Positions 1 through 39,125 of a stretch of 39,125 bases of DNA are shown here, piece by piece. The notes below the pieces were generated by a model that saw only the letters and a list, made by a program, of their open reading frames with translations, made no database searches and was not told the origin of the DNA. Both the position numbers and the translations under genes were made by a program. This stretch comes from an uncultured Gammaproteobacteria bacterium (GTDB lineage Bacteria > Pseudomonadota > Gammaproteobacteria > Poriferisulfidales > GCA-002705445): positions 1 to 39,125 of the forward strand of contig CAJWIN010000005.1 of assembly GCA_913042035.1 (NCBI GenBank), given 5' to 3'. Every line of letters begins with the position of its first letter. Position 1 is the stretch's first letter.

Positions 1-54
1 CCCCCGACATCCTGCTCCCAAAGCAGGCGCGCTACCAGACTGCGCTATACCCCG
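1..54 (-). tRNA. tRNA-Pro (anticodon UGG), 3' part cut off by the window edge
   Basis: Reverse complement reads CGGGGTATAGCGCAGTCTGGTAGCGCGCCTGCTTTGGGAGCAGGATGTCGGGGG. D-arm, anticodon stem CCTGC/GCAGG and loop TTTGGGA (TGG anticodon) resemble bacterial tRNA-Pro. Confidence 0.92.
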
Positions 55-65
55 ATTACCTGTAC

Positions 66-71
66 ATTATA
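66..71 (-). promoter_or_regulatory. Putative -10 box (TATAAT) for the tRNA-Pro gene
   Basis: Minus strand reads CTCGTATAATGTACAGGTAATCGGGG, a perfect TATAAT 11 nt upstream of the tRNA 5' end. The -35 is not obvious. Confidence 0.5.
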
Positions 72-186
72 CGAGAAAAAAAGGAATAACTTCACTAATA
101 TATTAGTTAATCAACATGAAATTTTTCTAGATGAGTGGTATTCTAATCAAAAAAAATAGACATACAAGGATAAAAATTGTTTAAAC

Positions 187-762
187 ATGAAAAATATTAT
201 CAAATATCTAGCAGTGGTCTTATTAACCTTTATAAATATTGGAGTAAATGCAGAAATGACAGCAAATACGGTAATTTCGATAAAAACAACGTCAGGTGAT
301 ATAAAATTAGAGTTGTTTGACGACAAAGCACCCAAAACATCTGAAAATTTTAAAGAATATATTAAATCTGGTTATTACAATAAAATGATCTTCCACAGAG
401 TTATTAAAGACTTCATGATACAAGGGGGAGGTTTTAACTCAGACATGCAAGAGAAAGAAACTATGAAGCCTATTATGAACGAAGCAAATAACATGGTTAG
501 CAATGAAAGAGGAACAATTGCTATGGCTAGAACAAATGACCCGCATTCAGCAAGCGCACAATTTTTTATAAATCTAAAAGATAATGCTTTTTTAGATTTT
601 AAAAGTGAAACTGTTCAAGGTTGGGGGTACTGTGTATTTGGTAAAGTAATAGATGGCTTAGAAGTAATAGATAAAATTGCCACAGTAGATACTGGTAGCT
701 ATGGCCCCCATCAGGACGTCCCAAGAGACCCGATAATCATAAAAGAGATAATTATCGAATAA
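187..762 (+). CDS. ppiA: Peptidyl-prolyl cis-trans isomerase, cyclophilin type, with N-terminal signal peptide (PpiA-like)
   Basis: Cyclophilin motifs [13 protein letters not shown] and [13 protein letters not shown]; hydrophobic leader [22 protein letters not shown]. Confidence 0.9.
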
Positions 763-764
763 AA

Positions 765-1484
765 ATGAATAATATTTATTTTATTTCAGATATACATCTA
801 GATCCTAATAACTCAGAAGTAACAGATAAATTTATAAATTTCATATTAGAAAAAAGTCCTGATATGAAAGAGTTATATATACTTGGAGATTTATTTGAGT
901 TTTGGATTGATGATAAATATGACATTGAGCAGAATAATATAATCATAAAAACTCTTAATAATATATCTAAAAAAGGAACTAAAGTATTTTTAACTCATGG
1001 TAATAGAGATTTCTTAATTGGGAGAAAATTTACAAAAATAACAAATATTGAAATTCTTCCAGAAAATTATATTCTATATTTGAACGATACTAGGATTTTA
1101 ATTACTCATGGTGATCTTTTATGTACAGATGACATTGACTATCAAAAATTCAGGAAATTTATTAGAAATAAATTAACACTCAAGATATTTAATTTATTGA
1201 ATAATAATATAAAAAATAAAGTAGCATCATACTTAAGAGGAAAAAGTAAAAAAATCACATCACAAAAACCTGATAATATTATGGATGTGAATTATAAAAC
1301 AGTTTTAAGTTTTTTTGAAAAGTTTAAAACGAATATAATCATACATGGACATACTCATAGAAAAAATATTCATGAAACTGAAAGTGGTGGTGAAAAATAT
1401 TTTCGATATGTTTTAGGTGACTGGCATAATGCTCCAAGCTACATCATATACAAAAATAATAAAATAGAGCTAATTGATATTTAG
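765..1484 (+). CDS. lpxH: UDP-2,3-diacylglucosamine diphosphatase (LpxH)
   Basis: Calcineurin-like phosphoesterase motifs FISDIHLD, LGDLFEFW, THGNRDFLIG, HGHTH; follows a cyclophilin gene as in other Gammaproteobacteria. Confidence 0.9.
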   Translation: MNNIYFISDIHLDPNNSEVTDKFINFILEKSPDMKELYILGDLFEFWIDDKYDIEQNNIIIKTLNNISKKGTKVFLTHGNRDFLIGRKFTKITNIEILPENYILYLNDTRILITHGDLLCTDDIDYQKFRKFIRNKLTLKIFNLLNNNIKNKVASYLRGKSKKITSQKPDNIMDVNYKTVLSFFEKFKTNIIIHGHTHRKNIHETESGGEKYFRYVLGDWHNAPSYIIYKNNKIELIDI

Positions 1485-1492
1485 AATTTTAG

Positions 1493-2713
1493 TTATTTTT
1501 TTATTGCTAGTATTAAATCCATTACATTCGTTCCAGTAGGTCCTGTTGTAATTAGTGACTTTGATTTTTCTAAATAATTACCAGAATCGGCATTTTTTAA
1601 GTATGTCTTATGATCTAAATTATATTTTCTACCTAAATTTATTGTATTTCCATCAACAAGACCTCCTGCGTCATTTGTTGGCCCGTCTGTTCCGTCAGTT
1701 CCTGCCGAAAGAAACAGTATATCTTTGTTTTGAATCTTTTCTGCCATCAGTAACGCTAATTGTTGATTCCTTCCACCTCTTCCAGGTTTTTCTGGGAGAT
1801 TTACTGAACTTTCTCCCCCCCAAATATGCAGACCTTTTTCACAACCATCTAAATATTCGGAAAAGTATTTTACTAAAGTATTGACGTCGCCTTCTATAAA
1901 ATTTTCATGTACAAATGTTTTATAGGTAAGTTTTTTTCCTTTGATTTCACAAGCTTTCTTAGCGTCATCAAGTTTTGCTATAACATGCGTTCTAATATTA
2001 GAAAAATTATAAATTTCTGGGCAATTTACTGGGTCAACTGAATTAAGTTTATCTATAATATCGTCTTCGTATTTTTCTAAACTAATTTTAGTATCATCAT
2101 ATGATAACGGGCCAGAAGCAATTATTTTTGGATCATCAAAAGGAACATCTGATATCGTTAAAACTGTGGTCTTTCTATTTTTTATAAAACTCGCTAATTT
2201 ACCACCTTTAATCTGTGAAAAATGTTTTCTAACAGCATTAATATCGTTAATATTGTATCCTCTAGATAAAAGAGCGTTAGTTAAGATCATTAAATCTTTT
2301 AAAGTAAAACCTTCAACCAATAGCTCGACAAGACTTGATCCACCTCCTGAAATTAAAAATAAAAATTCATCATGATCATCTTTTGAGTTAATAAAATTTA
2401 TTAGTTCAGTTCCACATTCTAGACTTGTTAAAGTTGGTGTTGGGTGATCCGACTCAAGGCAGATTACATTATCGTACTTTTTTAAATCTTCTTCTAAGTG
2501 ATCTCTTTTGGTAATTACTAAGCCTGACTTAATTTCAATATTTGAATGCTCAAGTGCTGCAACTGCCATTGAGCTTCCTGCCTTGCCAATAGAAACAAGA
2601 TTTAAATTACCAGATATTTTTTTATTATCCAGAAAGTTTTTTACTGCGTTATAACCTAAAACTCTATCAACGCCAGCCAAAAAAATTTCTTTTATGTTTT
2701 CTTTATCGTTCAT
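1493..2713 (-). CDS. Glycerate 2-kinase (GckA/TtuD, MOFRL family)
   Basis: SIGKAGSSMA, LFLISGGGSSL, GRGGRNQQLAL and SAGTDGTDGPTNDAGG motifs. Start placed at MNDKENIKE (2713), just after the upstream ldt stop, instead of the longest-ORF start at 2740. Confidence 0.85.
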   Translation of the reverse strand: MNDKENIKEIFLAGVDRVLGYNAVKNFLDNKKISGNLNLVSIGKAGSSMAVAALEHSNIEIKSGLVITKRDHLEEDLKKYDNVICLESDHPTPTLTSLECGTELINFINSKDDHDEFLFLISGGGSSLVELLVEGFTLKDLMILTNALLSRGYNINDINAVRKHFSQIKGGKLASFIKNRKTTVLTISDVPFDDPKIIASGPLSYDDTKISLEKYEDDIIDKLNSVDPVNCPEIYNFSNIRTHVIAKLDDAKKACEIKGKKLTYKTFVHENFIEGDVNTLVKYFSEYLDGCEKGLHIWGGESSVNLPEKPGRGGRNQQLALLMAEKIQNKDILFLSAGTDGTDGPTNDAGGLVDGNTINLGRKYNLDHKTYLKNADSGNYLEKSKSLITTGPTGTNVMDLILAIKK

Positions 2714-2720
2714 TATTTTT

Positions 2721-3254
2721 TTAGTTTGAGATATAAACAATAGAATTATTTATTTTTCTATTACAAAGATCAATAATATCACTATTAGACATTCTAATAC
2801 ATCCGTGTGAAGCTTTTTTACCTAACATTCCCTCTTCGTTTGTGCCATGAATGTAAATATACCTAGAATAACTATCAACATTCTCTCCTTTATTTATCCC
2901 ATCTTCTAGTCCTGAAAGCCAAAGAATTCTAGTTGAGATAATATCCTCATTGCCTAAAATTGCATCTGAAATAACCTCTGTTAATCTTTCTGTTGGAACT
3001 CTATTTTCAAAAACTGTAAAAATCTCTTCATTTTCTCCAATATAATCTTTAATATAATGAGCTCCCAAGGGAGTTTTGTTGCTTCCTTCCTCCTGCCCCT
3101 CGCCAAATTTAGATGTAGACACTTTATAAATTTTAATTTTCTTATTATTCTTATATAAAATAAGTATTTGCTGAAATATATTAATTGTAATTAAATAAAT
3201 ATTATTTGTATTGGCATTAGCATACTTCGCGTATATCGACTCTAAATCTTTCAT
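2721..3254 (-). CDS. L,D-transpeptidase (YkuD domain), no recognisable signal peptide
   Basis: YkuD signature YIHGTN...KKASHGCIRMSNSDI. An in-frame stop two codons upstream of the ATG excludes an N-terminal extension. Confidence 0.85.
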   Translation of the reverse strand: MKDLESIYAKYANANTNNIYLITINIFQQILILYKNNKKIKIYKVSTSKFGEGQEEGSNKTPLGAHYIKDYIGENEEIFTVFENRVPTERLTEVISDAILGNEDIISTRILWLSGLEDGINKGENVDSYSRYIYIHGTNEEGMLGKKASHGCIRMSNSDIIDLCNRKINNSIVYISN

Positions 3255-3289
3255 TTTTTACATTTTTGATATGCTATTTAAATAACTAA

Positions 3290-4741
3290 TTAAGTTGAAT
3301 GTCTTTTCTTTTCCAAGTCCTGGAAATACTTATCACCAACATCTGTTAAATATTCTCCGGTAAAGACTGATGTCTCAAATTTTTTTATGTCTTTATTTCC
3401 AGCTTTGACCGCGTAAACTAAATCTTCGAGATCTTGATAAATAAGCTTATCTGCTCCTATTTCATCACAAACTTCGTTTGTATTTTTTCCATTAGCTATT
3501 AAATCTTTTTTATTTGGCATATCAATACCATAGATGTTTGGGAATCTTATTGGTGGTGAGGCTGATGCAAAATATACTTTTTTTGCTCCAGAGTCTCTTG
3601 CCATTTGAACTATTTCTTTTGATGTTGTTCCTCTAACTATTGAATCATCAACTAAAAGAACATTTTTATCCTTAAATTCTGATACCAAAGGATTTAATTT
3701 GTGTCGAACAGATTTTTTGCGGACAGCCTGTCCTTGCATGATGAAAGTTCTTCCTATGTACCTATTTTTTATTAAACCTTCTCTATAATTCTTATTTAAT
3801 CTTATTGCCATTTCTAATGCTGCTGTTCTACTTGTGTCTGGTATTGGAATAATTACATCTATATCATTATCTGCCCACTCTCTTAAAATTTTATTGGCTA
3901 ACTGTTTTCCCATTCTCATTCTTGCTTCTTGAACATTTATACCATCAATTATTGAATCTGGTCTTGAAAAATATACATACTCAAATATGCATGGGCTTAA
4001 ATCTAGTTTATTTGAGTATAGGGACTCATGAAGTTTTCCATTTGTATCTATAAAAATAGACTCTCCTGGCTCTAAGTCTCTAACTGTTTCATACCCTAGT
4101 AGATCCAAGGCCACACTTTCAGACGATACTAAATAACTAAAACCCGATGAGTTCTTTTTTTTACCTAAAATTAAAGGTCTAATTCCGTGAATGTCTCTAA
4201 AAGCAACTAAACCGTATCCAGCGATTAAGGCAACAACAGCATATGCTCCAGAGCATCTATTATGAACGCCGTTAATTGCTTTAAAGATATCATCAACCTT
4301 AAACGAAGATGAGTTTACATTAATTAGCTCATGAGCGAAGATGTTTAAAAGCACCTCTGTATCTGATTGCGTATGTATATGTCTTCTATCATTTATTGAT
4401 AGTTCTTCTCTAAGAGGCTCTGAATTATCTAGATTTCCATTATGAGCTAATGCGATTCCATATGGAGAATTTACATAAAAAGGTTGCGCCTCATCTGTTC
4501 CATGGCTTCCAGCAGTAGGATAACGAACATGCCCTATTCCTAAATTACCCTTGAGATCAAGCATATCATTAACATCGAAAACGTCATTAACAAGCCCTTT
4601 AGCTTTTTTTTGAAATAAGTTACTGTCATTGCATGTAGCTATTCCAGCTGAGTCCTGTCCACGATGTTGAAGGACTGTGAGCCCATCAAATAGACTTTGA
4701 TTAACAGATATATTGTCAACTATTCCAATGATTCCACACAT
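3290..4741 (-). CDS. purF: Amidophosphoribosyltransferase
   Basis: Starts MCGIIGIVD with catalytic Cys after Met (start 4741, 6 codons inside the longest ORF); LQHRGQDSAGI; PRTase motif VLLVDDSIVRGTT. Confidence 0.97.
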   Translation of the reverse strand: MCGIIGIVDNISVNQSLFDGLTVLQHRGQDSAGIATCNDSNLFQKKAKGLVNDVFDVNDMLDLKGNLGIGHVRYPTAGSHGTDEAQPFYVNSPYGIALAHNGNLDNSEPLREELSINDRRHIHTQSDTEVLLNIFAHELINVNSSSFKVDDIFKAINGVHNRCSGAYAVVALIAGYGLVAFRDIHGIRPLILGKKKNSSGFSYLVSSESVALDLLGYETVRDLEPGESIFIDTNGKLHESLYSNKLDLSPCIFEYVYFSRPDSIIDGINVQEARMRMGKQLANKILREWADNDIDVIIPIPDTSRTAALEMAIRLNKNYREGLIKNRYIGRTFIMQGQAVRKKSVRHKLNPLVSEFKDKNVLLVDDSIVRGTTSKEIVQMARDSGAKKVYFASASPPIRFPNIYGIDMPNKKDLIANGKNTNEVCDEIGADKLIYQDLEDLVYAVKAGNKDIKKFETSVFTGEYLTDVGDKYFQDLEKKRHST

Positions 4742-5207
4742 AGGGCAATTGTACACCATATTGTAAAAAATAATCTAGAAACAATGAATTTTTATCTAAA
4801 TTAATAAGATAATCTATGTGATTGAAATTATTTAAAATTAATATTAATAAAAAAAGAATAAAAAGACCTTTGATCGAACCAATAAAGATGCCAAAAAATC
4901 TATTCAATAATGAATTTTGTGAAAAAAAAGAAAAACCAAAGAAAACTTTCATAATTAAGAAATTCAAGAATACAGAAACTAGATATATGAATATTAAACT
5001 AATTAGTTGATAAGATAAATTAGGGTAATAATTGTCACTTATATAAATAAATTTTGAAATAATTTTTATAGTGAAATCTATAAAAAAATAATAAAACATA
5101 AAAAAAAATAAAATAGTTATTAAAGACTTTGCTTCTTTTTTAAAGCCTTTAAAAAAACCCAGAACAGAGAAAATAAAAATTAAAAATATTATAAAAAAAT
5201 CTATCAT
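4716..5207 (-). CDS. cvpA: CvpA family membrane protein
   Basis: Multi-TM protein directly upstream of purF, overlapping its start; canonical cvpA-purF synteny. Confidence 0.85.
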   Translation of the reverse strand: MIDFFIIFLIFIFSVLGFFKGFKKEAKSLITILFFFMFYYFFIDFTIKIISKFIYISDNYYPNLSYQLISLIFIYLVSVFLNFLIMKVFFGFSFFSQNSLLNRFFGIFIGSIKGLFILFLLILILNNFNHIDYLINLDKNSLFLDYFLQYGVQLPYVWNHWNS

Positions 5208-5226
5208 ATAATATATACTAAATAAA

Positions 5227-5745
5227 TCATTTATCTTTTAAAGCTGATTCAACTATATAAGAATTACTATACTTTTTATTTTTTATTAACTTGACATAAT
5301 TATTTTTAACTTCTTTAATAGAAAAAAAAGGCCCAATATTTACTGAATACAGTATTCTATTATCTTTATCGGATTTTAAAATAAAGGACTGGTGTTTTTT
5401 TTCTATCAAATCTTGCATTTGATTCTCAGCATTGACTTTTTTTAAGTATGAACCAATTTTTATCATCCATATTTTTTTTTCAGACTTATATTCTTTTGCT
5501 TTGTTCAAATTTTCTATGGAAACTATTTTTGTATCTAGACCCTTGCTAATTATTTCTATATTTTTATTTTTATTTAACTTTTCAACTTCATCAACGTATT
5601 TAAAAAAAATATCTTTTTGATCACTAATTTCTTTAAATTTGAGAACTTTTTGCCCAGACCCTTTAAATAATATTGGAGTGACTATAACTGCTAGCAAAAT
5701 TATTACTATTACACCTGTGATTCTATTTTTTAATCTTTCGTTCAT
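5227..5745 (-). CDS. dedD: SPOR-domain protein (DedD-like)
   Basis: N-terminal TM (RITGVIVIILLAVIVTPILF), C-terminal SPOR-like IKIGSY...YSVNIGPF; folC-dedD-cvpA synteny. Confidence 0.75.
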   Translation of the reverse strand: MNERLKNRITGVIVIILLAVIVTPILFKGSGQKVLKFKEISDQKDIFFKYVDEVEKLNKNKNIEIISKGLDTKIVSIENLNKAKEYKSEKKIWMIKIGSYLKKVNAENQMQDLIEKKHQSFILKSDKDNRILYSVNIGPFFSIKEVKNNYVKLIKNKKYSNSYIVESALKDK

Positions 5746-5751
5746 TATTTA

Positions 5752-7011
5752 TTATCCAGTCATGTTTATTACAGGGGCTACAGTATAGCTTGAGCCAAAT
5801 ACAACTATGATATCATTTTTATTTTCAATTTTACTTTTTGCACCATTATATGCGTCTTCTATATTATCATATACATTTGTATTCTCTGAAATGAAAAAAT
5901 TATTCTTTTTCAGTTCATTTACATTTAATGCTCTTTCATTATCACTGTTTGATATATGCCAACTTTTAAATTTTCTTTTTAGCATTGTTAAAATTTTATC
6001 TACATTTTTATCTTTTAAAATACCAAAAACTGCATGGAAATCTTTTTGAGGATAATATTTCTTTAAATTATCTAACAAATTTTGAATACTCTGTTCATTA
6101 TGTGCCATGTCAAGTATTGTTAAAGGAGATGTATTTAAAACTTGAAATCTTCCCAAAATAAAGGATTTTCTTAAGCCAGTATTTGTTTTTTCATAATCTA
6201 TAACTATTTTTTCACAACAATCTATCGCTTGTATTGCTGTTGCAGCATTATTAATCTGAATATTGCCAATTATTCCAGGATTTTCATATTCTATTTCAGA
6301 TTTTTTGGAATTAGAAAATAACCAGCTTTTTGAAGACTTAACTTTATATGAATACTCTTCATTTATAATATTTAAATATGACCCAATATCCTCTGATTTT
6401 TTTCTAATTGATTTGTGGGGATTATTATAACCTACTATTACATGTTTATTCCTACGCATAATTCCTGATTTTTCGTAAGCAATTTTTTCAGGGTCATCTC
6501 CTAAAATTGCAGTATGATCGAGGCCAATATTTGTTATTATTGAAATGTCTGGGTCAATTATGTTTACTGCATCAAGTCTTCCACCTAAACCAACTTCTAA
6601 AATAATAACATCAAGATTTTTTTTATTAAAAATTATAAAAGCGGCAAGTGTACTAAACTCAAAATAGGTGAGTGAAATTTCACCCCTTGCATCTTCAATA
6701 ATTTCAAACGCATCACAAATTTCTTTTGTTTTTACTGGAATTTTATTAATTTTTATTCTCTCATTAAACTCAATTAAATGAGGAGAAGTATATGAGCCAA
6801 CATTGTATTCATTTTCAACTAAAATAGATTCTAGTATTGTGACAGTAGATCCTTTGCCATTTGTTCCGGCTACAGTGAAAACTGTTGATTTTGTTTGCAA
6901 AACATTTAACCTAGCAGCAACCTTTTTTATTCTACTAAGATTAAAATCCATATTTGTAGAATGTAACTTACATTGCCACTCAATCCACTCATCTAGGGTA
7001 AAATTTTTCAA
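5752..7011 (-). CDS. folC: Bifunctional folylpolyglutamate/dihydrofolate synthase
   Basis: TVAGTNGKGSTV P-loop, SYTSPHL, EVGLGGRLDAVN, LDMAHNEQS. Confidence 0.95.
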   Translation of the reverse strand: MKNFTLDEWIEWQCKLHSTNMDFNLSRIKKVAARLNVLQTKSTVFTVAGTNGKGSTVTILESILVENEYNVGSYTSPHLIEFNERIKINKIPVKTKEICDAFEIIEDARGEISLTYFEFSTLAAFIIFNKKNLDVIILEVGLGGRLDAVNIIDPDISIITNIGLDHTAILGDDPEKIAYEKSGIMRRNKHVIVGYNNPHKSIRKKSEDIGSYLNIINEEYSYKVKSSKSWLFSNSKKSEIEYENPGIIGNIQINNAATAIQAIDCCEKIVIDYEKTNTGLRKSFILGRFQVLNTSPLTILDMAHNEQSIQNLLDNLKKYYPQKDFHAVFGILKDKNVDKILTMLKRKFKSWHISNSDNERALNVNELKKNNFFISENTNVYDNIEDAYNGAKSKIENKNDIIVVFGSSYTVAPVINMTG

Positions 7012-7025
7012 TGCTAGTATCTAAA

Positions 7026-7910
7026 TTAATTTATTGATACATCTGCTTTCTTTGCAGGATTATTAACTAGTGTTTTAATTATGTTTGTAATTTCAACTTT
7101 CATATTTCTTCTATCAACTATCATGTCTATAGCTCCATGTTCAAGTAAAAATTCACTTCTTTGAAAACCTTCTGGTAATGTTTCTCTTACCGTTTGCTCT
7201 ATAACTCTTGGTCCAGCGAACCCGATAAGTGCTTTTGGTTCAGCTATATTTATATCTCCAAGCATTGCTAAACTGGCAGAAACACCGCCCATTGTAGGGT
7301 CAGTCAAGACAGAGATAAATGGTATTGAGTTTTTTCTCATATCCGAAATTGCACTAGATGTTTTGGACATCTGAAATAACGAAACTAACGATTCTTGCAT
7401 TCTTGCACCACCACTTGCAGAGAAGCAAATTAGGGGAATATTTTTTGAGATAGATTCTTTTGCAGCTCTAGTAAACTTTTCACCAACAACTGAGCCCATA
7501 GAGCCTCCCATGAATGAAAATTCAAATGCAGCAGCTATAACATCAATGCCGTTGATTTTGCCTTGAACAACTACTAAAGCATCTTTTTCATTTGTTTTAT
7601 TTTGAGCTTCAGAGATTCTATCTTTATATTTTTTACTATCTTTAAACTTTAAAAAATCTTTTGATGATAATTTAGTAAACAATTCTTCATTATTGTCGGG
7701 GTCAAGAAAAATATCTAGTCTATCTCTGGCACTTATTCTCATGTGATAACCGCAGTTGGAACAAACATATTTATTTTGAATAATATCTTCTCTATAAAGA
7801 ACAGTTTGGCAGCTAGGACATTTTTCCCATACTCCCTCTGGAATAACTTTTTTACCTTTGCTCTTATCAACTCTAATTCTAGAGGGCATCAATTTTTCAA
7901 ACCAACTCAT
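7026..7910 (-). CDS. accD: Acetyl-CoA carboxylase carboxyltransferase beta subunit
   Basis: Zn ribbon CPSC...[39 protein letters not shown]. Confidence 0.97.
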
Positions 7911-8734
7911 ACCTCTTCTCCAGAAATTATGTTTTCGTCAAGCTTTAATCTTATCGGATTCATAAGTTGCATTATATCACTATTTGTCTTTATATTGTCT
8001 CCTTGCTCATTTTCGATAATATTTACAATTGCACTACCAATAACAATAGCGTCAGCTTGATTAGATAAAATTTTTGCAGTTTCAGCATCTTTAATACCAA
8101 AGCCTACTGCTAGAGGTAACTCTATTGTATTTTTTATAATTTTTAACTGTTCTTTAGTGCTATTGATATCTAAAGTCGATGCTCCAGTTACACCTTTCAA
8201 CGAAACATAGTATAAAAAACCGGATGCATAATTTGCTATTTTTTTTATTCTTTCGGTCTTTGTATTTGGTGCAATCAAAAATATACTCTCAAGATTATAT
8301 TTTTTAAAAATATTTACTACGTCTTCTGCCTCCTCGTGTGGAAGATCTACAACTAGTACAGCATCTACTCCTGATTCACTTGCAGACTTAGCAAATAAGT
8401 CATATCCCATTCTTTCAATTGGATTTAAATAACCCATTAAAACTATCGGAGTACCTTTATTATTTATTCTAAATTTTTTTACTAAATTAAAAATATCTGA
8501 ACACGAGGTTTTATGAATTAGTGCTCTCTCACATGCCCTTTGAATAGTTGGACCATCTGCCATCGGATCCGAAAAAGGCACACCAAGCTCAATTATGTCT
8601 GTCCCAGAATTTACAAGAGTGTTCATAATCTTTAAACTGTCATCTAAAGATGGATCTCCCGCAGTTATATATGAAATCAAACAGGTTTTTTCATTCTTTT
8701 TTAATTGATGAAATGTTTCGCTTATTCTACTCAA
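7907..8734 (-). CDS. trpA: Tryptophan synthase alpha chain
   Basis: [46 protein letters not shown]; overlaps accD and trpB by 4 bp. Confidence 0.97.
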
Positions 8735-9963
8735 ATTTCTATACCCTCTATTCTAGCAACCGTATTTAAGTCTTTATCGCCTCTACCTGATAAATTTATA
8801 ATAATATTTTCACCTTTTTTCATTTTAGCAGCAAGTTTAATGGCATATGCTACTGCATGACTAGTTTCTAAAGCAGGTATTATGCCTTCAACTTTTGATA
8901 GCTCATGAAATGCCTCTAAGGATTCTTTATCTGTTGCAGACTCATAGTTTACTCTTCCCAAATCTTTTAAAAGCGCATGCTCAGGACCAACTCCAGGATA
9001 ATCAAGGCCTGCTGATATACTATGTGTTTCTATGATTTGTCCATTCTCATCTTCCAATAAATAGGTTCTATTGCCATGTAAGACTCCTATTTTTCCTTTG
9101 TTAAGTGGCGCAGAGTGTTTATCTGTATCAAGCCCATCACCAGCTGCCTCTACTCCATACATTTTAGACTCAGTATCTATAAAAGGATAAAAAAGGCCTA
9201 TAGCATTTGAGCCACCACCAACACATGCAACTAAAGCATCAACTTTTTTATCAATTTCTTGCATTTGATTAATTACTTCTCTTCCAATAATAGCCTGAAA
9301 ATCTCTAACTAGCTCTGGATATGGAGAAGGTCCGGCAACTGTGCCAATTATATAAAAAGTATCATCTACATTTGTTACCCAATCTCTTAAGGCTTCATTT
9401 AATGCATCCTTTAGTGTTTTAGAGCCAGAAGTTACTGGAACTACTTCGGCGCCTAACAATTTCATTCTATAAACATTTTGCGACTGACGATAAATATCTT
9501 GTTCGCCCATAAATACTACACATTCCATTCCAAGTCTTGCCGCTACTGTTGCAGAAGCTACACCATGTTGCCCAGCACCAGTTTCAGCAATAATCCTTGT
9601 TTTACCCATTTTTTTGGCCAGTATTGCTTGCCCAATAGTATTATTAATCTTATGAGCGCCTGTATGACACAAATCTTCTCTTTTTAAAAATATATTAGCG
9701 CCATTGATTTTGCTAGTTAATCTTTCTGCAAAATATAATGGCGTAGGTCTCCCAACATAATTTTCATATTCGGAATAAAGTTCTTTAAGAAAATCTTCAT
9801 CTTTTTTTAATTTATGATACATATCTCTTAAGTTTCTAAGTGGCTCAATAAGAGTTTCTGCTACGAAAGTACCACCGAATACACCGTAATGACCATTGTC
9901 ATCAGGGTATCCGTATTTCATTAACTTAAAATCACTTAATTTTTTATTCTGATTTGGCTTCAT
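8731..9963 (-). CDS. trpB: Tryptophan synthase beta chain
   Basis: [37 protein letters not shown]. Confidence 0.98.
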
Positions 9964-10573
9964 TTTTAACTGTATCTATAAATTTTTTTATTAGATTTAA
10001 ATCCTTTTTACCGTCCTCTAACTCAACTCCGCTACTAACATCAACACCATAAGGCAAAAATACCTTTATTGCATCCTCTACATTATCACAATTTAAACCT
10101 CCAGCAATTATAATAGGTTTTTTTGTTTCAAATTTATTTTTTGACCAATCAAAAGTTTTTCCTGTCCCACCCAGACCATCGTCGTCATGACTATCTATTA
10201 TAAAAGCTTCAGAATTTGGGAATTTCTTATCTAAATTTTTAAAGTCGTCTGTAGACTCCGAGATTCCTTTTATATATGGCAAGCCAAACTTAGTACAATC
10301 ATGCTCAGTTTCATCTCCATGAAATTGTATTATATCTACATTGATACTACTTATTACTGATTTTATGTAATCTTCCTTATCATTTGAAAATAAAGCCACC
10401 ACAGATGATTTATTATTTAATGCTAAAATAATTTCTTTAGCCTTATTTATGGATATACATCTTTTGCTTTTTTGACAAAATACTAAACCTATATAGTCAG
10501 CACCATTTTGCTCAGCTATTAAAGCAGTTTCTACATTTTTAATTCCACATATTTTTACTTTTATATTTTTCAT
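9944..10573 (-). CDS. trpF: Phosphoribosylanthranilate isomerase
   Basis: [33 protein letters not shown]. Confidence 0.95.
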
Positions 10574-10575
10574 AT

Positions 10576-11358
10576 TTAGCTGTATCTTGGATAATAAATG
10601 TTTTTTTCTATACCGTATTTAGATTCATATTCTATTCCTACTAAATATAATCCACTTGCAGAAAATTGTTTACCAGCTTTTTTCCTATCTCGTGAATCTA
10701 TTAAGTCATCAATCCAAAGGATATCTTTTTCTTCTGAACCGATTAATACCAAAGAACCCACAATGTTCCTTACCATATTATATAAAAAAGAATTAGCATT
10801 TATATCTATATAAATATAACTATTTTCTCTAAAAATAATTATATCATTAATGCACTTAATTGGTGATTTTGATTGGCAATGTGCTGATCTAAAACATGAG
10901 AAATCTTTTTCTCCTATTAATCTCTTGCCAGCCTCTTGCATCTTATTTTCATTCAAATTTTTTAAGAAATACCAGCCTACTTTATGTCTATTTATACATG
11001 GCTTAACAATATTATTATAAATAATATATCTATAAGATCTACTTAATGCAGAAAACCTTGCATGAAAATCACTCTCTACAAATTTAATATAATTTATTCT
11101 AATATCTTCTGGCAAAAATGAATTTAAGCCAAGAAGCCATTTATCTTTTGGTCTTTTTATTGCTGTCTCAAAATGAGCGATTTGACCTGTTGCATGAACA
11201 CCTGCGTCTGTTCTTCCAGCTACTACTAGCTTTATATTTTCTTGCGAAAACTTATATATTGCTTCTTGTATTTTACCTTGAATAGTATTTGACTCTTTTT
11301 GCTCTTGCCATCCGTGATAATTTTTTCCATCATATTCGATAGATAATAAAATTTTCAT
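10576..11358 (-). CDS. truA: tRNA pseudouridine(38-40) synthase
   Basis: YDGKNYHGWQ, VVAGRTDAGVHATGQIAHF, FLYNMVRNIVGSL. Confidence 0.95.
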   Translation of the reverse strand: MKILLSIEYDGKNYHGWQEQKESNTIQGKIQEAIYKFSQENIKLVVAGRTDAGVHATGQIAHFETAIKRPKDKWLLGLNSFLPEDIRINYIKFVESDFHARFSALSRSYRYIIYNNIVKPCINRHKVGWYFLKNLNENKMQEAGKRLIGEKDFSCFRSAHCQSKSPIKCINDIIIFRENSYIYIDINANSFLYNMVRNIVGSLVLIGSEEKDILWIDDLIDSRDRKKAGKQFSASGLYLVGIEYESKYGIEKNIYYPRYS

Positions 11359-11367
11359 CTAAAGTTC

Positions 11368-12390
11368 TTACAAATAATCTTTAATTAATAATTCTGCAAT
11401 TTGTATACTATTATATGCAGCACCTTTTCTGATATTGTTGCTAACAACCCACATATTAATACCGTTTTGTATAGAAATATCTTCTCTAACTCTTCCAACA
11501 AAAACTTCATTACTGTCTTCACATTCATTTGCAGCACATGGGTAACCACCATCCTTGTGTTCGTCGACTAAAATCACGCCACTATTTTTATCCATTAAAA
11601 TTTCTTTTACCTTATTTGCAGAAATTTTTTCTTCCAATTCTAAATGAACTGCTTCTGAATGTCCGTAAAATACAGGTACTCTGACAGTTGTTGGGTTAAC
11701 CTCAATCGCATCATCCAATATTTTTTTTGTTTCCCACACCATTTTCATTTCTTCTTTTGTGTACCCATTATCCATAAATTTATCTATCTGTGGAATTACA
11801 TTAAAAGCTATTTGCTTTGGATATATCTTGCTTTCAATATTTTTATTTTGAGTATAAGCATTAATTTGATCTTTTAATTCCTCTATAGCCAAATTTCCTG
11901 ATCCAGAGACAGCTTGATATGTGCAAACATTTATTCTTTTAATTTTACATACATCATGAATTGGTTTTATTGCAACAAGCATTTGAATAGTTGAGCAATT
12001 TGGATTTGCTATAATGCCAGTTTCTTTATAACAGGATATTTCTTTGCCATTTACTTCCGGCACTATTAACGGAACATTTTTTTCATATCTGAAAAAAGAT
12101 GTATTATCTATTACTACAGCATTATTTTTTGTTGCATGACTTGCGTATTTTTTTGAAATTGCTGCTCCTGCAGAAAAAAGCGCTATGTCCGTTTCTTGAA
12201 AATCAAAGTTATCAAGAGATTTTACCTTAAAATTATTACCACTTATGTTAATTTTTTTACCTTCGGAATTCTTGCTTGCCAGCAAGTCCAACTTTTTGAC
12301 CGGAAATTTTCTTTCTAACAATATCTGGATCATCATTTGGCCAACAGCACCAGTAGCACCTACAACAGCAATATTATATTTTTTACTCAT
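11368..12390 (-). CDS. asd: Aspartate-semialdehyde dehydrogenase
   Basis: IAVVGATGAVGQMM, IIANPNCSTIQ, AVSGSGNLAIEEL. Start set at MSKKYNIAV (12390), which overlaps the leuB stop by 8 bp. Confidence 0.95.
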   Translation of the reverse strand: MSKKYNIAVVGATGAVGQMMIQILLERKFPVKKLDLLASKNSEGKKINISGNNFKVKSLDNFDFQETDIALFSAGAAISKKYASHATKNNAVVIDNTSFFRYEKNVPLIVPEVNGKEISCYKETGIIANPNCSTIQMLVAIKPIHDVCKIKRINVCTYQAVSGSGNLAIEELKDQINAYTQNKNIESKIYPKQIAFNVIPQIDKFMDNGYTKEEMKMVWETKKILDDAIEVNPTTVRVPVFYGHSEAVHLELEEKISANKVKEILMDKNSGVILVDEHKDGGYPCAANECEDSNEVFVGRVREDISIQNGINMWVVSNNIRKGAAYNSIQIAELLIKDYL

Positions 12391-13468
12391 TTGTATCACC
12401 TGCAAGTTTTTCAGCAATAAAATTACCCATGCTTTCAGTTGAAACATATTTATCATTTATTGCTATGTCTTTTGTAAATTTTTTCTCTTTTAAAGCCAAC
12501 TTTACTGCATTTAATATATTATTATATATATCAACTCTTTTAAAAGTATGTTGAAACATCATTGCCACAGATAAAATAGTTGCTATTGGATTTACTATAT
12601 TTTGCCCAGCTATATCTGGCGCAGAACCATGAATTGGCTCGTAAACACCAAAATTATTTTGATTTATAGAAGCGGATGGCAACATTCCTATGGAGCCAGT
12701 TAAAACAGAAGCAATATCAGACAAAATGTCTCCAAATAAATTTTCTGTTACCAAAACGTCAAATTGTTTTGGGTTTTGAACTAATTGCATAGCAGCATTA
12801 TCAACATATAAATGTGACAACTCAACATTTGTATATTTTTGAGAGATTTTATCAACAGTTGATCTCCACAATTGTGATACTTCTAAAACATTTGCCTTAT
12901 CTACAGAACATAATTTTTTACTTCTACTATTTGCAAGTTTAAAAGCATATTCTGAAATTCTTTCTATTTCAGAAACACTATATCTCATAGTATTAAAAGC
13001 TTCAGTATTATTTTTAGCAAATCCTCTAGGCTCTCCAAAATATAATCCACTCACTAGCTCTCTAATGATAACTATATCTAAATTAGAGATATATTCACTT
13101 TTTACAGATGATGCATTCGCTAATTCAGGAAAAGAAATAATAGGACGAATATTTATGAATAAATTTAATTGCTTTCTTAGTTCTAAAAGACCAGACTCAG
13201 GTTTTTTTTCTTTAGGTAGAGTATCATATTTCTTGTCACCAACTGCTCCTAATAAAATAGCGTCTGATTCTTTTACTTTATTTTTTGTATCTTCAGGATA
13301 TGGGTTGTCAAATTTATCTACCGCAACTCCTCCGAATAACGCTTCATCGATTTCAATATCTAATTTATAAATATCAGATATTTTATTTAGAATTTTTCTA
13401 GCTTCTAAAGTTACCTCAGGACCAACACCATCTCCAGGTAGAATTAATATTTTTATATTATCAGTCAT
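12383..13468 (-). CDS. leuB: 3-isopropylmalate dehydrogenase
   Basis: ILPGDGVGPEV, LLGAVG, VTENLFGDILSD, EPIHGSAPDIAGQ. Confidence 0.97.
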   Translation of the reverse strand: MTDNIKILILPGDGVGPEVTLEARKILNKISDIYKLDIEIDEALFGGVAVDKFDNPYPEDTKNKVKESDAILLGAVGDKKYDTLPKEKKPESGLLELRKQLNLFINIRPIISFPELANASSVKSEYISNLDIVIIRELVSGLYFGEPRGFAKNNTEAFNTMRYSVSEIERISEYAFKLANSRSKKLCSVDKANVLEVSQLWRSTVDKISQKYTNVELSHLYVDNAAMQLVQNPKQFDVLVTENLFGDILSDIASVLTGSIGMLPSASINQNNFGVYEPIHGSAPDIAGQNIVNPIATILSVAMMFQHTFKRVDIYNNILNAVKLALKEKKFTKDIAINDKYVSTESMGNFIAEKLAGDTNE

Positions 13469-14096
13469 TAGAGTTCCATGGTGTTCTTATAATTTTTTTA
13501 TTTTCGTAATCTTTTATTTTATCACTTAATTTTAAAGTTTCTGATATATCATCTATGCCTTGAATCAACACTTCTTTTCTTCGACTATCAATTTTAAATT
13601 TAATTTTGAAATCATCGCAATAAATTAATTGCTCCTCTAAATTAACTATGAAAACATTATTTTTTTTTTCTATATTTTTTATTATCTTTTTAATATCTGC
13701 TGGATCTAGAATAATTGGAAGCAAGCCGTTTTTAAAACAGTTATTATAAAAAATATCGGCAAAACTAGTTGATATAATAACATTAAATCCATAATCCATT
13801 AAAGCCCAGACAGCATGTTCCCTAGAAGAACCACAACCAAAGTTATCTCCCGCCACTAAAATTTGAGCGTTGGTATTTTTTGAATCATATAAAAAAAATT
13901 CTGGATTTTTTTTTCTTTGACTGTGATCATCACCTAAATTTCCTGGCTCTAAATACCTCCAGTCATCAAATAAAGTTTCACCAAAACCTTCTCTCGTTAC
14001 TGCTTTAAGATACTGCTTAGGGATAATAGCATCTGTATCAATATTCTTTCTATCTATATATGCTGCAATAGATTTTGTCTCTTTAAATTTTTTCAT
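13461..14096 (-). CDS. leuD: 3-isopropylmalate dehydratase small subunit
   Basis: NIDTDAIIPKQYLK, GDNFGCGSSREHAVWAL. Confidence 0.97.
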   Translation of the reverse strand: MKKFKETKSIAAYIDRKNIDTDAIIPKQYLKAVTREGFGETLFDDWRYLEPGNLGDDHSQRKKNPEFFLYDSKNTNAQILVAGDNFGCGSSREHAVWALMDYGFNVIISTSFADIFYNNCFKNGLLPIILDPADIKKIIKNIEKKNNVFIVNLEEQLIYCDDFKIKFKIDSRRKEVLIQGIDDISETLKLSDKIKDYENKKIIRTPWNSND

Positions 14097-14099
14097 GTT

Positions 14100-15500
14100 C
14101 TATATATCTCTAACATCTACAAAATGCCCATGAATTGCTGCTGCTGCTGCTGTAGCGGGACTAACTAAATGCGTTCTTCCAAGTCTTCCTTGTCTGCCTT
14201 CAAAATTTCTATTCGATGTAGAAGCACACCTCTCAAATTCATTTAATTTATCATCATTCATTCCTAGGCACATAGAACACCCTGGACTTCTCCACTCAAA
14301 ACCTGATTTAGTGAAAATCTTGTCCAAGCCTTCGTTTTCTGCTTTTTCTTTAACTAATCCAGAACCAGGGACAATAATTGCACTTTTAATATTTTTAGCG
14401 ACTTTTTTGTTCTTAACTATATCCGCAACAATTCTTAAGTCCTCTATTCTTGAATTAGTACATGAGCCAATAAATATTTTATCTAATTTTATCGAATTAA
14501 CATTTTGTTTTTCTTTTAATCCCATGTATGAAAATGCATTTTTCAAATCTTGCCTTTTGGAAGAAAACTTTTCGTCATTTAAGTCTGGCAAATTTTCATC
14601 AATTCCGACAGCCATTTCTGGAGAAGTTCCCCAAGTAATCATTGGGCTCGATTTATCAACATCAATATTTAGTGTTTTATCATATACTGAATCAATATCA
14701 GATATTAAATTTTTCCAATATCTTTTTGCCTCTGTAAAGTCTTTTCCTTTTGGAGCATATGGCTTGTTCTCAACATAATTAATTGTTTTGTCGTCAACAG
14801 CAACTAAACCTGTAGTAGCTCCTGCTTCAATAGTCATATTGCACAAAGTCATTCTTGCTTCCATCGAAAGATTACTTATAGAGCTTCCTGTGTATTCAAT
14901 TGCATATCCAGTTCCACCAGCAGTTCCGATTTTACTAATTATTAAAAGCGCCAAATCTTTTGAATAAAAATAATCTGGCATCATTCCGTCGACAATGATG
15001 TTCATATTTAAAGATTTTTTTTGAAGCAAACATTGTGTAGCAAGAACGTGCTCAACCTCAGAAGTTCCAATTCCAAATGCAAGTGAAGCTAAAGCTCCAT
15101 GTGTTGACGTATGTGAATCTCCACACACCACAGTCATGCCCGGAAGTATTATTCCTTGCTCTGGTCCAACAACGTGAACTATACCTTGCCTAATATCTTC
15201 AAGATCAAACTTTAATAAATCATTGCTTTTACAATTTTTATTTAAAGCATCCACTTGAATCTTAGAAATAGGATCTTTAATTCCATTTTCTCTCATTTTT
15301 GTGGGCACATTATGATCAGGGACAGCCATAATACTCTTTTTACTCCATATGCTTCTCCCAGCCTGTTTTAACCCTTCAAAAGCTTGGGGAGAAGTTACTT
15401 CATGTATTAAGTGCTTATCAATATAAATTAAACTATAGCCATTATCATAAGTATGTATATGATGCTCATCCCAAAGTTTGTCGTATAAAGTTTTTTTCAT
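14100..15500 (-). CDS. leuC: 3-isopropylmalate dehydratase large subunit
   Basis: [48 protein letters not shown]. Start at 15500 preferred over the longest-ORF start at 15512. Confidence 0.96.
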
Positions 15501-15508
15501 AATTTTTT

Positions 15509-16705
15509 TCAAGTAATTCTATGATTAGATTTTACTAAGATAAACGATACAATAAAACCTAAAAAAGCAAATAATGATGCATATAAATATACTGTAGACC
15601 CACCAGATAATTCCCAAAAATAGCCACTATAGAAGCTACCAATTGAGCCTCCAAGACCAAAACTAATACTAGAATACAGTGCTTGGCCTCTTCCTTGAAG
15701 ATCTCCAGTGAAATATTCGTGGATTAAAGATATTGATACAGCATGATACATCCCATATGTGACTGCATGAAAAAGAGTAGCTATTATTACAATTATGACG
15801 TTATCTGCAAAAAATGAAATTAATAACCATCTCATGGCGGCAAATGCAAAACTAATAACAAATAAGTTTTGGAGTCCATATTTAGGTATCCAGCTAGATA
15901 TTTTCATAAAAATTAAGATTTCAACAATTACACCAAGAGACCAAATAATACCAATCGAATTAGTACTATAACTATGTTCAGATAAATAAATTGCGAAAAA
16001 AGCATAAAAAGGCCCATGGCTTAGCTGCATTAGAAAACATGATAGTAAAATTCCAATAACCACAGGTTTAATTACAATACTTAATAAAGAATTGCTATTA
16101 TTCTTTTCGTCGATACTTGTATTGTGAATAAATAAAGTGGTTAAAAAAGTAAAAAAAAGTAAAAAAAGAATGCAAAACGGAACAATATTTATTCCAAAAT
16201 AATTTGTAAGTACCGATAGAGACAGAACTGATAATATAAATCCTAATGAACCCCATAATCTTATTTGGCTATATTTGTTATAAGATGAACCCAAGGCGCT
16301 CATAGTTACAGCTTCAAATTGTGGTAATGAAGCGTTCCAAAAAAAACTAAAGAAAAATATTAGAGTAACCATATTGAAAAAACTTTCAATTGAAGAAGCA
16401 AATGTAAAAATTATAAAACAGCTCAAAGTCCCAAATTGAATAACTCTATGTCTTAATCCTGTTTTATCGGCTATCCAACCCCATATATTTGGCGCAATAA
16501 TTTTTGTTCCAATCATTACTCCGGTGATAATACCAATCTCATATGCCGTAAAATTTTTATAGTTTAAATATAATGGCCAAAAAGGCAAAAAAGCTCCAAG
16601 GGCTGCAAAATAAAAAAAATAAAAAGATGAAAGATTTAGATACAATTTATTAAACATAATTGGAGAGTCTAAAATATTACCTTTATATAACTTACTTTTT
16701 TTCAA
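15509..16705 (-). CDS. MFS transporter, PPP (3-phenylpropionate/HcaT-like) type
   Basis: 12-TM pattern; [24 protein letters not shown] and [33 protein letters not shown] resemble the MFS_1-like/HcaT group. The true start could be an internal Met near 16657. Confidence 0.75.
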
Positions 16706-16777
16706 TTTATTTCCTTTAAAAAAGATATTTAGAACTTAAAAAAATAAAAATTAGAATTTCATTTAAATTAATGAATA

Positions 16778-16796
16778 AAAATAGTTGGGCTATTTT
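16778..16796 (-). terminator. Possible weak intrinsic terminator downstream of aroC
   Basis: Minus strand AAAATAG-CCCAA-CTATTTT followed by TATTC: 7-bp stem with a single G:C pair and a short T run, lying just after the aroC stop at 16801. Confidence 0.3.
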
Positions 16797-16800
16797 GTAA

Positions 16801-17862
16801 TTACAAATTTTGTGCCTTATGCCTTAAAGCATGATCCATTATGACTAAAGCAAGCATTGCTTCTGCTATAGGTACAGCTCTTATTCCAACGCAAGGATCA
16901 TGACGACCTTTTGTAATTACTTTGGCATCATTCCCTTTATTGTCGATAGTTTTTCCTTCTAATCTTATGCTTGATGTTGGCTTAATCGCAATGCTGACTT
17001 CGATATCTTGGCCTGAAGTTATACCTCCAAGAGTACCTCCAGAATTATTACTCAAAAAACCTTTTTTTGAGTCAATTTCATCTCTATGCTCAGTTCCTTT
17101 TTGCGTTACAGATAAAAATCCAGCGCCAATTTCTACAGCCTTTACAGCATTAATACTCATCATTGCTTTAGCTATATCTGCATCTATTCTATCAAAAACT
17201 GGCTCGCCTAAACCTTCCGGAACATTTGTAGCCATAACATTAATTCTAGCGCCTATGGAGTTACCTTCTTTTCTTAAAGCATCCATATAATCTTCAAGCT
17301 CTTTGATTTGTTCTTTATTAGGAAAGAAAAATGGATTTTCTTCTATGTCATTATAATTAATTTTCGCATGAGCTATTGGACCTAGCTGCGCAACATATCC
17401 TTGTATATTTAAATTAAAATTTTGTTTTAAATATAATTTAGCAATTGCTCCAGCTGCTACTCTCGTTGCTGTTTCTCTTGCAGATGATCTGCCGCCACCT
17501 TTATAGTCTCTCAAGCCATATTTTTTATCATAAGTAATATCAGCATGGCCTGGCCTATACAAATCTTTAATATCAGAATAATCCTTGCTTCTGGCATCTT
17601 CATTATAAATTATTAGGCTTATTGGCGTGCCAGTTGATCTGCCCTCAAAAACTCCCGATAATATTTTAACTGTATCTGATTCTCTTCTTTGAGAAGTATG
17701 TCTAGTTTTACCTGGCTTCCTTCTATCTAAATCTCTTTGAATATCTGCAATATCAATCTTGAGATTTGGTGGGCAACCATCTATTATACAACCTATAGCG
17801 TCACCATGGCTTTCGCCATAAGTGGTTACTTTGAATAATTGTCCGTGACTATTTCCTGACAT
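16801..17862 (-). CDS. aroC: Chorismate synthase
   Basis: [52 protein letters not shown]. Confidence 0.98.
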
Positions 17863-17889
17863 ACCTTATATTGTACCAAAAATAATAGT

Positions 17890-17895
17890 TATAAT
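17890..17895 (+). promoter_or_regulatory. Putative -10 box (TATAAT) for psd
   Basis: Perfect TATAAT ending 8 nt before the psd ATG (17904) in a 41-bp divergent gap; -35 weak. Confidence 0.4.
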
Positions 17896-17903
17896 GATAA
17901 AAA

Positions 17904-18764
17904 ATGAAAAAAAATATAAAAAAACTAATTAATCAATTTAAAATTACATTATTTTATGTATCTCCATTACACCTCATATCTAGTATAACCTTTAAAGCTT
18001 CTAGAATTGAAGATTCTTTTATTAAAAATTTTTTAATTAAAATATATATGTCTTTATTTAATATAAATCTCGATGAATATAAGACAAAGGATATAAATGA
18101 ATACAAAACATTGAATGATTTTTTTACCAGAGAACTTGATTTATCTTTTAGAAAAAATATTAACGAATCAAATAATATTATCTCTCCTTGTGATGGAACA
18201 ATAGCAGGTTTTGGTGATATTAATGACAATACCTTTATTCATGCTAAAAAACATAATTACTCCGTAAGTGAACTTACTCACGAAAGAGATAATAACTTTT
18301 CCGGAGGAAAATTTGTCAATATATATCTGGAGCCTAAAGATTGTCATAGAATCTATATGCCTTGCGATGCCTCACTTGAAAAAATTACCCACATACCTGG
18401 GTCACTTTACAGTGTTGCTCCCTACGCAACAAAAGGAATAAAAAAATTATATTCTAAAAATGAGAGGGTTGTACTCAATTTTAAAAACAACGAATATTTT
18501 TTTTGCCTTGTAATGATTGGAGCTGTAAATGTTGGATGTATATCCTTATCAGATTTTGGAATCGTAGCGCCCTCAAAGCATAGAAGTAATGTTGTTAAAT
18601 TTAATAGTAAAGAAGATATAAAGCTCTACAAGAAAGGACAAGAAGTTGGAATGTTTAATTTAGGCTCAACTGTCATTTTGTTAACAAGTAAAATAACTTG
18701 TGATTGGTCTAATAATATTGAAATTAATAAAAAAATATTAATAAGAGATGAAATAACTAGGTAA
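17904..18764 (+). CDS. psd: Phosphatidylserine decarboxylase proenzyme
   Basis: LNDFFTREL, SPCDGTIAGFG, HRIYMPCDA, and LGST self-cleavage motif (FNLGSTVILL). Confidence 0.96.
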   Translation: MKKNIKKLINQFKITLFYVSPLHLISSITFKASRIEDSFIKNFLIKIYMSLFNINLDEYKTKDINEYKTLNDFFTRELDLSFRKNINESNNIISPCDGTIAGFGDINDNTFIHAKKHNYSVSELTHERDNNFSGGKFVNIYLEPKDCHRIYMPCDASLEKITHIPGSLYSVAPYATKGIKKLYSKNERVVLNFKNNEYFFCLVMIGAVNVGCISLSDFGIVAPSKHRSNVVKFNSKEDIKLYKKGQEVGMFNLGSTVILLTSKITCDWSNNIEINKKILIRDEITR

Positions 18765-18765
18765 A

Positions 18766-19335
18766 TTAATTTTTAACTCTCAAGGAATATTCTTTGGATC
18801 TTGTATCAACTTTTATAGTATCACCTTGATTTACAAACAATGGCACTTGAATTGTTACACCTGTTTCAAGTTGTGCTGGCTTTGTAGCTTTAGACGTAGT
18901 ATCGCCTTTTAATCCTGGCTCAGTGTGCTCAACAACTAACTCTACAAATATAGGTAATTCTATTCCAATTGGATCTCCATTAAAAAAAGTTATAGAACAT
19001 ATTTCCTGCCCTTTTAGCCAAGCAGAGTTATCTCCTAGTACTTCATGATTTAGAGAAATTTGCTCAAAACTTTCCGTATTCATAAAAAAATAACTCGTGT
19101 CATCACTATAAAGGTATTGCATCTCAGAAACTTGGATATCTGCAGAATCTAAACTTTCTCCAATCTTTAGGGTCTTTTCAATTATTCTGCCATTACCAAG
19201 ATTTTTTAGCTTTATCTTGCTAAAAGCTTGTCCTTTGCCAGGCTTATGAAATGAGTTTTCAATTATTTCATATGGATCATTATTGATTAAAACCTTTAGA
19301 CCATTTTTAATATTACTAGTACTATAATTTGACAT
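18766..19335 (-). CDS. efp: Elongation factor P
   Basis: PGKGQAFSKIKLKNL with Lys at position 34; GIELPIFVELVVEHTEPGLKGDT; TGVTIQVPLFVNQGD. Confidence 0.96.
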   Translation of the reverse strand: MSNYSTSNIKNGLKVLINNDPYEIIENSFHKPGKGQAFSKIKLKNLGNGRIIEKTLKIGESLDSADIQVSEMQYLYSDDTSYFFMNTESFEQISLNHEVLGDNSAWLKGQEICSITFFNGDPIGIELPIFVELVVEHTEPGLKGDTTSKATKPAQLETGVTIQVPLFVNQGDTIKVDTRSKEYSLRVKN

Positions 19336-19342
19336 ATGAAAA

Positions 19343-20224
19343 TTAACCGTTCATTAATATTGATTCAATTCTAGATTCTATAGAGGGGTGACTGCTAAAC
19401 AAGCTTCTATAATTTTTTTCTCTTTTACCAGATATACCAAAAGCAGCCATTTGATCAGGTAAATTTTGCTGAGATTTAGTTGATAAAGTTTTTAAAGCAG
19501 ATATCATTTTATTTGAGCCAACAAGTTTCGAAGCTGAAAGATCTGCAGCGTATTCTCTTTTTCTTGAAAACCACATAACTATAATACTTGCAAGAATAGA
19601 CAAAAGTATTTGCGCGATTATGCTTGTTATGTAATACGCTGGACCATGCCCTCTTTGAACTTTAAATATTACTCTATCAACAAAATGACCTATTATCCTT
19701 GAGAAAAAAATTACAAAAGTATTTATAATTCCTTGTATCAATGTCATTGTAACCATGTCGCCATTTTTAATATGAGCTATCTCATGGGCGATTACAGCTT
19801 CAATTTCATCTCTATTCATATGATTTATAAGAGCTGTACTTAAAGCAACCAGTGAGCTGTTCTTTGAGGCCCCAGTTGCAAACGCGTTCATTTGTTGCGA
19901 GTTAAAAATGCCAAATTCTGGAGTATTAATTTTAGCATTGGATGAAATATCTTTAATGGTTTGCAATAACCAAATTTCTGTTTCGTTTTTTGGGTTCTTT
20001 ATAATTTCAACACCCATAGTTTTCTTGGCTAGCCATTTCGACATTAGCAAAGATATAAATGACCCAGTAAATCCAATTAAAGCAGATATAATAAGTAATG
20101 AGTTGAGATTTAGATCTACGCCATTATCTTGAAGAACCCCTTCAATACCAAATAAGGACATGGTAATACTTAAAATTAAAAGTATTGCCATATTAGTTCC
20201 TAGAAAAAGTGCAATTCTCAACAT
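19343..20224 (-). CDS. htpX: Protease HtpX
   Basis: Zinc metalloprotease motif VIAHEIAHI, N-terminal TMs, SRKREYAADLSASKLVG. Confidence 0.96.
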   Translation of the reverse strand: MLRIALFLGTNMAILLILSITMSLFGIEGVLQDNGVDLNLNSLLIISALIGFTGSFISLLMSKWLAKKTMGVEIIKNPKNETEIWLLQTIKDISSNAKINTPEFGIFNSQQMNAFATGASKNSSLVALSTALINHMNRDEIEAVIAHEIAHIKNGDMVTMTLIQGIINTFVIFFSRIIGHFVDRVIFKVQRGHGPAYYITSIIAQILLSILASIIVMWFSRKREYAADLSASKLVGSNKMISALKTLSTKSQQNLPDQMAAFGISGKREKNYRSLFSSHPSIESRIESILMNG

Positions 20225-20272
20225 AATAAAAAATTCTAATTTAATTATTAATATGTAATATTATCTTAATAT

Positions 20273-22696
20273 ATGAATATAAATAATTTTTTAGAACCTG
20301 GCAAGAGTACAAATGTTATTGCAGCCGCAGGAACAGGAAAAACGTGGTTTATAATATCAAAAATACTAAGACTTCTTCTTGAAGATATCGAACCAGACAA
20401 GATTACAGCAATAACATTTACAAAAAAAACAGCATCAGAAATGAGAAATAGGCTGAATAATAAAATAGAAGATTGGTCTAAAATGAATGAAGAAGAAATT
20501 AAATTACAGCTTAAAGAAATTGGAATTTATAAAAATAACAAACAGTACACAAAAAAGGCAAAAAGACTATTTTTAAAAATCCAATTAAATACAAAGGATA
20601 TAAGAATATCGACATTTGACTCATTTTTCTTAGAAATATTAGGCCAATTATATCTTGACAAAGATGTTCCAAGTAACGTTTATGAAAATAAACAATCAAC
20701 ACTAATATCAAAAGAAGTAGAAAAAAAAATGTTCAATGCAAAATTTATTAATAATAATTTACTTCTAAAAAAAAATATTGAATTTTTAACACAACACATT
20801 GGGAGTTATTTTAACACAAAAAAATCTATTACAGAGGTTATAGAAAAAAAACAATATTTTTTAGAAATTAACAAATCAATTAAAAATGAAAAAATAAAAA
20901 TTGAGGACAAAAATAAAAAAATTATTGCGCAAAAAGAAAAACTAATTAATTTTATTATTAATAATTTTGAAGATAATAAAAATTTAAAAGAAAATTATAA
21001 TAATTTTTTTGAAGTAATATCTTCTAATGAAATAAATATAGATAAAAAAGTATCGACTATAATAGATTTTTTCTTGACAAAAACCGACAGACTTCCAAGG
21101 AAAGCAATTATAAAATATTTTAATAAAATAAATGTTGATATTGATAACTTCGTTAGTCAAATATTTTTATATGAAGAGAAAATTTTTTTTGAAATACAAG
21201 AATCATGGAAAATTCTAGCTAGAAATTTCTTCAATGAATATCAATACTCTTTAGAAGACAAGAATCTTCAAGATTTTTCTGATAATACATGGTTATGCTA
21301 TAAAAAATTATCTTATCTAAATTTTGATAATTGGATTTTTTATAAAATTTCAAATTCTATTCATCATTTATTAATTGATGAATTTCAAGATACAAATTTT
21401 ATTCAATGGCAAATTATATCTTTGGTACTAAACTCTATGAATGATCTGGGTTCTAATAATAGTGTTACTATTGTTGGCGATTCTAAACAGTCAATTTACG
21501 GCTTTAGAGGATCAGAGCCAAGATTGTTTGACGTTTGCAGAGAATTTACAAAAAATAAATTTGATGCTGAAGAATTATTTTTAAATGAATCTAGAAGATC
21601 AACCAAAGAAATAATTAATTTTGTTAATAGTAAGTTTAATACAGAAAATAAATTCTTTACAAAAATTGATATGCGGGGCTGTGTTGAAGTTAATACTCTG
21701 GAGAAATACGAAGATATTGAAAATACAATCAACGAAGCTGATGTTATAGCTGAACAAATAGAAGAGATGGTTGCAACAAAAAATCTCAAATATAAAGATA
21801 TTATTATCTTAATCAGAAATAGAACACATCTTAGCGACATAGAAGATAGCTTAATAAAAAAATCAATACCCGTAACCACAGACAAAAAAGAATCACTACT
21901 AAGTAACCTTGAAATACAAGATTTATTTTATCTATTAAAGTACCTAATTCTAGATGAGCATAATCAATATGAATTGTTTTTACTATTAAAAAGTCCCATA
22001 TTTAATTTTAAAATAGAAGATATTCAAAAAATTAATGTAAAAGAATTTAGAGCACTTGAAAAATTTTTATTAAATAGCAAATACAAGGATGTCATTAAAA
22101 AATGGAAGAAGAAAATTGGAAAGGTGCCAATACATGACCTCATAGATATGATTTATCATGATATTGATATAATTAAATTATATGAATGTAGTAACTTATT
22201 AAAAAATAAAAATACTAAAGAAAATTTTTTAAAATTTTTGAATATGAGCTTGAATTTTAATAATGGGAGATTTATATCACCATTTCAATTCTTAAATCAT
22301 CTAGAAAAAACAAAAGATAAGGCAGACTCATATGAAAATTTAATGGAAAACTCAGTTAAAATAATGACTATACATTCTGCAAAAGGTTTAGAGTCTGAGG
22401 TAATATTTTTAGCACAGACGTATTTGCTTAATAGTAGAAAAAATAAAATAAAAATAGTTCCTGATTTTAATGATGATCTGTCTTGCAAGGATTTATATTT
22501 AAATATTCCAAAAATTTTCAAAAATAATTATTATATTGAAAATAATTTTTTATCTTATAATAGAAAAGAAATTTTAGAAGAAGATAACCTTTTTTACGTT
22601 GCTTGCACTAGAGCTAAAAAATTCTTAATAATAAATGGATTTGATGAAAAAAAATACAGTCAAAGTTGGTTTTCTAATTTTCTAATTTCTCAATAA
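20273..22696 (+). CDS. UvrD/RecB-family (RecB/AddA-like) superfamily 1 helicase lacking a C-terminal nuclease domain
   Basis: Walker A VIAAAGTGKTWFI (RecB-like ASAGTGKTF), TFTKKTASEMRNRL, LLIDEFQDTN, VGDSKQSIYGFRGSEPRLF, MTIHSAKGLESEVIFL, NLFYVACTRAKKFL; ends about 25 aa after motif VI. Confidence 0.88.
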   Translation: MNINNFLEPGKSTNVIAAAGTGKTWFIISKILRLLLEDIEPDKITAITFTKKTASEMRNRLNNKIEDWSKMNEEEIKLQLKEIGIYKNNKQYTKKAKRLFLKIQLNTKDIRISTFDSFFLEILGQLYLDKDVPSNVYENKQSTLISKEVEKKMFNAKFINNNLLLKKNIEFLTQHIGSYFNTKKSITEVIEKKQYFLEINKSIKNEKIKIEDKNKKIIAQKEKLINFIINNFEDNKNLKENYNNFFEVISSNEINIDKKVSTIIDFFLTKTDRLPRKAIIKYFNKINVDIDNFVSQIFLYEEKIFFEIQESWKILARNFFNEYQYSLEDKNLQDFSDNTWLCYKKLSYLNFDNWIFYKISNSIHHLLIDEFQDTNFIQWQIISLVLNSMNDLGSNNSVTIVGDSKQSIYGFRGSEPRLFDVCREFTKNKFDAEELFLNESRRSTKEIINFVNSKFNTENKFFTKIDMRGCVEVNTLEKYEDIENTINEADVIAEQIEEMVATKNLKYKDIIILIRNRTHLSDIEDSLIKKSIPVTTDKKESLLSNLEIQDLFYLLKYLILDEHNQYELFLLLKSPIFNFKIEDIQKINVKEFRALEKFLLNSKYKDVIKKWKKKIGKVPIHDLIDMIYHDIDIIKLYECSNLLKNKNTKENFLKFLNMSLNFNNGRFISPFQFLNHLEKTKDKADSYENLMENSVKIMTIHSAKGLESEVIFLAQTYLLNSRKNKIKIVPDFNDDLSCKDLYLNIPKIFKNNYYIENNFLSYNRKEILEEDNLFYVACTRAKKFLIINGFDEKKYSQSWFSNFLISQ

Positions 22697-23414
22697 TTTC
22701 CTTAGGTTTCTTGTAACCTAATATTAATGTTCCATCAGGCAAATATATTGTTGGCGTAGAACTTACTCCTAAACTGCTAATTATTTCCTGTTGTTCCTGT
22801 ATTGGATTATTACAATTACTTTTTGGAATTTTCTTTTTGTTATTTAGCAATGTAAAAGCTGAATTTCTGTTATTGGAGCACCACGCCGATATTACCTTTT
22901 CCTTTGAATCTTTTTTTCTTGTAAGGACTAAATATTTAACTTTTACTCCGCTTTTAATATAAATTGGAATATCTTTATGAAATTTTCTACAGTAAGGACA
23001 ATCTATATCTGTAACTACGCTTATAAATTTTTTGTTGCTATTTCCATAGACAAATAATGATTCATCTTTAATTTGATTTAATAAATTTTTCCTGCCTAGT
23101 GATGCTGATACTTCTGTTAAATTAGTAAAAACAAAAGATTTACCCTCTTTTTCCACTCTTTGCAAATTACCGCCTTCAAAAATATATTTACCGTCATAAG
23201 TTATATAGATAATTGCTCCTCCATAATGAATTTCATATATATTTTCTACTTCTGTTTTCCTAATCTTATCAAATTTTAGTGTTGGAAATACTTTGGTCAT
23301 TTTTTTTTCCAAAGCAAGTATTATCTCATCTGTAGAATTTGCAACTGAACTATTAAAAATAAAACAAAATAAAATGATAGTTACTTTTATTATGCTCTTG
23401 GATGGTTTTTGCAA
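22674..23414 (-). CDS. dsbC: Thiol:disulfide interchange protein DsbC/DsbG family
   Basis: Signal peptide; CXXC in VVTDIDCPYCRKFH; C-terminal SSLGVSSTPTIYLPDGTLILGY; xerD-dsbC synteny. Confidence 0.88.
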   Translation of the reverse strand: MQKPSKSIIKVTIILFCFIFNSSVANSTDEIILALEKKMTKVFPTLKFDKIRKTEVENIYEIHYGGAIIYITYDGKYIFEGGNLQRVEKEGKSFVFTNLTEVSASLGRKNLLNQIKDESLFVYGNSNKKFISVVTDIDCPYCRKFHKDIPIYIKSGVKVKYLVLTRKKDSKEKVISAWCSNNRNSAFTLLNNKKKIPKSNCNNPIQEQQEIISSLGVSSTPTIYLPDGTLILGYKKPKEIIEKLEN

Positions 23415-24289
23415 TGAAGCTCCTTTAATTCATTTTTTGCAACATGAGTATATAATTGAGTAGTAGAAAGATCACTATGTCCTAATAACAACTGAACAAC
23501 TCTTAGATCAGCACCGTTATTGATCATGTGTGTTGCAAATGCATGTCTTAATGTATGAGGTGATAAATGATCATTAATACCAACTTTTTTAGAATATTTT
23601 TTTAATATATGCCAAAAAGAATGCCGGGTCATCTCGCCTCCTCTATTACTTAAAAAAAGAGAATCAGATTTTTTTTGTCTTGTAAAATCAGACCTATAGT
23701 TTTCTATGTACGTTTTTAGAAATGTGAGTGCATAATCATTAATAGGAATTATTCTCTCTTTTTTTCCTTTGCCCATCACTCTTAAAAAGTTGCTCTCCAT
23801 TACAACTTGCGATAATTTTAATGTTACAAGCTCTGATACTCTTAAGCCACATGCATATAAAATTTCAAGCATTGCTTTATCTCTGGAACCAAATCGATTT
23901 CTAGTGTCAGGAGCATTTAATAATCTATCAACACTTTCAGTATCGATAGTGTGAGGCAAGGACTTCACGTTCCTTGGGCTCTCGATATCCTCGGTAGGAT
24001 TTTTTTTAATAATATTTCTGCTAACCAAAAATAGATAAAATTTCTTTAAAGACGAGATAAGTCTCATATTACTTCTTGAGGATATTCCTTTTGAAAATCT
24101 ATCTGATATGAAGGAATTAATATCAGACTGTTCTGTGGAGACAAGTTCTTTTTTATTTTTACGAAGAAACAATAGAAAACTTTTTATATCGTGCTCGTAT
24201 GATATCAAAGTATTTTTTGATAAGCCTTGTTCAGACCAAATGCTGTCTAAAAAGCTATTTAAATAATCATTGTTCAATGTATTTTTCAT
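23390..24289 (-). CDS. xerD: Site-specific tyrosine recombinase XerD
   Basis: ILYACGLRVSELVTLKLSQV, HTLRHAFATHMINNGADLRVVQLLLGHSDLSTTQLYTHV. Confidence 0.94.
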   Translation of the reverse strand: MKNTLNNDYLNSFLDSIWSEQGLSKNTLISYEHDIKSFLLFLRKNKKELVSTEQSDINSFISDRFSKGISSRSNMRLISSLKKFYLFLVSRNIIKKNPTEDIESPRNVKSLPHTIDTESVDRLLNAPDTRNRFGSRDKAMLEILYACGLRVSELVTLKLSQVVMESNFLRVMGKGKKERIIPINDYALTFLKTYIENYRSDFTRQKKSDSLFLSNRGGEMTRHSFWHILKKYSKKVGINDHLSPHTLRHAFATHMINNGADLRVVQLLLGHSDLSTTQLYTHVAKNELKELHCKNHPRA

Positions 24290-24342
24290 GATTCTGATAA
24301 TATAATAAAGTAATTACAAATCTATTACAATGAGGCAAAATT

Positions 24343-24744
24343 ATGAATTATGTAACAATTTGGAGAAGATCGGCCTCAATTTTGTACGATTCACTATTAG
24401 TATTGGCAATACTAATAATTATGTCCATACCTTTTTTTAGTTTTAATTTAGAAGAAAACTTTTCTCTTAAAATAATTGTACAAATTTACTACTATTTAAT
24501 AACTCAATATTTTTTTGTTTGGTTTTGGGTGAATAATGAAGGTACTCTTGGAATGAAAACATGGAAAATAAAGATAGTTAGTGAAGACGGAAATAAAATA
24601 ACTTATAAAGAAGCAATAATTAGATTTAATACTGCGATTCTTTCATTTATTTTTTTTGGCTTAGGCTTTTTAATATCTTTTTTAAGAAAAGACAAAAAAT
24701 GTTTACATGATTTTATTTCAAAAACAGTTTTAGTAAAACTTTAG
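24343..24744 (+). CDS. RDD family membrane protein
   Basis: N-terminal RRSASILYDSLLV, NEGTLGMKTWKIKIVSEDG, CLHDFISKTVLV. Confidence 0.88.
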   Translation: MNYVTIWRRSASILYDSLLVLAILIIMSIPFFSFNLEENFSLKIIVQIYYYLITQYFFVWFWVNNEGTLGMKTWKIKIVSEDGNKITYKEAIIRFNTAILSFIFFGLGFLISFLRKDKKCLHDFISKTVLVKL

Positions 24745-25807
24745 ATCCATAAAATCGCTTAATAATATATAAACTTAAGCCTAATAAGATGAACACTGGT
24801 AAAAAAGATCCTAAAAAAGGCGGCATATCTATAATTATAGATAATTTATTTATTGTTTGGTTAAATATAAACAAAGCTACACCAACTAAAATTCCTATAA
24901 ATATTCTTTGCCCAAAGCTTGCTGATCTTATGCTTGAATGCACAAAAGGCGTTGTAAGTAAAAACATTATTAAGCATGATAGGGGAATCGAAAATTTGGA
25001 CCAGAATGCTAATTGATACCTTTTAGATTCCATCGAGTTATCCTCTAAATATTGTATATATTTTCTAAGTTGCAAAGAACTCATTTGATCTGGTTTAATT
25101 ACCATAATATCAAATAAATCTAAGTCTATGAACTCCTCGAAGCTAGAATTTTTTTCATTTTTTATTATTATATTTTTATTTTCAAAATTTGTTGATGTAG
25201 TATTTTTCATATTCCATTTACCATCAACATAATTTCCTTCTTCAGAAAATAATGACTCTATTAGTTGTTGCTTTTTATTAAACCTATATATTGAGATTTC
25301 TTGAACAATATTATTTGGATACACTTTGCCAATATGAATAAAGCTACTTTTATTTTTTATCCAAATTCCATCTGTATTTTTCATGCTAAGCCGTGTTGAC
25401 TCACTTAGATTCTTAATATTATTTGCAATTTGCTGCCCCTGTGGTGCTATAAATTCACCTAACATAAAAGTTAATAAAACTATTAATGCTCCAGCTTTGA
25501 GAGTAATTTTTATAATTCTAGATAACGAAAGGCCTGATGATTTTGCAGCATTTAATTCATTTGTGCTTGATAATTTACTTAAACCTATGAGGCTACCCAT
25601 TAATGTTGCAATTGGTAAAACTTCGTATATGTTCTGAGGTATATTTAAAAATACATATAAAAAAGCTAAAGTTAGAGAATAACCATCATTAACTTTTTTT
25701 ATTTCATCCACCAAGTCTAAAACTCCTACTACCACCACAAGAACACCTAAAACAGAAAATATTGAAAGTAATATTTGTTTTGCAATATATTTGTCTAAAA
25801 TTTTCAT
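24713..25807 (-). CDS. lptG: LPS export ABC transporter permease LptG
   Basis: YjgP/YjgQ family: MKILDKYIAKQILLSI, GSLIGLSKLSSTNELNAAKSSGLSLSRI; lptF-lptG order. Confidence 0.93.
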   Translation of the reverse strand: MKILDKYIAKQILLSIFSVLGVLVVVVGVLDLVDEIKKVNDGYSLTLAFLYVFLNIPQNIYEVLPIATLMGSLIGLSKLSSTNELNAAKSSGLSLSRIIKITLKAGALIVLLTFMLGEFIAPQGQQIANNIKNLSESTRLSMKNTDGIWIKNKSSFIHIGKVYPNNIVQEISIYRFNKKQQLIESLFSEEGNYVDGKWNMKNTTSTNFENKNIIIKNEKNSSFEEFIDLDLFDIMVIKPDQMSSLQLRKYIQYLEDNSMESKRYQLAFWSKFSIPLSCLIMFLLTTPFVHSSIRSASFGQRIFIGILVGVALFIFNQTINKLSIIIDMPPFLGSFLPVFILLGLSLYIIKRFYGSKVLLKLFLK

Positions 25808-26955
25808 AAACTATTTTTGTAATTTTTTAGTTTTTTAACAGCATACACATATAAATTAATTTGCTTTTTCTTCAAAGAATATAATCCATAGCATAATATT
25901 GCGGCAAATATGTGTACCCACCATGAGCCAATAAAAGAAAATAAATAAGATTCCTTTTGAATCTGATTAATTGAAATTATAACTAAATTAGAATACAAAA
26001 AATAAATAATTATTGAAGATAACAAATTAGAATATTTATTTTGCCTCGGAGCTACATCTCCAAAAATAAATGCAAATAATATCAAGATAACAACAGATAT
26101 TGGTGCAAAAAGCCTCCATTGTATCTCAGCAGAGGACAAAGCTTTATTTTGGTCTAATATTAAATCGAATATATTTTTCATTCTATAATTAAGAGAAAAA
26201 TCAGGCGAAGTATTAAGAAGCTTTATTTCATGAACATCATATTTCATTACCTGAAAATTACCTGTTCCTGGAGTGCCAGTGTATCTTTGTCCGTTTTTTA
26301 AAACCAAGCTTCTTACACCTTCATCTAAAAACTCATTTCCTTCTTCTGCAGTCTCAATAGATATTTTATTATTTTCCGAACTCTTTATAAAAATTTTTTT
26401 AGAGATATCATTTTCTATTTCTTCAACGAAGATTATCCAATTTTTATCTTTCATTTGAATAAACTTTCCTGGTGACTGTAATCCAATTTCAGAAGTTGTA
26501 GCCGCCTCAATTTTCTTTTTTTGAATTTCTGTTACTAAATATGGTGAAACAAAAATATTAAGAACAAAAATTATTAGAAATGATGGCACTGCCGTAATAT
26601 AAAATATTTTTGTAAAAATAGATCTATAATTTCCTGAAGCTTTTAATGCAAAAATCTCGCTATCTCTATAAAATCGAGATAATGAGATGACTATGCTTAT
26701 CATCAATGCAAATGGAAGAAGCAAAATAACTGACTTTGAAGTACTAAGAAATAAAATTGAAAAAATCATTTCTATTTCAAATCGTCCATCTACCACATAT
26801 TCTAAAAGTCTTACAAATAACCGACCTAATATGACTAATACTAAAACAGAAATTACCGAAAAAAATGATAATATAAAGCTCTTTAGTATATACTTATCTA
26901 TGATTGATAATCTCTTAAATTTAACAGGATTTAATATCTTTGCTTTTGGAGACAT
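25804..26955 (-). CDS. lptF: LPS export ABC transporter permease LptF
   Basis: YjgP/YjgQ family: IIDKYILKSF, ISIVISLSRFYRDSEIFALKASG, FGDVAPRQNKYSNLL. Start placed at MSPKAKIL (26955) with CAAGG upstream; the longest ORF to 27090 would overlap the pepA 5' region. Confidence 0.9.
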   Translation of the reverse strand: MSPKAKILNPVKFKRLSIIDKYILKSFILSFFSVISVLVLVILGRLFVRLLEYVVDGRFEIEMIFSILFLSTSKSVILLLPFALMISIVISLSRFYRDSEIFALKASGNYRSIFTKIFYITAVPSFLIIFVLNIFVSPYLVTEIQKKKIEAATTSEIGLQSPGKFIQMKDKNWIIFVEEIENDISKKIFIKSSENNKISIETAEEGNEFLDEGVRSLVLKNGQRYTGTPGTGNFQVMKYDVHEIKLLNTSPDFSLNYRMKNIFDLILDQNKALSSAEIQWRLFAPISVVILILFAFIFGDVAPRQNKYSNLLSSIIIYFLYSNLVIISINQIQKESYLFSFIGSWWVHIFAAILCYGLYSLKKKQINLYVYAVKKLKNYKNSL

Positions 26956-27115
26956 TTTAAAACCTTGAGTTTTTTTTATACAGAATTTGATTAATCTTCT
27001 AAGTGGGACAAATTTTGACTTTTGTATAATGTAATTATCCAACCATTTTTCTTTAATTTTGGTATATTTAGAGTTATTTTTCATAATCAATAATTACAAT
27101 GAGGCTATAAAAATT

Positions 27116-28624
27116 ATGCAATACGATTTAATTAATAATATAACATCAATTAACACTAAAGGCTCAGCAATATTTGGCATATTTGATGATTTAAATACTA
27201 ATGGTTTAGTAAAATCTTTAGATTCTAAAGATATAAGTAAAATTAAAGATATAATCAAAAAGTCCTCATTTGAAGGAAAAATTGGCCAGTCCTTATGTAT
27301 TTATGATATTTTAAATTTAAAATTAGAAAAAATTTACCTTGTTGGTTTGGGCGAAAAAAATAAATATACTGAGAAGAGTTTTCTAAAAGCCGTAAATTAC
27401 GTAAGTCAAATTTGCAAAAAAGATAATTTAAAGAATATTTTTTTAGATCTTGATACATTAATAAAAAATAAAAAGATAGATATAAATTGGGCAATAAGAA
27501 ATATTTCTATACAAATTAATGGCATAGATTATGTATATAGTGAAACAAAAAATAAAACTAAAATAAAAAATATTTACAAACCCAATAAAATTATTTTTAT
27601 TTGTACTTCTGCAACTAGCTCATATAAAACAAAGTTGAAAAAATATTTTTTGCAAGGTCAAGCAATTTCTAATGGTATCAAGCTTGCAAAAAAACTTGGT
27701 GATCTTCCAAGTAATATTTGCACACCAACATACTTAGCAAAAACAGCATCTGCTCTTGGAAAAACAAATAAGAAACTAAATATAAAAATTCATAACGAAA
27801 AAGAAATGAAATCAATGGGTATGAATTGTTTGCTTTCAGTTGGAAATGGTAGTGAAGAGCCCTCAAAGCTTATAACTATAAAATATAATGGTGCTAACAA
27901 AAGTGATAAACCAATTGCTCTCGTCGGAAAAGGAATTACATTTGATACTGGCGGTATATCAATTAAGCCAAGTAATGGAATGGATGAAATGAAGTATGAT
28001 ATGTGTGGTGCAGCAAGTGTTCTGGGCACAATGAAAGCTATTAGTGAATTAAATTTAAAGATAAATGTTATTGGAGTTATTGCTTCCGCGGAAAACATGC
28101 CTAGTGGTTCTGCTACAAATCCTGGTGATGTTGTTTCTACTATGTCAGGACAAACAGTAGAAATATTAAATACTGACGCAGAAGGAAGACTCGTCTTATG
28201 CGATGCACTTACTTATGTTTCAAGATTCAAACCGAAACATGTTATAGATATTGCAACTTTAACTGGGGCTGTGCTTGTCGCTTTAGGAAAAGTCGCTAGT
28301 GGAGTTTTATCTAATGACGAAAAACTTACAGAAAAACTTAAAAAAAGTTCAAGCATAAGTCATGACTATATTTGGGAGCTTCCAATGTGGGAAGAGTTTC
28401 AATCCGAATTAGATAGTAATTTTGCAGATATAGCAAATATAGGGAAAAGATATGCTGGAACTATTACTGCTGCATGTTTTTTATCAAGGTTCACAGAAGA
28501 TTATAGCTGGGCTCACCTTGATATAGCTGGCACGGCTTGGAATGAAGGAGCAAATAAAGGTGGAACAGGAAGACCAGTTTCATTGCTTACACACTTCATA
28601 CTAGAAAATGCAAAATCTTTATAA
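27116..28624 (+). CDS. pepA: Leucyl aminopeptidase (cytosol aminopeptidase, M17)
   Basis: VGKGITFDTGGISIKPS, MKYDMCGAASVLG, NTDAEGRLVLCDAL. Start at MQYDLINN (27116) with GAGG upstream. Confidence 0.96.
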   Translation: MQYDLINNITSINTKGSAIFGIFDDLNTNGLVKSLDSKDISKIKDIIKKSSFEGKIGQSLCIYDILNLKLEKIYLVGLGEKNKYTEKSFLKAVNYVSQICKKDNLKNIFLDLDTLIKNKKIDINWAIRNISIQINGIDYVYSETKNKTKIKNIYKPNKIIFICTSATSSYKTKLKKYFLQGQAISNGIKLAKKLGDLPSNICTPTYLAKTASALGKTNKKLNIKIHNEKEMKSMGMNCLLSVGNGSEEPSKLITIKYNGANKSDKPIALVGKGITFDTGGISIKPSNGMDEMKYDMCGAASVLGTMKAISELNLKINVIGVIASAENMPSGSATNPGDVVSTMSGQTVEILNTDAEGRLVLCDALTYVSRFKPKHVIDIATLTGAVLVALGKVASGVLSNDEKLTEKLKKSSSISHDYIWELPMWEEFQSELDSNFADIANIGKRYAGTITAACFLSRFTEDYSWAHLDIAGTAWNEGANKGGTGRPVSLLTHFILENAKSL

Positions 28625-28660
28625 CAAAAACATTAAAATTTATTATATAGATTTAAATAT

Positions 28661-31402
28661 ATGATTGATAATAAATACAATCCATCAGAGATTGAAGAAA
28701 AATGGTATAAAGAATGGGAAAATAACAAAATATTTTCACCTTCTAACGAGGGCAATGCATATTGCATTATGATCCCTCCTCCAAATGTTACCGGAACACT
28801 TCATATGGGTCATGCCTTTCAAGTAACTTTGATGGATGTGCTTTGCAGATACCATAGAATGCTTGGAGATAACACTTTATGGCAAGCAGGAACAGATCAT
28901 GCAGGAATAGCAACTCAAATGGTGGTTGAAAGAAAACTTACTGCTCAAGGTATTTCAAGAACTGACCTTGGGAGAGAAAAATTTATAGATCAAGTTTGGG
29001 ATTGGAAAAGCCAGTCTGGCGATATAATAACAAAGCAGTTAAGACGAATGGGTGCATCTCTGGATTGGGAAAGTGAAAGATTCACATTAGACGAAGGTTT
29101 ATCTGTAGCTGTAAATAAAGTATTTATAGATCTTTATGAAGAGGGATTAATTTACAAGGGTAAAAGACTTGTGAATTGGGACCCTGTACTTCAAACAGCT
29201 TTGTCTGACTTAGAAGTTATATCATCGGAAGAAAATGGAAAAATATGGGAAATAAAATATTACTTAGATGATGAATCAGGAAATTTCCTAGAAATTGCTA
29301 CAACAAGACCAGAAACTATTTTGGGAGATACCGCTGTAGCAGTTAATCCAGATGATGATAGATTTATAAAATATATTGGTAAAAATGTAGTTGTGCCAGT
29401 AACAGGAAAAATAGTTCCGGTAATATCAGACGATTATGTAGATATGGAGTTCGGTACAGGATGTTTGAAAATCACTCCCGGGCATGATTTTAATGATTAT
29501 GAATTAGCAAAAAAACATAATCTAGAAATAATAAATATTTTTGATACTTCGGCGAGGGTCAAATGCGATACAAAAGAATATAATAATCTTGATAGATTTG
29601 CTGCAAGAAAAAAAATCTTATTGGAGCTAGAAAATTCTGACCAACTCTTAAAAATTTCAGACCATAAAATGATAATTCCTAGAGGAGATAGAAGTCACTC
29701 TATAATTGAGCCTTTGATGACTGATCAATGGTACGTAAAAATTAAGCCACTTGCAGAAGAAGCTATAAAATGTGTAAAAGAAAAAGAAATAAAATTTGTT
29801 CCTGAAAATTGGGAGAAAACTTATTTTGAATGGATGAATAATATTCAAGACTGGTGTATCAGTAGGCAGTTATGGTGGGGTCATAGAATTCCAGCTTGGT
29901 ATGATGAAGAAAAAAATATATATGTAGGGAAGAATGAAAAAAGTGTAAGAGAAAAATATGATATTAAGGATGATGTTCTTTTAACTCAAGATGAAGATGT
30001 TCTTGATACATGGTTTTCATCTTCTTTGTGGCCATTTTCAACTCTTGGGTGGCCTAATGAAACGGAAAGAGTAAAAACTTTTTACCCAACCAGTGTGCTT
30101 ATCACTGGTTTCGATATTATTTTTTTCTGGGTTGCAAGGATGATCATGATGGGGAAAAAATTTGTTGGTGAGGTGCCTTTTAAAGAAATATATGTCCATG
30201 GTTTAGTTAAAGATTCTTCTGGAAATAAAATGTCTAAATCTAAAGGTAACATAATAGACCCGATTGATTTGATAGATGGCATAGGCTTGGAAGAACTTAT
30301 TAATAAGAGAGCATCTGATTTAATGCAGCCTGAAATGGCAGAGAAAATTAAAAAAAATACAAAGAAAGATTATCCAGGAGGAATAGGTGCATATGGGACA
30401 GACGCGCTAAGATTCACATTTGCCTCATTAGCGAGCAATGGAAGAGATATAAATTTCGACCTTAAGCGAGTGGAGGGCTATAGAAATTTTTGTAATAAGT
30501 TATGGAATGCAGCGAGATTTGTAAAAATGCAAGGTCAAATATCCATAGATCAAGCTGACACGAACAATTTTCAAGATGAGGATATATGGATTAGGAATAA
30601 ATTAGCTATATTAATAGAGGATACAAAAAATAACTATAAAAACTATCGATTCGACTACGCTGCAAGAAGTTTATATAGCTTCATATGGCAAGATTACTGT
30701 AGCTGGTATATAGAAATAAAAAAATCTAAGCTAAATAAAAAAAATATTACTAGCCTTGAAAAAAACTTAATAATACATAATTTGAGAGAAATATTAAAAA
30801 ATATATTGCTGCTGTTACATCCAATTATGCCATTTATAACTGAAGAGATTTATAGTGATTTATTTAATGAAAAAGAATTCTTGCAAGATAATAAATATCC
30901 AGATTCAAGTAAATTTTCAACATCTTCTGATGCAGAAAATGTGAATTGGATGATTGAAGTAGTTTCAGCAATAAGAAAAACTAGATCTGAAATTGGAGTT
31001 CAGCCAAATAAAAAAATAGAAATAATTGTTACCGGCGAAAATGATAAAGATAAGTTATTTTTTAAAAATCTATCTTCCCTAATAATGACTTTAGCAAACA
31101 TAAAAAATATCCGTTTTGGTGAAGACGATCAAAGTAACAAATTCTACTCATGTGTATCAAATAACTTAAAGTTACTTATTCCCTCTTCAGATTTAATAGA
31201 TGTTAAGTCAGAAATAGAAAGGCTCACAAAAGAAAAATCAAAATATACAAATCAAACTATCGGTATAGAATCAAGATTATCAAATTCTAACTTTATAAAA
31301 AATGCACCGGGTCACATTGTTGTAGCTGATGAACAAAAATTAAAAGAACTCAAAATTCAAATTTCAAAAATAGAAGAGCAAATAAAGAATTTTTCTAACT
31401 AA
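28661..31402 (+). CDS. valS: Valyl-tRNA synthetase
   Basis: PPPNVTGTLHMGHAF (HIGH), GNKMSKSKGNIIDPID (KMSKS), C-terminal coiled coil. Confidence 0.97.
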   Translation: MIDNKYNPSEIEEKWYKEWENNKIFSPSNEGNAYCIMIPPPNVTGTLHMGHAFQVTLMDVLCRYHRMLGDNTLWQAGTDHAGIATQMVVERKLTAQGISRTDLGREKFIDQVWDWKSQSGDIITKQLRRMGASLDWESERFTLDEGLSVAVNKVFIDLYEEGLIYKGKRLVNWDPVLQTALSDLEVISSEENGKIWEIKYYLDDESGNFLEIATTRPETILGDTAVAVNPDDDRFIKYIGKNVVVPVTGKIVPVISDDYVDMEFGTGCLKITPGHDFNDYELAKKHNLEIINIFDTSARVKCDTKEYNNLDRFAARKKILLELENSDQLLKISDHKMIIPRGDRSHSIIEPLMTDQWYVKIKPLAEEAIKCVKEKEIKFVPENWEKTYFEWMNNIQDWCISRQLWWGHRIPAWYDEEKNIYVGKNEKSVREKYDIKDDVLLTQDEDVLDTWFSSSLWPFSTLGWPNETERVKTFYPTSVLITGFDIIFFWVARMIMMGKKFVGEVPFKEIYVHGLVKDSSGNKMSKSKGNIIDPIDLIDGIGLEELINKRASDLMQPEMAEKIKKNTKKDYPGGIGAYGTDALRFTFASLASNGRDINFDLKRVEGYRNFCNKLWNAARFVKMQGQISIDQADTNNFQDEDIWIRNKLAILIEDTKNNYKNYRFDYAARSLYSFIWQDYCSWYIEIKKSKLNKKNITSLEKNLIIHNLREILKNILLLLHPIMPFITEEIYSDLFNEKEFLQDNKYPDSSKFSTSSDAENVNWMIEVVSAIRKTRSEIGVQPNKKIEIIVTGENDKDKLFFKNLSSLIMTLANIKNIRFGEDDQSNKFYSCVSNNLKLLIPSSDLIDVKSEIERLTKEKSKYTNQTIGIESRLSNSNFIKNAPGHIVVADEQKLKELKIQISKIEEQIKNFSN

Positions 31403-31410
31403 ACATTTAG

Positions 31411-33336
31411 CTAGGCAATATTCATATTAAGAATTCCTTCCATTTTTTCGGCTGTTTCAGATTTACCAGTTCTACTGTCACCAATCATAGCTACTGTAAC
31501 ATCAACTTCGTTTAAATCTTTTCCTAATTTCTCTCTCTTTTTAATAGCAAATTCTTTGACAGACACTATTAATGATTCTGCTAGTCTTATTGGGCCTTCT
31601 TGCTCAATTTCTTCCCTATTTTTAAATCCAGAATCTAAAACTTTTTCGTCAGTATTACCTTCATACACTCCTGCCATTAGCATGCTATATGCTACACCGA
31701 CTTCCATATCTCCTGTTTTCACTAATTTTTCAATTGTTGAGATTAATTCTTCTTCTGTGTCAGTATACTTCTCATATAAATCTTTATGAAGGATTGTTCC
31801 ATCATTATCTTTCAGCAAAGGAAATGGGTTTGCCCAATAACTAATCTCTGTGCCACCTCTTCCAGTCTGCGTGCTTCCAGCAGCGCATCTTCTTCCATCG
31901 TGAAAATGAACAATTGCATCTTTTACTGGCATTCCCGTATCAACCATTGTTTCTCCAGGTTTCTTTAAATCATAATTATTTATATAAAGTAATAAATCTA
32001 AATTACTTCCAGTAGAAACCTCGTTCTCTTCTGCCACAGGAACTATCTGTCTAGCATTAGTTCCAGCAGAAGCGTTATAACCAATTTCTCTTCCAATAAG
32101 CTGGAGTTTTGCTTGTTCGCTAAATCCATCTAAACATGCAAATGCTCCAATCTCAGTGCCATAAAATTTCAATTTTTTTAATTTATCACCTTCATTTTTA
32201 TAAAATTCTGCCTTACCCATATCATCAGCTTTAATGTATATATCTGAAATAAACGGCTCGTCAGTATCCTTATCAAAACCAACAACATATCTATTGCATC
32301 CGCAATGCAAAGGAAAGTCTCCTTTGAGAATAGCAAGAACATTATGTAATGTTAAAATTGGTTTTTTACAATAACCAAAATAACCATACTCAGGTAAATC
32401 AGGAACAAGTCCAATTAATATATCGTTTTCCTTATCATTGTAAAAACCTAGATCTTTTTCTGTTGCCCCCGGATATCCAAAGAAAAATATTCCGTCTGGT
32501 TTTTTATTTACAAAATCTTGATCGATTTTATATAATGGGAATAAATTTAATAATCCTGGCTCCATCTCTATACATCCTCTAGACTTATGTATGTAAGCGG
32601 TTATTAACCATTTTCCTACACTCAATGGCACAGCAACCCAGTCGTCAGGTTCAAAATTATCTAAGTTCAAAGGATTGTGATTTAACTCATAAAATGGAAA
32701 TGCTCTTTTGTTTACAGATGTCTCGTAATGTACTCCAGTTTTAATATCCGCAGTAACAGTCAAGTTTGTATGAGCAAGCTTTGAATAAGCTGGGGGAATA
32801 TTTCCAAAATGACCAGATATTTCTCCAGCAGTTACATTTGGCGATGCATCTAATCCATGTGATCTTGAAACACCGTGGCCAAGACCAACTCTATCAAGTA
32901 GTTTTCTTCTTGTAGCAATAATTAGCTCAGAAAGATTTTCTGCTTTATCAGAAATCTTTGTTTTGAATGTTTTTTGAGATTCTGATCCAGAGGTTACAAC
33001 ATCATTATTCATTCTAACTAATCTGGAAAAACTTTTGTTTCTAAAGTGATGATAACAGCCATCGAGAAATCTAACTATTGCTCGATCTCTTTCTAATTCC
33101 GCACCCTTGGCTTCTCTTTCGAAAATCTGAAGAATATCTTTCAAAGTTAAATCATTAATAAGCTCTATTTTCTGTTTAGCTTCTTGAGAATGTTTTTCCC
33201 CTTTCTTCTCTAGATCCTCCAGATATTCCTTCTTATATATCTTTAGATATCTTGCAAAAGCATAACTTCTTAAAAGCTGCTCAGATGTTGCGCAACTATC
33301 TTTAATTTCTAGTATTGATTCCACTCTATTCCCCAT
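31411..33336 (-). CDS. Uncharacterised 641-aa protein with C-terminal HprK/PEPCK-like Walker A motif
   Basis: Long uninterrupted ORF. Distinctive motifs include HYETSVNKRAFPFYELNHNPLN, PLHCGCNRYVVG, ASAGTNARQIVPV, LDLLLYINNYD, GRGGTEISYWANPFP and, in the last ~25 aa, VTVAMIGDSRTGKSETAEKM. I could not assign a named family. Confidence 0.8.
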   Translation of the reverse strand: MGNRVESILEIKDSCATSEQLLRSYAFARYLKIYKKEYLEDLEKKGEKHSQEAKQKIELINDLTLKDILQIFEREAKGAELERDRAIVRFLDGCYHHFRNKSFSRLVRMNNDVVTSGSESQKTFKTKISDKAENLSELIIATRRKLLDRVGLGHGVSRSHGLDASPNVTAGEISGHFGNIPPAYSKLAHTNLTVTADIKTGVHYETSVNKRAFPFYELNHNPLNLDNFEPDDWVAVPLSVGKWLITAYIHKSRGCIEMEPGLLNLFPLYKIDQDFVNKKPDGIFFFGYPGATEKDLGFYNDKENDILIGLVPDLPEYGYFGYCKKPILTLHNVLAILKGDFPLHCGCNRYVVGFDKDTDEPFISDIYIKADDMGKAEFYKNEGDKLKKLKFYGTEIGAFACLDGFSEQAKLQLIGREIGYNASAGTNARQIVPVAEENEVSTGSNLDLLLYINNYDLKKPGETMVDTGMPVKDAIVHFHDGRRCAAGSTQTGRGGTEISYWANPFPLLKDNDGTILHKDLYEKYTDTEEELISTIEKLVKTGDMEVGVAYSMLMAGVYEGNTDEKVLDSGFKNREEIEQEGPIRLAESLIVSVKEFAIKKREKLGKDLNEVDVTVAMIGDSRTGKSETAEKMEGILNMNIA

Positions 33337-33460
33337 TATTATTAAAAATAATAAAATTTAATCATTCCTAAATATATTATTTTTATCTTTATAATTTATA
33401 GTAATAACGCCATACATCAATTATATTATCAAATATCAAAGTAATTATATTATTGAATTT

Positions 33461-34285
33461 ATGAATCAAATTATAAGTAAAATTTATCCACAATGTAAAA
33501 AAAGCCTATATAAGGCTAATAACCTCTATTTAAAGCCTATTTTATCTAAGGTAAATAAGACAAATAAACCCTATTATTTTGCTAATTTTCTATCAAGTTT
33601 TGATGGGAGAATTGCAACATATGATAAAAATCACTCATGCTTGCTAACTCCAGAAAGAATTAAGAGCAAAATAGATTACTCATTATTTTGCCAACTTCAT
33701 GCGCAATCAGATTGTTTAGTAACAAATACAGCATATTTAAAAGGCTTAAATAAGGGTCATTACGGCAATATACTATCAATAAAAAATACAATTTTAAAAA
33801 AGTGGAGAGATAAAAATAATTTAAAAACTCAAGATATTATAGTGTTAAGCAATAGTTTAAGCTTCCCGATTAATAAGAGTATTGAGTTATTAAGAGAAAG
33901 AATAACAGTATTAACAACTTCAAGAGATGATAAAAAAATACAAAGGCTTAGAAAAAAAGGTATTGAAGTAATAAAATGTAGAGGTAAAAATGTATCAGCT
34001 AAGAAACTAAATCAGTATATAATATCAAAAACCTATAAAGCTGTTTATTTTATTGCAGGACCAACTATTGTGGAACAAATGATATGCGAGAATCTTTTGG
34101 ATAAATTATATTATAGTACAAGTATATGCATTATGGGTTCAGAAAATTATGATGAACTAATTCGCGGAAAATTTCTAAAAAAGTCTAGAGGTTTAGAATT
34201 AATTGAAATGTATATCCATACAAATAAAAATAGTAAGATAAAACAACAAACACTATTTCAAGTATTTAATCTAAGGGAAAAATAA
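33461..34285 (+). CDS. RibD C-terminal-type reductase (pyrimidine/dihydrofolate reductase fold), stand-alone
   Basis: YFANFLSSFDGRIAT, FCQLHAQSDCLVTNTAYL, IAGPTIVEQMICENLLDKLYYSTSICIMG match the RibD_C layout; no deaminase domain. Confidence 0.7.
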   Translation: MNQIISKIYPQCKKSLYKANNLYLKPILSKVNKTNKPYYFANFLSSFDGRIATYDKNHSCLLTPERIKSKIDYSLFCQLHAQSDCLVTNTAYLKGLNKGHYGNILSIKNTILKKWRDKNNLKTQDIIVLSNSLSFPINKSIELLRERITVLTTSRDDKKIQRLRKKGIEVIKCRGKNVSAKKLNQYIISKTYKAVYFIAGPTIVEQMICENLLDKLYYSTSICIMGSENYDELIRGKFLKKSRGLELIEMYIHTNKNSKIKQQTLFQVFNLREK

Positions 34286-34286
34286 G

Positions 34287-35291
34287 ATGCTTATAGAATT
34301 AATATCAAATTATGGTTTATTTTTACTAAAAACTTTAACTGTTTTAGTGAGTATAATAATAATCCTGAGCTTTATAATAAATTCAAAAAAAAATAAATCT
34401 GAAGGTAGCTTGGAAGTTACAAATATTAATGAAGAATTAGATATACTAGAGGACAATATTAAAAAGAATATTTATAGTAAAAAAGACTATAAAAATTTTA
34501 TAAAAGAAAAAAAGAAGAATAAGAAAAAATCTGAAAAAAGAATTTTCATATTAGATTTTAAAGGAAATATAAAAGCTAGTGAAATAGTGTCATTACGAAA
34601 AGAAATTTCAGGAGTGCTATTAACCTGTAAAAAAGGAGACGAAGTTTTATTAAGATTAGAAAATTCTGGTGGCACAGTTCACGAACATGGCTTAGCGGCA
34701 GCTCAATTAAAAAGAATAAAAGATAAAAAAATTCCTCTAACAATATGCGTAGACAAAGTAGCTGCAAGTGGAGGATATATGATGGCCTGTGTTGCAAATA
34801 AAATTGTGTCTTCGCCTTTTGCTATAATTGGTTCAATTGGCGTAATTGCTCAACTACCAAACTTTAATAAGTTGTTAAAAAATAAAGGAATCGATTTTGA
34901 GCAACAAACCGCAGGTAATTATAAGAGAACAGTGACTATGTTTGGCCATAATACTGATAAAGATAGAGAAAAACTTAGTGAGCAACTAGAAGATATTCAT
35001 GTTTTATTTAAAGATTTTATTACAAATCAAAGAAAGAACATTGATATTGATAAGGTAGCTACCGGTGAATATTGGTACGGGAAAAGAGCTCTTGAATTAA
35101 ATTTAATTGATGAAATTATGACTAGCGATGAATATATATTATCTATTAAAGATAAGTTTAATATAATTCATATAAAATATAAGCCATTAATCAGCTTCGC
35201 TGATAAAATTACAAAGACTTCAGCTAAACTATCAAATAAAATTTTTTACAGATTCGCTCAAAAAAATCATGATGATAAATTTTTTAAATAA
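34287..35291 (+). CDS. sohB: Inner-membrane peptidase SohB (S49 family)
   Basis: N-terminal TM; LRLENSGGTVHEHGLAAAQL, DKVAASGGYMMACVANKIVSSPFAIIGSIGVI. Confidence 0.93.
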   Translation: MLIELISNYGLFLLKTLTVLVSIIIILSFIINSKKNKSEGSLEVTNINEELDILEDNIKKNIYSKKDYKNFIKEKKKNKKKSEKRIFILDFKGNIKASEIVSLRKEISGVLLTCKKGDEVLLRLENSGGTVHEHGLAAAQLKRIKDKKIPLTICVDKVAASGGYMMACVANKIVSSPFAIIGSIGVIAQLPNFNKLLKNKGIDFEQQTAGNYKRTVTMFGHNTDKDREKLSEQLEDIHVLFKDFITNQRKNIDIDKVATGEYWYGKRALELNLIDEIMTSDEYILSIKDKFNIIHIKYKPLISFADKITKTSAKLSNKIFYRFAQKNHDDKFFK

Positions 35292-36453
35292 TTCCTTTTT
35301 TTATTATTTCAATAATTCCATCTCTTAGTGCTTTAGCTATATTGTTTTGAAATTTTTTTGTTCTAAGTTTTTTTTCTTCTTTACTATTAGATAAAAAAGC
35401 AGTTTCAACTAATATCGATGGTATGTCTGGAGATTTCAATACCACAAAGCCAGCCTGTCCAATGTTTTTTGAATGAAGTTTTGAAATTTTTCCTAATTTT
35501 GATAATAAAATACTTGAAGCTTTTATACTTGTTTCAATAGTTGCACTTTGTGATAAATCTAAAATTACTTGAGCAAGAGTATTTTCTTTATCATCGATGC
35601 TTACTCCACCTACTAAGTCAGCAGAATTTTCTTTATTCGCTAACCATTTTGCAGCCTCACTTGAAGCTCCATGTTGTGATAAAACATATACTGACGAACC
35701 TCTGGCTTTTCTATTTTTTGCTGCATCTGCATGTATTGAAATAAATAAATCAGCTTTATTACTTCTTGCTTTCTTAATTCTTTGTCGTAAAGAGATATAA
35801 TGATCTTTGTTTCTGATCAAAACTGGCTTGATATTTTTTTCTTTTTTCAAAAGTTTATATAGTTTTCTTGAAATTGATAAAACAATATCTTTTTCTAATG
35901 TCCCCCCTCTTCCAACCGCACCAGGATCTTTTCCTCCATGCCCCGCATCAATTGCTATCACAAATTTAGTTTTTTTAATTTTTTTTGGGGTATTGTCGAT
36001 TGAATTATTAGAGCTAATTTTACTCATTGTAATGTCTAAAACATATCTATAACCGTATTTACCATTAGGATTTAAAGAAAAATATTTATACTTAAAATTT
36101 CTTTTAGACTTTAGCGAAAAATGTAAATTACTTTTGTGTCTCGAAACTTTTAATGTATCTATATAACGGTTATTAATTTTTGGGTTCTGAAAAGATTTAC
36201 TGATTTTAATATTAGTAAAAACAATTTTTATGTAATTACTAGAGCTATCTTTTACAAGATAATTAATTTTTTTATTAGAATCAAAAACAATTCTTAATTT
36301 TTTAGATTGCTCATCATATGAAGTTCTAATTTTATTTAAATCGCTTGATGAACTGGCTTGCAATGGCGTAATAAAAAGAAATATACTGGCTGTAATTATT
36401 TTAAATATATTAATTTTATTTGCTAATTTATACAAAATCATATCTTCATACAT
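35284..36453 (-). CDS. amiC: N-acetylmuramoyl-L-alanine amidase (AmiC type, AMIN + Amidase_3)
   Basis: IAIDAGHGGKDPGAVGRGGTLEKDIVL, DLFISIHADAA, PSILVETAFLSN; AMIN-like N-terminus; tsaE-ami synteny. Confidence 0.92.
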   Translation of the reverse strand: MYEDMILYKLANKINIFKIITASIFLFITPLQASSSSDLNKIRTSYDEQSKKLRIVFDSNKKINYLVKDSSSNYIKIVFTNIKISKSFQNPKINNRYIDTLKVSRHKSNLHFSLKSKRNFKYKYFSLNPNGKYGYRYVLDITMSKISSNNSIDNTPKKIKKTKFVIAIDAGHGGKDPGAVGRGGTLEKDIVLSISRKLYKLLKKEKNIKPVLIRNKDHYISLRQRIKKARSNKADLFISIHADAAKNRKARGSSVYVLSQHGASSEAAKWLANKENSADLVGGVSIDDKENTLAQVILDLSQSATIETSIKASSILLSKLGKISKLHSKNIGQAGFVVLKSPDIPSILVETAFLSNSKEEKKLRTKKFQNNIAKALRDGIIEIIKKGII

Positions 36454-36893
36454 TTTATTAACTTCTTGCCAGCTTCCGTATTACCCTTAAATTCAAAAAT
36501 TCGCTCCTCTTCTTTATCTTTAATTCCAATGCTAATTAATATATCAGAGTTTTGTAATATTTTACTATCATTCTCGATCCATTCTATTAAAAATAAACTT
36601 TTATCATTGAAATAACTATTAAAGTCAAAATAGTTTTTCTCATTTTCTTTTATTCTATACAAATCAGCATGTAATATTTCTATATCTTTATAATTATATT
36701 CTTCAATTAGGCCAAAAGTTGGGCTTTTAACTATTTCATTTTTACTGTAATTTCTTATTAATCCTCTAATAAATGCTGTTTTTCCAGCACCCAAATCTCC
36801 CTTAAATCCTACTATCAAAGGTAGGCATATCGATTTTGAGAATTTTTTTGCTAGTTTTTCGGTCTCTTTTTCTGATGTTACTACTTTTTTCAT
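36438..36893 (-). CDS. tsaE: tRNA threonylcarbamoyladenosine biosynthesis protein TsaE
   Basis: GFKGDLGAGKTAFIRGLIR P-loop, KSPTFGLIEEY, HADLYRI, LIEWIEN. Confidence 0.94.
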   Translation of the reverse strand: MKKVVTSEKETEKLAKKFSKSICLPLIVGFKGDLGAGKTAFIRGLIRNYSKNEIVKSPTFGLIEEYNYKDIEILHADLYRIKENEKNYFDFNSYFNDKSLFLIEWIENDSKILQNSDILISIGIKDKEEERIFEFKGNTEAGKKLIKCMKI

Positions 36894-36916
36894 TTTCTTT
36901 TAAATGTAATATTGAA

Positions 36917-36945
36917 TTGCAACATTGTATATCAAAGAATAGAAT
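36917..36945 (+). promoter_or_regulatory. Putative sigma70 promoter TTGCAA-N17-TAGAAT upstream of the PuuD-like gene
   Basis: TTGCAA at 36917-36922 and TAGAAT at 36940-36945, 17-bp spacer; followed by AGGAGG at 36968-36973, 4 nt from the ATG. Confidence 0.45.
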
Positions 36946-36977
36946 AACTATAACAGTACATTTTATTAGGAGGTAAA

Positions 36978-37568
36978 ATGAACCCTTTGAAATCGATACC
37001 TATGACTGTGGGATTAGGTTTTCTTTTGGCAATAATAATAAGTCTTTCATTTGATCATATTGGGCCAGATATGCCTATGTGGTCTTTAGTAACATGGCTT
37101 CATGTTTTTTTTGGAATTATTTGGATAGGACTTCTTTATTATTTTAACTTTGTTCAAGTGCCTGGTGTTGCAGCGGCATTGGCTGACAAAGATGGTCCTG
37201 GCCCGGCTGCAATTAATAAGTATGTTGCACCAACTGCATTGTTTTATTTTAGGTGGGGAGCTTTATTAACATGGATTACTGGAGCTGCAGCACTTCACTA
37301 CAGTGGTATCGGAATTCACAGTGCATTTGCTCTTCAATCAGGTGCTGAAGTTATTGGTATCGGGGCTTGGTTAGGTACAATAATGTTATTTAATGTTTGG
37401 GGTCTTATATGGCCCAATCAAAAAAGGATACTTGGAATTGTTGAGGCAACAGATGCGCAAATAGCAAAAGGTAAAGTTGTGGCTTTAATGGCTTCAAGAA
37501 CAAATACATTACTTTCTATACCAATGCTAATGTGTATGAGTAGCCATATGCATGGTTTACCTTTATAA
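36978..37568 (+). CDS. Urate hydroxylase PuuD / urate-oxidase-N-terminal-like membrane protein (no cytochrome c domain)
   Basis: WLHVFFGIIWIGLLYYFNFVQVPGVAAAL, YVAPTALFYFRWGALLTWITG, MLFNVWGLIWPNQKRILG; no CXXCH; ends after the membrane domain. Confidence 0.82.
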   Translation: MNPLKSIPMTVGLGFLLAIIISLSFDHIGPDMPMWSLVTWLHVFFGIIWIGLLYYFNFVQVPGVAAALADKDGPGPAAINKYVAPTALFYFRWGALLTWITGAAALHYSGIGIHSAFALQSGAEVIGIGAWLGTIMLFNVWGLIWPNQKRILGIVEATDAQIAKGKVVALMASRTNTLLSIPMLMCMSSHMHGLPL

Positions 37569-37570
37569 GA

Positions 37571-37599
37571 TTGAATTTGATAAATTCTCTAAGTACTAT
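37571..37599 (+). promoter_or_regulatory. Putative sigma70 promoter TTGAAT-N17-TACTAT
   Basis: TTGAAT 37571-37576, TACTAT 37594-37599, 17-bp spacer; predicted start falls at the base of the hairpin at 37606. Confidence 0.5.
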
Positions 37600-37605
37600 T
37601 TCTAT

Positions 37606-37632
37606 ACGGCAGTTTATTCTGCCGTTTTTATT
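37606..37632 (+). terminator. Terminator-like hairpin plus U tract (ACGGCAG-TTTATT-CTGCCGT-TTTTATT), or 5'-UTR hairpin of the downstream gene
   Basis: Perfect 7-bp GC-rich inverted repeat followed by a T run; 18 nt from its 3' stem to the downstream ATG. Confidence 0.8.
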
Positions 37633-37643
37633 TAGGATTTTAT

Positions 37644-38729
37644 ATGGATATAAAAGAAATAAAAACTGAAGGTTATGAAAGAGTAATTCGCGGCTGTGAC
37701 GAAAAAAGTAATTTTAATTCTTTTATAGCCATCCACACATTAAAAAACGGGCCTGCTTTTGGTGGGATACGTTATTTTAACTACAGAGATAATGTTAGAG
37801 CATGTCTTGACGTAAAGAAACTTGCAGAGGCCATGACTGAAAAATGTGCTGTTGCTGGTATAGATTTGAGTGGTGGGAAGACAGCAGTACAAAAAACTTT
37901 TTATAAAGATAATAAAGCTTTCAAAGTAAAACAAAATAATTTCTACCAGTGTTTAGGTGAGCTGATAAATTATTTAAAAGGCGATTATTATGGAGGTCTC
38001 GATGTTGGTTTTGATTATAGTATGTTACAGAAATTAAGAAAATATACCGACTTTACTACGCAATACTCAAATCCTGATATAGGTAGCTTATGCACTGCAT
38101 ATGGTGTTTACAATGCATTAAGAGCGGGAGTAAAGTTTAAATTAAATAAAGACTCTCTAAAAGGTTTAAAAATTTCAATTAAAGGAATAGGAAAAGTTGG
38201 TTACCAACTTGCAAATTATCTTTTAAAGGACGGAGCAGAGGTAATTCTTGCTGATAAAAACATTGATAAAATTGAAAATGTAAAAAGTTTACAATCAGAA
38301 TTTCCTAATCAAATAAAAATTATAGATCATTCTATATTACATAAAGAAGATGTGGATATATATTCTCCTTGTGCATTAGGAAATGATATTCGATTATCAA
38401 GAATCAAAGATCTAAAATGTAAGATTATTTGTGGAGGAGCAAATAATCAACTAGATATTACCGATCCAGAAGAAGCAGAACGCCAATTAATTGCTAATAA
38501 TATTTTATATATTCCAGATACGTTAGCAAATGCTGGAGGGGTCTTTAGATCAGCAGGCATCATATTAAATATAAGAACTGAGCAAGAGTCATTTGAATCA
38601 ATAAAAACCGTATATGACAGAACACTTAATATATTAAATACTGCAACAGAGGACAAATTATCTCCTGCTGATGTATGTAAACAAATTGGGCAACAAATAA
38701 CTGGAAAACCAAATAATTTCAAAGTTTAA
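37644..38729 (+). CDS. Glu/Leu/Phe/Val dehydrogenase family protein (leucine-dehydrogenase-like)
   Basis: GGIRYF, LAEAMTEKCAVAGIDLSGGKT, PDIGSLCTAYGVYNALRA, ISIKGIGKVGYQLANYLLKDGAEV, CALGNDI, ICGGANNQL, LANAGGVF. Confidence 0.9.
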   Translation: MDIKEIKTEGYERVIRGCDEKSNFNSFIAIHTLKNGPAFGGIRYFNYRDNVRACLDVKKLAEAMTEKCAVAGIDLSGGKTAVQKTFYKDNKAFKVKQNNFYQCLGELINYLKGDYYGGLDVGFDYSMLQKLRKYTDFTTQYSNPDIGSLCTAYGVYNALRAGVKFKLNKDSLKGLKISIKGIGKVGYQLANYLLKDGAEVILADKNIDKIENVKSLQSEFPNQIKIIDHSILHKEDVDIYSPCALGNDIRLSRIKDLKCKIICGGANNQLDITDPEEAERQLIANNILYIPDTLANAGGVFRSAGIILNIRTEQESFESIKTVYDRTLNILNTATEDKLSPADVCKQIGQQITGKPNNFKV

Positions 38730-38746
38730 CCTGATTCTCTAGAACA

Positions 38747-38775
38747 TTGAATTTAGTCAAGATTGTCAGTAAAAT
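38747..38775 (+). promoter_or_regulatory. Putative sigma70 promoter TTGAAT-N17-TAAAAT
   Basis: TTGAAT 38747-38752, TAAAAT 38770-38775, 17-bp spacer; predicted start within a few nt of the hairpin at 38785. Confidence 0.5.
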
Positions 38776-38784
38776 ATGGTATAT

Positions 38785-38810
38785 ACGGCAGCATTAGCTG
38801 CCGTTTTTAT
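38785..38810 (+). terminator. Terminator-like hairpin plus U tract (ACGGCAGC-ATTA-GCTGCCGT-TTTTAT), second copy of the 37606 element
   Basis: Perfect 8-bp inverted repeat with the same outer 7-bp stem as 37606-37625, then a T run; 20 nt from its 3' stem to the downstream ATG. Confidence 0.82.
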
Positions 38811-38824
38811 TTTAAGGTTACGTT

Positions 38825-39125
38825 ATGAATTATTTAATGAAAAACTACAAGCCAATAGATATATCTTTTGATTATGGTAAAGGCTGTTATTTATATACGC
38901 ACAAAAAAGAGAAGTATCTTGATGCATTATCTGGTATCGGCGTATGTTGTATTGGACATGCTCATAACGAAGTCACTAAAGTTATAAATGATCAAGCTAA
39001 AAAACTAATTCATGTATCAAATTTATTTAATATAAAAAATCAGCAGATTTTAGCAAATAAGCTTTGTAAGATATCTGGGATGAATTCTGCATTTTTTTGT
39101 AATTCTGGCTCTGAAGCAAATGAAA
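38825..39125 (+). CDS. argD: Class III aminotransferase, acetylornithine aminotransferase-like (N-terminal part; runs off the window)
   Basis: Translation MNYLMKNYKPIDISFDYGKGCYLYTHKKEKYLDALSGIGVCCIGHAHNEVTKVINDQ...SNLFNIKNQQILANKL...FCNSGSEANE; AAGG 7 nt upstream of the ATG. Confidence 0.88.
   Translation, partial: MNYLMKNYKPIDISFDYGKGCYLYTHKKEKYLDALSGIGVCCIGHAHNEVTKVINDQAKKLIHVSNLFNIKNQQILANKLCKISGMNSAFFCNSGSEANE

Follow-up and report, generated by a model that had tools for sequence, protein, structure and literature searches.

In the largest class of nucleotide-binding proteins, no element is better conserved than the Walker A motif, or P-loop. In the ATP-dependent phosphoenolpyruvate (PEP) carboxykinases (ATP-PEPCK; PF01293) it lies in mid-chain, within the motif order KK, His, P-loop, DD, Arg; in the Escherichia coli enzyme, PckA, K213, H232 and D269 bind Mn2+ and K254/T255 hold the nucleotide. 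Motif order is rearranged in the circularly permuted GTPases RsgA/YjeQ and YlqF, which are themselves P-loop NTPases. HPr kinase/phosphorylase (HprK; PF07475) carries a P-loop of the form GxSxxGKSE, which is not terminal, together with a DD pair. HprK and PEPCK have been placed in one kinase family (PMC1079889).

Here we describe a family of gammaproteobacterial proteins with counterparts of the KK, HC, P-loop, DD, NxR and T-x-R-G-x-x-E elements of ATP-PEPCK, from which they differ in their N-terminal part and in carrying the P-loop last. The P-loop and DD pair are shared with HprK, whereas the upstream KK motif and the downstream segments are absent from that enzyme. In RsgA/YjeQ and YlqF the permutation involves entire blocks, with G1 still ahead of G2/G3; in the present family the P-loop unit is the only one to stand at the end of the chain. 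A PEPCK with its P-loop moved to the chain end is an active site rearranged by nature in an unusual way, and a search of mainly openly available literature returned no description of a permuted PEPCK.

A conserved protein that ends at its Walker A motif

The gene occupies positions 31411..33336 on the minus strand (33336..31411) of the window, by which we mean the whole 39,125-nucleotide stretch of contig CAJWIN010000005.1 analyzed here. Its frame is intact and encodes 641 amino acids plus a stop; the protein ends ...VTVAMIGDSRTGKSETAEKMEGILNMNIA-stop, 15 residues beyond GDSRTGKS. The preliminary description of this DNA had reported an intact open reading frame of this length, a C-terminal Walker A motif with about 15 residues remaining, and a setting between valS and a divergent ribD-like gene; all three hold, and the strand, which it did not give, is minus. 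The true start is probably not the annotated-style ATG at 33336 but the GTG at 33324 (Val5), because relatives align from Val5 (homologue N-termini read V/M-E-x-I/V-LEI, and the MGNR ahead of it has no counterpart in them) and because a GGGGA stretch directly precedes this GTG. One copy of the gene was found in the window's own assembly.

Searches of 55 related genomes, then of 369 genomes of the same class, yielded 28 full-length members including the window's own, with relatives 54-96% identical to the window protein and sampled carriers in 12 of the 270 genera of the class. The preliminary description had allowed that homologues might lack GxxxxGKS or run well past it. The segment DSRTGKSE (D620-E627) is instead invariant in 26/26 aligned members, and every one of the 28 full-length proteins ends 14-15 residues after the Walker Ser. 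Since all relatives terminate at the same place, the window copy is not truncated, and that explanation was ruled out. Within the genus dN/dS is 0.03-0.04, and, judged from these comparisons, the C-terminal motif is under selection.

The gene was not found in two genomes of the window's own genus, G003 and G004 (the latter 92% complete). In a one-contig genome of 2.4 Mb, the homologue (G062:C1:4622-6525) breaks near residue 400 and continues in a second, overlapping frame; the cause may be a genuine frameshift, an error in sequencing or gene decay. A weak N-terminal match in another genome of the same genus as G062 (G202:C1:650956-651126; 33% over 58 residues) is possibly a gene remnant.

The window gene is convergent to valS and divergent from the RibD-like gene, an arrangement kept in the window's genus and in the related genome G011; in the sister family f2, valS and a pepA-like gene still adjoin. 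Outside these three groups no conserved neighbour of the gene was found, which suits a stand-alone enzyme.

Native members fall below family cut-offs

With the native sequence and profile, no Pfam, NCBIfam or PDB family was matched. The family does give weak direct matches to PEPCK: the families most commonly hit by native members were PF01293 and the PEPCK model NF006821, always below cut-off. The window protein itself did not match PF01293, whose Pfam gathering cut-off is 26.5 bits, and the best native member reached E 0.058, below that cut-off. One PF00821 (GTP-PEPCK) protein, compared with the family in native and in re-ordered form, gave a probability below 1. Matches to GPAT_N, PglK, a syntaxin-binding protein and an exosome protein were small E-value tails and were judged to be chance. 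A phage search with the window protein returned no match, and a single-sequence AlphaFold model had a pLDDT of 35, unusable for judging the fold.

A plasmid-encoded relative fills the gap in the family

A six-frame search of plasmids with the window protein returned one match (tblastn E 1e-14), an annotated PEPCK of Limosilactobacillus fermentum that we call P0002 (AYP99509.1; plasmid CP033373.1; locus L034:5599-7308). The window protein is 27% identical to P0002 over 397 residues (BLASTP E 2e-26), and the family aligns with it colinearly (hhalign probability 99.9, E 6.6e-32), across alignment residues 13-509 and with the KK, His, Asp-Asp-Met-Gly, NAR and ANPF motifs common to both. The two differ in that P0002 has its P-loop in the normal mid-chain place and ends about 70 residues earlier, with no P-loop at its C-terminus. 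The alignment gap in the family falls at the exact site of the P0002 P-loop, GDSGAGKSES: this lies between ...PIHGSMVRIKF and FDDMG in P0002, where the window family has a short loop. In a second alignment, window residues 609-641 pair with P0002 residues 349-381 (hhalign E 8e-5).

A search of the class with P0002 found only the window family. Its matches break off near 344 and pick up again near 378 in many genomes; in several, the break falls at 344-349 and the new start at 372-380. We also considered whether window residues 500-605 are homologous to the C-terminal end of P0002, as visual inspection suggested, and rejected this, as the score was no better than that of shuffled sequence. P0002 is itself a divergent PEPCK, scoring 23.9 bits against PF01293, slightly under the 26.5-bit cut-off.

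P0002 aligns with ATP-PEPCK in the normal order over 272 columns (probability 96.4, E 1.1e-9; E 8e-10 with E. coli PckA added) and thus bridges the family to PEPCK, although this canonical-order bridge is one sequence whose PEPCK name is itself an annotation. Through this chain of relatives, the family is, by sequence comparison, homologous to the PEPCK superfamily in the broad sense. The PF01293 cut-off is not reached and the motif order differs, so that the family is not a member of PF01293 as defined, though it belongs to the PEPCK superfamily by homology.

Re-insertion of the C-terminal segment raises similarity to PEPCK

For homology detection only, we cut the final 35 columns from the family alignment, placed them in silico at positions along the whole protein and compared each re-ordered version with both ATP-PEPCK and P0002. 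The score of the native order against ATP-PEPCK is 32.9 (E 4.5e-3), which is also the scan median over all positions; insertion at columns 345-370 raises the score to 55-62.0 (best E 6e-7), and insertion at 380 and 390 keeps part of the gain (50 and 49). With P0002 as the target, the score climbs from 243 to 290, and the best positions are 347-365. The gain thus peaks at columns 345-365, the P-loop junction, and the scan shows, at the level of homology, that the P-loop element belongs between HCGCNRYVVGF and KADDMG. In a Pfam scan two re-ordered members matched PF01293 at E about 0.04 and 13 bits, which is below the cut-off; one native member and one misplaced control gave nothing in the same scan.

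On this evidence the Walker A unit has almost certainly left its place within the catalytic domain and now forms the very end of the chain, where Walker A follows Walker B. The preliminary description had proposed a circular permutation of a PEPCK- or HprK-like enzyme. Displacement of the P-loop unit is borne out by P0002 and by the scan, but a circular permutation of the whole chain is not, since the N-terminal part stays first; as the alignments have it, the relocation is a permutation inside the C-terminal catalytic domain. Affinity to ATP-PEPCK spans about 200-270 residues, which upholds the first half of the proposed family assignment, while HprK matches at the P-loop only.

Predicted active site

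The landmarks of the ATP-PEPCK active site can be followed along the window protein, all on the minus strand. YFGYCKK (residues 319-325; 32362..32382) aligns by hhalign with E. coli PckA Y207..K212 K213, and Y319, F320, G321, Y322, K324 and K325 are invariant in 26/26 members. Next comes PLHCGCNRYVVGF (residues 342-354; 32275..32313), in which H344 corresponds to E. coli H232 of HCSAN and P342, H344, C345, G346 and R349 are invariant among the 26 aligned members. The junction DKDTDEPF (residues 355-362; 32251..32274) is the canonical P-loop slot: both canonical PEPCK and the L. fermentum relative have the P-loop unit at this place, which is empty here. Beyond it lies the Walker-B-like IYIKADDMG (residues 366-374; 32215..32241), the counterpart of E. 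coli GDDEHG; K369-G374 are invariant across the 26, and E. coli D269 corresponds to D371 or D372, the Asp register being uncertain by one.

In GTNARQIVPV (residues 425-434; 32035..32064), R429 corresponds to E. coli R333, and the 26 aligned members all retain N427, A428, R429, Q430 and P433. The segment TQTGRGGTEISYWANPF (residues 489-505; 31822..31872) also has an E. coli counterpart, TERGITEP aligning to T489-E497, with T489, T491, R493, G494, E497 and W501-F505 invariant in the same 26. The upstream motifs PLHCGCNRY, IYIKADDMG and GTNARQIVP, which the preliminary description had picked out by eye, are therefore real, with H344, D371/D372 and R429 invariant. Last comes the relocated beta-P-loop-alpha unit NEVDVTVAMIGDSRTGKSETAEKMEGILNMNIA (residues 609-641; 31414..31512), delimited by its alignment to P0002 349-381 and by the re-insertion scan. 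Within it, the Walker A motif GDSRTGKS (residues 619-626; 31459..31482) has S621, K625 and S626 in the places of E. coli S250, K254 and T255. The P-loop at 619-626 thus follows Arg 429, at variance with the PF01293 order, yet every mapped ligand (K325, H344, D371/D372, S621, K625, S626 and R429) is invariant. No equivalent of the E. coli substrate Arg, R65, which lies in the N-terminal domain, was found in the alignments, none of which starts before E. coli residue 137; the invariant R211 is only a candidate counterpart.

The moved unit comprises a beta-strand, the P-loop and the following helix, about 33 residues in all, and the chain now runs from the N-terminal part through the KK motif, the His, Walker B and the substrate and nucleotide loops to Walker A. 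We propose that the C-terminal strand-loop-helix returns, on folding, to the slot it held in the ancestor, next to the KADDMG strand; the tail so placed would restore a normal PEPCK active site, with K325, H344 and D371/D372 as putative metal ligands, K625/S626 at the nucleotide phosphates and R429 at the substrate. The predicted reaction is oxaloacetate to PEP and back, with ATP or another phosphate donor.

If only the beta-P-loop-alpha unit has indeed moved while every mapped ligand stayed invariant, this unit would be transplantable as a module, and the family would offer a natural system for testing such transplantation. An ancestral role as building blocks has been proposed for beta-P-loop-alpha fragments, a subject treated in PMC7758060 and PMC4739770.

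Alternative explanations

We judge it probable that the family is a PEPCK-superfamily enzyme with its Walker A unit relocated to the C-terminus, interconverting oxaloacetate and PEP; the odds on PEPCK activity itself, as predicted from homology and motifs, are likewise favorable. The main rival accepts the same fold and relocation and makes the protein a small-molecule or protein kinase of HprK type; we keep it, since the two enzymes belong to one fold family (PMC1079889), but consider it unlikely. GDSRTGKSETA does share Asp/Glu features with HprK GDSGIGKSETA, and the family diverges strongly from PF01293. Yet when two HprK proteins were tried as relatives they aligned over only 18-33 columns at the P-loop (probability about 8), before or after re-ordering, as against about 200 columns, including the upstream KK, for ATP-PEPCK; HprK membership was rejected. 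Moreover, several carriers encode a PF07475 HprK as a separate gene, and the family gene has no conserved partner.

The other readings concern how, and whether, the terminal unit works. It might be supplied in trans, the tail of one subunit completing the active site of another by swapping, in an obligate or regulated oligomer: the unit does sit at the chain end behind about 100 poorly matched residues (520-605, with no significant match to the L. fermentum relative) that could be a linker. Cis placement is simpler, however, and nothing points to exchange between oligomer subunits, so we regard this arrangement as quite improbable. Improbable too is the notion of the tail as a detachable ATP-binding element that enters the active site of a neighbouring subunit, with catalysis or regulation dependent on tail exchange; the family would then be more than a re-ordered PEPCK, a P-loop enzyme with a naturally split site. 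That the protein is a PEPCK relic, non-catalytic or decaying, might be suspected from the frameshift split in G062, the weak match in G202 and the absence of the gene from G003 and G004, but strong purifying selection, catalytic residues invariant in 26 members and long persistence across about 12 genera make it very improbable. That nothing was relocated and the C-terminal GxxxxGKS is an independent P-loop lookalike we find scarcely credible: the segment is short and its direct alignment to ATP-PEPCK alone is weak (probability 15), but the re-insertion gain is position-specific, the segment exactly complements the gap against the L. fermentum relative, and the motif is invariant in 26 members.

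One further family bears on the limits of the superfamily. DUF4914 (PF16260) has weak similarity to the L. fermentum relative around the His, P-loop and DDMG, in canonical motif order, whereas the window family matches it at the P-loop only. A DUF4914 protein at G195:C166:203-2032 has the same landmarks, its P-loop being of GKSE type, and they too follow the canonical order. These similarities suggest that DUF4914 is another branch of the PEPCK superfamily; no mention of DUF4914 was found in the literature searched.

Genome context and PEP metabolism

Of the 29 carriers, 27 lack both ATP-PEPCK and GTP-PEPCK, but because ATP-PEPCK is present in no more than 81 of the 339 genomes sampled from the class, the missing enzymes are weak evidence. 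No PPDK or PEP synthase was found in the window's genus, G011 or f2; in that genus the family protein is the sole candidate found for making PEP and, on its homology, is most likely a PEPCK-type enzyme. In G018, a carrier with a closed-looking one-contig genome, we found enolase, Pgk, a GapA/Epd-type dehydrogenase, Tpi, Pyk and a distant PfkA match, and no match to PckA, PpsA, FbaA or GlpX; a partial PpsA match there overlaps a match to PTS enzyme I. Class I FBPase was found in none of the 15 genomes tested, and, with GlpX lacking in G018, a complete gluconeogenic route was not assembled from the genes found. The physiology therefore agrees only weakly with the PEPCK reading.

As members fall below every Pfam and NCBIfam cut-off, metabolic models of the carrier genomes would overlook PEP formation by them, and the PEPCK assignment, if true, would fill an annotation gap. 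G018, a reduced genome lacking canonical PEPCK, also has two separate PEP carboxylase matches, at about 1426008-1428566 and 1460165-1462834.
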